64,000 nucleotides of DNA from the NCBI RefSeq assembly GCF_009833125.1, contig NZ_QRCC01000017.1, positions 1 to 64,000 of the forward strand, read 5' to 3'. The notes beneath the pieces were generated by a model. It was not told the origin of the DNA. It did no database searches and saw nothing but the letters and a program-made list of their open reading frames with translations. Every line of letters begins with the position of its first letter. The first letter of the stretch is position 1. The DNA is from Nitrosomonas sp. HPC101 (GTDB lineage Bacteria; Pseudomonadota; Gammaproteobacteria; Burkholderiales; Nitrosomonadaceae). The position numbers were made by a program, and so were the translations under genes. Of this stretch, positions 1-64,000 are shown in pieces.

Positions 1-2
1 AC

Positions 3-299
3 ACTGCTGACAGCAATAACACCAGCGACAGCAGCAACAACAGCACCAACACTGCCGACAGCAATAACGCCAGCGACAGCAGCAACAACAGCACCAACAC
101 TGCTGACAGCAATAACACCAGTGACAGCAGCAACAACAGTACCAACACTGCTGACAGTAATAACGACAACAGTAACAACAGCACTAATACCGCTGACAGC
201 AACAACGACAACAGCGACAACAGCGACAGAAGCACCTTTGCTGACAACAGCGACAACAGCGACAACAGCGACAACAGCGACAACAGCTTGGCTGACTCC
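3..299 (+). repeat. In-frame tandem repeats in the surface-protein gene
   Basis: Three 48-bp units (3-50, 51-98, 99-146) encode nearly the same 16 residues and differ by only a few bases. A shortened, diverged unit runs from 147 to 188. From 189 the unit breaks down into 9-bp GAC-AAC-AGC triplets (Asp-Asn-Ser), the cleanest run being about 241-288. Unit lengths are multiples of three, so gain or loss of units keeps the frame. More units probably lie left of the window. Confidence 0.9.
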
Positions 300-653
300 A
301 GTGGGCAAGGCAGCGCTGCAGCCAATAACAATGGTACAGCCTCTGTTGACAATACCAATAACAGCGATAACAGCCAAACTGCCGCAGATAATGGTGGTGC
401 AGCATCTAATGGTGGTGATGCAACAGCTACCTATTCTGTCAACAATTCAGCACTGGAAGGTTCTGTAACCGGCAATGCAGCTGATGGTGGTGCTGCTGAA
501 GCCGTTGCCCTGGCAGGTGGTACTGTCAATAACAATGTTACTGATTCGTTCAATGGCGCAGCTGGTCTGAACCAGGTTGCCCAGAATCTGGGAACCAGCT
601 CGCTGATTCAACAGCAAGTAAGCTTCCAGGGCAATGTGAATGTTAATCAATAA
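3..653 (+). CDS. Ser/Asn/Asp-rich repeat protein, FapC-like amyloid or adhesin candidate (5' end missing)
   Basis: The frame is open from base 3, so the start lies off the left edge; 216 residues are visible. The first half is low-complexity Thr/Ala/Asp/Ser/Asn repeat: three near-identical 16-residue units, a degenerate unit, then Asp-Asn-Ser triplets. After residue ~100 it becomes Gly/Asn/Ala-rich, and it ends with a 35-residue segment (546-650) of pattern SF-x-G-x2-G-x3-V-x-Q-N-x-G-x3-LIQ. No cysteine is present in the visible part. Composition and motif resemble secreted fibre subunits such as FapB/FapC. The downstream C39 protease and coiled-coil barrel support that reading. A strong terminator follows the stop, so this gene can be transcribed far more than its neighbours. 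A repeat adhesin is the alternative. The function is inferred, not shown. Confidence 0.7.
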   Translation, partial: TADSNNTSDSSNNSTNTADSNNASDSSNNSTNTADSNNTSDSSNNSTNTADSNNDNSNNSTNTADSNNDNSDNSDRSTFADNSDNSDNSDNSDNSLADSSGQGSAAANNNGTASVDNTNNSDNSQTAADNGGAASNGGDATATYSVNNSALEGSVTGNAADGGAAEAVALAGGTVNNNVTDSFNGAAGLNQVAQNLGTSSLIQQQVSFQGNVNVNQ

Positions 654-687
654 TAATTTTATTTGCTCGACGTAATATAGTGTTTTC

Positions 688-725
688 AACTGGCAGGCAG
701 TAGCAATATTGCTTGCCAGTTTTTT
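688..725 (+). terminator. Rho-independent terminator after the repeat-protein gene
   Basis: A 12-bp stem (688-699 with 710-721, one G-T wobble) encloses a 10-base loop and is followed directly by a T tract (to 725). It begins 35 bases after the stop codon of the repeat protein and lies before the next gene, so it separates that gene from the four accessory genes. Confidence 0.85.
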
Positions 726-757
726 ACTGCAGCAGGATAAGTGAGCGTAAGTGACGA

Positions 758-1138
758 ATGGGGGTGAGTATGATAGAAACCAGCATTAAAAAAGGTCTTG
801 TTGTACTGGCAATATGGGCGCTAGGCAGTTTGACTTGCACGGCATCTGGAGTGGAACTGGTGCCGGAAGGCAGATATCTTCCTCAGGCTGAGATCGCTTC
901 TGTTGAGGAGTTGGATAGTGCCACAGGCCGGGAAGGAATAGATGTGACTACCCTGAACAACATGAATGTTCGCGCACTTCTTAGCGGTAATACGGCAACA
1001 AACAATACCAGTGGCGTGAATATGATTGACAACGGTTCTTTTGCTGGATCAGGAGGGATGTTTTCGGTTATTCAAAATTCAGGTAACAATGTTCTCATCC
1101 AGGATTCGACAATTATTAATGTAACGGTATTACCCTAA
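758..1138 (+). CDS. Small secreted protein sharing the C-terminal motif of the repeat protein
   Basis: 126 residues. A short basic N terminus and a hydrophobic stretch (about residues 12-29) look like a signal peptide cleaved near TASG. The mature part carries ELDSATGREG, similar to the ELSMLRGG of the protein at 1994-2494. Its last 33 residues (1037-1135) align without gaps to the end of the repeat protein, with 11 identities in the first 22 positions (SF-x-G-x2-G-x3-V-x-Q-N-x-G-x3-LIQ). It is Asn/Ser/Gly/Thr-rich. A minor fibre subunit or nucleator, like FapB relative to FapC, is a reasonable guess only. The start is uncertain: ATG at 758 or ATG at 770, neither with an ideal ribosome binding site. 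Confidence 0.7.
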   Translation: MGVSMIETSIKKGLVVLAIWALGSLTCTASGVELVPEGRYLPQAEIASVEELDSATGREGIDVTTLNNMNVRALLSGNTATNNTSGVNMIDNGSFAGSGGMFSVIQNSGNNVLIQDSTIINVTVLP

Positions 1139-1275
1139 TATATTTGGACTGAATGTTTTGATAGAACAACCGATAGCATAGCGTCACACAATTTTTTGTC
1201 AGTTTCTCGAGATTTGTTACGTGATCTGCATGAAGTGGTAAGTAATTTTAAGTTACCCCCAGGACAAAATCGATT

Positions 1276-1968
1276 ATGAAACTGCTGCTGGCCACATTAA
1301 CTTTATTGGGGATATTAATCGTTCCTTGCAGTGAAGTATCCGCGCTGGACATGATCGATATGGCAGGCGGGGCTAATTTCAATATCCGAATAAAAAGCTT
1401 TGCAGAACGACGTTTCAATACTGTTTACCGGCAACAGTATGATTTCAGCTGCGGCTCTGCTGCTCTGGCGAGCCTGCTTACTTTTCATTTTGACGATACT
1501 GTTGATGAGCAATCTGTATTTGTCGATATGTTTCAGCATGGAAATCAGGAAAAGATCAGACGGGAAGGCTTTTCTATGCTGGATATGAAGCGATATCTTG
1601 AGCGCAGGGGATATCGTTCGGATGGCTTCAAGATTGATCTGAATAAATTGCATGCTACTGGTAATCCTGCCATTACTATCATTAATCATAATGGCTATAT
1701 GCATTTTGTCATTATCAAGGGTGTGGATGAAGATAGAGTTCTAGTGGGAGATCCGGCTCAGGGCGTTAAATCTATGAATCGTTCCGAATTTGAGGAAATG
1801 TGGGGGAATCGTATCTTATTTCTGATTCATGCCAATCGTGATCCTGAAGTAAGCTACCAGAAAATACACGAAGAATGGGCAGGTAGAGTGGCTCCATTAG
1901 GTGAAGCAGTAGATCGAACAAGTTTGGGCGTTTTTAATGTGCTGCATCCAGGCCCTTGGGATTTTTAA
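1276..1968 (+). CDS. Periplasmic C39-family cysteine protease, FapD-like
   Basis: 230 residues with an N-terminal signal peptide (about residues 1-24). The C39 papain-like triad is visible: Cys in YDFSCGSAAL (about residue 59), His in GYMHFVIIKG (about 144) and Asp in LVGDPAQG (about 159). The Gln before the cysteine, in RQQYDF, suits the oxyanion position. There is no ABC transporter domain, so this is the stand-alone type found with fap operons, where FapD processes or licenses secreted subunits. It lies between small secreted proteins and a FapF-like barrel. Proteolysis in the periplasm is well supported by motif; its substrate is inferred from context. AGGA at about 1261-1264 is a modest ribosome site. 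Confidence 0.85.
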   Translation: MKLLLATLTLLGILIVPCSEVSALDMIDMAGGANFNIRIKSFAERRFNTVYRQQYDFSCGSAALASLLTFHFDDTVDEQSVFVDMFQHGNQEKIRREGFSMLDMKRYLERRGYRSDGFKIDLNKLHATGNPAITIINHNGYMHFVIIKGVDEDRVLVGDPAQGVKSMNRSEFEEMWGNRILFLIHANRDPEVSYQKIHEEWAGRVAPLGEAVDRTSLGVFNVLHPGPWDF

Positions 1969-1993
1969 TGGTTCGTATGAATACAGGAAAAAA

Positions 1994-2494
1994 ATGGAAA
2001 CCGGGAAATCTCGTCTGAGAGTTAAAAGTATTCAACACTACCTTGCACTGTCGATGTTGCTGTGTTTTGTGCCCCAGGTACAGGCTGAGGATATAAATAC
2101 TGGATTATCCATTCAAAATGCCTTCCATCAGGAATGGGAGCGGGCGACAGATAAAGAGCTTTCAATGTTGAGAGGGGGATTTGTTCTTCCGAATGGTATC
2201 CATATTGACATGAGTCTGGAAAAACTTGTCCGCCTGAATGATGTATTGGTGCATTCGTCCTCTCTTCAGCTTCCGGGCGAAGGCGTAGTTTTACAAGCGG
2301 GTATGCAAAACATGGTGTCTGGTTCTATCACTGTACCGGAACTCAGTACTTTTATTCAAAATACAGTGGATAGTCAGCATATCGAAGCATTGACAACCAT
2401 TAATTTAGAAGTCAGCAATCTGAAAGGAATTACGGAGAGTAGTGGTAGTCAGCGAGTTTTTACCGAGTTTTTAGCGCCGGCATTGCTACGGTAG
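1994..2494 (+). CDS. Small secreted protein at the FapE position
   Basis: 166 residues from ATG 1994, preceded by an AGGA-rich ribosome site. An in-frame start at 1937 lies inside the protease gene and is less likely. Basic residues, then a hydrophobic stretch ending PQVQAEDIN, make a signal peptide of about 31 residues. The mature part contains ELSMLRGGFVLPNG, a short Glu-Leu...Gly-Gly pattern also seen in the 758-1138 product, then an Ile/Leu/Val-rich region with many Asn and Ser. I do not recognise a domain of known function. Position between the C39 protease and the barrel matches fapE in the Pseudomonas order, so a minor extracellular component or chaperone is possible. Confidence 0.65.
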   Translation: METGKSRLRVKSIQHYLALSMLLCFVPQVQAEDINTGLSIQNAFHQEWERATDKELSMLRGGFVLPNGIHIDMSLEKLVRLNDVLVHSSSLQLPGEGVVLQAGMQNMVSGSITVPELSTFIQNTVDSQHIEALTTINLEVSNLKGITESSGSQRVFTEFLAPALLR

Positions 2495-2534
2495 TTTAAT
2501 TTTTCCGTACGTTGCCAAATATGAATGAAAAAAC

Positions 2535-3911
2535 ATGGCTGATAAAAACAATCAGCGACTGCTCCGTGTCATGACGTATAAATTGTTCGCAGGCTGCCTC
2601 GTATTATTTCTCACTCTTTCCGCTCAAACGGGAAGAGCAGCAGAAGAAGACATACTTGATCAATACAAAGCTCTTTTTGCACAACAGCAGAAGGAATTTG
2701 AAAAGCAACGACAAATTATTATCGAGCAGGGTAAGGAAATTGAGAATCTAAAAACTCGTCTGGATTCTTTGACTTCCCCACAAACAGCTAACCGTAATCC
2801 TTCCGGAGGTACAGCTACTAAAAATGCTGGTTCTCCTCCATCTCAGCCTTCTCCGCCGAGGGCGGTAGTTGTTAAACCGGCTGACAAAAATACTGATGGT
2901 GTTCATGCGCGAGCAGAATCCAGTAATCTTCCATCAAAACCGGTGGGTCAGGCACCCCCCAAGCAGGATGAGAAACCAAGACCGCCCGAGATGCCGCGAT
3001 TGAGTGACACGGTAGGGGGGGTACTGACACGTAAAGGGAAAATTGTAATCGAGCCTACACTGGAGTATGCCTTTACAGACAGTAACCGGATTTTTCTGGA
3101 TGCATTTACATTTCTTCCGGCGATTGCCATTGGTTTGATAGATGTTCGTCAAGTGGATCAACACAGTCTTATGGCAAGTATCGGAGCTCGCTATGGGATA
3201 ACGGATCGTCTTGAGGTTGAAGCGAGAGTTCCTTATCGTGCGCGTTTTGATGAGCAACGTTCCAGGCCTGTCAGTATTGGCGCCGGGATCGATGAAACAT
3301 TCAACGCATCCGGAAATGGTTTGGGAGACATCGAATTTGCTGCGCGCTATCAGATAAATTCTGGAGCAGGAGGCTGGCCTATTCTGGTGGGAAATTTGCG
3401 GGCCACAGCTCCGACAGGCAAAGGCCCTTTTGATATTAAATACGCACAAGCTCAAGGTGTTCCGGGTGCTGTATTCCCTACCGAAGTACCTACAGGATCA
3501 GGTTTTTTCAGTCTTGAGCCGAGCGTTACTGCACTTTATGCAACTGATCCGGCCGTGTTTTTTGCAAATCTGGCCTACAACTACAATATGGGTACCAAGG
3601 AAAAGGCGGTTGATGGATCGGGTGATAAATTTAAGGTCGATCCAGGTTATGCGGTAGGGATGACTTTTGGTATGGGATTCGGGATTAACGAGCGTTCCTC
3701 ATTTAATATCGGGTATGGCCATCGCCATATTTTCAATACCAAAATAAATAATCGGACATTGAAAGGTAGTCAGCTTGATATCGGGCAATTATTGCTCGGT
3801 TATGCTTTTAAATATTCTCAGCGGACCACCTTGAACTTCTCCGTTGCCATAGGAACGACCAGTGATGCGCAGGATGTCAGACTCAGCTTTAGAATGCCCA
3901 TGGTATTTTAA
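2535..3911 (+). CDS. FapF-like outer-membrane barrel with coiled-coil N terminus
   Basis: 458 residues. A signal peptide ends near residue 35 (TGRAAEED). A Gln/Glu/Lys-rich heptad coiled coil covers about 38-80, a Pro/Ser/Ala linker 85-150, and the rest alternates short polar turns with amphipathic strands, including KGKIVIEPTLEYAF, IGLIDVRQVD and ARYGITDRLEVEARVPY. It ends in Phe, the usual signature for outer-membrane barrel insertion. This layout (periplasmic coiled coil, plug-like linker, C-terminal barrel) is that of FapF, the trimeric exporter of Fap amyloid subunits. It is the last gene of the locus. Export of the upstream proteins is inferred; a generic porin is the alternative but explains the coiled coil less well. 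Confidence 0.8.
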   Translation: MADKNNQRLLRVMTYKLFAGCLVLFLTLSAQTGRAAEEDILDQYKALFAQQQKEFEKQRQIIIEQGKEIENLKTRLDSLTSPQTANRNPSGGTATKNAGSPPSQPSPPRAVVVKPADKNTDGVHARAESSNLPSKPVGQAPPKQDEKPRPPEMPRLSDTVGGVLTRKGKIVIEPTLEYAFTDSNRIFLDAFTFLPAIAIGLIDVRQVDQHSLMASIGARYGITDRLEVEARVPYRARFDEQRSRPVSIGAGIDETFNASGNGLGDIEFAARYQINSGAGGWPILVGNLRATAPTGKGPFDIKYAQAQGVPGAVFPTEVPTGSGFFSLEPSVTALYATDPAVFFANLAYNYNMGTKEKAVDGSGDKFKVDPGYAVGMTFGMGFGINERSSFNIGYGHRHIFNTKINNRTLKGSQLDIGQLLLGYAFKYSQRTTLNFSVAIGTTSDAQDVRLSFRMPMVF

Positions 3912-3984
3912 TCTGTCTTTCCTCCGTTTTTTCCTGGCCCTGTACAGTGAGCTACCTGAAATCTGGTTGCAGAAGTTCAGAGGC

Positions 3985-4509
3985 TTACTCGCAACCTTCT
4001 TTACACCAGATTTTTCTGATTCGTTCTCCCATACTGGCACTCATGCCGGCAGCGCGCCCTTCTTTGAAAGCGATCTCCGGAGATACACCCTCGTTCAGCC
4101 GGTAGGCAGTCCACATGGCACCTGCCCGGTTACCAGTGGCGCAATGGATCAGTATAGGAGGGGATGCTTGCTCCAGTGCCCGTTTGAAGGCCGTCAGTTG
4201 TGATTCATTTACACCGTCATTGGTAACGGGGATATTGATATAGGTCATCCCGGCGGCCTCGACAGCTTTTTTTTCACTTGGCGTACCTTCTGATTCAACA
4301 CGTAAATCAATTACGGTGTTGAAGCTGTGTTTGGCCAGCTCCCGAATACTATCCTGGGCAAGTGCTCCGGAAGTGGCAATGTTGGGAGTGGCGCGATAGT
4401 AGCGCATCAGATCAGTAACCTGAGTAGCGTACGGTACCTGTTCCTTGGCAAATGCCCCGCTTGTCAGCAATAAGATGAGAAAGGTGATAACTGTCTTTAC
4501 AAAAAGCAT
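3985..4509 (-). CDS. Periplasmic DUF442-type (BLH) phosphatase
   Basis: 174 residues, minus strand, convergent with the barrel gene. The first ~21 residues form a signal peptide ending SGAFAKEQ. A compact dual-specificity-phosphatase-like fold follows, with FNTVIDLRVESEG and the P-loop HCATGNRAGA (about residue 124). Here Cys and Arg are separated by four residues, as in DUF442 proteins, not the five of classical tyrosine phosphatases. The conserved Asp of the WPD-type loop could be in NDGVNE. Substrate unknown. Neighbours do not suggest one. Confidence 0.8.
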   Translation of the reverse strand: MLFVKTVITFLILLLTSGAFAKEQVPYATQVTDLMRYYRATPNIATSGALAQDSIRELAKHSFNTVIDLRVESEGTPSEKKAVEAAGMTYINIPVTNDGVNESQLTAFKRALEQASPPILIHCATGNRAGAMWTAYRLNEGVSPEIAFKEGRAAGMSASMGERIRKIWCKEGCE

Positions 4510-4749
4510 TTCTATCTCCGACTATAATAGTAATGTGTGAAAATCGTAGCATGAATAATGGGGCAGGTAAAAGCGCAGATACAAGTTGCGCAAATGACAA
4601 TGATTTCAAAGTCAAATTCGACATTTCATTTTTTTGAGTTGTAAACGAAAGGAAGCGTTAATGCTGTGAATCAGGGAATTTTTTACAAAATGTTAGCGAT
4701 AGTAGCGCGGATAATTTTGCAGCATTTGTATTAAAGGAATAATAAACGG

Positions 4750-5841
4750 GTGTTTACTGCTTCAGATTATGTGTATATGTCGCACGCTTTACAGCTGGCA
4801 GAAAAAGGGCTGTTTACCACGAGCCCGAATCCGCGTGTGGGGTGTGTGATTGTAAATGATGGCAAGGTAGTCGGAACAGGGTGGCATGAGCGGGCAGGGG
4901 AAGCACATGCGGAAGTCAATGCGTTACGGGAAGCAGGAGGCCTGGCAAGGGGTGCCACAGTTTACGTAACACTTGAGCCTTGCAGCCATTATGGCCATAC
5001 ACCACCCTGTATTGAAGCCTTGATTCGTGCAGGAATATGTAAAGTGATTATGGCAATGGGTGATCCCGATCCCCGTGTAAATGGACAAGGTAAGGAGAAA
5101 CTGCAGAAAGCGGGTGTTGAGGTGCAAACAGGCTTGCTGGAGAATGAAGCGCAACAATTGAATATCGGTTTTGTGACCCGAATGCGGTATGGTCGTCCAT
5201 GGGTACGGACTAAAATAGCGACCAGTCTTGATGGTAGGACTGCGTTGAAAAATGGTAAAAGTCAGTGGATTACGGGTGAATCAGCTCGACAAGATGGCCA
5301 CAGGTGGCGTGCGCGTTCATGTGCGGTATTAACGGGAATCAACTCAGTAAAGATGGATGACCCGCTGTTGACGGTGCGTCATATCGAGACATCCAGGCAG
5401 CCTATACGGGTGGTTGTGGATTCGGATCTGGAGATCCCTCTGCAGGCAAAATTACTAAAGAATGCAAATGCAACCTGGATTTTTACGGCACAGACCGACA
5501 GAAAAAAAATACATCGTCTGGAAGACACAGGTGCTCATATCGTTGTTTTGCCTGATCAGGCTGGAAAAGTCGATCTTATGGCAATGCTGGCGAAGCTGGC
5601 CGGATTGGGTATCAATGAACTACTGGTTGAAGCTGGCTCTGTATTGAGTGGAGCGTTAGTAACAGCGGGATTGACAGATGAAATTATTTTTTATTTTGCT
5701 CCTAGTCTGTTGGGTAATTCGGCACAGCCAATGCTGGTATTACCCGAGATTGCCGATTTATCAGAGAAATGTAACCTGCAAGTAATCGATGTCCGGAAAA
5801 TTGGAATGGATATACGCCTGATTGCACGATTCATAAAATGA
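4750..5841 (+). CDS. ribD: Bifunctional riboflavin deaminase/reductase RibD
   Basis: 363 residues, the usual length. The N-terminal deaminase domain (about 1-145) has the zinc ligands HAEVNAL and EPCSHYGHTPPC. The C-terminal reductase domain (about 150-363) has RTKIATSLDGRTA, the GESARQDGHRWRA motif and LLVEAGSVLSGAL. It converts the GTP cyclohydrolase II product to the ribityl pyrimidinedione in riboflavin synthesis. The start is GTG with AAAGGA 11 bases upstream (4733-4738). It stands alone here: no other rib gene and no recognisable FMN riboswitch in the 240 bases upstream. Confidence 0.95.
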   Translation: MFTASDYVYMSHALQLAEKGLFTTSPNPRVGCVIVNDGKVVGTGWHERAGEAHAEVNALREAGGLARGATVYVTLEPCSHYGHTPPCIEALIRAGICKVIMAMGDPDPRVNGQGKEKLQKAGVEVQTGLLENEAQQLNIGFVTRMRYGRPWVRTKIATSLDGRTALKNGKSQWITGESARQDGHRWRARSCAVLTGINSVKMDDPLLTVRHIETSRQPIRVVVDSDLEIPLQAKLLKNANATWIFTAQTDRKKIHRLEDTGAHIVVLPDQAGKVDLMAMLAKLAGLGINELLVEAGSVLSGALVTAGLTDEIIFYFAPSLLGNSAQPMLVLPEIADLSEKCNLQVIDVRKIGMDIRLIARFIK

Positions 5842-5951
5842 AAAGATGCAAAAATCATGTGGTAATCAAGAAAAAAGAAAGCTTGCCGTTGGATGCAGTA
5901 TTGCTATTGATAGCGCTACCATCCGAGTTTTATCTGGCTGAAAACTAAATT

Positions 5952-7160
5952 ATGCGTATTCTGCACATTCTGGATCACTCCATCCCGTTACACAGTGGCT
6001 ATACATTCCGCACCCTGGCAATTTTGAAAGAACAGCGCGCCCTTGGCTGGGAGACATTTCATGTGACGAGTGCCAAGCATACTGGCTCGGTCTTGCTGGA
6101 AGAAAACGTAGATAACTGGCATTTCTTCCGAACCCCTCGCCGCGCACATCCTGTCAACAGACTACCTGTTCTGAATCAGATCGCTGTTATGAGTGGCTTG
6201 ACTGATCGCCTCATCGAGATTGTGCAATCCATTAAGCCGGATATCCTGCACGCACATTCTCCGGCGCTCAATGCCATTCCTGCCTTGCGCACTGCTCGTA
6301 AATCGGGTATTCCGGTCGTTTATGAAGTGAGGGCATTCTGGGAAGATGCAGCCGTGGATCACGGCACCAGCCGGGAATGGGGTATGCGCTATCGCCTGAC
6401 ACGCGGCCTGGAAAATCACGCGTTGCGCCATGTGAATGCGGTCACCACGATTTGCGAGGGATTGCGCAATGATATGATCAGGCGGGGAATCGCGCCGGAA
6501 AAAATCACCACTATCCCCAATGCTGTTGATATTGAGCAGTTTGCATCAACTCGTCCTGCAGATGAGTTACTTGGAGAACAATTGGGGCTCAGGCATAAGC
6601 AGGTGATTGGTTTTATTGGCTCATTCTATGCCTATGAGGGCCTGGATATCCTGTTGCGAGCTTTGCCGCTTATGCTGCCCAATCACCCTGATCTGCGTGT
6701 GTTACTGGTTGGAGGCGGGCCGCAGGAGACACAATTACGACAACTTGCCAGCCGGCTTGGTATAGAAGACAGGGTTATCTTTACTGGCCGGGTGCCGCAT
6801 GATCAGGTTCAGTATTATTATGATCTGATTGATGTGCTGGTTTACCCCCGTCTTTCCATGCGTCTCACTGATCTCGTTACGCCTTTAAAGCCACTGGAAG
6901 CAATGGCGCAAGGCAGGGTGCTGGCTGCTTCGGATGTTGGTGGTCACCGGGAGCTGATTCGTGACGATCATAACGGCATCCTGTTCAAATCGGGTGATCC
7001 ATGTTCATTGGCAGAAAAAGTCGGAGCACTTCTGAATGCACCCCAACGGTGGGCTGAGTTACGCAGAGCCGGCCGGGAGTTTGTCGAAACAGAACGAAAC
7101 TGGCAGAAAAGTGTAGCGAAATACCAGCAAATTTATAACAGCATTCTTGCTAAATCTTGA
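5952..7160 (+). CDS. GT4 glycosyltransferase, PEP-CTERM/exosortase-associated type
   Basis: 402 residues with a GT-B fold. The N terminus, beginning MRILHILDHSIPLHSGYTFR, closely recalls the exosortase A-associated glycosyltransferase family (TIGR04063, from memory). The donor half has GFIGSFYAYEGLD (about residue 217), VGGGPQ and the acceptor/donor motif TPLKPLEAMAQG with its conserved Glu. It should transfer a nucleotide-activated sugar to a growing exopolysaccharide or lipid-linked oligosaccharide at the inner face of the membrane. No other polysaccharide gene is nearby, so the acceptor cannot be named. A 110-base gap separates it from ribD. Confidence 0.85.
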   Translation: MRILHILDHSIPLHSGYTFRTLAILKEQRALGWETFHVTSAKHTGSVLLEENVDNWHFFRTPRRAHPVNRLPVLNQIAVMSGLTDRLIEIVQSIKPDILHAHSPALNAIPALRTARKSGIPVVYEVRAFWEDAAVDHGTSREWGMRYRLTRGLENHALRHVNAVTTICEGLRNDMIRRGIAPEKITTIPNAVDIEQFASTRPADELLGEQLGLRHKQVIGFIGSFYAYEGLDILLRALPLMLPNHPDLRVLLVGGGPQETQLRQLASRLGIEDRVIFTGRVPHDQVQYYYDLIDVLVYPRLSMRLTDLVTPLKPLEAMAQGRVLAASDVGGHRELIRDDHNGILFKSGDPCSLAEKVGALLNAPQRWAELRRAGREFVETERNWQKSVAKYQQIYNSILAKS

Positions 7161-7233
7161 TAGGGTCTGGCAACTTACAGTACAGTAGCAAGCTGCAGCT
7201 TCTCGCGGGAGTATGGGAGTATATGTAGACTGA

Positions 7234-8121
7234 TTACGGTACCAGTGCGCGATACGCTTCCTGGTACTTCTCCACCGTTTGCATAAGGATTTCGGCGGGA
7301 ACAGCAGGAGCTGGTGGGGTTTTGTTCCAACCGATTTGTTCCAGCCAGTCACGAATAAACTGCTTATCGTAGCTGGGGGGTGTTTTGCCAGGCTGATAGC
7401 TTTCAGCAGGCCAGAAGCGCGAAGAATCAGGTGTCAGCGCTTCATCGATCAGGTAAAGCTGATCGTCATCATTCAGGCCGAATTCAAACTTGGTATCCGC
7501 AATAATGATATTCCGTGTTAGCGCGTAGTCAGCAGCTGCGCTGTAAAGTGCAATTGCATATTGACTGACAGCCGAGGCAAGTGCTGCCCCCAGCATTTGC
7601 TCACAGGCAGTATATGGAATGTTCTCATCATGTGATCCTGATCCGGCTTTGGTGGAGGGGGTAAAGATTGCGCCACCGGGAATTTTATCTGCCTCCTGCA
7701 ATCCCTCTGGCAGGGTAATGCCGCAAATAGCACCGCTGCGTTGATAATCCTTCCAGCCCGAGCCTGAAATATAGCCGCGTACAATTGCTTCAACCGGGAG
7801 TGGTTTCAGTTTTTTAACAACGAAGGCACGGTCTGCAACCTGATCTCGCTCTTCAGGCAGTACAACAGATTCAGGAGGGATATCGGTAAGGTGATTGGGG
7901 AGAATATGCGCCAGCTTTTCGAACCAGAAACGGGAGATTTTTGTCAGTATTTTTCCTTTTCCCGGAATCGGGGTTGGCAATATTACATCAAAAGCAGAAA
8001 CGCGATCCGTTTGCACAATGAGCAGGTTGTTTTCATCCACCACATAAATATCCCGTACTTTTCCCCGATGCAGCAGAGAGAGACTTGTTATGCTGGTTTC
8101 AAACAGTGTTGCGATTGTCAT
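7234..8121 (-). CDS. purC: SAICAR synthase PurC
   Basis: 295 residues, the longer PurC form. Motifs are LHRGKVRDIY (about 18-27), RVSAFDVILP, EAIVRGYISGSGWKDY, the GSHDENIPY loop and IADTKFEFG. It condenses CAIR with aspartate using ATP in purine synthesis. It is last of the purE-purK-purC run on the minus strand and overlaps the end of purK by 23 bases (8099-8121), so translation is probably coupled. No clear ribosome site of its own is visible, which fits coupling. Confidence 0.96.
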   Translation of the reverse strand: MTIATLFETSITSLSLLHRGKVRDIYVVDENNLLIVQTDRVSAFDVILPTPIPGKGKILTKISRFWFEKLAHILPNHLTDIPPESVVLPEERDQVADRAFVVKKLKPLPVEAIVRGYISGSGWKDYQRSGAICGITLPEGLQEADKIPGGAIFTPSTKAGSGSHDENIPYTACEQMLGAALASAVSQYAIALYSAAADYALTRNIIIADTKFEFGLNDDDQLYLIDEALTPDSSRFWPAESYQPGKTPPSYDKQFIRDWLEQIGWNKTPPAPAVPAEILMQTVEKYQEAYRALVP

Positions 8122-9286
8122 AATGAAGGGTGTCTATTCCTGGAATGTGCTGCGTTGGCAGCTGGAGATTATGTCTGATATGCCGAGCCTGCAACAAGGC
8201 TTCTTCAACTGAATCTGCCAGTACAGTGAAATGGCCCATTTTTCTGCCTGGTTTTGCTTCACGTTTACCATATAAATGCAACTTGGCTTGTGGGTGACGT
8301 AAAATCTGATCCCAGGCAGGTTCGCCATTTTGCCACAGGTTCCCAAGCATATTGATCATTATGGCAGCTTGTACTTGTTTGGTGCTGCCATGGGGAAGCC
8401 CGCACAATACGCGAACCTGCTGCTCAAACTGTGAGGTGATACATGCATCAAGCGAATAATGTCCGCTGTTGTGCGGGCGAGGTGCGATTTCATTGATCAG
8501 GATCCGATCATCATCCAGGATAAAAAATTCCACGCACAGAACTCCGATGTAATTCAGCTTCATGGCTACTTGACGAGCAATTTCGCAAGCTTCTTCAACA
8601 ATCCTGTCCGGTAGCCGGGTCGGGACAATGCTTGTATCAAGAATGCCCTGCACGTGCTTGTTTTCAGGGACAGGAAAGAACGTTATCTGACTGCGGATAT
8701 CACGAGCGAGGATAACGGAAATTTCATGGGCAAGCGGCAATCGTTTTTCCAGTACGCAAGGTTTGCTGCCCAGATCAGCAAATCGTTCCGCCAGAACATC
8801 CCTGTTTTCAATTTGAATCTGTCCTTTACCATCGTAGCCAAACTGACTGATCTTGAGTATGCCCGGGAACAGGGAGGCATCAACCTCGTGGGAGATATCT
8901 CTTTCATTGGGGATAATGGCGAAGGGTACGACCGGAAAACCGTTCTCCACAAGAAACTGTTTTTCGAGAATGCGGTTCTGTGCGATCGAAACACTTTCTG
9001 CATCAGGGCTGACCACACAGCGTTGTGCGAGATAGCGTAGCGCCTGGGCAGGTACATTTTCAAATTCTATGGTGACTGCGGCGCAGGTCGATCCCAATTC
9101 ATCCAGTGCCTGATAATCCAGATAATCTGCTTGCAGATGGCGTTCAGCAATATTCGCAGCGGGACTTTCTATGGCTGGATCCAGTACGGTTACCCGATAG
9201 CCCATTTGTTGGGCTGCCATAGCAAACATTCTGCCCAGCTGACCACCACCCAGCATACCCAGCATGGCGCCTGGTTTTATATACAT
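8099..9286 (-). CDS. purK: N5-carboxyaminoimidazole ribonucleotide synthase PurK
   Basis: 395 residues, ATP-grasp enzyme. Motifs are [13 protein letters not shown] at the N terminus, GYDGKGQ, and the catalytic [13 protein letters not shown] about residue 265. It carboxylates AIR with ATP and bicarbonate. It overlaps purE by 10 bases (9277-9286) and purC by 23 bases, making one translationally coupled unit. Confidence 0.96.
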
Positions 9287-9774
9287 GGCTCGGGGAGTGT
9301 CATTGCAGCAATGGAAGCGGCCTGATCTCTGCGAAACTGATCCAGCTTTTCAGCCAGCAGGATATTCTCCCCAGCCAGAATGGCAATGGCGAACAGCGCG
9401 GCATTGACCGCACCGGCTTCGCCAATGGCAAAAGTGGCGACCGGTACCCCTTTGGGCATTTGTACGATGGATAAGAGTGAATCAACGCCTTGTAACTGTT
9501 TTGAAGTAACAGGAACGCCAAGAACGGGTAGTGTGGTTTTGGCGGCGATCATGCCAGGCAGATGAGCTGCGCCACCCGCACCGGCAATAATGCATTTGAT
9601 CCCGCGGTTGCGGGCCGTATCGGCGTAATTAAACATTCTGTCGGGTGTGCGGTGTGCCGAAATAATCATGGTTTCATGCGGAATGGAGAACGTTTTTAAA
9701 ATGCCTGCAGCATGCTGCATGGTCTGCCAATCGCTGCTGCTGCCCATGACGACACTTACTGATGGACGATCCAC
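9277..9774 (-). CDS. purE: N5-CAIR mutase PurE
   Basis: 165 residues, full length. Conserved motifs are [20 protein letters not shown] and [12 protein letters not shown]. It moves the carboxyl group of N5-CAIR to give CAIR. The start is GTG at 9774 with AAAAGG eight bases upstream, the best ribosome site of the three-gene pur run, as expected for the first gene. The 177 bases to exbD are divergent and must hold promoters for both. Confidence 0.95.
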
Positions 9775-9951
9775 TTGAAAGACCTTTTACAAAAATCCGG
9801 AATAACTCGAAATATATCTGGGCATGGTGAAAGTAGTAATAATAAACTAGAATAGTCCGTCAGCCTGCAAGTTTTAAGAGCAAATTCCAATCTGCTGAAT
9901 AATTCGACATGATAGATTCAGCAATTTTATTGGCCTAATATCAGGATTCCA

Positions 9952-10386
9952 ATGAATTTTCAGCGAGGTCAGAAAAAAGAAGAACCCGAAATCAATCTTG
10001 TTCCCATGATTGACGTGCTGTTGGTAATTCTCATTTTTCTGGTAATTACCACGACTTATTCGAAGTTCTCGGAGCTTGAAATAACATTGCCACAAGCAGC
10101 TGTCACTGACGAAGATCATGAGTCGGATGCTTCAAAGAGGATTGATGTATTGGTCAGTGCAGCTGGAGACTATACGATTAACCGTCGTCCAATAAAATTT
10201 ACCAGTATTGAAGGTTTGCGGGATGCCTTGCGATCGGCAGTTCATAACCAGGATAACCCGATCATCGTGATCAGTGCTGATACCAAAGCTACGCATCAGT
10301 CTGTTATCACAATTATGGAGGCTGCGAGAACAGCTGGATACAACCAGATAACTTTTACTACGGAAGTTACCGGCGCCAGCCAATAA
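9952..10386 (+). CDS. exbD: ExbD/TolR-family energy-transduction protein
   Basis: 144 residues. A short cytoplasmic N terminus is followed by one transmembrane segment (about 18-38) with the essential Asp in PMIDVLLV (residue 21), then a periplasmic domain. Such proteins use the proton gradient together with ExbB/TolQ to energise TonB or Tol systems. Neither an exbB/tolQ nor a tonB/tolA gene lies beside it: upstream is divergent purE, downstream is sodB. An AGGA ribosome site precedes the start. The partner must be encoded elsewhere, or the protein works with another motor. Confidence 0.9.
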
Positions 10387-10453
10387 TGTTTTTACTAATA
10401 ACAGTCGTATGATGTCATTATTCAAATTCGTTTTCGGAGAAAAAGGAGAGAAA

Positions 10454-11092
10454 ATGAGTACCAGTCTGGATGATTTTTCAAAAGCAGCACAGTCGGGCAA
10501 TACATACGTATTACCTCCCCTTCCTTACGCAGATAACGCACTGGAACCAATCATTTCTGCCAAAACATTAAGCTTTCATTACGGCAAACACCATAAGGGC
10601 TATGTCGATAACCTGAATAAACTGGTTGCGGGCACCCCATTTGCCGGGCAATCACTGGAACAGATTATTACAGCCACAGCCGGACACGCGGATAAAGTCG
10701 GAATTTTCAATAATGCGGCACAGGTCTGGAATCACATGTTTTACTGGAACAGCCTGAGTCCCAATGGAGGGGGCGAACCTCCTGCAGCATTAAAACAAAA
10801 AATTGAAGCAGCGTTCGGCAGTGTAGATACCTTCAAGCAGGAATTTGCCAATGCAGCAATTACACAGTTTGGTAGTGGTTGGGCCTGGCTTGCGCAAGAG
10901 GGAGCAAAGTTGACCATTGTCAAAACAAGTAATGCCGACTCGCCTTTGACACGCAGTATTCGCCCCTTGCTGACGATTGATGTCTGGGAGCATGCCTACT
11001 ACCTGGATTTCCAGAACCGCCGGCCTGATTACGTCAATACGGTGATTGATAAATTGATCAACTGGGAATTTGCCTCGGCAAATCTTGCATAA
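10454..11092 (+). CDS. sodB: Iron superoxide dismutase SodB
   Basis: 212 residues from ATG 10454, preceded by AGGAG. An in-frame ATG at 10409 would only add a poorly placed extension. Metal ligands are visible as the His in [12 protein letters not shown], His in [10 protein letters not shown], and Asp and His in [11 protein letters not shown]. The [10 protein letters not shown] and GSGWAWL context points to the Fe type; Mn or cambialistic use is not excluded. A Ser/Asp-rich N-terminal extension of about 18 residues precedes the usual start ([11 protein letters not shown]), with no signal peptide, so the enzyme is cytoplasmic. It removes superoxide made during aerobic ammonia oxidation. Confidence 0.95.
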
Positions 11093-11101
11093 CGACCATT
11101 G

Positions 11102-11752
11102 ATGTCGAATATTACTATTGCTCTTTCCAAAGGGCGGATCTTCGAGGATACCATCCCGTTTCTGGAAGCTGCCGGTATTGTTCCGCAGGATGACCCTGAC
11201 ATTTCTCGCAAGTTGATCATTGGAACCAACCGCCCGAATGTCAGGCTCGTCATGGTGCGGGCTACAGATGTGCCGACTTACGTACAATATGGCGCCGCTG
11301 ATCTGGGCGTGGCCGGGAAAGATGTACTGCTGGAGCATGACGGAATCGGATTGTATCAGCCGCTGGATTTGGGAATTGCCTGCTGCCGCATGATGGTCGC
11401 GGTGCGGGATGATTATGATTATGCCTCAGCGGTTTTTCGTGGTGCACGCTTGCGTGTGGCCACCAAATACGTCAAGACTGCGCGCAGCCATTTTGCTGCG
11501 AAAGGGATGCATGTCGATCTGATTAAACTCTATGGTTCAATGGAACTCGCTCCACTCGTTGATCTGGCGGATGCCATTGTCGATCTGGTTTCGACGGGCG
11601 GAACACTCAAGGCAAATCGTTTACAGGCAGTTGAAGAAATCATGCCGATTTCAGCGCGCCTGATTGTTAACCAGGCGGCACTCAAGCTTAAAAACTCTGC
11701 AATACAGCCGTTATTAGAAGCGTTTAATGCAGCAATCCCCGCAAATGTGTAG
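11102..11752 (+). CDS. hisG: ATP phosphoribosyltransferase, short form HisG
   Basis: 216 residues, the short HisG form lacking the C-terminal regulatory domain. Motifs are [11 protein letters not shown] and [14 protein letters not shown] (the PRPP loop). It makes phosphoribosyl-ATP, the first step of histidine synthesis. Short HisG needs a HisZ partner, which is not in this window. ATG at 11102 is preferred over TTG at 11099; no good ribosome site is seen. hisD follows after 90 bases. Confidence 0.94.
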
Positions 11753-11842
11753 TTCATCCACTCTTTATGTGTGCATTTCGAGTTTAATACTAACGTCGCA
11801 ATGTGCTCTGCAGCAGGCTTCTGAACAAATTCTTGAATTATC

Positions 11843-13141
11843 ATGATGCAGATCAGACGATTATCATCCTCGGATATTGATTTTCAGGAAAAACTGGAAT
11901 CTCTGTTGCGCTTTGAAACGTCACTTGATAACGAGATTGGCCAGACAGTGACTCATATCCTGAATCAAATCAGGCAACACGGAGATAAAGCATTACTTGA
12001 ATTTACACGCAGATTCGATAATCCGGAGATAACCCGGATTGATCAGGCTGAATTACCTCGTGATCAATGGTTATCAGCCCTGAAGGCCTTGAGCGGTGAT
12101 CAACGCAAAGCCCTGGAGCAAGCTGCCTCTCGTATACGTATCTATCATGAAAAACAGTTATCTCGATCATGGGAGTATGTTGAGCCGGATGGTACGCGGC
12201 TGGGGCAAAAAATTACCGCACTGGACCGGGTCGGTCTCTATGTGCCTGGAGGCAAGGCTGCCTATCCTTCATCTGTGCTGATGAACGCAATTCCTGCCCG
12301 GGTGGCGGGTGTCAATGAACTGATTATGGCCACCCCGACACCAGGAGGAGAAAAAAATCCGCTGGTGCTGGCAGCGGCCGCAATCTGTGAAGTAGATCGC
12401 GTTTTTACGATCGGGGGAGCGCAGGCAATTGCTGCCCTGGCTTACGGTACAACTACCATTCCAAAGGTAGATAAAATTGTCGGCCCCGGTAATGCTTATG
12501 TGGCAACGGCAAAACGGCATGTATTTGGAGAAGTTGGAATTGATATGCTGGCAGGACCCTCTGAAATCCTGGTGATTTGTGATGGGAAAACCAACCCGGA
12601 CTGGATTGCAATGGATCTGTTCTCGCAGGCTGAGCATGACGAGCAGGCACAATCAATTCTGCTCTGTCCGGAGAAAACCTTCCTGAATGCAGTCGCTGAA
12701 AGTATTGTCAGATTGATCGATACATTGCCGCGCCGGGCAGTTATCCGCGCCTCGCTGGAGAATCGTGGTGCCTTGATTCATGTACGCGATCTGGAGGAAG
12801 CTTGTTTACTTGCCAATCGGATTGCACCTGAACATCTGGAGCTGTCCGTTGATCAACCGGAGCAATGGGTCGATCATATTCAGCATGCTGGCGCAATTTT
12901 CCTTGGGCGGTATACCTGTGAAGCACTGGGAGATTACTGTGCCGGACCCAATCATGTTCTGCCCACCTCCGGCACAGCCCGTTTTTCCTCTCCACTGGGT
13001 GTTTATGATTTCCAGAAACGCACCAGCCTGATTCAGGTTTCAGCTGAGGGTGCATCTGAATTAGGCAAGATTGCATCCGTTCTGGCAAAGGGTGAAGGGC
13101 TTGAAGCACATGCTAGATCTGCCGAGTTCCGTTATCGATAA
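11843..13141 (+). CDS. hisD: Histidinol dehydrogenase HisD
   Basis: 432 residues, normal length. Motifs are [39 protein letters not shown] and the catalytic/zinc region [10 protein letters not shown], with [16 protein letters not shown] near the C terminus. It oxidises histidinol to histidine in two NAD-dependent steps. The rest of the his operon (hisC, hisB, hisHAF) does not follow; a ubiquinone hydroxylase does, so the his genes are split in this genome. Start is ATG 11843 or the adjacent ATG 11846. Confidence 0.96.
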
Positions 13142-13201
13142 TAGAGCCCAAATATCGGGTAATTTAATCTGTTTGTTTGGTTCTGCTGCTTATTAATATG
13201 A

Positions 13202-14386
13202 ATGGCCATGACTGATCAGCAATTTGATATTGTCATTGTTGGAGGCGGACCGGTTGGAATGGCTCTGGCATTGGCATTGCGTGAATATGAATTTTCGATT
13301 TTGCTGCTTGAGGCACGTGAATTGCCGGAAACAGTGGATGACCCGCGTCCGCTGGCCCTTTCGTACGGCAGCCGTTTAATTCTGCAACATTTGGATATCT
13401 GGGAAAATCTGGCACAACCTACGTCAATCACTACAATTCATATTTCGAATCGTGGCTACTTTGGTCATACGGTGCTGACACCTGATGACGTCGGAATTCC
13501 CGCACTGGGATATGTAGTCAATTACCATAATCTCTACCATACCATGGGACAATCTGTGCGAGATTACGGTATTGTGTACCAGGTAAACGCACTGGTCACG
13601 ACTCTGCGGACAGATCGGCAGCGGGCTCAAGTAACATACCAGCAAAACGGGATCGAAAAACGGATTCAAGCCAGGTTACTGGTGCTTGCAGATGGTGGAA
13701 AACTGGCGGAACAGATCGATGGTATTCATTATCATGTTCATGATTACCGGCATACAGCAATCGTGGCTAACGTAAAAACTGAATCGTTCCGGTCTGGAAC
13801 AGCTTTTGAGCGTTTTACTCTGAACGGGCCACTGGCACTGCTGCCGTCTGGAGATCAGTACGCGTTAGTGTGGACAATGCCGACTGTCAAGGCAGAGAAG
13901 GTGCTGAAACTGGATGACAGATTGTTTTTACTGTATTTACACGAACAGTTTGGAGATCGTTTGCGTGATTTTATGCATGTGGGCAAACGCACAAGCTTTC
14001 CGCTGATACTTAAACATGCATCAACGATTGTCGGGCATCGATCTGTAATGATTGGAAATGCTGCACAAACACTCCATCCAGTTGCCGGGCAAGGATTTAA
14101 TCTTGGTTTGCGGGATGCATGGGAGCTGGCCAATGAAATCAGCCGAGCCCCACTGGGTACCTCTAATGAACCGGGATCGGGCAAAATGCTGTCTGCCTAC
14201 CAAAAACGGCGGCAATGTGACAAACATATCGGCAGAATGTTTACTGATTCCCTGATAAAGCTGTTTACAACCGATTCGTCACTACTACAGATCTGTAACG
14301 GCATAGGATTGACTGCTCTGGATTGCCTGCCGCCCGCAAGACGCCTGATCGCACGGCAAATGATATTTGGTACAAAAAACGGATGA
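13202..14386 (+). CDS. ubiH: UbiH/UbiF-family FAD hydroxylase of ubiquinone synthesis
   Basis: 394 residues. FAD-binding motifs are IVGGGPVGMALALAL (N terminus), LVLADGG (the DG motif, about 160) and GNAAQTLHPVAGQGFNLGLR (about 283). These define the UbiH/UbiF/VisC group, which adds a hydroxyl to the ubiquinone ring using NAD(P)H and oxygen. The exact ring position cannot be told from sequence alone. It follows hisD by 60 bases and may be cotranscribed. Confidence 0.88.
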   Translation: MAMTDQQFDIVIVGGGPVGMALALALREYEFSILLLEARELPETVDDPRPLALSYGSRLILQHLDIWENLAQPTSITTIHISNRGYFGHTVLTPDDVGIPALGYVVNYHNLYHTMGQSVRDYGIVYQVNALVTTLRTDRQRAQVTYQQNGIEKRIQARLLVLADGGKLAEQIDGIHYHVHDYRHTAIVANVKTESFRSGTAFERFTLNGPLALLPSGDQYALVWTMPTVKAEKVLKLDDRLFLLYLHEQFGDRLRDFMHVGKRTSFPLILKHASTIVGHRSVMIGNAAQTLHPVAGQGFNLGLRDAWELANEISRAPLGTSNEPGSGKMLSAYQKRRQCDKHIGRMFTDSLIKLFTTDSSLLQICNGIGLTALDCLPPARRLIARQMIFGTKNG

Positions 14387-14537
14387 AATAACCGGAAGCA
14401 TGTTGGCGCAGCCAGAGTAATCCGTCTCAGCCAATGGGTGCACCCGATCGTCCACTGAATTCTATACGGCAGCTGGAACTGACGGCAGCCCTATGAAATT
14501 TTTCTTCCAGTATTTTTAACTGAGCTTTGCCTGTCTT

Positions 14538-15551
14538 ATGCAAATTGGTTCATACACGCTTAAAAATAAATTGATTGTTGCCCCCATGGCAGGTGTCACC
14601 GACCGTCCTTTTCGGCAACTGTGCAAACAGATGGGGGCAGGGATGGCGGTATCCGAAATGGTTTCCAGTAACTCCCTGCTATATGGATCGGAAAAAACCC
14701 GGCGTCGCGCCTGTCATGACGGAGAAGTAAAACCGGTTTCAGTACAGATCGCGGGAGCAGATCCAGCCATGATGGCGCAAGCTGCACGCCATAATTCGGA
14801 TCATGGTGCCGAAATCATCGATATCAACATGGGCTGTCCGGCAAAGAAAATCTGCAATGTCATGGCCGGATCTGCTTTATTGAAAGACGAAAATCTGGTC
14901 AGCAGGATACTGGAAGCCGTGGTGCAGGCCGTTGATATTCCGGTAACCCTGAAAATCAGAACGGGCTGGGATACACAGCACAAAAATGCGGTCGCTGTTG
15001 CACGTATTGCAGAAAAAGCAGGCATACAGGCACTGGCCATTCATGGCCGTACCCGCGCCTGTGCCTACCGGGGACAGGCCGAGTATGACACCATCGCAGC
15101 AGTCAAGGCGGCCATCAGTATCCCCGTTATCGCCAACGGCGATATCAATACACCGGAAAAAGCCAGGGAGGTGATCGAATATACCGGCGCCGATGCCGTC
15201 ATGATTGGTCGTGCTGCCCAGGGCAGACCCTGGATTTTCCGGGAAATTGATCATTATCTGACAACAGGCAATTTCCTGCCCCTGCCTGAAGTCGTCGAAA
15301 TTCAGCGCGTCCTGCTTGATCATCTGCAAGCGCTGTATCAGTTTTATGGTGAATATTCAGGCGTGCGAATCGCGCGTAAACATATCTCCTGGTACACGCG
15401 CGGGCTTGCCGGTTCTGCGGCCTTCCGTCATGCCATGAACCGGTTGACAACAATTGAAGAACAACTCGCAGCTACTTATCAGTTTTTCCATGAGCAAGCC
15501 GACCGGAGCCAGACACTTACCTATATTGACGAAGAGATCCTTGAGGCATGA
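14538..15551 (+). CDS. dusB: tRNA-dihydrouridine synthase DusB
   Basis: 337 residues with the DUS motifs APMAGVTDRPFRQLC, NMGCPAKKICN (catalytic Cys), AIHGRTR and GADAVMIGRAAQGRPW. It reduces uridines in the tRNA D-loop using FMN and NADPH. Its stop overlaps the fis start by four bases (ATGA), the classic dusB-fis operon of Proteobacteria. Confidence 0.95.
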   Translation: MQIGSYTLKNKLIVAPMAGVTDRPFRQLCKQMGAGMAVSEMVSSNSLLYGSEKTRRRACHDGEVKPVSVQIAGADPAMMAQAARHNSDHGAEIIDINMGCPAKKICNVMAGSALLKDENLVSRILEAVVQAVDIPVTLKIRTGWDTQHKNAVAVARIAEKAGIQALAIHGRTRACAYRGQAEYDTIAAVKAAISIPVIANGDINTPEKAREVIEYTGADAVMIGRAAQGRPWIFREIDHYLTTGNFLPLPEVVEIQRVLLDHLQALYQFYGEYSGVRIARKHISWYTRGLAGSAAFRHAMNRLTTIEEQLAATYQFFHEQADRSQTLTYIDEEILEA

Positions 15552-15790
15552 ATGTTATTAATGAAAATGAAATTGCACTTTGTGTCCGTAAAGCAGTAGA
15601 AGCCTATTTCCAGGATCTGGATGGTGAAAAACCATGCCAGATTTATGAAATGGTCATACGTAGTGTGGAGAAGCCGCTCGTAGAGATCGCCATGCATTAC
15701 GCTCAGGGCAATCAAAGCAAAGCGGCAGAACTGCTTGGCATCAATCGTAATACCTTGCGCAACCGATTAATCAAACATCAGATCCGATAA
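15548..15790 (+). CDS. fis: Nucleoid protein Fis
   Basis: 80 residues, shorter at the N terminus than the 98-residue E. coli protein, as is usual in betaproteobacteria. The C-terminal helix-turn-helix reads [20 protein letters not shown]. Fis bends DNA and activates rRNA, tRNA and growth-linked promoters. It is translationally coupled to dusB and followed after eight bases by purH. Confidence 0.93.
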
Positions 15791-15798
15791 ATTTTCAA

Positions 15799-17361
15799 AT
15801 GAGTATAAGACAGGCGCTGATCAGCGTTTCCGACAAAACAGGCGTGGTCGAGCTGGCAGCAGCTCTGCACCAATTCAACATCACCATTCTTTCAACCGGT
15901 GGAACTGCGAGATTGCTTCAACAAGCGGAGATCCCCGTCATCGAAGTGAGCGACTACACCGGTTTTCCAGAAATGCTGGATGGGCGTGTCAAAACACTGC
16001 ATCCGAAGGTGCACGCAGGTATTCTTGCCAGGATGGATCTGCCTGCGCACCAGCGGGCAATGGAACAGGCACAGATTCCAGCGATCGATCTGGTGGTGGT
16101 CAATCTGTATCCATTTGCGCAGACTATCGCCAAAGCAGACTGCTCACTGGAAGAGGCGATCGAAAATATCGATATCGGCGGGCCGACCATGATCCGCTCG
16201 GCTGCCAAGAACTTCCAGCGAGTCGCCGTTGTGACTGATTCTCAGGATTACGGGCCGCTACTGGAACAAATACGCGCTAACGACGGATCGGTCGGCTACG
16301 ACTATCGTTTTCACCTGGCGCAAAAAGCGTTTTCCCATACCGCACACTATGATGCTGCCATCAGCAATTATCTGACAGCGCTAGATACTTCGTCTCATGA
16401 GCAAAAACCTTTTCCGGAGCAACTCAACCTGAATTTCATGCTGGCTCAATCTCTGCGCTATGGCGAAAATCCACATCAGCAGGCGGCATTCTATCGTGAT
16501 ATGACCAATGTTTCGGGCAGTTTTGCGCACTATGATCAGCTTCAAGGCAAGGCGCTTTCCTATAACAATATTGCCGATACCGATACCGCGTGGGCATGTG
16601 CAAAGATTTTCGACAAACCGGCCTGCGTCATTGTCAAACATGCCAATCCTTGCGGGGTTGCAGTGGCTGATACGCCGCTTGCGGCATACGAAAAAGCGTT
16701 TTCCACCGATCCGGTTTCAGCCTTTGGTGGCATTATTGCGATCAACCGGGTTGTCGGAATTGATCTGGTCAAAGCGGTATTGCAACAGTTTGTGGAAGTC
16801 ATCATTGCACCGGAGTTCAGCCCGGAAGCCAGACACCTGCTGGCAGACAAACCCAATATCCGGGTACTGACCGTACCGCTGGATAAACACAGCAATCTTT
16901 ATGATCTGAAACGAGTGGATGGTGGATTACTGGTTCAAACACCGGATGATCTTGATATCACGGCGGACCAGTTACACGTTGTCACACAAATCCGGCCAAC
17001 CGATGAACAGATCGAGAATTGCCTGTTTGCTTGGCGAGTGGCGAAATTCGTCAAATCCAACACCATTGTATTTTGTGCCAACGGTCAGACGCTTGGTATC
17101 GGTGCCGGGCAGATGAGCCGGGTGGACAGTGCACGCATTGCCTCCATCAAGGCAAGCCAGGCTAACCTTGATTTGCATGGATCCGTGGTTGCATCGGATG
17201 CCTTCTTCCCGTTTCGGGATGGGCTCGATGTACTTGCGCAGGCAGGTGCTCGGGTTGTGATCCAGCCCGGTGGCAGCATCCGCGACGAGGAAGTTATTGC
17301 CGCAGCCAACGAACAGGGGGTGGCAATGATGTTTACCGGCATAAGACATTTCAGACACTAG
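15799..17361 (+). CDS. purH: Bifunctional AICAR transformylase/IMP cyclohydrolase PurH
   Basis: 520 residues, full length. The N-terminal cyclohydrolase domain has [18 protein letters not shown] and [12 protein letters not shown]. The transformylase domain has [14 protein letters not shown] and [13 protein letters not shown]. It performs the last two steps to IMP. It lies directly after fis and one base before purD, so dusB-fis-purH-purD could be one transcript. Confidence 0.97.
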
Positions 17362-17362
17362 T

Positions 17363-18679
17363 ATGCAATTACTCGTGATTGGTAATGGCGGCAGGGAACA
17401 CGCCATTGCATGGAAACTGGCCCAATCTCCCCTGGTTGAAACAATCTTTATCGCACCCGGTAACGCGGGTACAGCGCTGGGAGCAAAGCTTAAGAATATT
17501 TCTATTACAGCCATTCCAGATCTGGTGAATTTCGCGCGGCAGGAAAAAATCCACCTGACCGTAGTCGGCCCGGAAGCACCACTGACAGAAGGGATTGTGG
17601 ATGCTTTTCAGGCGGCAGGTTTACGTATATTTGGCCCCACCCGGCATGCCGCGCGGCTGGAGGGCTCCAAAAGTTTTGCCAAGGCATTCATGTTGCGCCA
17701 CGGCATTCCAACCGCTGCCAGTGAAACCTTCACCGATGCTACCGTCGCTCATCATTATATTGATGGACATGCGCTGCCGGTTGTCATCAAGGCGGATGGC
17801 CTGGCGGCCGGCAAAGGTGTCATCATCGCGCAAACACCGGAAGAAGCACACGCCGCTGTCGATGCCATGCTGGTGGATCATAAACTGGGTGCAGCCGGTG
17901 CGCACATCCTGATCGAAGATTACCTGGAAGGAGAGGAAGTCAGCTTTATCGTGCTGTCGGATGGAAAAAACATGCTGCCACTCGCTACCAGCCAGGATCA
18001 CAAAAGACTGTTGGATAATGATGCAGGGCCGAACACCGGTGGCATGGGCGCTTATTCCCCGGCGCCGGTTATCACATCTGATCTGCATGACAACATTATG
18101 CAAAGGATCATGCTGCCGGTCATTCGAGGCATGGCGCAGGAAGGGCATCCATACATTGGTTTTTTGTACGCCGGATTAATGATCTCGCCGCAAGGCGACG
18201 CCCATGTACTGGAATTCAACTGTCGGCTAGGCGATCCAGAAACTCAGGCTATCCTGTTGCGGCTGAAATCCGATCTGTTCACCTTGCTGGAACATGCTGT
18301 CAATGGCACGCTGGATCAGCCACAGATCGAATGGGATCAGCGCGTTGCGCTGTGCGTGGTCATGGCAGCGCAGGGCTATCCTGCCAATCCACGAAAAAAT
18401 GATGAAATTCACGGGTTGGCAGCAATCATGGCACGCCAGGAGGAAACAGGTGATTTCCATGTTTTTCATGCCGGCACCACATCCAATCAGCAGTATCCCG
18501 GAAAAGTTTTCACCTCGGGCGGTCGTGTGCTGGGCATAACGGCACTGGGAGAAGATCTGCAACAGGCTCGTGTACAGGCCTACGATATCGCAGCGACTAT
18601 CCGCTTTGAAGGCTGCCAGCTGCGTCGGGATATCGGCAGCAAGGGGCTCGCACAGAGAATTTGTGGGAAACCTGACTGA
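17363..18679 (+). CDS. purD: GAR synthetase PurD
   Basis: 438 residues, slightly longer than usual. Motifs are VIGNGGREHAIAWKL, PEAPLTEGI, the ATP-grasp IKADGLAAGKGV and EFNCRLGDPETQ. It joins phosphoribosylamine to glycine. It follows purH with a one-base gap and ends the pur run. Confidence 0.97.
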   Translation: MQLLVIGNGGREHAIAWKLAQSPLVETIFIAPGNAGTALGAKLKNISITAIPDLVNFARQEKIHLTVVGPEAPLTEGIVDAFQAAGLRIFGPTRHAARLEGSKSFAKAFMLRHGIPTAASETFTDATVAHHYIDGHALPVVIKADGLAAGKGVIIAQTPEEAHAAVDAMLVDHKLGAAGAHILIEDYLEGEEVSFIVLSDGKNMLPLATSQDHKRLLDNDAGPNTGGMGAYSPAPVITSDLHDNIMQRIMLPVIRGMAQEGHPYIGFLYAGLMISPQGDAHVLEFNCRLGDPETQAILLRLKSDLFTLLEHAVNGTLDQPQIEWDQRVALCVVMAAQGYPANPRKNDEIHGLAAIMARQEETGDFHVFHAGTTSNQQYPGKVFTSGGRVLGITALGEDLQQARVQAYDIAATIRFEGCQLRRDIGSKGLAQRICGKPD

Positions 18680-19415
18680 TTCCCACTTCGGATTGTTCTT
18701 GCGAGGGGATATGCCAGAGCAATCCAGCAGCAGTTGTAACAAAGTATGTGCAATTGCAATATCGATTACCTTGAGCGGTTACCCGAGTCTGTAATCGCTG
18801 ATAAAGCTGTATTCAGGCGAGATCGCATGTTCTGGCTGTTCAGGTGCACAGATAATACAGCAATTGCCGGATGCGTTCCTGCCCCAGCCTGACGATTCCT
18901 CCTTTGCCTGACTGAGCTGCCTGAACAAAAGGTTATCAGGCTGACACCGATATAGGCATACGAATCCTTCTCGGGATTGTAGTTGCGAGACCGGACTGGC
19001 CGTGTTTCCCCTTTTGTCCGGAGATTCTCTGTTGTTTACTGCTGTCACTCGCTTTATTGCAGGATTCGCAGCTTGATCCGCATGTTTTGTCTTTGTGTGG
19101 CGGGTATTCCGGGAGATACCAGTCAATGACCAGGCAGGTAAAAAAACAGATCGAAACTTTCCATTTCACAGGAATTCCGTTTCTTTAAATGGAAATGCCT
19201 TGACAAGACGTACGCTTTACCCTAACTATGAAGCATGTCATAACATACTAAAATCGAGCGGTGTTCATGAGTACATTCATTACTAGAACGAAATTTCTCA
19301 TGCAAATATACCGAATGAAAGAGATCGCCGGAACACTGCTGGTATATCGGCATCTATCTGTCGCGATCATCCCGGCTGTCGGCAGAAATCACGCTACAAC
19401 CCAAAAGACAGCGTC
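18680..19415. other. 736-base stretch without a convincing gene
   Basis: Short open frames exist on both strands (for example 18779-19126 and 18936-19169 on the minus strand) but none has a recognised motif together with a credible start. No tRNA or known RNA was found. An inverted repeat TTTCCATTT/AAATGGAAA lies at 19158-19166 and 19187-19195. Just after it a perfect TTGACA (19200-19205) may be the -35 box of the efflux operon, although the -10 box 17 bases on (TAACTA) is poor. A decayed gene is possible. Confidence 0.5.
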
Positions 19416-20900
19416 ATGATATACCGAGTCGCTCTGGTGTCTGTTCTGATCAGTCTGACCGGATGCGCCGTCGGCCCGGATTACCGGCAATCATTTCCTG
19501 AAACTTCCGATCACTGGCAGGCTGAGTCGAAAGAGACCGATGCAGAACAGGATATAGTCACCCTGACTCCTATTGATCCACAAACATTAAAAAACTGGTG
19601 GAAAAATTTTAGTGATAACCAACTGAATGATCTGATAGACCTGGCGCTATCGGATAATCTCGATCTCAAAATAGTACTGGCCCGCATTGATCAAGTTCGC
19701 GCTGAACGTCGTGGCATTCGTGCAGAACTTTTCCCCTCTATTGATGTGACAGCAGGCGCACAGCGCAGTGACAATCCTTTGCCTGGGATTGCCCCCGGTA
19801 TCAAATACAATCTGTTCGAACTGGGTTTCGATGCCTTGTGGGAAATTGACCTGTTCGGCCGTTTGCGTCGCCGGTTGGAAGCAGCCTCAGCAGATCTGGA
19901 TGCCATAAAAGAGCAATACAGTCAGGCTTTGGTTACACTGACTGCCGATCTGGCACGCAGCTACATCGAATACCGCAGCCTCCAGAATCAGTTGCGTATC
20001 ACACGTGCAAATCTGGCTGCCCAGCAAACCACGCAGGATCTGACAGAAAAACTTTTCGTGGCAGGTGTCGGAACACGGTACGATGCAGTGCGAGCACGGG
20101 CGCAAACAGAAACCACGCGAGCACAGGTTCCTCATTTGGAAGGCGGCTTGACTGCTGCGCTGCGACAACTGGAAGTACTGACGGGACGACAACCAGGCGC
20201 GCTCGCAACCAGCCTGAACCAGCCGGATGTCGTACCGATGGCAGCAGGACAGGCCATTCTGGCTTCACCTGCAGCAACCATCCGTCACCGCCCTGATCTC
20301 CGCATTGCCGAGCGCCGGCTCGCGGCTGCAACGGCCATGCAGGGCGCTGCGATTGCGGAACTGTTCCCGCGGCTGTCACTGTCTGCATTTCTGGGACTGC
20401 GCAACACTGAACTTGAGGATCTGTTTAAATCAGCGGCTTTTTCCTATAACACGGCTGCTGGTCTTTTGCAGCCACTGCTCAATTTCGGCCGTATTCGGGC
20501 CGGTATCGATCTGGCTAATGCACGCCAGCAGGAAGCTTATCTGATATTTGAAAAAGCAATACTGGAAGCGCTGCAGGAAACTGAAACTGCCCTGACACGC
20601 TATCTCAAAGAAGAGACACGGCGGCAGGCACTGGCTCGCTCCGTGACGGATTTGCGTGAAGCTGTCCGGTTGGCACAGCTGCGTTTTCAGGTAGGAGCCG
20701 TATCGTTTCTGGATGTGCTGGACGCCCAGCGCAACCTTTACAGTGCAGAGATCGAACTGGCTCGCTCGGAAGCAAAAACTTCGACCGATCTGATTGCAGT
20801 CTATAAATCACTGGGAGGCGGTGCAGATGCAACTGCAACTGCAACTGCAACTGCAACTGCAACTGCACCGCTCGTGAAAGCCATTCCGGAGAAACAATGA
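19416..20900 (+). CDS. NodT-family outer-membrane efflux lipoprotein
   Basis: 494 residues. The signal peptide ends in the lipobox LTGC (acylated Cys at residue 17), followed by AVGPDYR, the hallmark of this family. Two TolC-type repeats contain long helices, with the signature [11 protein letters not shown] near the middle. It would form the outer-membrane channel of the exporter encoded downstream, whose first gene overlaps its stop by four bases (ATGA). The C terminus carries an Ala-Thr array coded by a hexanucleotide repeat (20829-20864), beyond the conserved fold. Confidence 0.92.
20829..20864 (+). repeat. Hexanucleotide array (GCAACT)6 inside the efflux lipoprotein gene
   Basis: Six perfect GCAACT copies encode Ala-Thr six times near the C terminus. 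The array then continues with one further GCA. The unit is six bases, so slippage changes protein length without a frameshift. Confidence 0.95.
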
Positions 20901-21964
20901 ACAAACGAGCAAAATCGATACTGACTTATATCTTTGTGATTGTTGTTATCGCTGCTGCCATCGCAGCATGGTGGAAACTTCGTCCTGCTGGTCTGCCTGC
21001 CGGGATTGTGGCAGGAAATGGTCGCATCGAAGCAACCGAAATCGATATTGCTGCCAAAGCTCCCGGTCGTATTACCGAAATTTTGGCGAGAGAAGGTGAT
21101 TTCGTACAAGCCAATACGATAGTGGCACGAATGGATACGCTGGTGCTGCGCGCTCAGCAGGCCGAAGCGAAAGCACAGGTCCGTCGGGCTGAATATGCCT
21201 ATCAGACAGCAAAATCCATCGTCGTACAGCGTAATAGTGAACAGGCAGCTGCGCGAGCAGTCGTCGCCCAGCGTCAGGCAGAACTGGACGCTGCCCGCAA
21301 ACGCCTGAAACGTACACAGACACTGGCTGGCGAAGGCGCTTCAGCTCAGCAGGAGCTGGATGATGACCGTGCACGGGTATTGAGTGCCGAAGCTGCCGTC
21401 AGCGCAGCGCGGGCTCAAGTCGCTGCAGCCAGCGCCGGGATCGAGGCAGCAAAATCGGAGGTAGTGGAATCGGAATCAGTCATCGAAGCAGCCCAGGCAA
21501 CAGTCGCACGCCTGCAGGCGGATATCGACGACAGTGAACTGAAGGCGCCGCGTGATGGTCGTGTACAGTATCGCGTGGCAGAACCGGGTGAAGTACTGGA
21601 TGCAGGTGGCCGGGTACTCAACATGGTCGATCTAGCCGATGTATATATGACTTTCTTTTTGCCGACCGAAGCCGCTGGCAAGGTGGCACTCGGCAGTGAT
21701 ATCCGCCTCGTGCTCGATGCCATACCGGACTTTGTAATTCCAGCCCACGCCAGCTTCGTCGCCAGTGTCGCCCAATTTACACCGAAAACAGTAGAAACTG
21801 AAAGTGAGCGTCTGAAGCTGATGTTCCGTGTACGGGCAAGGATTGATCCAGGGCTGCTGAAGCAGCATCTCGAACAAATCAAGACTGGGTTACCCGGCAT
21901 GGCTTATGTCAAACTCGATCCCGCATCAGCCTGGCCCGCTGAACTTGAAATCAGGCTGCCATAA
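20897..21964 (+). CDS. yhiI: YhiI-like membrane fusion (HlyD family) protein
   Basis: 355 residues. One N-terminal transmembrane anchor (about 9-27), a lipoyl-type half ([15 protein letters not shown]), a long Ala/Gln/Glu coiled coil (about 80-205), then the second lipoyl half with [20 protein letters not shown] and [14 protein letters not shown]. From memory these segments are nearly identical to E. coli YhiI. It would link the inner-membrane ABC transporter to the outer-membrane lipoprotein. It overlaps both neighbours (ATGA at its start, TAATG at its end). Confidence 0.92.
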
Positions 21965-24714
21965 TGGATGCGCCTGTTTCTCCGGGATCTGTCGTTCATA
22001 TAGAGGACGTCAGTCTGCGCTACGGTGACAAACTCGCACTTGATAACCTGAGTGTGGAAATTCCCGCCAACTGTATGGCGGGTCTGATCGGTCCGGATGG
22101 AGTCGGCAAATCCAGCCTGATGTCCCTGCTGACCGGCGCACGCATGATGCAGCAGGGCCGGATCACAGTACTGGGTGGCGATATTTCGGATGTCGACCAC
22201 CGTCGCGCGATCTGTCCACGCATTGCCTATATGCCGCAGGGACTGGGCAAAAATCTTTATCACACACTGTCAGTATTCGAAAATATCGATTTTTTCGGCC
22301 GGCTGTTCGGCCATGAACAGATCGAACGCAATCAGCGCATTGACGAGCTGCTCGAAAGTACCGGACTCACACCCTTCCAGGATCGCCCCGCTGGAAAATT
22401 ATCGGGTGGTATGAAGCAGAAGCTTGGCTTGTGCTGCGCACTGATTCATGATCCCGACCTGCTGGTGCTGGATGAGCCGACCACAGGCGTCGATCCCTTG
22501 GCGCGTGCCCAGTTCTGGGCATTGATCAATCGTTTGCGTATACAGCATACTGGCATGAGTGTACTGGTTTCCACAGCCTATATGGACGAAGCAGAAAGTT
22601 TCGACTGGCTGGCAGCAATGGACACCGGCACGATTCTTGCCACGGGAACTGCATCTGAACTGCGTTTGCGCACGGGTACTGATTCGCTGGAGGCAGCTTT
22701 CATCCAGTTGCTGCCGGAAGAAAAACGTAAAGATCACAAAAAGATAGTCATTCCACCGCAGGACAATAAGGATGATCTGGAAGTTGCCATCGAGGCACAT
22801 GATTTGACAATGCGTTTTGGCGATTTTGTCGCCGTCGACCGTGTCAACCTGCGTATTATGCAAGGTGAAATATTCGGTTTTCTCGGCTCCAACGGCTGCG
22901 GCAAATCGACTACGATGAAAATGCTCACTGGCCTGCTGCAGCCAAGTGAAGGGGAAGCACAACTGTTCGGACAACCCATCGATGCTGGTAATCTGGCAAC
23001 CCGCAAGCGGGTCGGCTATATGACACAAGCATTTTCACTGTATTCTGAATTGACTGTGCGGCAGAATCTGGAGATGCATGCAGAGCTGTTCCATTTGCCT
23101 TCCGCAGACATTCCAGCCCGTGTTATTGAAATGGCCGGACGTTTTCTGCTCGATGCGGTCATGGATACTTATCCCGATGCTTTGCCAATGGGAATGCGCC
23201 AGCGCCTGTCGCTGGCAGTAGCCGTCATTCATAATCCGGATCTGCTGATTCTCGACGAACCGACTTCGGGTGTCGATCCGATCGCACGGGATATGTTCTG
23301 GGAACTGATCATCAGCCTGTCGCGTCATGACCGGGTAACCATCTTCATTTCGACTCACTTCATGAATGAAGCCGAGCGCTGCGACCGTATCTCACTGATG
23401 CATGCCGGCAAGGTGCTTGCCAGTGATACCCCTGACGCGCTGATCAGGCAGAGCGGCCAAGCCACACTGGAAGCAGCTTTTATCGATTACCTGAAAAAGG
23501 CTAGCGCACACGATGACCCGCCGGCAGGCGAGAGCATCGCCAGTCCCGTTGCTCAAGCACATAGCCATGCTACTGAGGCCGGTGCCCGCTTCAGTCTGTC
23601 ACGTCTGCTCAGCTATACCCGGCGTGAAGCGCTCGAACTGCGCCGTGATCCGATCCGTGGTTTGATTGCACTGTTCGGTACGGTGTTACTGATGTTTATC
23701 ATGGGTTACGGTATCAGTATGGATATCGAAAATCTGCGCTTCGCTGTTCTCGATCGCGATCAGTCCACACTCAGCCGGAGCTATGTGCTCGACCTTGGTG
23801 GATCACGCTATTTCTCCGAACAGCCACCGATCAGCAGCTACGACGAGCTCGACCGGCGTATGCGCAGTGGCGAGTTGAGTCTCGCACTGGAAATTCCACC
23901 AAACTTTGCACGCGATCTGGCACGTGGTGACAATGTCAGAATCGGCGCTTGGATCGATGGAGCAATGCCCTCCCGCGCTGAGAATATACGCGGTTATGTA
24001 CAGGCGATGCATCAGGGTTGGCTGTTCGAGCAGGCACGCCACCACGTTACCGGACATGTCCCTGCCAATCCGATCATGATCGAGACGCGCTTTCGTTACA
24101 ACCCCGATGTCAAAAGCTTGCCAGCCATGGTGCCTGCCGTGATTCCCTTATTGCTGATGATGATCATGGCCATGCTCAGTGCGCTCAGCATCGTGCGCGA
24201 AAAAGAGCTTGGTTCCATTCTCAACCTGTATGTTACACCGGTAACGAAACTGGAATTTCTCCTTGGCAAGCAACTCCCCTATATCGTTATCGGTATGGCC
24301 AATTTTTTCCTGCTGTGTGCGCTGGCCGTGTTCATTTTCGGTGTGCCGCATAAAGGTAATTTCCTGTTGTTGACCGTAGCGGCACTCTTCTTCGTCACAG
24401 CAGCCACCGGTCTCGGTCTGCTGATTTCAACCTTCACACGCAGCCAGATTGCCGCCATGTTCGCGACCTCTCTCGCCACTATGGTTCCCTCCACGCGCTT
24501 TTCCGGCATAACTGATCCGGTATCTTCCCTGGAAGGCGGTGCACGGCTGGTCGGCGAGATTTTTCCTACAACCTATTTTCTGACGATCAGCCGTGGAACC
24601 TTTTCCAAAGCACTCGGTTTTACTGAACTGGGTACCCTGCTGTTGCCGCTCGCATTTTCCATTCCCGTCATTCTCGGCCTTGCCGTCGCACTGCTGAGAA
24701 AACAGGAACGCTGA
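21964..24714 (+). CDS. rbbA: RbbA-like fused ABC transporter (two ATPase domains plus ABC-2 permease)
   Basis: 916 residues, close to E. coli RbbA (911). ATPase domain 1 (about 10-230) has [17 protein letters not shown] and [10 protein letters not shown]. Domain 2 (about 275-500) has GSNGCGKST and [10 protein letters not shown] but a degenerate signature, LPMGMRQR. The C-terminal third is an ABC-2 permease with one N-proximal helix, a large periplasmic loop and about five further helices. RbbA was first described as a ribosome-bound ATPase in E. coli; the operon context (fusion protein, second permease, outer-membrane channel) argues for an exporter. Substrate unknown. Confidence 0.93.
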
Positions 24715-24716
24715 AC

Positions 24717-25841
24717 GTGCATACCCTGCTCAACATCTTTCACCTTGGCGTCAAGGAGCTGCGCAGCCTGGGGCGCGACAAGCTGATGCTGTTCCTGATT
24801 CTGTTCGCTTTTACCGGCCAGGTATATATGACCGCCACCGGTCTGCCGGAATCATTGCACAAAGCCCCGATCGCCATCGTCGATGAGGATCGGTCACCCC
24901 TGTCATCGCGTATCATCAATGCTTTTTACCCGCCCCACTTCCTGCCGCCAGCTATCATCGACCAGTATGAGATCGATCCCGGCATGGATCTGGGCTTGTA
25001 TACCTTTGGATTGGATATTCCCCCGCATTTCCAGCGTGATGTGCTGGCCGGACGCCAGCCGGCAGTTCAGCTCAACGTTGATGCCACACGCATGTCGCAG
25101 GCTTTTATTGGCAACAGCTATATCCAGAATATTGTAACGAATGAAGTGATGACATTCGTTCAGGGATATCGCACCATACCCCTCTTGCCAGCAGAGCTGG
25201 AAATGCGCGCACGCTTCAACCCGAACCTGAGCTCGGCGTGGTTCGGATCAGTAATAGAGGTCATCAACAACATTACCATGCTATCCATCATTCTCACTGG
25301 GGCAGCGCTGATTCGCGAACGTGAGCATGGCACCATTGAGCATCTGCTGGTAATGCCGCTGACACCGTTTGAAATCATGATGGCTAAGGTCTGGTCGATG
25401 GGGCTGGTAGTGGTGATCCTGGCAACTGCATCGATTATTTTCGTTGTGCAGGATTTGATTGGTGTACCAATCGAAGGGTCGATCGGGTTGTTTGTCAGTG
25501 GCATGACATTACATTTGTTCGCTACTACCTCAATGGGTATCTTTCTCGGCACAGTGGCGCGTTCGATGCCACAGATGGGGCTTCTGATGATTATTACACT
25601 GCTGCCGATGCAAATGCTGTCCGGCGGTGCGACACCACGCGAAAGTATGCCTGGCCCGGTGCAGGACATCATGCTTGCCGCTCCTACCACACACTTTATC
25701 TCACTGGCTCAGGCTATTCTCTATCGCGGAGCGGATTTCAGTATTGTCTGGCCGGAGTTCCTCGCTCTGATCATGATCGGCAGTGCCTTTTTCCTGCTGG
25801 CGCTTGCCCGTTTCCGTAAGACGATCAGCTCCATGGCATGA
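24717..25841 (+). CDS. yhhJ: YhhJ-like ABC-2 permease
   Basis: 374 residues, GTG start two bases after rbbA. One helix near the N terminus, a periplasmic domain (about 45-180), then five helices with the conserved IREREHGTIEHLLVMPL and MLSGGATPRESMP. It pairs with the permease half of RbbA to make the transmembrane channel. Last gene of the four-gene operon; it converges on metE. Confidence 0.92.
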   Translation: MHTLLNIFHLGVKELRSLGRDKLMLFLILFAFTGQVYMTATGLPESLHKAPIAIVDEDRSPLSSRIINAFYPPHFLPPAIIDQYEIDPGMDLGLYTFGLDIPPHFQRDVLAGRQPAVQLNVDATRMSQAFIGNSYIQNIVTNEVMTFVQGYRTIPLLPAELEMRARFNPNLSSAWFGSVIEVINNITMLSIILTGAALIREREHGTIEHLLVMPLTPFEIMMAKVWSMGLVVVILATASIIFVVQDLIGVPIEGSIGLFVSGMTLHLFATTSMGIFLGTVARSMPQMGLLMIITLLPMQMLSGGATPRESMPGPVQDIMLAAPTTHFISLAQAILYRGADFSIVWPEFLALIMIGSAFFLLALARFRKTISSMA

Positions 25842-25923
25842 TCAGCTTTTAACTCGGACGCTATCAGGATAGAAAGCAGATTCGATTTCTCCTTATCCAT
25901 TCTCTATCCAAGAAATATTCAAA

Positions 25924-25941
25924 GGCTATGTGCAGATAGCC
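25924..25941. terminator. Small hairpin between convergent yhhJ and metE
   Basis: GGCTAT and ATAGCC form a perfect 6-bp stem with a 6-base loop, 26 bases before the end of metE. No T tract follows on either strand, so a terminator role is only suggested by its position between convergent genes. Confidence 0.3.
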
Positions 25942-25967
25942 ACGCGGGTATGATCGCTAAAACAGGG

Positions 25968-28244
25968 TCAGGCTTGCAGGGTGCTGCGCAAGGTTTTTGC
26001 GCAATCTACCATTTTTTGCAGGGCTGTCTGAGTTTCTGGCCAGTTGCGTGTTTTCAGGCCACAATCGGGGTTGACCCACAACGACTTGGGGTCGATATGC
26101 CGAGAGGCTTTTTTCAGTAACTCCAGCATTTCAGATGCATCGGGTACCCGAGGGGAGTGAATGTCATATACACCAGGGCCGATTTCGTTCGGGTAGGAGA
26201 ATTTTACGAAGGCATCCAGCAGCTCCATGCGAGAGCGTGAAGTTTCGATCGTAATGACATCGGCATCCAGTTCGGCTATGGCCGGCAGTATATCGTGAAA
26301 TTCGGAATAGCACATGTGAGTGTGGATCTGAGTTTCATCTTTTACACTGGAACTAGCAATACGGAATGCTTTTACTGCCCAGTCCAGATAAGGTTCCCAG
26401 TCTTGTTTTCTGAGCGGGAGTCCTTCACGAAATGCCGGTTCATCGATCTGGATCATCCCAATGCCAGCATTTTCCAAATCTGTGACTTCATCACGAATTG
26501 CCAGTGCCAGTTGCAGTGCAGTGGTCGATCGCGGTTGATCATCGCGTACGAATGACCACATCAACATGGTGACCGGTCCGGTCAACATGCCTTTGACCGG
26601 TTTTCTGGTCTGGCTCTGAGCATACTTACTCCACTCGACGGTCATGGCTTTGGGGCGGTAGACGTCACCATATAAAATGGGGGGTTTGACACAACGGGAA
26701 CCGTAACTTTGTACCCAGCCATTTTCCGTGAAGGCATAGCCCCATAATTGCTCACCGAAATATTCCACCATATCGTTGCGCTCAGGCTCACCATGAACGA
26801 GCACATCCAGCCCGATTTCTTCCTGCTTGCGAATCATTTCCTGAATTTCAGCACGCATGGCTGACAGATATTCGAGATGACTGAGCTCATTTTTCCTGAA
26901 CGCAGCACGTGCCTGACGGATAGTGGCGGTTTGTGGAAAGGAACCTATCGTAGTGGTCGGCAGCAAAGGTAGATTGAAGCGTTGCTGTTGCAGATGTTTG
27001 CGGGTTGCGAAGGGATGAGTTCGCTGGCTGTCACGTTCGGCCAGATTATCGATTCTCTGATGAACGATCGGGTTATAGATGCGGCTGGATTCCGTTCTTG
27101 AGCGCCTGGCTTCATCGGAGGCCAGCAGAATTGCTTTGATGGATTCCCTGCCTTGATTCAGTCCGCACCCGAGCGTAGCAATTTCTTCTAGTTTCTGGAC
27201 AGAAAACGCCAGCCAGTTTCTGATTTCCGGTTCCAGTTTCGTTTCCAGTGTCAGATCCACCGGGCAATGTAGCAGAGAGCAGCTTGGGGCAACCCAGAGC
27301 TCGCCTGCAAACCGGGATGCTGCTTGCGACAGTGTGTTCAGTTTTTGTGACAGATCGGCATGCCATATATTCCGCCCATCGATGCAACCCAACGACAGTG
27401 TTTTGTCGGAAAAATCTTCGGTGAGAAATGATTCAAGCTGTTCCTGGACGCTGCTTACATCGATATGCAGCCCATTCACTGGTAGATTTTTGAGCAGTGC
27501 AAGGTGGTGGTCAACTGTGCCGAAATAAGTCGTGAGCAGCAGACGACAGCCATTGTCACGCAGTGTATGGTAGGCTTTTGTAAAACCATCCAGCCAGGAT
27601 TGTTCAAGATCGAGGGAGAGGATGGGTTCATCGATCTGCACCCATTCCACACCCAGCGCGGCGATTTTCTGCAGAATCTCCCGGTAAACTGGCAACAGGC
27701 GGGGGAGCAGATCCAGCCGCTGAAAATCGGGAGTAATTTCCTTGCCGAGGTGCAGATAGCTCAGCGGACCGATCAGGACGGCTTTTGCATTAATTCCCAG
27801 TGCTTTAGCTGCTTCGATTTCCTGAAACAATCGGTCGGATGCCAAGCGAAATTGAGTATTGCTATCAAATTCTGGCACGATATAGTGATAGTTGGTATTG
27901 AACCACTTGGTCATTTCCATTGCCGGCTGATCGGCGGTACCACGTGCCATGGCGAAGTACAGATCAGATGAAATACTGCCGCCGGTATTTCCGAAACGCT
28001 GAGGAATTGCTCCGAGTAACGCAGTCATATCGAGTACGTGATCGTACAGTGAAAAATCGCCAACCGGTATTAGATCTATTCCTGTCTTTTGCTGCAACAG
28101 CCAGTTGCCGGTACGAATTTCACGTGCTGTGGTCAGTAGTTGATCGATACTGCTTTGTCCTTTCCAGTAAGTTTCGAGTGCTTTTTTTAATTCGCGCTGT
28201 GCGCCGATTCTTGGAAATCCAAGATTATGTGTCAATGTGGTCAT
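25968..28244 (-). CDS. metE: Cobalamin-independent methionine synthase MetE
   Basis: 758 residues from ATG 28244. An in-frame extension to 28304 runs into the regulatory region and is rejected because the family begins [12 protein letters not shown] right after this Met. The C-terminal catalytic half has [42 protein letters not shown] and the zinc ligands in [10 protein letters not shown] and [11 protein letters not shown]. It methylates homocysteine from methyltetrahydrofolate-glutamate. It is divergent from metR, with MetR-type sites between them. Confidence 0.97.
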
Positions 28245-28305
28245 TGCATTTTCTCTACATGATCGAAAAACAACCATTGTGTGAAATACTTTATAATGAA
28301 TCAAA

Positions 28306-28339
28306 TGAAACTTTCATAATAAAACATGAATAATATTCA
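28306..28339. promoter_or_regulatory. MetR-type operator between metE and metR
   Basis: TGAATAATATTCA at 28327-28339 is a perfect TGAA-N5-TTCA, the MetR consensus. A second, shorter palindrome TGAAACTTTCA lies at 28306-28316. The perfect site ends three bases before the metR start codon and replaces any Shine-Dalgarno sequence, suggesting that MetR represses itself there while activating metE. Confidence 0.75.
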
Positions 28340-28342
28340 TAT

Positions 28343-29293
28343 ATGCTTGAATTACGACATCTTCGTACGTTAAGTGCTTTGCAAGAGACTGGCAGCGTTT
28401 CACTGGCGGCGCAGCGTGTGCATTTGACTCAGTCTGCGCTGTCTCATCAGCTCAAGGCATTGCAGGAGCACTATCAGTTACCACTCATTCAACGCAGCGG
28501 TCACGCCGTGCAGTTGACGGAAGCGGGCAAACGTCTGGCAAAATTGGCGGAGAAAATACTGGGAGAAGTCCAGTCAGCAGAGCGGGATCTGGCAAAAATA
28601 GCTCGGCAGACAGCGGGAAGCTTGCGAATTGTACTGGAATGCCATACCTGTTTTGACTGGCTAATGCCCATCATGGATGACTTTCGGCGGCACTGGCCGG
28701 AAGTGGAGCTCGATTTGGTTTCCGGTTTTCACAGTGACCCGGTGGCGCTGCTCCGGCAGAATATTGCCGATGTGGTGATCGGGTCCGAAAACAAGCCGCA
28801 GCAGGGAATTGTTCATTTTCCGCTGTTTCGCTTCGAGATTCTGGCAGTGCTGGCGCCCGGACACGTACTCGGTAACAAACGGGTGCTGGAGGCAGCTGAT
28901 TTTGCGCAGGATATACTGATTACCTATCCGGTCCCTGAAGAACGGATCGATCTGATCCGGCAGGTGCTGATCCCGGCTGGTGTCAGTTGGCAGCGGCGCA
29001 CAACCGAGCTGACCGTGGCCATTCTGCAACTGGTGGCAAGCCGGCGAGGTATTGCTGCGTTACCTGGTTGGGGCATCAAAAACTATTTGGATTACGAATA
29101 TGTGATTGCCAGACATATCGGCACCAGTGGATTGTGGAGCGATCTGTATCTCTCGGTGCGGGAAGAGGATGCTTCGGTGCGTTATCTACAGGATTTTCTG
29201 AAGACCATCGATCAGGTCTGTTTCGCCAGGCTGGATGGAATCAGGCCGCTGGGTGGACGGGGGAAGAGAAAAAACAGGGAGCTGGAAGGATAG
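28343..29293 (+). CDS. metR: LysR-type regulator MetR
   Basis: 316 residues. The N-terminal helix-turn-helix has SVSLAAQRVHLTQSALSHQL; the effector domain follows with SLRIVLECHTCFDWLMPIM, typical of MetR. MetR uses homocysteine as co-inducer to activate metE. Divergent orientation and the operator at 28327 support the assignment. No ribosome site is visible before the ATG, so the message may be leaderless or the gene weakly translated. Confidence 0.92.
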   Translation: MLELRHLRTLSALQETGSVSLAAQRVHLTQSALSHQLKALQEHYQLPLIQRSGHAVQLTEAGKRLAKLAEKILGEVQSAERDLAKIARQTAGSLRIVLECHTCFDWLMPIMDDFRRHWPEVELDLVSGFHSDPVALLRQNIADVVIGSENKPQQGIVHFPLFRFEILAVLAPGHVLGNKRVLEAADFAQDILITYPVPEERIDLIRQVLIPAGVSWQRRTTELTVAILQLVASRRGIAALPGWGIKNYLDYEYVIARHIGTSGLWSDLYLSVREEDASVRYLQDFLKTIDQVCFARLDGIRPLGGRGKRKNRELEG

Positions 29294-29343
29294 CCGGGCA
29301 GTCATTCTTGGCCTAAGGAAGGCAACTGCCCGGTATGGCGTGT
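29294..29343. terminator. Hairpin directly after metR
   Basis: CCGGGCAGT (29294-29302) pairs perfectly with ACTGCCCGG (29335-29343) around a 32-base loop that has internal pairing of its own. It starts at the first base after the metR stop and lies between convergent genes. No T tract is present. Confidence 0.4.
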
Positions 29344-29364
29344 TTGCTTATCAGATTTGTGGAA

Positions 29365-30105
29365 TCAATGCAGGGTGACTGCGGCCTTTTCTTCGCAGAT
29401 AAGATTGGCGCAGTAGTTTTCGTGGATACCATCCAGGAATTTCCATAGTGCATCGCAGGCCCGGCGTGTAGCAGCCAGTACTTCAGCCCGTTTTTCTGGT
29501 GTATCAGCAAATCTTTCGATGATTGCCCATTCAGCCTGTGAGTGGAAAATATCGGCTGTCTGATGCACTGAGAAAAATTTATAGCTGTCTGGATCTTTCA
29601 TACCGTAAAACTTGGCCAGACCATCGATCTTAACTGCGGCAATATCAGGCACCTGAGATTCGAACGCATGTAATGCGGCCAGTCCCGCATAGAACGGTTC
29701 GTTGATGCAAATATCACGGAAGGTTGCAACCAGATTTTCTGTTTCCGGCAGCGCATCGGCTTGTGCCAGGCTGGCATCGTTGGCTCCCAGTGCAAAAGCA
29801 AACGTTTTCCATAGAGCAGGGTGATTTTCTTCCCCGTGTTCCTCATCGATCAGGTTTCTCAGAATTTCCTGGCGTACGCTGATATCACCACTGTTTTCCG
29901 TACTATGAAAATGCGGAGTGTTGAAGTGAACTGCGCTGAGATAGGTGGGCTCTGCCAGCACATTGTAGAAATACTGTTCGGCGTAGTGGCGTAACTGTTC
30001 ACGAGTCAGTTTGCCTTCAGTCCAGGCAACGTAGAACGGATGTTGCAGCAGATGTCTACTTTGAATGATGGAATCAATCTGTTGTTTAAATGTGTTTGTG
30101 GCCAT
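29365..30105 (-). CDS. CADD-like (TenA/PqqC-fold) protein, p-aminobenzoate synthesis
   Basis: 246 residues, helical TenA/PqqC fold. The metal ligands of Chlamydia CADD are recognisable: Glu and His in LIDEEHGEENH, Glu in LHAFESQVP, and the H-x3-D-x2-H spacing in HQTADIFH. The Tyr-rich segment RHYAEQYFYNV corresponds to the region whose tyrosine CADD is thought to use as precursor. N. europaea and Chlamydia homologues have been reported to replace PabABC in making p-aminobenzoate for folate (from memory, NE1434 and CT610). It may be a suicide protein substrate rather than a true catalyst. A GAGAT-type ribosome site precedes the start. It is monocistronic. Confidence 0.9.
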   Translation of the reverse strand: MATNTFKQQIDSIIQSRHLLQHPFYVAWTEGKLTREQLRHYAEQYFYNVLAEPTYLSAVHFNTPHFHSTENSGDISVRQEILRNLIDEEHGEENHPALWKTFAFALGANDASLAQADALPETENLVATFRDICINEPFYAGLAALHAFESQVPDIAAVKIDGLAKFYGMKDPDSYKFFSVHQTADIFHSQAEWAIIERFADTPEKRAEVLAATRRACDALWKFLDGIHENYCANLICEEKAAVTLH

Positions 30106-30297
30106 GAAAATCTCCTGTTCAGAGTGAAATGAAATATGAAGCGGCGATAATCATCGCCAATTCAGTAAATGAAGTCAATTTTATACCGGAGGGTCGTGTC
30201 ATTTTTGTACGAGAAATGAACGGTACAATTACAAAACCTATACCATGACGCAATGATAGAATGACCATTTTTCAGCAAAAATAAGAGAGTAAATGCC

Positions 30298-31548
30298 ATG
30301 TTTTCAAGGAGTATGACGATTGAACGGGTTGATCCGGATTTATGGCAGGCAATCCAGGGAGAGGTACAGCGACAAGAAGATCATATCGAACTGATCGCCT
30401 CGGAAAATTACGCCAGTCCGGCTGTTTTGCAGGCACAAGGTACCGTGCTAACCAACAAGTATGCTGAAGGATATCCAGGTAAGCGGTATTACGGAGGATG
30501 CAAACACGTGGATAGTGTCGAGCAGCTGGCTATCGACCGTCTGCGCACTCTGTTCAATGCCGAATATGTTAACGTACAGCCACATTCTGGTTCCCAGGCA
30601 AATGCTGCGGTCTATCTGTCGGCGCTGAAGCCGGGCGATACACTGCTTGGCATGTCGCTAGCGCATGGGGGACATTTGACGCATGGTGCATCCGTCAATA
30701 TGAGTGGTAAGATATTTAATTCGATTGCCTACGGTTTGAATCCGGAAACTGAAGAGATCGATTACGTAGAACTGGAACGGCTTGCGCATGAACATAAACC
30801 GCGCATGATTGTGGCGGGTGCTTCTTCCTACGCACGCGTGATTGACTGGCAGGCTTTCCGCAAGATTGCCGACAGCATAGGTGCTTATTTGTTTGTTGAC
30901 ATGGCACACTACGCGGGGTTAATTGCTGCTGGTTATTATCCTAATCCCGTAGGAATTGCCGATTTTGTGACCAGTACTACACATAAAACATTACGCGGTC
31001 CGCGTGGCGGGGTGATTATGGCTAAGCCGGAGCATGAAAAGGCACTGAATTCAGCAGTTTTCCCACAGACACAGGGAGGGCCACTGATGCATGTAATCGC
31101 TGCCAAGGCAGTGTCTTTCAAGGAAGCATCCAGCCAGGCATTCAAGGATTATCAGAAGCAGGTTATCGAGAATGCACGTGTCATGGCGAAGGTGCTGCAA
31201 CAGCGTGGCTTGCGGATCGTGTCCGGCCGTACCGATTGCCATATGTTTCTGGTCGATCTGCGCACCAAGGACCTGACGGGAAGGGAAGCGGAAGCTGCAC
31301 TGGAAACCGCGCATATCACCGTCAATAAAAATGCAATTCCAAATGATCCGCAAAAACCGTTTGTAACCAGCGGTATCCGGATTGGTACACCGGCGATTAC
31401 CACACGCGGATTTAAGGAACCCGAATCCGAACAGCTTGCAAATCTGGTGGCGGATGTGCTGGAAGCTCCGACTAATGGAGCCGTACTGGATCAGGTTGCC
31501 GGAAAAGCGCAGGCATTGTGTACCAAGTTTCCGGTGTATGGCGACTGA
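30298..31548 (+). CDS. glyA: Serine hydroxymethyltransferase GlyA
   Basis: 416 residues, normal length. Motifs are [31 protein letters not shown] and the PLP lysine in [14 protein letters not shown] (about residue 230). It interconverts serine and glycine with tetrahydrofolate. It is followed after 27 bases by nrdR, a common betaproteobacterial pair. Confidence 0.97.
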
Positions 31549-31575
31549 TGTTCGTTTCAATCTGGAGGTGTGGCG

Positions 31576-32058
31576 GTGAGATGTCCGTTTTGCGGTACTG
31601 AAGATACCAGCGTGGTCGATTCACGTGTCAGTGAGGAAGGCTCCCGGATCAGGCGCAGACGACAGTGTACGGCATGTGGAAAGCGCTTTACGACATATGA
31701 AACAGTCGAGGTGCGTTTTCCACAGATTATCAAGCAGGGGGGTAATCGCGTTGAATTTAACCGGGAAAAGCTCTACACCAGTTTTGCCCGCGCGTTACAC
31801 AAGCGTCCGGTTCCAGTTGGACAGGTGGATGCTGCGATAGAACGTATTCTGCAAAAACTGCTGGGAAGCGGGGTGCAGGAAATCTCATCGCGTACAGTTG
31901 GTGAATGGGTGATGCAAGAACTGTACAAACTGGATAAAGTGGCCTACATCCGCTTTGCTTCTGTATACAGAAGCTTTGAGGATGTAGGGGATTTTCAGGA
32001 GGTGATCCGGGAAGTTCAGGCTTCTCCATCAGACCTGGAGGATGAGCTTCCAGGTTGA
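31576..32058 (+). CDS. nrdR: Transcriptional repressor NrdR
   Basis: 160 residues from GTG 31576, which has GGAGG (31564-31568) seven bases upstream and gives the standard MRCPFCG start; a GTG at 31570 is too close to that site. The zinc ribbon is CPFCG...[12 protein letters not shown] and an ATP-cone domain covers about 47-137. NrdR senses dATP/ATP and represses ribonucleotide reductase genes. Confidence 0.95.
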
Positions 32059-32477
32059 CAGCGTTATTCGTGCACCGCGCTCTCAGCATGTCGAGCATGG
32101 CTGAAATCCAAGGGTCAGTCTTGAGAATATCATGCCCGAATTCGCGAACAGTATTCGCGAATTCGGGCATGAGTGGGATTTTCTTATCCCGATATTCATG
32201 ATCTGCTTGAGCGTTGAACTTCTGGGGCTTGCACAATATAGGAGGTCGTTTCCGGGAATCAGTTTTTCCGGTGAATTACATTGTTACACAACGCTCACTG
32301 CCTTTCCTGTCTGTCTGCATTAATATGCTTCGTTGTCAGAGGTGTGTCATTCTGTCGACTATTTTTTATGCTTGCAGTCTGGCGGGTTTGCAGCCTGAAA
32401 TCGAACTTGCATGGCATGTTTAGCAAAGCAGTTATGATGCTGTCATTGATAGCAGTCAATTTAACAGAGAAGTCAGC
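32059..32477. other. 419-base non-coding stretch after nrdR
   Basis: No gene is convincing on either strand. The stretch holds the long palindrome at 32130-32172; about 20 bases before it lies CAAGGGTCAGTCTTGA, which recalls the GGGTCAG-type ends of REP or MITE repeats (a resemblance only). The rest is AT-rich with no recognised element. Confidence 0.5.
32130..32172. repeat. Perfect 19-bp palindrome with 5-base loop
   Basis: Bases 32130-32148 are exactly complementary to 32154-32172 around CAGTA. The arm contains CATGCCCGAATTCGCGAA. No T tract follows, and the stem is much longer than the terminators in this window, so a repeat-element or recombination-site origin is more likely than plain termination. 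Confidence 0.85.
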
Positions 32478-33698
32478 TTACATGTCATTTTGTTCGGATG
32501 AGAGTGTTATTTTTGCAAATTTCCTCTTCCCAACCTGGGCAATGACTGTCGTATTGGATGGGATCATCTGAGTTTTATTATTTACTCTGTTGCCATCCAG
32601 CTTTACACCGCCTTGTTCAATCATACGTAGGGCCTCACTGGTACTGGTGGTCAGTCCGGCTAATTTGAGAAGCTGGGGGATAGCCAATTCCGTGCCTTGA
32701 ATATACAGTTTTTTTTCCGGAATATCATCAGGAATAGCACCTTTGCTGAAACGATCTTCAAAATCTCTGGTCGCCTGAATGGCGGCTACCTGACTGTGAA
32801 AACGCGCCACAATTTCCTGCGCAAATTGCACTTTGATATCACGCGGATTACGGCCTGATTCCACCTCATTGCGCCAATGGCGTATGGTTTCCAGCGGCTC
32901 AAATGACAACAATTCGATATAGCGCCACATCAGGGTATCGCTTACCGACATCAGCTTGCCAAATATTTCGGTAGGTGATTCGTTGATGCCGATATAGTTA
33001 TTGAGTGATTTGGACATTTTTTGAACGCCGTCCAGTCCTTCCAGGAGAGGCATGGTCAGGATGCATTGAGGTGGTTGGCCATAGTGTTTCTGTAATTCAC
33101 GTCCTACCAGTAAATTAAATTTCTGATCAGTGCCACCCAGTTCCAGATCAGCTTTCAATGCTACTGAATCGTAGCCCTGAATGAGTGGATACAGAAACTC
33201 GTGGATGGCTATGGGCCGATTTTCATGATGGCGTTTACTGAAATCATCCCGTTCCAGCATGCGTGCGACAGTATAAGTAGCAGCCAGTCTGACCAGATCG
33301 GCTGCACTGAATTTATCCATCCAGGATGAGTTGAATACCACTTCGGTCTGTTCGGGTTTGAGTATCTTGAATACCTGAGAGGCGTAGGTTTCTGCATTTT
33401 GCTCAATCTGCTCACGTGTCAGCGGTGGGCGGGTAGCGTTTTTACCGCTGGGATCACCGATCATTCCGGTGAAATCACCGATCAGAAACAGGATATGGTG
33501 ACCAAGCTCCTGGAGTTGGCGCAGTTTGTTCAGCAGAACGGTATGGCCCAAGTGCAGATCTGGTGCGGTAGGATCAAAGCCAGCTTTGATCCTCAGAGGT
33601 TGGTTTTTGGCCAGTTTCTGTGAGAACTCCTCCTCAATCAGTAGCTCCTGACAACCTCGTTTAACTACCTGAAGTTGATGCGTAATCGATTCAGACAC
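32478..33698 (-). CDS. tyrS: Tyrosyl-tRNA synthetase TyrS
   Basis: 406 residues. Class I signatures are [10 protein letters not shown] (HIGH-like) and KMSKS (about residue 230), with the GTDQKFNLL tyrosine pocket; a C-terminal S4 RNA-binding domain spans about 340-400. The long, TyrZ-like spacing is typical of betaproteobacteria. It is divergent from the M23 protease gene, an arrangement conserved with mepM-anmK-erpA. Confidence 0.97.
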
Positions 33699-33790
33699 GG
33701 CCGGTCAGAGAAAAATCAATCGTCATTATATTTATGCTTTTCCGTGGTAGACTTGAAAAATTTTCAATAGATGAATAGGAGTGATGGCAT

Positions 33791-35122
33791 TTGATTTATT
33801 ACCAGTCACCTCGTAAAAGAAAAAGCATTCTAGCGCAAAAACTCGCTGTTTTCGCACAAAAAAAAGTACGCTGGATCACCATCCTGTCCAGTCTGCCATT
33901 ATTCGGAATGGTTACCGCCTTCGGAATTGTTCCGGATTCTTCTCTGCAGGAAATACCCAATAAAAAAATAGTACGTGCCTTACCATTACCAGAAAAATTT
34001 GCATCTTCCGATCCAGAAATGACTTTTTGGCATCAAGAAAGCATACGTCGGGGCGATACCATTGCGGCGATTCTTGCCCGCCTTGAAATCAGCCAAAAAG
34101 ACAAAATCCGCTTTCTGGAGACTGTTCAGGGGAGCCGAGCTATGAGCCGGCTTAAACCTGGGGAAATCATTCATGCGGAAACCCGGCCAGACGGAGAACT
34201 GCTGGCATTGCGTTATTTCTACGGGAATGGCGAGCAGTTTCAGGTTGAAAAAGTTAATGGCATGTTTGAGCTGAACGAACAGTCTGCCGAGGGTAATACG
34301 CGCATCCTGGTAGGCGCGGGAATAATCAACTCTTCATTGTTTGCAGCGGTTGACAAGGCTGATTTGCCAAGCACGATCGCCTTCCAGATTATTGATATAT
34401 TCTCCAGTAGTATTGATTTTCACCGTGATATTCAAAAGGGTGATCGTTTTACAGTTGTTTATGAATCCACACAGGATGAAGGTGGAAAAACCCAGATTGG
34501 GCGTGTGCTTGCGGTAGAGTTCTCTAACAAGAAAAAATCCAGACGTGCTGTCTATTTTCAGCCTTCAGGCGATGAGGGAAACTATTACACGCCAGAGGGG
34601 GAGAGCCTGAGTAAACCATTTCTGATGGCACCCTTGAAATTTTCCCGGATCAGTTCCGGATTTACTCATGCACGTTACCATCCTGTATTGAAGCGTTGGC
34701 GAGCCCACAAGGGAATCGACTATGCTGCTCCAACGGGAACGCCTGTAATGGCGACAGCAAATGGTACTGTTGAATTTAAAGGCCGCCAGAGTGGTTATGG
34801 TAATCTGGTTGTACTCAAACACGATGCGCAATACAGTTCCGCATATGGCCATCTATCGGGTTTTAACAAGCAGTTGAAAAAGGGAATGAGTATCAAACAA
34901 GGCGACATCATTGGTTTTGTTGGATCAACTGGCATGGCGACTGGTCCCCATCTTCATTATGAACTGCGGGTAAATGGTGTTCAGCGAGATCCTTCCAAAA
35001 TTGTAATGCCCGCAGCACAGCCCATCAGCAAGAAGCACTATTCTTCTTTTCGCAGACAAACCATGGAGCTGACTTCCAGACTTGATTTGCTGCGCAATAC
35101 CAGCTTTGCTGCATTGAACTGA
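33791..35122 (+). CDS. mepM: M23 cell-wall endopeptidase, MepM-like
   Basis: 443 residues. The start appears to be TTG 33791 with AGGAG nine bases upstream; no ATG in frame fits better. One transmembrane anchor (about 28-48) is followed by an OapA/LysM-like region (RRGDTIAAILARLEI), then the LytM domain with its zinc ligands in HKGIDYAAPTGTP and GPHLHYELRVNG. It cleaves peptidoglycan cross-links to allow wall growth. anmK follows after 27 bases. Confidence 0.93.
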   Translation: MIYYQSPRKRKSILAQKLAVFAQKKVRWITILSSLPLFGMVTAFGIVPDSSLQEIPNKKIVRALPLPEKFASSDPEMTFWHQESIRRGDTIAAILARLEISQKDKIRFLETVQGSRAMSRLKPGEIIHAETRPDGELLALRYFYGNGEQFQVEKVNGMFELNEQSAEGNTRILVGAGIINSSLFAAVDKADLPSTIAFQIIDIFSSSIDFHRDIQKGDRFTVVYESTQDEGGKTQIGRVLAVEFSNKKKSRRAVYFQPSGDEGNYYTPEGESLSKPFLMAPLKFSRISSGFTHARYHPVLKRWRAHKGIDYAAPTGTPVMATANGTVEFKGRQSGYGNLVVLKHDAQYSSAYGHLSGFNKQLKKGMSIKQGDIIGFVGSTGMATGPHLHYELRVNGVQRDPSKIVMPAAQPISKKHYSSFRRQTMELTSRLDLLRNTSFAALN

Positions 35123-35149
35123 TTCAGTCAATTTACGAAGACAGGTGGA

Positions 35150-36250
35150 ATGTATTACGTTGGTATTATGTCGGGCACCAGTCTGGATGGTGTTGATGCA
35201 GTATTGGTGAATTTTCACGAAGCGTCATTTTCGCTTATCAGTACCTGTTATGCTCCTTATGATCCATCCCTTCGCGCGAAACTGCTGAGCTTGAATCAAA
35301 GCGGTGAAGATGAATTGCATCGTGCAGCCTTGTCAAGTAACCGCTTGTCGAGGTTGTATGCAGAGGCGGTGGAGCGCTTGCTTGAAAAAACTGGAATTGA
35401 CCCCGGAAAAATTGTGGCAATCGGTTGTCATGGACAAACTATCAGGCACTGTCCGCAGCCGGAAAATATGTACAGCATCCAGCTGGTGAATGGTGCTTTG
35501 CTGGCGGAGTTGACGGGTATTACTGTGGTGACGGATTTCAGAAATCGCGATATTGCTGCCGGGGGGCAGGGAGCGCCACTGGTTCCTGTATTTCACCGGG
35601 AGCTGTTTTCTCATCCAGATATTCATCGCCTGATTATTAATATTGGCGGGATTGCCAACATTACCAGTCTGCCTGCCAAAAATAGTGTGGATAGCGTAAG
35701 TGGTTTTGACTGCGGCCCGGGAAATATGTTGATGGATGCCTGGTGCCTGCAGCATACGGGCGAGAGCTATGATCGAAACGGATTATGGGCAAAGTCAGGC
35801 AAAGTGATTAACGGTCTGCTGGAAGATCTATTGAATTTTCCGTATTTTTCTATGCAGCCTCCCAAAAGTACCGGGAGGGAAATGTTCGGTCTTGCCTGGT
35901 TGTTGTCTTATTTGACAGGCAGGGAAGCTGCCCAGGATGTTCAATCCACATTGCTGCAGCTGACTGTGCGAACAGTTGCCGATTCGATACGAACCTGTTA
36001 TCCAGCAGCTCGTGAGCTTTATTTATGCGGGGGGGGGGCGCATAACGACGCCCTTGTTGTCCGGCTGCAACAGATGTTATCTGATTGCCAGATCAGGCAG
36101 ACCAATATATTGGGTATTGATGTTGATTGGGTAGAGGCGTGTGCATTTGCGTGGCTGGCGCGGCAATCAATTGAAAGTACTCCTGGAAATCTTCCTGCTG
36201 TGACAGGTGCAGCCGGCGAACGGGTGTTGGGCGCGGTGTATCCTGTCTGA
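35150..36250 (+). CDS. anmK: 1,6-anhydro-N-acetylmuramate kinase AnmK
   Basis: 366 residues. Motifs are IMSGTSLDGVDAVL, GCHGQTIRH, TDFRNRDIAAGGQGAPLVP, FDCGPGNMLMDAW and LCGGGAHNDAL. It phosphorylates and opens anhydro-MurNAc during cell-wall recycling, which fits its place after an M23 endopeptidase. The LCGGGAHN codons contain a run of ten G (36029-36038), a slippage-prone tract in an essential motif. Confidence 0.95.
   Translation: MYYVGIMSGTSLDGVDAVLVNFHEASFSLISTCYAPYDPSLRAKLLSLNQSGEDELHRAALSSNRLSRLYAEAVERLLEKTGIDPGKIVAIGCHGQTIRHCPQPENMYSIQLVNGALLAELTGITVVTDFRNRDIAAGGQGAPLVPVFHRELFSHPDIHRLIINIGGIANITSLPAKNSVDSVSGFDCGPGNMLMDAWCLQHTGESYDRNGLWAKSGKVINGLLEDLLNFPYFSMQPPKSTGREMFGLAWLLSYLTGREAAQDVQSTLLQLTVRTVADSIRTCYPAARELYLCGGGAHNDALVVRLQQMLSDCQIRQTNILGIDVDWVEACAFAWLARQSIESTPGNLPAVTGAAGERVLGAVYPV
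36029..36038 (+). repeat. Ten-base G tract inside anmK
   Basis: Ten consecutive G encode the glycines of the conserved LCGGGAHN motif. As written the frame is intact. Gain or loss of one base would truncate the last ~20% of AnmK. Confidence 0.95.
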
Positions 36251-36258
36251 GAGCCCTT

Positions 36259-36633
36259 TCAAACCGAGAATGATGAGCCGCAGCCGCAGGTGCTGGCCGC
36301 AGAGGGATTTTTGATAACAAATTGTGCACCCTGGGCATTTTCCTGATAATCGATTTCTGCTCCCAGCAGGTATTGAATGCTCATTGAATCTACCAGGAGT
36401 CTGACGCCTTGCTTTTCTATTACAAAATCATCTTCATTGATAATTTCATCGAATGTGAAGCCGTACTGGAATCCAGAGCAGCCCCCTCCACTGACGAAAA
36501 CTCTTAGTTTGAGTGCCTGATTGGCTTCTTCTTCAATCAGTTTTTTTACCTTGCTGGCTGCTCCATCGGTGAAAAATAATGGAGGCAGAACTGTATTTGC
36601 TTCTTCATGGGTTATCGTATTCATTTCGTTCAC
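36259..36633 (-). CDS. erpA: Iron-sulfur cluster insertion protein ErpA
   Basis: 124 residues, A-type carrier. The three cluster cysteines are in [12 protein letters not shown] and STCGCGSS at the C terminus. It delivers Fe-S clusters to target enzymes. An N-terminal extension of about ten residues precedes the usual domain; Met4 is an alternative start. It converges on anmK. Confidence 0.93.
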
Positions 36634-36815
36634 TTGTTGATATGACAGACTGTTTTAGTATCAAGCAATTACCGTTTCCTTGGTGATTTTGAAATTTTTC
36701 TTGTATCATCTTTAGCAGACAGTAGACCGGGCATTATGTTCACAGTGCAGATTATGAGTATGGTTTTGAGCTGCCACAGTGCTATGCTATAGTCGACTGT
36801 CCACGGCGATATCGG

Positions 36816-37205
36816 CTACACTGTTTTCTTTTGAATGAATTCAATCTTGTAACCATCCGGATCTTCTATGAAGGCAATCACAGTGGTTCCATGCTGCATC
36901 GGACCCGCTTCGCGCGTAACACGACCACCCAGATTGCGGACTTTCTCACAAGCTTCATAGGCATTGTCTACTTCGATAGCGATATGTCCGAAACCTGTTC
37001 CAAGGTCATAATGATCAGTTTCCCAGTTATGCGTCAATTCCAGCACTGTACCTTCCGTTTCATTTTGATAGCCAACGAAAGCCAGAGTAAATTTTCCTTC
37101 CGGATAATCTTTACGGCGCAGAATCTGCATGCCAAGCACATCGGTATAAAACCGGATTGAGCGTTCCAGATCACCCACCCGCAGCATGGTATGAAGAATG
37201 CGCAT
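36816..37205 (-). CDS. gloA: Glyoxalase I GloA
   Basis: 129 residues. The metal ligands fall at the same positions as in E. coli GloA: His5, Glu56, His74 and Glu122. It isomerises the glutathione hemithioacetal of methylglyoxal. Its ATG overlaps the rubredoxin stop by one base (TAATG), so the two are translated together. Confidence 0.95.
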
Positions 37206-37393
37206 TATATTTTCACCATTTCAAAATCTTCTTTCCGTGCACCACATTCCGGACATGTCCAGTTCATGGGAACATCTTCCCAGCGAGTTCCGGCAGGGAC
37301 ACCATCCTGTGGCCATCCTTCTGCTTCGTCATAGATGAAGCCACAAATCATGCACATATAACGATTGTAAACCTGATTGTCCTCTGTAGTCAT
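37205..37393 (-). CDS. Rubredoxin
   Basis: 62 residues with the four iron-binding cysteines Cys14-x2-Cys17 ([10 protein letters not shown]) and Cys47-x2-Cys50 (TCPECGA). A small one-electron carrier of the cytoplasm. It is first in a two-gene unit with gloA and divergent from thiD. A rubredoxin-reductase-like flavoprotein is encoded about 5 kb away (42505-43659). Confidence 0.95.
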
Positions 37394-37445
37394 AATAGAT
37401 AAGTCGATCTGCTTAAGTTAAAATAACATTTTACGGTATTAATGC

Positions 37446-38288
37446 ATGTCACTACCACCTCCAATTGTACTATCCTTTGCTGCCAGCGACCCGAGCGGGG
37501 GGGCTGGCATCCAGGCAGATATATTGACGCTTGCCGGAATGGGTTGTCATCCGCTCTCTGTACTTACAGCTGTAACCGTTCAGGATACAACCGGCGTTGA
37601 GGATATATTCGTAATGGATGCCGAATGGGTCATTGATCAGGCAAGAACCGTGTTACAAGACATGCCGGTACAGGTATTCAAAATCGGCATGCTGGGTAGT
37701 GTCGAAATTGTCGCTGCCATTGCTGAAGTGATATCGGACTATCCGGATATTCCATTGGTGCTTGATCCCGTGCTGACTTCTGGTCGTGGTGACATATTTG
37801 CCAATGAAGAAGTCATTGCAGCTATGCGTGAGATGTTATTTCCTCAGGCAACGATTATTACTCCCAACAGTATTGAGGCCAGACGTATTGCGCTTGATCA
37901 CGAGGACGAACCGGAAATTCTGGATCTGAAGCAAAGTGCAGATCAATTATTGCAATGGGGGTGCAGCTACGTGCTTATCAAGGGTGCACACGAAAATACG
38001 CCGCAGGTGGTCAATGTACTTTACGACGTCAACGGTATCGTCCGGTCCGATGCATGGCAACGTTTGCCTGGATCATTTCATGGTTCGGGGTGCACTTTGT
38101 CATCTGCAATAGCGGCTTCGCTTGCTCATGGTATGTCGATTGCGGACAGTGTTTACGAGGCACAGGAATTTACCTGGCATACGCTTAAGGCAGGCTTCCG
38201 TCCTGGAATGGGGCAATATATACCGGACAGGTTTTTTTGGATGGAAAGTGAAAACCCGGAAGAGGAAACCGGCAGTTCTGCCGATTGA
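37446..38288 (+). CDS. thiD: HMP/HMP-phosphate kinase ThiD
   Basis: 280 residues, ribokinase-like fold. Motifs are [12 protein letters not shown] near the N terminus and [18 protein letters not shown] with the catalytic GSGC (about residue 210). It makes HMP pyrophosphate for thiamine synthesis. No TPP riboswitch is seen in the 52 bases upstream. thiE follows after four bases. Confidence 0.95.
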
Positions 38289-38292
38289 TTCT

Positions 38293-38916
38293 GTGAATCG
38301 GACCGGTGTGAGCGGTCTTTACGCAATTACACCCGATATTGAAGATACCGATCAATTGTGTGCAATGGTTTATCACGTATTGGCAGGGGGTGTGAGCTGG
38401 CTCCAATATCGGAACAAAGTGGCCGATAGCCGGCTGCGATTTGTGCAAGCTACGAAGATTCATCTGCTCTGCAGGCAATTTCAGGTTCCTCTGATCGTTA
38501 ATGATCACTTGGATCTGGCCGTGGAGATCGATGCAGAAGGCTTGCATGTAGGGGGGAGGGACATTTCTCCAACCGTGGCCAGATGTCATCTGGGCCAGGA
38601 TAAAATTATCGGGGTCTCCTGTTACAATCAGCTCGACCGTGCGATCGAAGCGGAAGAGGCAGGAGCAGATTATGTTGCGTTTGGCGCCTTTTATCCATCC
38701 ATGACCAAAACGAATGCACATCAGGCACCGCTTGATTTGCTGACTGCTGCAAAAAAGAAATTGGGTATTCCTGTCGTGGCAATTGGCGGTATTGATCTGG
38801 ATAATGCCAAGGTGATGATTGTCCGTGGATGTGACGCTGTGGCTGTCAGTCAGGCTTTGTTCGGTGCACGGGATATCCAGTCTGCCGCGCGGCATTTCTC
38901 AGAATTATTCAGTTGA
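38293..38916 (+). CDS. thiE: Thiamine-phosphate synthase ThiE
   Basis: 207 residues from GTG 38293, placed just before [11 protein letters not shown], where the family begins. The frame is open further back into thiD but that part does not match ThiE. Motifs are [35 protein letters not shown] and PVVAIGGI. It joins HMP-PP and thiazole phosphate. The order rubredoxin/thiD-thiE-hemL is common in betaproteobacteria. Confidence 0.94.
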
Positions 38917-38952
38917 ATTAATAATTTCTCAATAATTTTTATAGATATTCCA

Positions 38953-40236
38953 ATGACGATCACTAATCAGCAACTATTCGAACGTTCCAGACAGTATATT
39001 CCGGGAGGGGTTAATTCACCTGTACGTGCTTTTAAGTCTGTAGGAGGCACGCCTGTTTTTTTTCAGCACGGGCAAGGTGCTTGTTTTTGGGATGTGGAAG
39101 GAAAATCCTATATTGACTATGTCGGATCATGGGGGCCATTGATTCTCGGGCACGCGCATCCCGATGTCGTCAGAGTTGTTCAGGATGCGGCGAGCCGTGG
39201 TACTTCTTTTGGCGCCCCGACAGCAGCGGAACTGGAAATAGCTGAGTTACTGTGCCGTCTGCTGCCTTCTCTGGAGATGGTACGGCTGGTGAGCTCCGGT
39301 ACCGAGGCGGGAATGAGTGCTATTCGGCTGGCACGTGGTTATACCGGCAGGAACCGAATCATCAAGTTTGAAGGCTGCTATCACGGACATGATGACGCGC
39401 TGCTGGTCAAAGCCGGCTCTGGCGCGCTGACTTTTGGTCATCCCAGTTCAGCGGGCGTTCCAGCCGAAACAGTAGAGCATACCTTGGTACTGGATTACAA
39501 CGATGTGACTGGAGTGGAAGCAACCTTTAGCAATCTGGGCTCTGAAATTGCTGCCGTGATTGTCGAGCCGGTGGCTGGCAATATGAATCTGGTCAGGGCG
39601 GCGCCCCGGTTTCTGGAAACACTGCGCACGTTATGTACGAAGCATGGCAGCCTGCTGATCCTGGATGAGGTGATGACCGGTTTTCGCGTTGGCCTGGAAT
39701 GTGCCCAAGGATTGTATGGTATCACGCCGGATCTGACCATTCTGGGCAAGGTAATCGGCGGGGGATTACCTATGGCCGCTTTTGGCGGCCGACGAGATGT
39801 CATGGAATGCCTTGCACCACTGGGGCCAGTGTACCAGGCAGGCACACTTTCCGGTAATCCGGTTGCTGTTGCCGCCGGACTGGAAACACTGCGTCAAATA
39901 CAGACCCCCGGTTTTTTTGACAAACTATCAGCCATGACACGTAAACTAACAGATGGTCTGACTTCTGTTGCTACAAAAAATGAAGTGGCGTTCAGTGCAC
40001 AGGCAGTGGGCGGGATGTTTGGCATTTATTTCAGAAAATCTCCACCGGAAAGTTTTACTGAGGTGATGGAGAGTGACCGTGATGCCTTCAATTGTTTTTT
40101 TCATGCCATGCTGAAAGAGGGAATCTATTTTGCACCCTCGGCTTTCGAAGCAGGTTTCGTTTCTGCAGCACACAGCGATATGGAAATTGATAAAACGCTG
40201 GAGGCGGCTGATCGGGTTTTCAGTCGGAAAGTGTAA
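38953..40236 (+). CDS. hemL: Glutamate-1-semialdehyde aminomutase HemL
   Basis: 427 residues. Motifs are [46 protein letters not shown] and the PLP lysine in [16 protein letters not shown]. It makes 5-aminolevulinate for heme, in high demand in a cytochrome-rich ammonia oxidiser. Confidence 0.97.
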
Positions 40237-40327
40237 AATATACAACGAAGCGTAATTTGCGACATATAAACAAAAAAATTCAATTGGTCAGGTCGGGTGT
40301 CGTTGATATTTTTCCAACCGGATTGTT

Positions 40328-40344
40328 ACGATTTATATAATCGT
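40328..40344. promoter_or_regulatory. Palindrome upstream of mlaA
   Basis: ACGATT-TATAT-AATCGT, a perfect 6-bp inverted repeat 40 bases before the mlaA start, in AT-rich DNA. It could be an operator overlapping a promoter. The binding protein is unknown. Confidence 0.35.
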
Positions 40345-40383
40345 GACAGTATGTCATTTCTAATAAAGAACAATTAACAAATT

Positions 40384-41160
40384 ATGGCTATTTGCTCTCC
40401 TTGTTTCCGGGAATTTATGGTGGCTTTGTTGTTAGGCGGTGTACTGTCAGGTTGTGCTACTGCGGACAATCGTTATGATCCATTGGAATCCATGAATCGT
40501 GCAGTATTCTCGTTTAATGAGCAACTTGATGAATTTGTAGCAGAGCCTGTTGCCAGAGGATATCAGCGATTTGTGCCATCGCCACTCAGAATGATCGTTG
40601 GTAACTTCTTCTCTAATCTTGATGATGTTGTCGTTGCTGCTAACGCTTTGTTGCAGCTGAAATTTATGGATGCAATGGCGAGTACGACACGTGTGGTAAT
40701 TAATACAACCTTCGGAATGTTGGGCGCTATTGATCTGGCCAGTGATATCACTCAGGTAAGTGATATTGATATTAGTAAACGCAATGAAGATTTTGGTCAA
40801 ACACTGGGTTTTTATGGTGTTGGTAGCGGACCATATCTTGTGTTGCCAGTACTGGGACCCAGCACTGTAAGGGATGCAGTCGGGCTTGGTGTGGATAGTA
40901 CCTTCATTCATCCCGCGCGCGCCATTTATACGGACTTTGATTTGTTGACAGTACGTTTCCCTGTTGCAACACTTGAGTTTATTGATAGACGTGAACAATT
41001 GCTGGGTCTTGATAAAACTCTGGAGGAGGCTTCGCTAGACAAATATGAGTTTGTACGCGATGCCTATTTACAAAGACGGAATAGCTTGATTCAGAGTAAC
41101 GGTACCCCATCTGAGGAGGAATCAATAGACTTTGATGAGGAAATAATCCTTGATGATTAA
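40384..41160 (+). CDS. mlaA: MlaA (VacJ) outer-membrane lipoprotein
   Basis: 258 residues. Lipobox VLSGC (Cys24), then YDPLESMNRAVFSFNEQLD and RFVPSPLRMIVGNFFSNLDD, the family core. It removes misplaced phospholipids from the outer leaflet and passes them to MlaC. The other mla genes are not adjacent. The C terminus is an acidic Glu/Asp tail (about 243-258). Confidence 0.95.
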   Translation: MAICSPCFREFMVALLLGGVLSGCATADNRYDPLESMNRAVFSFNEQLDEFVAEPVARGYQRFVPSPLRMIVGNFFSNLDDVVVAANALLQLKFMDAMASTTRVVINTTFGMLGAIDLASDITQVSDIDISKRNEDFGQTLGFYGVGSGPYLVLPVLGPSTVRDAVGLGVDSTFIHPARAIYTDFDLLTVRFPVATLEFIDRREQLLGLDKTLEEASLDKYEFVRDAYLQRRNSLIQSNGTPSEEESIDFDEEIILDD

Positions 41161-41221
41161 TCCTGAAAATCCGATCTGGCGCCCCAAGTGTGTATCCCGA
41201 TTGTGGTTTCTGGATTGATTT

Positions 41222-41262
41222 AATTGGAGCTGATGGGATCCTTGCTTGCACCAGCTCCAATT
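41222..41262. terminator. Bidirectional terminator candidate between mlaA and htpX
   Basis: AATTGGAGCTG (41222-41232) pairs perfectly with CAGCTCCAATT (41252-41262) over a 19-base loop. It sits between two convergent genes, six bases from the htpX stop. AT-rich ends partly replace a T tract on either strand. Confidence 0.6.
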
Positions 41263-41268
41263 GATTTA

Positions 41269-42147
41269 TCAGGCAGATTGTAATGCCTGGATGCGCTCTT
41301 CCAGAGGTGGGTGTGACATGAACAAACGTCCGATCTGGCTTTTTTGACCTGAGATTCCAAACGCAGCCATCTTGTCTGGTAAATGAGATGGCTCGTACTC
41401 TTGTTGTAATCGTTGTAGTGCGGCAATCATTTTATTTTTCCCGGAAATTTGTGCGCTCCCTGCATCCGCACGGAATTCACGCTGCCGACTGAACCACATC
41501 ACGATAATCGTGGCGAGTATACCCAGCACCAGTTGCGCAATAAGGCTGGTAATGAAATAGGCAGGTCCATGTCCTTCTTCCGTTCTGAAGACGACGCGAT
41601 CAATCATGTGGCCGATGATACGAGAAAGGAAAATCACAAATGTATTCACCACACCCTGAATTAATGCCAGCGTTACCATGTCGCCATTGGCAATATGGCT
41701 GACTTCATGAGCCAACACTGCTTCAGCCTCATCACGATTCATTTTTTGCAGCAACCCTGAGCTGACTGCTACCAACGCATTGTTTCGGTTCATTCCGGTT
41801 GCGAATGCATTAATATCAGGTGAATCGTAAATGGCTACCTCAGGCATGCCCACACCAGCTGTTTTAGCTTGTCGGCGAACAGTTTCCATTAACCAGCCTT
41901 CGGTGGAGTTTGAAGGAATCTCAATGACCACGGCGCCAGTCATGTGCTTTGCGCTCCACTTGGACATGACGAGCGAAATGAGCGAACCACCAAAGCCTAT
42001 AACTGCCGATAAAACCAGTAATGCATTAAAATTCAATCCACTGCCTTCGGTGTCCAGTATGCGATCAACACCAAGCAGACGCAGGGTTACGCTCAACATT
42101 ACCACTATGGCAAGGTTCGTTACAATAAAAAGAAAAATCCGTTTCAT
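41269..42147 (-). CDS. htpX: Membrane protease HtpX
   Basis: 292 residues. Two N-terminal transmembrane helices, the zinc motif [13 protein letters not shown] (about 140), two further helices (about 155-215), and the second metal region [12 protein letters not shown]. It degrades misfolded inner-membrane proteins and is usually stress-induced. AGGAGGAGGA directly precedes the start. Confidence 0.95.
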
Positions 42148-42504
42148 CCTCCTCCTCCTTCAGGATTAATTAATACGCGTATCCAATTATGAATGTAATT
42201 AGGAATATCGTTCAAAGCAAACGGGCAGTATATAGTGACATATTTTCTAGGATTAAGTATCGGGATAAGGCATTTTTACCAGTCCGTTGGAAAACGCAAC
42301 GAGAATAATCATTTGCGAGTGAACTTTGCAGCATATGTCGCTGGAGTTTTTCGGGTTGAGGTACAATAAAAACCTGAAAATCAGGTTGATTGCCGTGTGG
42401 CTGAGAGTTTCCGAAACGATGGAAGATCCATAATAAATTTGACGAGTTGCTGATTTGAATAAAAAGGGAAGAAAATTGATCGTAGTCAAACAGGGTATAT
42501 CAAT
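42148..42504. other. 357-base divergent intergenic region with a palindrome
   Basis: No gene seen. It must hold promoters for htpX and for the reductase. AACCTGA-AAA-TCAGGTT at 42371-42387 is a perfect 7-bp inverted repeat without T tract. A related hairpin, ACCTG-AAAA-CAGGT, occurs in the amoC leader (52531-52544, minus strand). Confidence 0.4.
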
Positions 42505-43659
42505 ATGAATCAAGCGTCTGTCATCGTTGTGGGAAGCGGACTGGCGGGTTATACAGTTGCACGTGAGCTGCGGAGGCTGGATTCTACTGTGACAATTACA
42601 CTCTTGTCTGCTGACCATGGTGGGTTTTATTCAAAACCTATGCTGTCTAATGCTTTGGCAACAGGCAAAACACCTGATTCAATTTTAAGTGCAAGCACTG
42701 ACCAGATGTCTGGACAGTTAGGCATTACGGTGCAACCTTATACGCGTGTCGATGCAATTGATGCTACTGCGCACAGTGTTTATTTCGGGAATGGTACACA
42801 GCTGGTCTACAGTCAGCTTGTATTGGCGCTGGGAGCCGATCCGGTTCGTTTATCTATACCTGGAGACGGTGCGGATGAAATATTATCCATTAATGATCTG
42901 GATGATTACCGGAAGTTTCGGGAAAACCTGAAAAATGTGCGTCATGTCGCTATACTGGGTGCCGGCCTGATTGGTTGCGAGTTTGCCAACGATCTTGTGG
43001 CAAAAGGTTATCAGGTAAGTATTTTTGATGTAAGTCCACAACCGCTGGGGCGGCTGCTTCCTCCTGAGGCCGGGCAATTTTTCCGAGAAAAACTGGCTGC
43101 CGCAGGCGTTAATTTTCTGCTCGATACTACTGTCGAAAAAATAAACAAGGAAAATGGGCGCTACCACTTACATTATAAAAAAGGTGGCGTTGTTCAGGCT
43201 GATATGGTGTTGTCTGCCATTGGCTTGAAACCACGTACCAGTCTGGCTGTGGCAGCAGGAATTCAGATAAATCGAGGGATTGCGGTTGACCGTTACTTAC
43301 AGACCAGCATTCAGAATATCTATGCTCTGGGGGATTGTGCAGAAGTGGCGGGCAAGGTGTTACCTTTTATTCTACCAATTTCGCATGCTGGCCGAGCCCT
43401 GGCTGCAACAATTGCCGGTAACCGGACATTACTGCGCTACCCGGCGATGCCAGTAATGGTTAAGACACCTGCTTGTCCGGCAGTTGTCTCACCTCCAGAT
43501 CCCGAAGCAGAAGGTGAGTGGAAAATCGAAATTGTTGAGAATGGTATGAAAGCTTTGTATCAGGATCAAGCCGGCAATTTGCACGGTTTTGCCTTGCTGG
43601 GAACAGCAACCAGTGAACGTAATGCTCTGTCTGCCCTTCTACCCCCGATATTGGCCTAG
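42505..43659 (+). CDS. Rubredoxin-NAD(P) reductase-like flavoprotein
   Basis: 384 residues. FAD motif VVGSGLAGYTVARELRR, central NAD(P) motif AILGAGLIGCEF (about 148) and the second FAD motif IYALGDCAE (about 275). The length, the PMLSNALATGK segment and a small C-terminal domain after residue 315 fit AlkT/RubB rubredoxin reductases. A rubredoxin gene lies 5 kb upstream. The electron acceptor is inferred. Confidence 0.85.
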   Translation: MNQASVIVVGSGLAGYTVARELRRLDSTVTITLLSADHGGFYSKPMLSNALATGKTPDSILSASTDQMSGQLGITVQPYTRVDAIDATAHSVYFGNGTQLVYSQLVLALGADPVRLSIPGDGADEILSINDLDDYRKFRENLKNVRHVAILGAGLIGCEFANDLVAKGYQVSIFDVSPQPLGRLLPPEAGQFFREKLAAAGVNFLLDTTVEKINKENGRYHLHYKKGGVVQADMVLSAIGLKPRTSLAVAAGIQINRGIAVDRYLQTSIQNIYALGDCAEVAGKVLPFILPISHAGRALAATIAGNRTLLRYPAMPVMVKTPACPAVVSPPDPEAEGEWKIEIVENGMKALYQDQAGNLHGFALLGTATSERNALSALLPPILA

Positions 43660-43764
43660 AACGGGTTTCTGGAAAATGTTGGTTGTAGTAATACCCATAG
43701 GAAATGATATTCAGGTTTGTCATAAAGAACTGTGTGAGATTTGTACTGACTAATAGAAAATAAC

Positions 43765-44067
43765 ATGCTCTATTTGATATATGGTGAAGATGCTCCTGAT
43801 AGCTTGGCGCAACGAACAGTTAACCGGCCTGCGCATTTGGCACGAATCCGGGAATTGCAGGACCAGGGAAGGTTACTATTAGCGGGACCGTGCCCGGCAA
43901 TTGATAGTGCCGACCCTGGAGTAGCGGGTTTTACCGGGAGCCTGATAGTCGCGGAGTTTGCATCGCTAGAGGTTGCTCGGGAATGGGCAGATGCTGATCC
44001 ATATCTGGTAGCGGGTGTTTATGCAAAGGTAACTGTAAAGCCGTTCAGGAAAGTTTTGCCCGAATGA
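43765..44067 (+). CDS. YciI-family protein
   Basis: 100 residues with the ferredoxin-like YciI fold: N-terminal [13 protein letters not shown], the conserved His in [18 protein letters not shown] and the Asp in [13 protein letters not shown]. The biochemical role of the family is not settled. Located between a flavoprotein and a PpiC foldase, an order seen in other betaproteobacteria. Confidence 0.88.
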
Positions 44068-44126
44068 GCCAGTACTAGACAGAGATTCTCCAGTTTATTC
44101 GGCCTTGAATGTTCTAAAAGAAATCC

Positions 44127-44146
44127 ACAGGAAAACCTGTTTGTTT
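44127..44146 (+). terminator. Weak terminator after the YciI gene
   Basis: ACAGG-AAAA-CCTGT hairpin (44127-44140) followed by TTGTTT, 60 bases after the stop and about 105 before the next start. The short stem makes it weak. Confidence 0.4.
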
Positions 44147-44246
44147 ATAAGAAACACCTACCTGTGTTTTGTTAGAATGCATGCTTTCCAGATTATCCAG
44201 GTAAAATTTGTCAATTGTTTTACTATTTATATTTAAAGGAAATTTT

Positions 44247-45041
44247 ATGCGCTTAGTCAAGTTTTTCTGTGTGCCACTTGCTGTTCTGGGATTTGCATGT
44301 GTTACACCCTTGAGTGCCCAGAGTGGTGGTACAGTCGCTAAAGTCAATGGTATAGCGATTCCACAAGCACGCCTCGATCTGGTAGTCAAGGCGGCAGCGG
44401 CGCAGGGTCAACCCGATTCAGCTGAAATGAGAAATGCCCTTCGAGAAAATCTCATTACTGAAGAAATACTGACACAGGAAGCAATAAAAAAGAAACTTGA
44501 TCGTAATCCGGATGTTGTTACGCAGATTGATCTTGCACGTCAGGGGATATTGATCAGGGCATACCAGACTGATTTTATGAAAAATAATCCAGTGAGCGAT
44601 AGTGAGTTGCGCAAGGAATATGAATCCGTGAAATCACAAATGGGTGATAAGGAATACAAAGCGCGGCATATTCTAGTGGAAACAGAGCAGGAAGCTAAGG
44701 ATCTGATTGTTTCACTGAGAAAAGGGGGAGCTTTTGAGAAACTGGCAGACGAACGTTCCATTGATACCGGTAGCAAGAGTAATGGTGGAGAGCTGGGCTG
44801 GAGCTCAGCGGCAGTTTACGTTAAACCTTTTGCTGATGCGTTGACTAAACTGAAAAAAGGCGAAACAACCAATCAGCCAATACAAACTCCTTTTGGCTGG
44901 CATGTAATCCGTCTGGATGATATGCGTACAGCTGTTCCACCTTCCTTTGATGAGGTAAAACAAAATATGCAACAACGAGTATTGCAGCGCAAATTTGCCG
45001 CTGTGGTTGAATTGTTACGTAAAAATGCTAAAGTTGAATAA
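44247..45041 (+). CDS. Periplasmic PpiC-type peptidyl-prolyl isomerase
   Basis: 264 residues from ATG 44247 with AAAGGA six bases upstream; an in-frame ATG at 44208 lacks a site. Signal peptide of about 24 residues, SurA-like N-terminal helices (about 30-125), then a parvulin domain with KARHILVETEQEA, DTGSKSNGGELGWSS and PFGWHVIRLDD. It should act as a foldase for outer-membrane or secreted proteins. Confidence 0.93.
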   Translation: MRLVKFFCVPLAVLGFACVTPLSAQSGGTVAKVNGIAIPQARLDLVVKAAAAQGQPDSAEMRNALRENLITEEILTQEAIKKKLDRNPDVVTQIDLARQGILIRAYQTDFMKNNPVSDSELRKEYESVKSQMGDKEYKARHILVETEQEAKDLIVSLRKGGAFEKLADERSIDTGSKSNGGELGWSSAAVYVKPFADALTKLKKGETTNQPIQTPFGWHVIRLDDMRTAVPPSFDEVKQNMQQRVLQRKFAAVVELLRKNAKVE

Positions 45042-45071
45042 TCAGGTGGCAATAAAGAATTTCGGTTATCA

Positions 45072-46160
45072 TCAGGTGTAAATATAGATAGACGGGACTC
45101 TGGAAGAGCGTGCCGTCAAAAGCTCATAACTGATAGTCTGTGCTGATTTTGCAATTTCTTCTACCGGTAATCCTTCACCCCAGAGGGTTACCGGGCTTCC
45201 TACTCCGACTCCACCAATCCCGCTCAGGTCAATAGTAAGCATATCCATTGAAATACACCCAATCAGTCGTGTGCGTTGACCATTCACCAGTACAGGGGTT
45301 CCAGTAGGTGCGTGACGAGGATACCCATCTGCGTAACCAGCCGCAACAACTCCGATACGCATGGGTTGATCTGCGATAAACTGTCCTCCATATCCTACTC
45401 TGTCTGATGGGTCAAGTTGTTGCACAGCGATAATCTCGCTGGTGAGTGTCATGACGGGCCGTAATCCGAGCTCAATGCCCGTTTTATCTGGCAGAGGTGA
45501 TGCGCCGTAGAGGATTATACCAGGGCGTACCCAGTCCGCATGTGTTCCGGGATAGCGTAAAATTGCAGCAGAATTGGCCAGTGTTTGGGGCAGGTTGTTT
45601 TCTCTTTTAGCATACAGTGGTGCAAACAGATCCAGTTGCTGATTAACTTGATCTGTTTGCCGCGCATCATCCGCACAGGAAAAATGTGTCATCAATGTGG
45701 TATTGGCATCTGAACACCATTGTTTGATCCGATTCAGTACATAATTTCCCTCTTCAGATTTGAAACCAAGACGATTCATGCCGGTATTGATCTTGATAAA
45801 AAGATCCGGTTTTCCTGTTTTTTTATGCGCCAGTAACAGTGATAGCTGCTCATGGCTGTGAATAACCGTACTTAATCGATAGTGATCTATCATCCCAAGT
45901 TCTTCTGCCGAGAAAAATCCTTCCAGAAGAAGAACAGGTTGTTTGAATCCAGCCTCTCTTAACTGGATCGCTGCTTCCAGTTCAAGTACCGCAAATCCGT
46001 CCACTGTATTTAATGCCTGTGCGGTACGGAGCAGGCCATGGCCATAGGCATCAGCTTTGACAACAGCCATGATGCGAGCCTGATGAGTATGGTTGCGGAC
46101 AACAGAGAGGTTGTGCTGTAACGCAGTACAGTCTATGAGAGCTCGAATCGGGCGGTACAT
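45072..46160 (-). CDS. alr: Alanine racemase Alr
   Basis: 362 residues. The PLP lysine is in AVVKADAYGHGLL (about residue 34), INTGMNRLG is conserved, and the catalytic Tyr is in DRVGYGGQF (about 255). It supplies D-alanine for peptidoglycan. It converges on the PpiC gene. Confidence 0.96.
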   Translation of the reverse strand: MYRPIRALIDCTALQHNLSVVRNHTHQARIMAVVKADAYGHGLLRTAQALNTVDGFAVLELEAAIQLREAGFKQPVLLLEGFFSAEELGMIDHYRLSTVIHSHEQLSLLLAHKKTGKPDLFIKINTGMNRLGFKSEEGNYVLNRIKQWCSDANTTLMTHFSCADDARQTDQVNQQLDLFAPLYAKRENNLPQTLANSAAILRYPGTHADWVRPGIILYGASPLPDKTGIELGLRPVMTLTSEIIAVQQLDPSDRVGYGGQFIADQPMRIGVVAAGYADGYPRHAPTGTPVLVNGQRTRLIGCISMDMLTIDLSGIGGVGVGSPVTLWGEGLPVEEIAKSAQTISYELLTARSSRVPSIYIYT

Positions 46161-46286
46161 TTCTACGATCAGGGGTGTCGAAAGAGGATTAATTATTCAC
46201 AGAAGCATGGTCTTGGAAATCGCAATGAACAACCTGCTGACATGATCACCTTTCTCCCTGATATTTCGTGAAAACCGAAGGAGGGG

Positions 46287-47678
46287 TTAGTGTTTTAGCT
46301 CGATGTGACTATGCAGGGGAGGGGCGGCTTCTGGTAGCGGTTGCGGATCCAGCACGGCTACAGTCAGCGAATCATCTACCAGATATTTTTCAGCGACATT
46401 CCTGATTTGTTCTGCCGTAACTGCCTGCAGTCGTTCCAGGATAATATCCGCATCCCGGTGAGATAATCCGGCGCTTTCCAGTCTACCAATCTGCATTGCC
46501 TGTGCAAAAGTGGAATCAAGTTGATAAGTACGGCTTGCTACGACTTGAGCCTTGACGCGCGCGAGTTCCTCCTGGGTGACTCCGGATTGGACGATTTTAT
46601 CAATTTCCGTACGCATCGACTGTTCCAGCTCACTTACTGTCCTGTCCTCGCTGGGAGTTCCATCAATATAAAAAGTACCCGGACCTCGTTTAATGGCGCT
46701 ATAGCCAGCATCTGCCGCAATAGCAACACGTGTTTCGCGTACCAGTGCTTTATTAAGTCTTGCTGCGGCATTGCCATCCAGTACTTCAGCCAGCAGAGTC
46801 AGTGCATAGGGTTCCCAGTCATTTCTTGGATCTTTAAGTACAGGGACCTTGTATATCATGATCAGATGTGGGAGTTTTGCAGGTGCCTTGACTACCAGTC
46901 GTTTGATCCCCATTTGAGGAGGCTCAGTTTGTGGCTTGCGTTCGGATAGAGGTAAAACTTCACCTGCACTGAATTTTCCATAATATTTTTTTGCCAGTGT
47001 GAGTACGTTCTCCGGATCGACATCACCCACTACTACCAGTACTGCGTTGTTGGGTGCATACCAGTGTTGATACCAGTTCTGGGTGTCACTCACTTGCATA
47101 TGCTCCAGATCATTCATCCAACCGATAATCGGGCGGCGATAAGGGTGCGTTTGAAAGGCTGTCGCCATTAATTTTTCGTATAACAGTGCGTGTGCCTGAT
47201 CATCCGTACGCAATCTTCTTTCCTCCATGACAACCTGGATTTCCTTTGAAAATTCTTCTTGTGTCAGCTGTAGATTGCGCATCCGATCGGATTCAAGTTC
47301 CATCGCCATCGGCAAATGACGCTGATGTAACTGTTGATAATAAGCAGTGTAGTCATTGCTGGTAAAAGCATTTTCCTTGCCGCCAACCGCCGCAATTCTT
47401 CTGGAAAATTCACCGGAGGGTGTATTGCTGGTTCCCTTGAACATCATGTGTTCAAGTGCGTGTGCTACGCCGGTGGTGCCATTGACTTCATCCACACTGC
47501 CAGCCTTGTACCAGACCTGCTGAATGACTACCGGCGAACGATGATCTTCCTTGATAATCAGTTTAAGGCCGTTATCAAGCAGATATTCGTGTGAATTGGC
47601 TGAAGCTGATAGTGGCGATGTTATTGCAATGCAAAAAAAAGCAATAAAGTGACTGAGGTAAAAAAGGCTGATTTTCAT
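46287..47678 (-). CDS. Secreted M16 zinc protease
   Basis: 463 residues. Signal peptide of about 27 residues, inverted zinc motif in GVAHALEHMMFKG (HxxEH) with the downstream Glu in QVVMEERRLRTD, and the M16 C-terminal domain. Processing of periplasmic peptides is likely. In many proteobacteria a second, inactive M16 gene follows; here the next gene is alr. Confidence 0.93.
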   Translation of the reverse strand: MKISLFYLSHFIAFFCIAITSPLSASANSHEYLLDNGLKLIIKEDHRSPVVIQQVWYKAGSVDEVNGTTGVAHALEHMMFKGTSNTPSGEFSRRIAAVGGKENAFTSNDYTAYYQQLHQRHLPMAMELESDRMRNLQLTQEEFSKEIQVVMEERRLRTDDQAHALLYEKLMATAFQTHPYRRPIIGWMNDLEHMQVSDTQNWYQHWYAPNNAVLVVVGDVDPENVLTLAKKYYGKFSAGEVLPLSERKPQTEPPQMGIKRLVVKAPAKLPHLIMIYKVPVLKDPRNDWEPYALTLLAEVLDGNAAARLNKALVRETRVAIAADAGYSAIKRGPGTFYIDGTPSEDRTVSELEQSMRTEIDKIVQSGVTQEELARVKAQVVASRTYQLDSTFAQAMQIGRLESAGLSHRDADIILERLQAVTAEQIRNVAEKYLVDDSLTVAVLDPQPLPEAAPPLHSHIELKH

Positions 47679-47783
47679 GTTGTACTGGAAATTGAACTGG
47701 CTTGGACCGGGTGATTACCATCACTCCGGCAAGTGGTTGATGGTATGATGTTTGTTTTCCTGAAACAGGAACAGCCTACCAGA

Positions 47784-48782
47784 ATGTTTAGTATTTTTAA
47801 ATCCAAAAAGAACTCTGACGAAAAAAATCCTGTTCAGGCTGAAGCCGGGTCAGTTAGTTTCACTGACAAGATCAGGCAAGGCTTGACACGTACGCGACAG
47901 CAGCTTGGCAAACAGCTATCTGGGTTGTTCGGTAGCAGGAAAATCGATGAGGACTTATACGAAGAGCTCGAAACTGTCCTGCTGACAGCGGATACCGGGA
48001 TCGAAGCAACAAACTGGTTGCTGGAATCGCTGCGTACCCGCGTCAAACGGGACGCACTGGACGATTCAGGGCAACTTAAAATAGCTCTGCAAAATGCGTT
48101 GGTCGAATTGCTGCAGCCGCTGGAACAGCCTCTGATCACAACCGGGCATGCACCTTTTGTGATCATGATTGCTGGGGTAAACGGTGTTGGCAAAACCACG
48201 ACCATCGGTAAGCTTGCTCATTATTTTCAGTCACAAGGACACTCCGTGCTGCTGGCCGCGGGCGATACTTTCCGTGCAGCAGCACAGGAGCAACTTAAGG
48301 TATGGGGAGAGCGCAATCAGATCACGGTGATATCCCAGGAAAGCAATTCGGATAAAAAGGGGGATCCGGCTGCCGTGATTTTCGATGCGGTCAATGCAGC
48401 TATTGCAAGAAAAATAGATGTTGTTCTGGCTGATACCGCTGGACGTTTGACGACCCAGCTTCACCTGATGGAAGAAATCAAAAAAATTAAGCGTGTCATT
48501 GCCAAAGCGATGCCTGATGCTCCGCATGAGGTGTTGTTAGTGCTGGATGCGAATACCGGTCAAAACGCTGTCAGTCAGCTAAAAGCCTTCAATGATGCTT
48601 TGGGTGTTACCGGTCTGATCATGACCAAGCTGGATGGAACTGCCAAAGGTGGGGTAATTGCTGCCATTGCTGCACAATTTGTGGATAAACCGCCTGCTCT
48701 GCGTTTCATCGGAGTGGGAGAAGGACTGGATGATCTAAGGCCTTTCAACGCCCGGGAATTTGCAGAAGCACTGTTTGATTAA
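47784..48782 (+). CDS. ftsY: Signal recognition particle receptor FtsY
   Basis: 332 residues from ATG 47784 (MFSIFKSKK, the usual FtsY opening). In-frame starts at 47733 (GTG) and 47745 exist. A short acidic N-terminal domain precedes the NG domain with GVNGVGKTTTIGKLA, ADTAGRL and TKLDGTAKGG. It docks ribosome-nascent chain complexes at the membrane. First of ftsY-ftsE-ftsX, divergent from the M16 protease. Confidence 0.95.
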   Translation: MFSIFKSKKNSDEKNPVQAEAGSVSFTDKIRQGLTRTRQQLGKQLSGLFGSRKIDEDLYEELETVLLTADTGIEATNWLLESLRTRVKRDALDDSGQLKIALQNALVELLQPLEQPLITTGHAPFVIMIAGVNGVGKTTTIGKLAHYFQSQGHSVLLAAGDTFRAAAQEQLKVWGERNQITVISQESNSDKKGDPAAVIFDAVNAAIARKIDVVLADTAGRLTTQLHLMEEIKKIKRVIAKAMPDAPHEVLLVLDANTGQNAVSQLKAFNDALGVTGLIMTKLDGTAKGGVIAAIAAQFVDKPPALRFIGVGEGLDDLRPFNAREFAEALFD

Positions 48783-48810
48783 TATTATCTGTTTTATTTG
48801 AGTGACCGGT

Positions 48811-49473
48811 ATGGCTGCAATGATCCGCTTCAATAATGTCAGCAAATTTTATCCTAGAGAGTATGAGGCACTCAAAAATATTACCTTGTCGATTGACCAG
48901 GGAGAATTGGTTTTCTTTTCCGGGCACTCAGGTGCTGGTAAAAGTACGCTCCTGAAATTGATCGTAGCCATAGAGCGCCCAACTTCCGGGGATATCTCGG
49001 TGGGGCAGCAAAATATTGGTTTGCTCAGACGCAGTGCTATCCCTTATTTGCGTCGGAATATCGGAATGATCTTTCAGGAACAGAAGATTCTGTACGATCG
49101 TAATGTTTTTGCCAACGTCATGCTACCGCTGCAAGTAACGGCGTTTGATACGAAAACCAGCGCTTCACGTGTGCGGGCAGCGCTGGATAAGGTGGGCCTG
49201 CTGAATAAAGAAAAAGCAGATCCAATTACCTTGTCAGGAGGTGAGAAGCAGCGGTTGTGCATTGCTCGTGCTGTGGTCCATCGTCCGACTGTCCTGATCG
49301 CCGATGAGCCTACTGCTAATCTTGATAGTGGTTATGCACGGGATATCATGGCTGTTTTCGAATCATTCAATCAGGTGGGTGTTACTGTCCTCATCTCGAC
49401 ACATGACACGATGTTGCTCGATACGACGCAACATCGTGTACTTGAGCTGGATCATGGAAAGCTGGTCGCATGA
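48811..49473 (+). CDS. ftsE: Cell-division ATPase FtsE
   Basis: 220 residues. Walker A GHSGAGKST, signature LSGGEKQRL and Walker B VLIADEPTANLD. With FtsX it links the divisome to activation of cell-wall hydrolases. Start: ATG 48811 (a weak GAGTG six bases upstream) or ATG 48820, which gives the more familiar MIRFNNVSK opening. Overlaps ftsX by four bases. Confidence 0.95.
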   Translation: MAAMIRFNNVSKFYPREYEALKNITLSIDQGELVFFSGHSGAGKSTLLKLIVAIERPTSGDISVGQQNIGLLRRSAIPYLRRNIGMIFQEQKILYDRNVFANVMLPLQVTAFDTKTSASRVRAALDKVGLLNKEKADPITLSGGEKQRLCIARAVVHRPTVLIADEPTANLDSGYARDIMAVFESFNQVGVTVLISTHDTMLLDTTQHRVLELDHGKLVA

Positions 49474-50390
49474 GTAGCTGGTTGTCCCAACACGGGTATG
49501 CGCTGATGCGCGCACTCAGGCAGCTGGCGGCTGCCCCTGTTACTAGTCTGCTGAGTATCATCGTTTTCAGTATTGTCCTGAGCTTACCTGCAGGTATTTT
49601 TATACTGCTGGAAAACTTGCGTGAAATATCCGGGCAGGCAACAGATACACAACAAATGACTATCATGCTGGATACGGTAGCTGGTCAGGCTGACATTGAA
49701 CTGATCAATACCCAGCTGGAAAAAATGCCTGCAATTGAAGGTTTTCTGTTTATCTCAAAGGAAATTGCATTGCAGGAGCTGAAGCAGGAAAGTGGGATGG
49801 CGGAGGTAATACACAATCTTGGACAGAATCCACTGCCTGACGCCTTTGTAATCAATCTTGGGCACATGTCTGCCAATGAAATAGAAAAAACACAGGTCGT
49901 GGCGCAGAGTTGGCCCAAGGTCGCGCATGTATTGGTGGATACTGATTGGGTCAGAAAGCTGGATGCCATGCTTGAGGTGGGAAGGTTGGTCGTCATCATG
50001 CTGGCATCGTTGTTCGGCGCGGCGCTTGTCATCGTCATGTTTAATACCATTCGCCTGCAGATGCTGACAGGACGCGATGAGATTGAGTTATCCAAACTGA
50101 TTGGTGCCACGGATGGCTATATCCGGCGGCCGTTTCTCTATTTTGGTACGATACAGGGGGTGGTGGGTGCTGCGCTCGCCTGGTTACTGCTTTATTTGGC
50201 AATTACCAAACTGAATGAAGCGCTATCTGAGCTGGCGAGGTTATATGCTACTACACTCACGCTCAACCATCTTTCCTGGAAGGATAGCCTGATTCTGCTG
50301 TTATTCTCCGGCACACTCGGATGGATTGGAGCGCGCTGGTCGGTTGCCCGGCATCTGTCACAAATTGACCATGAAAGCACCGTTTCCTGA
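49470..50390 (+). CDS. ftsX: Cell-division membrane protein FtsX
   Basis: 306 residues. A cytoplasmic N terminus, first helix (about 26-48), a periplasmic loop (about 50-170), then three helices; GRDEIELSKLIGATDGYIRRPFLYFG, cut in two by the family's short loop, matches the conserved region. It partners FtsE and starts within its last codons (ATGA). Confidence 0.95.
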   Translation: MSSWLSQHGYALMRALRQLAAAPVTSLLSIIVFSIVLSLPAGIFILLENLREISGQATDTQQMTIMLDTVAGQADIELINTQLEKMPAIEGFLFISKEIALQELKQESGMAEVIHNLGQNPLPDAFVINLGHMSANEIEKTQVVAQSWPKVAHVLVDTDWVRKLDAMLEVGRLVVIMLASLFGAALVIVMFNTIRLQMLTGRDEIELSKLIGATDGYIRRPFLYFGTIQGVVGAALAWLLLYLAITKLNEALSELARLYATTLTLNHLSWKDSLILLLFSGTLGWIGARWSVARHLSQIDHESTVS

Positions 50391-50430
50391 TAATTGTGAA
50401 TTATCAATATCATGATTGCATGATTGTCGT

Positions 50431-51138
50431 ATGGCAGAATTTATCGCATTGATTCCAGCAGCTGGCTCCGGTTCGCGCATGGGAGAAAATATTCCTAAAC
50501 AATACCGGTTGCTGGCAGGTAAACCCATGATTTACCATGCACTACATACCTTGTGCAGTATCACCCGTATTTCTACTGTCTGTGTGGTGCTGGCACCGGA
50601 TGATGCTGAATGGGCACGGCATGACTGGAATGAATTTTCCGGCAAGATCCAGATATTTAACTGTGGTGGGACGACTCGTGCGGAAAGTGTTACTAATGGA
50701 TTGAGAGCACTGCGTGCCGGGAATTATGCGCAGGATCAGGACTGGATCCTGGTACATGATGCAGCGCGCCCGGGATTGAGTACGACTCTGGTCGAGCGAT
50801 TGCTTAACCAACTTGAGGATGACGAAGTCGGTGGTCTGTTGGCGGTACCGCTGGCGGATACATTAAAGCGCGCGAGTGATACGGGGCGGGTAGTACGCAC
50901 AGAGCCGAGAGAACAGTTGTGGCAGGCACAGACACCACAAATGTTTCGTACAAAACGGTTACTTGAAGCACTGGAAAAGGCCTCGGCAAGTATTACTGAT
51001 GATGCTAGCGCAATAGAGGAATTAGGATACTCTCCCAAGCTGGTAGCAGGAGATGCTTATAACTTCAAAGTGACTTATCCGCAGGATATGGAACTGGCCG
51101 AACTGATTCTGCGAGAACGCATTGCAACGCGGAAATAA
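50431..51138 (+). CDS. ispD: 2-C-methyl-D-erythritol 4-phosphate cytidylyltransferase IspD
   Basis: 235 residues from ATG 50431. Motifs are [28 protein letters not shown] and [12 protein letters not shown]. It makes CDP-methylerythritol in isoprenoid synthesis. ispF, which commonly follows ispD, is absent here. Confidence 0.95.
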
Positions 51139-51517
51139 TTTTTTCTATAAGCGAAAAATTTATTCTGGCCAACTGTCTGTTGCTCTCGTCAATCCTGAAA
51201 TTTCCAGCTTTATATCAGGATATCCTGATGTTGCCTATGGTGCGGTGGTGGTTCATAGTAACTGCGAACAGCAGTTGATTTGCTCCACGCTGTCCGCAGC
51301 CTGCTTCGCAGAAAGTTCTGATTATCTGGCCAATGCCGTGCGGTGATTGATGCCAGTCATTTCTGAATATTATTTGGTTTAAGCGTATTAAACCTTCTGC
51401 CGATCTTGTTCAGGAAATTGAATGGCAACATCATGTTTCATTACAATAATCAGGGAAGGATAATATTCAGGCTATCTCTCTCAGCCCCCAAAATCCGGGG
51501 GCCTTGAATTTACCTGA
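51139..51517. other. 379-base stretch between ispD and amoC
   Basis: An open frame to 51346 overlaps the end of ispD but has no recognised motif. GGTTTAA-GCGTA-TTAAACC (51376-51394) is a perfect 7-bp hairpin that could end ispD transcription. The GC-rich amoC hairpin is at 51484-51502. Nothing else was recognised. Confidence 0.5.
51484..51502 (-). terminator. GC-rich hairpin after amoC
   Basis: GCCCCC and GGGGGC (6-bp stem, 7-base loop), 15 bases beyond the amoC stop on the minus strand. No T tract follows, so it may protect the transcript end or pause polymerase rather than terminate alone. Confidence 0.55.
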
Positions 51518-52330
51518 TTAAGGAGCGGTTACGACATCATCCAGTATGGCTCTGTCTTGTTTGTTCCACTCCACGTCAAGCAGATTGGAGAACCGCGCTA
51601 TGATCTGAACAGCAAGTCCACCCTGGAACAGGGCAGCCCAAGCCAAGATCACAAAACCCCAGTGCAACGGTGCGCTAAAGAGCTCCTCCATAAACCAGAA
51701 GGCGTGCCCCCACTCATTCAGACCAACGTTAGGCAGGCTCATCAGCGGTCCTGCTACGGTCATAATCAGCGGAAATGACCATCCTTTATTATACAACGGC
51801 AGTCGGGTATTGGCGTAAATAATCATTGCCACCCCCATGATGATGTATACCGGGAATGAGCCATAAAACAAAGGAATATGGCTAGGAGTAAAACTGGTAT
51901 CCCTGATAATCACCTGGTGCCATGAAGCGTCCTGCTCGGTAAAGAAGCTTGATCCCCAGTAAACTGCAAATATATAGACTCCAAGCCACATGAGGAAATA
52001 GAAGTAACGCTTTATTTCCTGCTTCGGAGTCAGACTGGCAAGCTGTTCCGCAGTATTGCGGGTTTTCAACAACCATCCCCATACGAAGAGCGCTATAAGG
52101 GGCAGGACAGCCATTTGAACGCGCCACAAGCCCATCCAGATACGGTCAAATTCCGGCTCCATCGAATCCATGCCATGAGAATAGGCGTATGTGCGTTGGA
52201 AATAGACCCACATTACAGCTACCGCCAGGATGGGCAGCAGACCGTATTTATAGTATTTGGCGTCAAACCATTCAGATTTGTCATAAGCCAGTTGTTGTGT
52301 AGCTTTGTCTTTTAATACATTTGTAGCCAT
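51518..52330 (-). CDS. amoC: Ammonia monooxygenase subunit C, lone copy (AmoC3 type)
   Basis: 270 residues from ATG 52330, with AAAAGGAG seven bases upstream. About six transmembrane helices. The metal-site segment [19 protein letters not shown] with the following [10 protein letters not shown] supplies the Asp and His ligands known in PmoC/AmoC. The N terminus ([20 protein letters not shown]) differs from operon-type AmoC as far as I recall. No amoA or amoB lies nearby, so this is the singleton that in N. europaea (AmoC3) belongs to a stress and recovery response under sigma E. The frame stays open to 52477, but that part overlaps the leader and is not likely translated as AmoC. Confidence 0.93.
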
Positions 52331-52336
52331 AAAAAT

Positions 52337-52375
52337 ACTCCTTTTCGCGAAAATCGGAGTTTCCGTGGAAGCTCC
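52337..52375 (-). promoter_or_regulatory. Two mutually exclusive hairpins in the amoC leader, one hiding the ribosome site
   Basis: On the minus strand, ACTCC (52360-52356), a GA bulge, TTTT (52353-52350), loop CGCG, AAAA (52345-52342) and GGAGT (52341-52337) form a hairpin whose 3' arm is the amoC Shine-Dalgarno sequence. The same CTCC can instead pair with GGAG at 52375-52372, helped by TTC/GAA around a CACG loop, which would free the site. Both foldings share bases 52359-52356, so only one can form. The region starts 11 bases after the upstream small open frame ends. Confidence 0.7.
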
Positions 52376-52386
52376 TGATAAAACAG

Positions 52387-52497
52387 TTACCAGTCTGGTT
52401 TCAGTGTGAAATCTGATTTGGGACAACTCCGGGTTGTCGTGAAAATCTCTGTCAATTGAATCAACCTCATACAACACCCGGATTTCAAATCTTTCAT
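52387..52497 (-). CDS. Putative 36-residue leader peptide upstream of amoC
   Basis: ATG at 52497 is preceded by AGGAGGTG (52511-52504) with a six-base spacer, the best ribosome site in this region. The product begins [19 protein letters not shown] and ends FTLKPDW. It is in a different frame from amoC, has no signal peptide or recognised domain, and stops 57 bases before the amoC start. CCGGGTGTTGT and ACAACCCGG inside it (52481-52471 and 52437-52429) can pair with one bulged base. A regulatory role is inferred from the ribosome site and the hairpins that follow. It is too short for composition to prove coding. Confidence 0.5.
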
Positions 52498-52830
52498 GGC
52501 GAGCACCTCCTTTGTTTTAGTACAAAAATTACCTGTTTTCAGGTACTTATAAGAGCATATCTATAGGATAAAGTTCAACAACAAAACGCATGGATATATC
52601 ACATAAATTTTTCGTTTATTTTCAATATATTTGCATACATTATTGTCAGTATAGCCGGTTACAGAGGGGAAGGGAAGGGAGGGAAAATTACAGCCATGTG
52701 GGCTGCATGTGAGCGGATCACCGTAGACGGTACCGTGTTTTTGTATGGCTTTTTATGGAGAATGGATTGGATTGAGTAGACAGGATAGTGGCTGTCATTT
52801 TAGATAAATATGTATCCTGGGACCTTGATG
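52498..52830 (-). promoter_or_regulatory. Promoter region of the lone amoC (333 bases without another gene)
   Basis: TGAACTT (52577-52571, minus strand) matches the sigma E -35 box GGAACTT in six of seven bases; 15 bases on lies CTCTTA (52555-52550), a partial match to the -10 box. A hairpin TACCTG-AAAA-CAGGTA (52545-52530) followed by ATTTTT overlaps the expected transcript start. Further upstream the DNA is very AT-rich (about 52590-52650), then has CAGCC-ATGTG-GGCTG (52691-52705). No other gene or RNA recognised. Confidence 0.4.
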
Positions 52831-53073
52831 CTATCTTTTTTTTAGGTAAAACAGATACTCACCTGTGGCTTCAGATGAAGACAGCAGCTCATGTCCAGTC
52901 TGATCAGCAAATACCTGAAAATCAATTGTTGCACCCGGGTCGGTTGCCATGATTTTGAGCACTTGTCCGTGTGTCATTTCAGACAGGGATTTTTTTGTCC
53001 GGAGAATGGGCAGTGGACATACGAGTCCGCGTACATCCAACTCCTTGTCGAAGAATGTGTTATCCAGATTCAT
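52831..53073 (-). CDS. tusA: TusA/SirA-family sulfur carrier protein
   Basis: 80 residues. The sulfur-carrying Cys is in LDVRGLVCPLPILRTKKSL (CPxP motif, about residue 19). Such proteins pass persulfide sulfur for tRNA thiolation, molybdenum cofactor or sulfur oxidation. No partner gene is nearby, so the exact pathway is open. Confidence 0.9.
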   Translation of the reverse strand: MNLDNTFFDKELDVRGLVCPLPILRTKKSLSEMTHGQVLKIMATDPGATIDFQVFADQTGHELLSSSEATGEYLFYLKKR

Positions 53074-53142
53074 GTTGTTATTGTCTCGATCGGTAATATC
53101 CCATTCCTAATGGATTATTTGGATTTAATCTGTGTGCTGTTG

Positions 53143-54213
53143 TTACATCGTTAACAGCTGTATATAGCCGGTCAGTTCCATGTAGCCACGTCCGGCCGGT
53201 TGGCCATCACGTGTGAGCGTTACCGCACCTTCCCAGTAAACTGTCCCGGCAGAAGCACGTGAATCCAGTTCCTGATCATCCATCAAAGGTGCGATCTGCC
53301 ACTCGGTTTCACCTGTCCGGATCCGGGTGGTGACTGGATAAACAGCCTGTGTACGAGCAGAGCGCCAAGTGCGAATCGGGTGAAAACTGACCTGATCCGG
53401 TGTGAGCGTCTGGACATGGCCGGATGCGTCACGCAAGACGGCATACGCCCAGATTTTACTGTCATCTTTTCCGCGTATCTGAAATGCCATCAATGCAGAA
53501 CCATCATCGAGGCTCGCGCTGATCCAGTCCCAGCCAGCTGCATCCGGATCAAGATATTCACTCGACCATTCGCGGTCGAGCCAGGCGGTTCCGGTGACAG
53601 CTATATCCTTTCCCTGATAACTGACTGCGCCGCTTACTTGTAAATGTGGTTCGCTGTAATAATAGCTGGCTTGCGCTGCCTTTGGCCCCTTGCGCGAAAA
53701 CCCATTTTCACCTTGCAGCAACAAGGGTTGTGAGGGTGTAAGTGATAATTTCATGGTGAAATCATCTGCCTTGATATCGGCCTGATAGCGGCCATCCGTC
53801 TCACGCAGAAAAGTCCAATGATCCAGTTTGACGTCGGTATTGCCGGTTTTGGCATATGCCAAACCGAATCCTGTGCGGGCAACTTTCTGGTCATGCAGTA
53901 GTTTACCGATTGCTGGATCAGATAGTGCCACATGCGCAATGATCAGTTGATCGGGGGAGAAGCGGCTGGAGTTATCGTTGTCGGTTTGGGTTGCCAAACG
54001 GAAGAACGTGATCTGGAAGCCCAGTGGGCGGTTTGCTGGTGTTTCCAACCAGCCAGTCACGTACCACCATTCGATCCGGAAGTCAGGGTGAGCGCCATGA
54101 TCCTCTGGAAATTCGAATGTTTTACCCGGTACAACAGGAGCCAGTACTGGTGGAGCAGAAAGCAGTGTATTCTGAAAAAGCAGCCAGCCTAGTAAAATCC
54201 ATAAATAGCGCAT
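53143..54213 (-). CDS. AttH/CrtC-like lipocalin-fold lipoyl-free secreted protein
   Basis: 356 residues from ATG 54213, which overlaps the permease stop by one base (TAATG). Signal peptide of about 20 residues. Conserved motifs are DHGAHPDFRIEWWYVTGWL, GTAWLDREWSSEYLDP and GWDWISASLDDGSALM, marking the CrtC/AttH family (PF09410, from memory). An N. europaea member of this family has a published structure with two lipocalin-like domains. Despite the CrtC name, no carotenoid gene is present; the ABC transporter partners suggest a periplasmic role in lipid or lipoprotein handling. Confidence 0.88.
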   Translation of the reverse strand: MRYLWILLGWLLFQNTLLSAPPVLAPVVPGKTFEFPEDHGAHPDFRIEWWYVTGWLETPANRPLGFQITFFRLATQTDNDNSSRFSPDQLIIAHVALSDPAIGKLLHDQKVARTGFGLAYAKTGNTDVKLDHWTFLRETDGRYQADIKADDFTMKLSLTPSQPLLLQGENGFSRKGPKAAQASYYYSEPHLQVSGAVSYQGKDIAVTGTAWLDREWSSEYLDPDAAGWDWISASLDDGSALMAFQIRGKDDSKIWAYAVLRDASGHVQTLTPDQVSFHPIRTWRSARTQAVYPVTTRIRTGETEWQIAPLMDDQELDSRASAGTVYWEGAVTLTRDGQPAGRGYMELTGYIQLLTM

Positions 54214-56765
54214 TATGAGTCCTCCCTGACCGCCCGGATGACATTGCCCGATACTGCGCGACGGCTGGTTGCATGTGCTGTCAATACAGCTGCGCCAAGT
54301 ACCGCCAGCGCCATCAGCAGCAACCATGTCCAAGGCATGTGCAGCTGCATAGTCCAGTGAAAAGATTGCGGGTTGATAATAAAAATAAGGATCAGGCTGA
54401 TACCTGTGCCCAATATGAATCCAGTGGCAACACCGAATCCGGCCAGCAATCCGCCTTCCAGTGTCAGCATGTGACGGATCTGTTGCTTGCTGAGCCCGAT
54501 GTGGCGCAACATGCCAAGTTCCCTGATTCGAGTCAGCATTTGTGCCGAAAAACTGGCTGCCACCCCCATCAACCCTACACCAATCGCAACCAGTTCCAGC
54601 AAGTAGGTCACGGCGAAACTGCGATCAAATTGTTTCAGGGCAACTGCGCGAATCTGGCCGGTTTCCATAATTTCCAGCACATCCCCAAACGGTAGCGCTT
54701 TGAGAGCTGATACTGCTGTGTGAATGGTTATCCCGGGTTTTATCCATAACGCTGCATCGCTGGCATGGTTATCTCCGGTCAGTCTGCGGTAATCAGACAA
54801 TTGCATCTGGATTGCACCGAATATACGACCGTAATCACGCCAGATTCCAGCGATGATGAATGTCTGTTCGGGATCGGTGGTGAAGGGGAGCGTTATCCGT
54901 TTACCAATTTTGAAACCATACAGATCAACCATCGCCTCTGATACCCAGATAGGTATCGTATCGGGTGGAATGTCATCAGATGGTAGTATGTTTTTTGTTA
55001 AAGGCAGCGTCAACCCGGGATCGTCCTGGTTGATCGGGCGTGCCAGCAGGGTAACATCCGGCCTGGCTGGATCGAGGGTGAGAGGGATCGAGCGGATGAA
55101 ATCAGTACGCGCGATATCCGGATGAGTGGTAATGATTTGTTGTTCGTCAGGCGTAAAACCACGCGTATCCTGATGAGTGATGGGGTGCAGATAAAGATCA
55201 GCCGGCAGTACTTGTGCCAGCCAGTTATTGACTGATATGCGGAAGCTGGTCACCATGATTGCCATGGCTACCATCAGGCTGAAGCTAACCAGTATACCGC
55301 CCAGTGCAATGGCTGCCAGGCCAGATGCATTTGAGAGCCGAGTGATTGCCAGTGTATATAGAATGTTTGACTTGCTTGAATTGAGTGTGCGTAAGAGCGT
55401 GGAGAAAAGTAATCCGCACAGGTACGGCAGTGCAGCCATGCTGCCTGTTAGCAGCAGAGCGATGGCGAGATAGCCAAATATGGGTAGGTCATCGATCGGT
55501 GGCAATCCTGTGAAAATGACACCCACCAATAGACATGCAGCGGCCAGCCGAGGTACTCGCAGTGCCGCCAGCACAGTGTATTCACTGCCGGATTTAAGTG
55601 CAGATGCAGGATGTGCATGAGCGGCTTCCCATGCAGGTAACAGGCTACCCAGCACCGTGACACCGATTCCCAGTAAAAAATAAAGTACGGCAGCCAGAGG
55701 ATCAGGATGTAACTGCGGCTTCAGTCCCGGGAAAAGACCAGCACCCAGATCCGCACCGAGATGATGGAGTGCCATGGTTGCCAGCAAATATCCTAATGCT
55801 AGCCCCAGGAGTGATCCCAGTACGCCGAGCAATCCGTTTTCCAGTAAGAGCTGATACAGAAGCTGACGGCGGGTCATGCCTAGCACGCGCAGCAGAGCAA
55901 ACTGTGATCGCCGCCGAATGGTGGACAGGATCTGACTGGAGAAAATAAGGAATGCACCAGTAAACAGTGCGACCAGTGCCAGAATACTCAGGTTGACGCG
56001 GTAGGCGCGTGACATGTTGTGGGCACGCATATCATCATCCTGACTTTCAGTCAGCAGGTAAGAAGTACCCAGTTTTTTGCTCAGCATTTCCTGGAATGCA
56101 GTGTGGTTAGCGCCCTGCTGTAGTTTTAGCTCGATGCGTGAAAGCTGGCCGAGTTGGTCGAAACGCCACTGTGCTGCACCTATATCCATAACAGCAATGC
56201 GCTGACCGGTATGCGCACGCGCCAATCCACCTGCCACGCGCAATGTGATCTGCTTTGTTCCCATGCTGACCTCGATCGACTCTCCTTGCTTGACTGACAG
56301 CCATTCCATCGCTGCAGGAGACAGAAAGACAGCATCGTCGGCCAGTGCATCCATTGGATTATCCTCTGCAGGCACACCCAGCAGATCGGGCGTGACGCTG
56401 AGCGCACGAAACATATCCAGCCCCAGAATCTTGAGAACAGGGTTGTGCATAGTCTCTGCCCTGGTGGGTATGCCAACCGTGATTTCCAGTACCGGGCTGG
56501 CCTGTACTACCTCTTCATACTGCATGAGAGTTGGGTAGAGGGATTCGTCGAATGTGGGGCGCAGTGCGCGTACTGTCAAATCGGACGTGCCGGAAAGGCT
56601 GCGGGTAGCTGCAGAGAATTCACTGACTGCCGCGGTGTTGATCAGATGAATAGTAAATCCCAGCGCCACTCCGAACATAATGGCCAGCACGGCTATAATG
56701 GATTGCAAACGGTGCGAATGCCATTCGCCTTGCAGCAGCCAGCGAATGAGCAAGATCGGATTCAT
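54213..56765 (-). CDS. Large FtsX-family ABC permease (AttFG-like)
   Basis: 850 residues. One N-terminal helix and a MacB-like periplasmic domain (about 40-255), three helices (about 260-385), a central pair of helices (about 405-500), a second periplasmic domain (about 505-720), then three C-terminal helices. Two FtsX repeats, with SQILSTIRRRSQFALLRVLG and LTRIRELGMLRHIGLSK, fused in one chain. It starts within the end of the ATPase gene (ATGA). It probably works on substrates taken from the membrane rather than as a classical pump. Confidence 0.92.
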   Translation of the reverse strand: MNPILLIRWLLQGEWHSHRLQSIIAVLAIMFGVALGFTIHLINTAAVSEFSAATRSLSGTSDLTVRALRPTFDESLYPTLMQYEEVVQASPVLEITVGIPTRAETMHNPVLKILGLDMFRALSVTPDLLGVPAEDNPMDALADDAVFLSPAAMEWLSVKQGESIEVSMGTKQITLRVAGGLARAHTGQRIAVMDIGAAQWRFDQLGQLSRIELKLQQGANHTAFQEMLSKKLGTSYLLTESQDDDMRAHNMSRAYRVNLSILALVALFTGAFLIFSSQILSTIRRRSQFALLRVLGMTRRQLLYQLLLENGLLGVLGSLLGLALGYLLATMALHHLGADLGAGLFPGLKPQLHPDPLAAVLYFLLGIGVTVLGSLLPAWEAAHAHPASALKSGSEYTVLAALRVPRLAAACLLVGVIFTGLPPIDDLPIFGYLAIALLLTGSMAALPYLCGLLFSTLLRTLNSSKSNILYTLAITRLSNASGLAAIALGGILVSFSLMVAMAIMVTSFRISVNNWLAQVLPADLYLHPITHQDTRGFTPDEQQIITTHPDIARTDFIRSIPLTLDPARPDVTLLARPINQDDPGLTLPLTKNILPSDDIPPDTIPIWVSEAMVDLYGFKIGKRITLPFTTDPEQTFIIAGIWRDYGRIFGAIQMQLSDYRRLTGDNHASDAALWIKPGITIHTAVSALKALPFGDVLEIMETGQIRAVALKQFDRSFAVTYLLELVAIGVGLMGVAASFSAQMLTRIRELGMLRHIGLSKQQIRHMLTLEGGLLAGFGVATGFILGTGISLILIFIINPQSFHWTMQLHMPWTWLLLMALAVLGAAVLTAHATSRRAVSGNVIRAVREDS

Positions 56766-57436
56766 TGTCGATTTTCCAGAGAGACTGGAGCCAGACCATG
56801 CCTGTTCAGCAGCAGGATTTTGTCCGCTGTTTCGGCGGCCGGGCGCGAGTGCGTGACGATAATGGCGGAAGCCTGGTTGGCCTTGATTTCAGAGCGGATC
56901 AGTTGCAGGATCTCTCGTGAAGTATCCTGATCAAGATTGCCAGTAGGTTCATCCGCCAGAATCAGACGAGGGCGATGTACCAGCGCACGGGCAATTGCTA
57001 CCCGCTGCAATTCACCTCCCGACAATTGATGAGGGAAATCTCGTTCTCTCCCCTGCAAACCCACGGATGCCAGCATGATTGATGCGCGATCAAGTGGTAG
57101 ATGGTTGAGCAGCAACGGCAGCGAAACATTTTGCAGCAATGTCAGATGGGGTAGCACGTGAAATGCCTGGAAAATGAATCCCAGATACTTGCGCCGCAGG
57201 CTGGTTGCTGCTTCATCCTCCACCGGCAGGTACTTGCCCTCAATCCTGATTTCACCACTGTCGGGGCTATCCAGCCCGGCGATCAGATTCAACAAAGTTG
57301 ATTTTCCTACCCCGGAATCACCCATGATTGCGACATATTCCCCAGCTGAGAGACTGTAGGATAAGCCGGACAATACCTTCCGATCCGAGTAGGATTTGTT
57401 GATGTCACTTAACTCTAAAACAGGTAAATGGCTCAT
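56762..57436 (-). CDS. LolD/MacB-type ABC ATPase
   Basis: 224 residues from ATG 57436 ([16 protein letters not shown]); an in-frame ATG at 57469 adds a hydrophobic stub without a ribosome site. Walker [10 protein letters not shown], signature LSGGELQRV, Walker [13 protein letters not shown]. It powers the following permease. First gene of the ATPase-permease-AttH operon. Confidence 0.93.
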
Positions 57437-57497
57437 GGCGAATATTATATAGTTTATAGTGAATGGCATGATTAAAGCATGCGAGGTTTTTAGCGAG

Positions 57498-57845
57498 ATG
57501 GATATTCAGATCAAAAGAGCTTATGAAGCGGCTGACCCTGCGGACGGCTGTCGTATCCTGGTGGATCGGCTCTGGCCGCGCGGGCGGACCAAAGAGCAGG
57601 TGGCGTGTGACCTGTGGCTGAAGGAAATCGCACCAACAGCTGATTTACGCAAATGGTTCAATCATGATCATGCAAAGTGGATGGAATTCCAGCAACGTTA
57701 TCGTGACGAACTCTCTGCCAATCCTGAAGTGAAGGAGTTGCTGGACAGAGCGCGCACAGGACGGCTGACGCTGCTTTACGGGGCACATGATTCTGAATGT
57801 AATCAGGCTGTGGTGTTGCGGGATTATCTGCTGGCGCAGCATTAA
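57498..57845 (+). CDS. DUF488 (YeaO-like) protein
   Basis: 115 residues from ATG 57498 (MDIQIKRAYEAAD); in-frame starts further up (57459) overlap the divergent ATPase. The motif RILVDRLWPRGRTKEQV and LLYGAHDSECNQAVVL are typical. The family is widespread and its function unknown. Confidence 0.85.
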   Translation: MDIQIKRAYEAADPADGCRILVDRLWPRGRTKEQVACDLWLKEIAPTADLRKWFNHDHAKWMEFQQRYRDELSANPEVKELLDRARTGRLTLLYGAHDSECNQAVVLRDYLLAQH

Positions 57846-57990
57846 CAACATCTGGGTTCCGCTTGCTTGAATAACCTGGAGTTTTCCAAAGACATGCTGG
57901 AAAATTTGCTGTCAGGAAATTTTTATTAATCCTGGAATTTGTTACTCAAACAGGCTTTATGGGATAATCCCGGAAACTACAGCTGGTCGC

Positions 57991-58054
57991 TTGTCAATCC
58001 TTGATAACCCTGATAGATAATGCATTTTCTGCCTTCGCTCATGCCAATTTGGCA
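57991..58054 (+). promoter_or_regulatory. Candidate promoter and operator of the leu operon
   Basis: TTGTCA (57991-57996) is followed by TAGATAAT (58014-58021), a plausible -35/-10 pair. Downstream, TGCCAA-T-TTGGCA (58042-58054) is a perfect 6-bp palindrome 55 bases before leuC, possibly an operator. The regulator is not identified. Confidence 0.4.
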
Positions 58055-58109
58055 GGCAAAATCGCTACGTGTCCATGATATCTGTCAAAACAAGTAATCC
58101 TAATGAAAA

Positions 58110-59522
58110 ATGAAAACGTTATACGATAAGCTTTGGGACAGTCATGTTGTCCATACCGAATCGGATGACCCGAATGGCATGGTGATACTGTACATTGATC
58201 GCCATTTAGTACATGAGGTTACCAGCCCTCAGGCTTTTGAAAGCTTGAAGCTGGCCGGACGCACTCCCTGGCGTACTGATTCTATTTTGGCGGTGGCGGA
58301 TCATAACGTTCCTACGACCGACCGGAGCAGTGGTATCAAAGACCCGATATCTCGTCTACAGGTCGAAACCTTGAATCAGAATTGCGAAGAATTCCTCATT
58401 ACTGAGTTTAAAATGGATGATGAGCGTCAGGGAATCGTGCACGTAATCGGGCCGGAACAAGGCGCAACGTTGCCCGGCATGACGGTCGTATGCGGAGATT
58501 CTCATACCAGTACTCATGGGGCATTTGCGTGCCTGGCGTTCGGAATTGGCACTTCCGAAGTCGAGCATGTTCTGGCGACACAATGTCTGATTACCCGGAA
58601 ATCCAAAACAATGCTGGTCAAAGTTGAGGGAGATCTGGGCCATGGTGTAACCGCTAAGGATATCGCGCTGGCTGTCATTGGTGAAATAGGCACAGCCGGA
58701 GGTACGGGTTATGCCATTGAATTTGCCGGTAATGCAATACGATCACTTTCCATGGAAGGTCGAATGACACTTTGTAATATGGCGATTGAGGCAGGTGCGC
58801 GTGCAGGGATGGTGGGTGTGGATAATGTCACGATTGATTATATTAAGGGGAGACCTTTTGCACCTCGGGAAGATTTATGGGATCAGGCAGTTGCATACTG
58901 GCGTACATTGAAAAGTGATGCAGGCGCTGTTTTTGATCGCGTTATGGAATTCAAGGCGGAAAATATTAAACCTCAGGTAACTTGGGGAACTTCACCGGAA
59001 ATGGTAACCACGATCGATGGATATGTGCCTGATCCTGCGGATATCAGCGATCCAGTTAAGCGCCACAATGTTGAACATGCGCTGGAATATATGGGGCTTA
59101 AGCCGAAAACGCCTATCCAGGATATAGCACTGGATAAAATATTTATTGGCTCCTGTACGAACTCCCGCATAGAAGATTTGCGTGCAGCTGCGGAAATTGT
59201 CAAAGGAAAACAGATTGCCCCTAATATCAGGCTGGCTATGGTGGTTCCGGGTTCCGGTCTGGTCAAATCGATGGCGGAGAAAGAGGGGCTGGATAGAATT
59301 TTTCAAGCAGCTGGATTTGAATGGCGTGAACCTGGGTGCTCCATGTGTTTGGCAATGAACGATGACAGATTATTGCCCGGGGAGCGTTGCGCTTCAACTT
59401 CCAATCGAAATTTTGAAGGTCGACAAGGTCCCGGTGGCCGAACGCATCTGGTCAGTCCATCCATGGCTGCGGCGGCTGCTATATCCGGTCATTTCGTTGA
59501 TGTACGCTCTTTTGCTCATTAA
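58110..59522 (+). CDS. leuC: Isopropylmalate isomerase large subunit LeuC
   Basis: 470 residues. Aconitase-type motifs [36 protein letters not shown] and [11 protein letters not shown] supply the three 4Fe-4S cysteines. With LeuD it isomerises 2- to 3-isopropylmalate. leuA and leuD are not directly adjacent; a small lipoprotein gene separates it from leuD. Confidence 0.97.
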
Positions 59523-59552
59523 ACAGAATTTTTATTTTTATAGGAGATTGGA

Positions 59553-59681
59553 ATGAAAGCGCTGTTCACATCATTTTTATTGCTGATAGTTACTGCTCAG
59601 CTGATAGCCTGTAATACGATACAAGGATTGGGTAAGGATGTTCAGCGTGGTGGCGAAGCTATTGAAAAAACTGCCAAATAA
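59553..59681 (+). CDS. Entericidin-like small lipoprotein
   Basis: 42 residues. TAGGAGAT precedes the ATG. A hydrophobic signal segment ends in the lipobox QLIAC (Cys20), and the 22-residue mature part [20 protein letters not shown] is the entericidin A/B pattern. It should be a lipid-anchored peptide of the cell envelope. The gene lies between leuC and leuD, five bases before leuD, an insertion that I recall in other betaproteobacteria. Confidence 0.88.
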
Positions 59682-59686
59682 ATGGA

Positions 59687-60346
59687 ATGAAAAAATTTGA
59701 ACAGCTTCGGGGAATAGTTGCACCGCTGGATCGTGCCAATGTTGATACCGATGCGATTATTCCCAAGCAATTTCTGAAGTCAATCAAACGGTCAGGTTTT
59801 GGCCAGAATCTGTTCGACGAATGGCGTTATCTTGATTATGGTGAGCCAGGCAAGGATACTGCATTGCGTCAACTGAATCCGGATTTCATACTTAACCAGC
59901 CGTGCTATCAGGGAGCCAGGATTCTTGTTGCGCGCGATAATTTTGGCTGTGGATCCAGTCGGGAGCACGCTCCCTGGGCTTTGCAGGATTATGGCTTCGC
60001 TGTCATTATTGCACCAAGCTTTGCCGATATTTTTTACAACAATTGCTTCAAGATTGGCTTGTTACCAATCGTGCTGGAAGCGTCTATTGTCGACAGGCTG
60101 ATCAAGGATGCTCTGACAGTGGACGGTTATCAGCTGGAAATCAATCTGGAGGCACAAACCGTAGCAATTCCGTCTGGTGAAGTTTATCGGTTTGAGGTTG
60201 ATCCTTTTCGCAAACATTGCCTGCTGAATGGATTGGATGAAATTGGCCTGACTTTGCAGCATGCCGATAAAATCAGAGAATTTGAAATGAAGCGTAGAAA
60301 TGAGCAACCTTGGTTGTTTTTACAGCAAAAAATGAAGGCAGGTTGA
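59687..60346 (+). CDS. leuD: Isopropylmalate isomerase small subunit LeuD
   Basis: 219 residues. Motifs are [15 protein letters not shown] and [16 protein letters not shown]. Partner of LeuC. leuB follows after four bases. Confidence 0.96.
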
Positions 60347-60350
60347 GCAG

Positions 60351-61421
60351 ATGAAAATTGCGTTACTTGCTGGCGATGGGATTGGTCCTGAAATCGTAGC
60401 TCAGGCTGAGCGGGTATTGCGTTACTTCCAGGAGGAGGGTTTGCAGATTGAGCTGGAATCCGGTTTGCTGGGTGGGTGTGCCGTGGATGCCACAGGTGAT
60501 CCCTTCCCGGAAGCAACGCGCAAACTGTCCATTGACGCTGATGCCATATTACTTGGAGCAGTAGGCGGAATCCAGTACGACAGTCTGCCGCGTGAAAAGC
60601 GGCCGGAGCAGGGATTGCTGGCTATTCGGAAGGAACTTAACCTGTTTGCCAATCTGCGGCCGGTGGTACTGTATCCGCAGCTGGCAAATGCTTCGACACT
60701 GAAACCGGAAGTTGTCGCCGGACTGGACATTCTGATTGTGCGTGAGTTGACCGGTGATATCTATTTCGGAAAACCACGCGGGATCGAATACCGGGACGGA
60801 CAGAAAGTGGGTTTTAATACGATGATTTATTCCGAGTCGGAAATCAGGCGCATTGCCCATGTTGCATTTCAGGCAGCGCGCAGGCGAAGTGGCAGGTTAT
60901 GCTCGGTGGATAAAATGAACGTTCTGGAATGTACGCAATTATGGCGTGACATAGTAACGGAAACTGCACCAGCATATCCGGATATCACGCTTTCGCATAT
61001 GCTGGTGGATAATGCGGCAATGCAGCTGGTGCGTAACCCTAGGCAATTTGATGTGATTGTTACGGGTAATATGTTTGGCGATATTTTATCGGATGAAGCA
61101 TCCATGCTAACGGGCTCAATCGGCATGTTGCCATCAGCTTCTCTGGATGATCGAAACAAGGGTCTGTATGAACCTATCCATGGATCTGCGCCAGATATCG
61201 CCGGTAAGAACATTGCCAATCCGCTGGCGACTATTTTGTCCGCGGCGATGATGCTGCGTTATTCTTTCAATGAAGAAACAGCCGCATCTCGAATCGAGAA
61301 TGCTGTCCAGAAAACGCTGGAACAGGGGTATCGTACCGAAGATATTTTTGAAACAGGTTTGAAGGAAACAGGTACCACCGGAATGGGAGATAGGGTTTTG
61401 GCAAACTTGCAATCCCAGTAA
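60351..61421 (+). CDS. leuB: 3-isopropylmalate dehydrogenase LeuB
   Basis: 356 residues. Motifs are [21 protein letters not shown], and the Mg/isopropylmalate region [20 protein letters not shown]. It oxidises and decarboxylates 3-isopropylmalate with NAD. Confidence 0.97.
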
Positions 61422-61543
61422 TCTTTCATTTCCGTTTATCAGCCTGTTTTACCTTTTTTGATTTTCAGATCATACGCCGGATTGTAAGCTGAAGGCTATG
61501 ACACAATATATACAATTTTTTTGCAAAAGGCTGAGTGAATTAC

Positions 61544-62668
61544 ATGAAACGGGTCGGATTTGTCGGATGGCGAGGTATGGTAGGTTCCGTTCTTATGCAA
61601 CGGATGCGTGAAGAAGATGATTTTTCACTTATCGAACCTGTATTTTTTTCGACTTCCCAGGCAGGTGGGAAAGGTCCGGATGTTGGTCGGGATACGGGAT
61701 TGCTCAAAGATGCGTACGACATTGCTGCACTGCAGAAAATGGACATTATAATTTCCTGTCAGGGAGGAGATTACACCAACGACATTTTTGGGAAACTTCG
61801 TGAATCAGGGTGGCGGGGTTACTGGATTGATGCTGCTTCTGCTCTGAGGATGAATGATGATGCCATTATTATTCTTGACCCTGTCAACCGTTCTGTTATT
61901 AACGAGGCGTTGAATAAAGGTATCAAAAACTATGTTGGTGGTAATTGTACGGTCAGTCTGATGCTGATGGCTGTGGGGGGCTTGTTTGATCAGGATATGG
62001 TTGAGTGGGCGAGTATTATGACCTACCAGGCGGCCTCGGGAGCCGGTGCCCAAAACATGCGTGAATTACTGCAGCAAATGGGGGAAACCCATAAGGTTGC
62101 AAAGGATTTACTGGATGACCCTGCTTCCAGTATCTTGGATATTGATCGCAAAATTGTTGAAAAAATGCGTAGTGAAGAGTTTCCGGCTCAAAATTTCGGT
62201 GCCCCGCTGGCAGGAAGCCTGATTCCCTGGATTGATCGCGAGATGGCACACGGACAAAGTCGAGAAGAATGGAAGGGACAGGCTGAAACCAATAAAATTC
62301 TCGGACATGCTGACCATCCGGTACCGGTTGATGGAATTTGTGTGCGCGTTGGAGCCATGCGTTGCCACAGTCAGGCGCTGACGATTAAATTGAAGAAAGA
62401 TGTTCCACTGGAAAAGATCGAAGAAATCATCGCAACGTCTAATAAGTGGGTTCATGTGATTCCTAACGAAAGGGAAATCACCACTAGGGAACTTACTCCG
62501 GTTGCAGTAACCGGGAAACTCGATATTCATGTTGGCCGCATACGCAAATTGAATATGGGAAGTGAATATCTCTCTGTTTTCACAGTGGGAGATCAATTAT
62601 TATGGGGCGCGGCCGAACCACTGCGCCGGATGTTGCGCATTCTGGTCGAAGAAGACAGGGCTGCATAA
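61544..62668 (+). CDS. asd: Aspartate-semialdehyde dehydrogenase Asd
   Basis: 374 residues from ATG 61544 ([20 protein letters not shown]); GTG 61535 is an in-frame alternative closer to AAAAGG. The catalytic Cys is in [13 protein letters not shown] (about residue 134). It makes the branch-point aldehyde for lysine, methionine and threonine. leuB-asd-fimV is a conserved order in proteobacteria. Confidence 0.96.
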
Positions 62669-62799
62669 ATCGAGGAATTCATATTTTCTCTAATTTCAGG
62701 CTGTTATTGCGGCAGACAGGTTGATCTTTGCTTTCTGATATTGATTGCCATCCGTGATGTTTATACCAAAGAGTTCGGATAACGACGAAGGATATTTGT

Positions 62800-64000
62800 G
62801 TGAAAATAATTGATCTCAGATCAAAAGGTGTTTCTCTTGACGTTTTATCCAAAACATTTTTGATTGTCACTCTTGTATCTGCCTGGGTGGTTCAGGCCGC
62901 TGGTTTGGGAAAGTTGACCGTGAGCTCATATCTTGGACAGCCTCTCAATGCAGAAATAGCACTGGAATCTGTAGCAAATAAAGAAATTGATTCGCTGTCT
63001 GCCCGACTGGCTTCACCTGAAGCTTTTCAAAAGGCAGGTGTCAATCTGGTCCCCTATCACGCGACATTGTCTGTGTCTGTGGAAAAACGAACAGATGGAC
63101 GTCCCTATATCCGTATCCGTTCGCCACAAGCGATCAATGAACCTTTCCTCAACTTACTCGTTGAGCTTAACTCTTCATCGGGGCATCTGTTGCGTGAATA
63201 TAACGTACTGCTCGATCCTGCTGAAGCACAAAAAACAGCGACAACTGCGCCGGCGGTACCGCTGCTGGGCAAGGATAAAACAGAAAATCCTGCGATGTCG
63301 GTGTCTGTAGCACCCCAATTATCTGCTGAAACTGAAAAAGAACTTCCAGCGAAACTTTCCGTTCAGGCGGGTGGTATATATGGCCCGGTTATTCGGGGGG
63401 ATACTTTGAGCAGGATTGCGCGACAAATCTCGTCTGACAGCGTTAATCTCAACCAGATGCTGGTTGCGTTGTACCGTGCCAATCGTGATGCTTTTCTTGA
63501 AAGAAATATGAATTTGCTTAAGGTAGGCGTCATTCTGCGTATTCCTGATGAAGGTGAAGTTTCGTCTGTCACTATTAAGGAAGCTGCTCGTGAAGTGGCT
63601 GTGCAGAAAGAGGATTGGAATAATTATCGGCAGAGGATTGCAGAGTTGGCTACTGATACTTCTGAGAAATCCGGGCTGAAACAATCTCAAGCAGGGAAGA
63701 TTACAACGATTTTCGAAGTACCTTCTATCGAAGGATCAGGCAAGCCCGAAGAGGTTCTGATTCTTTCAAAGGGGGAATTGCTTGGCGATAACCGTCCGTC
63801 TGTCGAGAGGGCTGAAGACAGGATTGCCCAGAATTACTTGTACATGATGGAAGAGGATGCGATTGCGAAAGAACGTGCTTTGCAGGAAGCAAATGAGCGC
63901 GTGGCCATTTTGGAGCAGAATGTTGCAAAATTACAGCGTTTGCTTGAATTAAAAGGTTCGACTTCTGAAGGAAAAGCCGGAATTGAACCGGATCATGCGC
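62800..64000 (+). CDS. fimV: FimV-like peptidoglycan-binding protein (3' end missing)
   Basis: 400 codons visible; the gene runs off the right edge. GTG start with GAAGGA seven bases upstream. Signal segment of about 32 residues, then GLGKLTVSSYLGQPLNAEIA, the FimV N-terminal domain, a LysM-like region (about 190-250, with VIRGDTLSRIARQIS) and the start of a coiled coil (about 345-385). FimV organises polar structures and type IV pilus assembly in pseudomonads. truA is expected downstream. Confidence 0.92.
   Translation, partial: MKIIDLRSKGVSLDVLSKTFLIVTLVSAWVVQAAGLGKLTVSSYLGQPLNAEIALESVANKEIDSLSARLASPEAFQKAGVNLVPYHATLSVSVEKRTDGRPYIRIRSPQAINEPFLNLLVELNSSSGHLLREYNVLLDPAEAQKTATTAPAVPLLGKDKTENPAMSVSVAPQLSAETEKELPAKLSVQAGGIYGPVIRGDTLSRIARQISSDSVNLNQMLVALYRANRDAFLERNMNLLKVGVILRIPDEGEVSSVTIKEAAREVAVQKEDWNNYRQRIAELATDTSEKSGLKQSQAGKITTIFEVPSIEGSGKPEEVLILSKGELLGDNRPSVERAEDRIAQNYLYMMEEDAIAKERALQEANERVAILEQNVAKLQRLLELKGSTSEGKAGIEPDHA

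Follow-up and report, generated by a model that had tools for sequence, protein, structure and literature searches.

The lone amoC gene of Nitrosomonas is preceded by a 36-codon frame that comparative analysis supports as a genuine coding frame, kept by selection on its peptide. We estimate a probability of about 0.5 that this frame specifies a leader peptide acting in cis: as a nascent chain, its C-terminal part would slow or arrest the ribosome at the end of the leader and tune amoC3. We infer the transcription start, the translation, and the arrest of the leader as well as the signal and the direction of control. The initial annotation of this DNA had combined the leader frame with two competing hairpins into a translational switch; the leader-frame half of that interpretation received strong comparative support, and the competing-hairpin half was not supported.

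The lone amoC gene and its relatives

The window, that is, the whole stretch of 64,000 nucleotides analyzed, carries a lone amoC of the amoC3 type (51518 to 52330, minus strand; 270 aa), recognized by Pfam PF04896 and NCBIfam AmoC_BACT. The 2.52-Mb Nitrosomonas genome of the window has three amoC genes, the other two being 70 to 72% identical to the lone copy, and the closest named match of the lone AmoC, among the best 80 of 263 matches, was encoded on a contig of Nitrosomonas eutropha BJ4 (98% identity). According to PMC4940428, citing Berube and Stahl 2012, the lone AmoC has been proposed to serve recovery from elevated temperature and starvation. The amoC frame of the window is open upstream as far as a GTG at 52477 (52477 to 51518, minus strand; 319 aa). 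Since the corresponding frame contained 11 stop codons in the aligned stretch of seven leaders, this extension is probably not used.

Relatives were collected by a search of 125 family genomes and a search of named genomes (best 80 of 263 matches). Orthologous lone amoC genes with a readable leader came from N. eutropha BJ4, Nm57, and Nm24, N. europaea ATCC 25978, N. halophila Nm1, and two further relatives, L008 and L009. A ninth leader, L118, was recovered with a peptide profile built from seven others; it lies at a contig edge where amoC3 is cut, with the amoC start on the same contig, and it was absent from the 8-sequence hairpin tests, the isolated-fold energies, and the seven-leader coding test. 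The core set therefore consisted of nine leaders of the europaea/eutropha/halophila clade, window included. Overall, 22 singleton leaders were compared, and the more distant lone amoC genes include those of Nitrosospira, Nitrosovibrio, and Nitrosomonas sp. Nm132; L011 and L038 were without a leader.

The leader frame and its peptide

The leader frame comprises 36 codons and a TAA stop (52387 to 52497, minus strand), with the ribosome site AGGAGGTG (52504 to 52511, minus strand) six bases before the ATG at 52497; here the initial annotation was right, coordinates included. In 8 of the 9 clade leaders the frame was exactly 36 codons long, with no stop or indel, and its last 14 codons read R(N/S)CPKS(D/N)FxxKPDW-stop (8/9). 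Thus, as in cis-acting leader genes, a short frame with a ribosome site upstream was conserved as coding (8/9 leaders).

Selection was strongest toward the C terminus. The dN/dS of the leader was 0.22 overall, 0.26 for codons 1 to 9, 0.42 for codons 10 to 22, and 0.06 for codons 23 to 36, the last value being similar to that of the amoC3 gene (0.07; seven species, rows L009 and L118 left out). By parsimony on the amoC3 tree, changes at positions 1, 2, and 3 numbered 3, 4, and 14 in codons 23 to 36 (14 of 21 at the third position; P = 0.0018), and 21, 23, and 42 inferred changes fell at these positions in codons 2 to 36 (amoC3 tree; P = 0.0021); the third-position excess was not significant in codons 2 to 9 alone (P = 0.28) or in codons 10 to 22 alone (P = 0.098). 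None of 2,000 column shuffles of seven leaders was as synonymous as the real frame, although this test ignores relatedness and the tree-based count is safer, itself relying on a tree with two weakly supported nodes. L009, with a frame of 9 codons, was left out of the coding tests. The remaining two reading frames over the leader stretch held 30 and 11 stop codons in seven leaders.

A profile of the peptide matched 8 genomes among the 125 family genomes at E < 1e-20, the next best value being 0.004. All 8 strong matches lay upstream of amoC3, so that the peptide and the gene travel together. A degenerate trace of the peptide (E 0.0043, one internal stop) was seen upstream of amoC3 in G112. An order-level match in G269 (E 2.4e-4, model positions 11 to 28) was weak, lay inside a 113-codon open frame, and was treated as chance. 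Neither Pfam (E ≤ 1) nor NCBIfam gave a match for the two peptides scanned.

Two cysteines, Cys9 and Cys25, were invariant in all 8 full-length peptides. As in ribosome arrest peptides, the C-terminal residues were kept at a fixed distance from the stop (codons 23 to 36, no indel, 8/8 full-length). Conservation that peaks at the stop, this fixed distance, and free synonymous sites are together what would be expected from a nascent chain acting in the tunnel; free synonymous sites are unlike a codon-rationing attenuator, which would keep particular codons. Consistent with a cis-acting leader, the 36 codons were free of indels (8/9) while the spacer from the leader stop to amoC varied from 56 to 66 bases (seven full-frame leaders). 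Against it, L009 lost the frame after 9 codons (MKVFKSGFL-stop), though its promoter motif, 5' hairpin, and hairpin 1 sequence, described below, are still in place; leaders of other genera have unrelated peptides, a stub of 9 codons, or, in L017 and L048, no frame of this kind; and the C-terminal motif is not a known arrest motif, nor, by eye, did the peptide show an export or membrane signal by the criteria of PMC10987492.

Promoter motif and upstream hairpins

A sigma-E-like promoter motif, GAACTT-N16-TCTTA, occupies 52550 to 52576 (minus strand). GAACTT with TC 15 to 17 bases on was found in 9/9 clade leaders, and GAACT(T/A)-N15-17-TCNNA in 16 of the 22 amoC-singleton leaders. Its position was conserved at 246 to 262 bases ahead of amoC throughout the clade (9/9), as in a sigma-E regulon, to which the assignment is by motif only. 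Papers on amoC3 (Berube 2007; Berube and Stahl 2012) are said to link its transcription to sigma-E. The amoC3 mRNA would start at this sigma-E-type promoter, about 216 bases upstream, and the 36-codon leader gene on it would be translated.

At the predicted 5' end of the transcript, UACCUG can pair with CAGGUA (52530 to 52545, minus strand). In 13 leaders, 69 of 78 cells were paired, with two positions changed on both sides, and 104 of 5,000 shuffles did as well; the consensus fold also pairs three bases of this 5' hairpin with the amoC ribosome site. Within the leader frame, a hairpin of UCCGG..GUUGU with ACAACCCGGA (52428 to 52482, minus strand) had 94.4% of cells paired (121/500 shuffles as high) and a covariation score matched by 28/500; its support is weak because the hairpin overlaps with codon constraint. 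A further hairpin over the 3' arm of the leader (GACAAC/GUUGUC) was rejected, as 218/500 shuffles reached its covariation score. Rfam gave no match above the gathering score in the window, and two matches far below it fell in 52250 to 52650.

Hairpins between the leader and amoC

Downstream of the leader stop, CTCC at 52359-52356 can pair either with GGAG at 52375-52372, forming hairpin 1 (52356 to 52375, minus strand), or with the amoC ribosome site GGAG at 52341-52338 (minus strand; present in 9/9), forming hairpin 2 (52338 to 52359, minus strand) with TTTT/AAAA inside. All these elements were found as the initial annotation described them. The bare GGAG..CTCC..GGAG pattern occurred 18 times in the 2.5-Mb genome against 10 times for the pattern read backwards, and alone it is therefore weak evidence. 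The 79 bases around both hairpins folded no better than shuffles (63/200 as good), and the 244-base leader folded somewhat better (14/200 as good).

The expectation that both stems would show compensatory changes among singleton leaders held modestly for hairpin 1 and found no support for hairpin 2. The covariation score of hairpin 1 was reached by 0/500 shuffles with 9 sequences and 7/500 with 8, although its count of pairs changed on both sides (1) was not unusual (321/500 and 431/500, respectively). Pairing in register was 90.3%, against at most 70.8% when slid (9 sequences). The fourth pair was G-C in 5/9 leaders and A-U in 4/9 (L007, L008, L010, L118); these four group on the amoC3 tree, so the change was probably a single event. 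The loop was UCCG, UCCG, UGCG, UACG, or UUCG in 5/9, of the UNCG type, which is very stable, and the 4 leaders nearest the window had CACG. Inner-stem probability in full-leader folds ran from 0.02 (L010) and 0.28 (L008) up to 0.99 (L007), so that hairpin 1 is predicted not to be the dominant fold in every leader. Conservation of hairpin 1 is thus modestly supported.

For hairpin 2, pairing is possible, and covariation did not exceed shuffles (289/500 as high with 9 sequences, 500/500 with 8). The hairpin was weaker than hairpin 1 by 3.7 to 6.5 kcal/mol in 8/8 sequences (isolated folds, 28°C), and in L010 the best fold of the stretch was a different one. Its pairs fitted best in register (92.2% versus at most 78.1% when slid with 8 sequences; 93.7% versus at most 77.8% with 9), a control that favors any structure read off one of the sequences. 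In folds from the predicted start, CTCC was the main partner of the amoC site in the window (pairing probability 0.76) and L006 (0.49) and a lesser one in L004 (0.27, two of four bases), and in the other 6/9 leaders it was missing from the five partners listed for the site; the competing fold proposed earlier is reasonable for the window alone and not general, the predicted partner of the site varying between species. Nor was the site more hidden than with shuffled upstream sequence in any of the nine leaders (14 to 84 of 100 shuffles hid it at least as well). Local folds of L007, L008, L118, and several leaders of other genera had pointed to a U-rich strand past the leader stop as a partner of the site; it was rejected, since with folding begun at the predicted start it was a main partner in just two of the nine leaders, L007 and L118.

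The initial annotation also held that a ribosome at the stop of the small frame would cover part of the upstream GGAG. With the leader stop in its A site, a ribosome whose leading edge is at the usual +16 would extend to about 52377, 2 bases short of 52375. Hairpin 1 starts 11 bases past the leader stop in the window and about 13 to 19 bases past it in seven relatives (counted by eye), leaving the edge further off, and the shortened frame of L009 stops about 100 bases before hairpin 1. A ribosome at the leader stop should therefore not reach hairpin 1. With a ribosome placed there, the openness of the amoC site rose from 0.23 to 0.37 in the window and changed by -0.04 to +0.17 over the nine leaders, predicting a small and inconsistent effect.

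An intrinsic terminator was sought in the last 200 bases; there was no candidate in 4/9 clade leaders (L001, L004, L005, L006), and the other 5/9 had low-scoring candidates (own scoring, without a shuffled control).

Alternative explanations

The leader frame could encode a 36-residue small protein acting in trans, for example a copper-enzyme accessory with two invariant cysteines, its position serving joint expression only. Purifying selection at the amino-acid level with free synonymous sites, the cysteines kept in 8/8 full-length peptides, and the strong ribosome site would all suit such a protein. However, it is lost in L009 and unrecognizable in most leaders of other genera, yet the lone amoC stays; in addition, it had no match in two family libraries and no strong match away from amoC3 among the 125 family genomes, and we regard this reading as unlikely. 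Alternatively, translation of the frame might merely keep ribosomes on a long untranslated stretch, protecting it against Rho termination or decay, with the hairpins stabilizing the mRNA and the peptide sequence of minor importance. The upkeep of the 5' hairpin and hairpin 1 and the occurrence of different peptides at a similar place in other genera fit this passive role, but it leaves the dN/dS of 0.06 in the final 14 codons unexplained and appears rather improbable.

We hold a switch in which hairpins 1 and 2 compete for CTCC, decided by a ribosome at the leader stop, to be very unlikely. Its elements are present in the window, with the CTCC-site pairing also predicted in L006 and L004 and the hairpin 2 pairs best in register, and the shared strand changes only from C to U, keeping its pairing with the ribosome site. 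However, a C-to-U change opposite G never breaks pairing, so this pattern is cheap; CTCC is a listed partner in 3/9 leaders only, the distance from stop to hairpin is too long and variable, and the greater stability of hairpin 1 in isolation (8/8) and the missing covariation of hairpin 2 tell against a swap. We therefore rejected the switch as a conserved mechanism: a selected leader frame ahead of amoC is supported, and competing hairpins that set amoC output are not. Mutually exclusive attenuators of the erm type conserve both stems, whereas here conservation was modest for hairpin 1 and without support for hairpin 2. Least probable of all is an RNA thermometer, in which hairpin 2, with TTTT/AAAA beside the ribosome site, would melt on heating and let a heat-related amoC3 be translated. 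The proposed role of the lone AmoC in recovery from elevated temperature (PMC4940428) and the weakening of hairpin 2, which has -4.8 kcal/mol at 28°C and -2.8 kcal/mol at 42°C, speak for it. It was nevertheless rejected, because predicted site openness in the window barely depended on temperature (0.11 at 28°C, 0.18 at 42°C), covariation gave no support for conservation of the stem, hairpin 1 was stronger, and Rfam gave no match. For the cis-acting leader peptide, the likely route to amoC3 would instead run through the 56- to 66-base spacer and hairpin 1 (Rho or RNase access, or re-initiation) and not through a hairpin 1/2 swap.

Leaders of lone amoC genes in other genera

Of the 22 singleton leaders, 17 carried a frame of at least 9 codons with a ribosome site ahead of it in the final 250 bases upstream of amoC, where 1.54 would be expected; these leaders are related, and the 17 are not independent cases. 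No such small frame was found within 250 bases in L017 and L048. The Nm132 leader peptide is MDALKPVLPKIFHFWKIFGRAGAVVFVLSF. A hydrophobic frame of 25 to 29 residues (GKLLAxSYFxG.. or close; MKVGKLLALSYFTGMTVALLAVALF type), unlike the Nitrosomonas peptide, lies about 130 to 255 bases before amoC in L042, L044, L045, and L047, its owners being three Nitrosospira multiformis strains, with a similar one in Nitrosovibrio Nv6. Tandem leader frames occur in Nv4, Nv6, and Nsp11. In the last 400 bases of L040, L041, L043, and L015, two tandem small frames occur together with a repeated element, CTGGTAG, and with sigma-E-like motifs in two places, and these leaders look like duplicated leader modules.

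Terminator-like hairpins with T runs stand about 95 to 140 bases before amoC in L017, L019, L022, and L048 (without a shuffled control), and the highest-scoring terminator candidates of the 22 leaders were in L017, L019, L022, L042, L044, L045, and L048 (own scoring, without a shuffled control); transcription attenuation at such hairpins is possible in other genera. In L046 and L047, the last codons of the small frame cross a T-rich strand predicted to pair with the amoC ribosome site. Predicted site openness rose from 0.16 to 0.41 in L046 and from 0.10 to 0.67 in L047 once a ribosome was placed at the stop (fold from 200 bases before amoC, without a control), making these leaders, on these predictions, better candidates than the window for ribosome-gated opening. 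Elsewhere in the genome of the window, a 12-codon frame with the ribosome site MIGRGLLAGGLL lies about 296 bases before one amoCAB-type amoC (L002); two N. eutropha operon leaders (L065, L069), checked over that length, did not show this frame.

Comparison with known upstream peptides

TnaC-type leaders are short and soluble, and they arrest with a ligand. The amoC3 leader is likewise short and soluble, with conservation up to the stop (TnaC is named in PMC9973294). No motif shared with TnaC was seen, and arrest and ligand are putative here. In Nitrosococcus oceani, amoR lies upstream of amoC. Going by the description of amoR, the amoC3 leader is alike as an extra gene of the amo operon, and PMC10030591 gives amoR as reported only in Nitrosococcus.

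The proteobacterial examples CruR and CutF (PMC9426467; PMC9973294) show that an upstream peptide can serve as a copper sensor that works by way of Rho or a stem-loop. The copper-responsive upstream frame of Bordetella pertussis, CruR (DUF2946), resembles the amoC3 leader in conserved cysteines and a motif near the C terminus, and it controls downstream genes in cis (PMC9426467), as we infer for the leader. In contrast, CruR has 145 residues with CXXC and RAPP (PMC9426467), and the leader peptide, at 36 residues, lacks both motifs and gave no Pfam match in the two cases scanned; a RAPP-like motif near the C terminus was absent from the translated leader peptides. CutF-cutO of Rhodobacter capsulatus (PMC9973294) similarly pairs an upstream peptide bearing a conserved C-terminal motif with a stem-loop before the next ribosome site. 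Unlike the amoC3 leader, CutF has a Sec signal, a proline-rich end, and a stem-loop shielding the ribosome site (PMC9973294), for which conservation gives no support here. The NSP-stop, NAP-stop, and DGMK-stop arrest peptides (PMC10987492) share with it a conserved C-terminal end next to the stop; those peptides, however, were chosen by their export or membrane signal and stand before sec or yidC genes, whereas inspection by eye gave no obvious signal in the leader peptide, whose downstream neighbor is amoC.

Implications for control of amoC3

A bolder reading, which we consider a tentative minority view, is that these peptides form a new class of stop-codon arrest peptide, 'KPDW-stop', lying, at 36 residues, wholly or almost wholly inside the ribosome tunnel, which would sense a stress-linked signal and gate a stress-related AMO subunit on top of sigma-E control, other ammonia-oxidizer genera having placed unrelated leader peptides there. 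The signal may be copper or redox, sensed through the invariant Cys9 and Cys25, or may come from an amino acid or from translation. AMO contains copper and both cysteines of the peptide are invariant, but copper sensing is only a suggestion. None of the titles and abstract openings listed by the literature searches described a leader controlling a lone amoC, which is not proof of absence.

A selected leader peptide before amoC3 suggests a second, post-transcriptional layer of control. As the 14-residue motif is defined and can be mutated, the question of which signal gates AmoC3 is directly testable. If the reading is true, a peptide without a known motif would join the arrest or leader peptides, from a lineage that matters to the nitrogen cycle.
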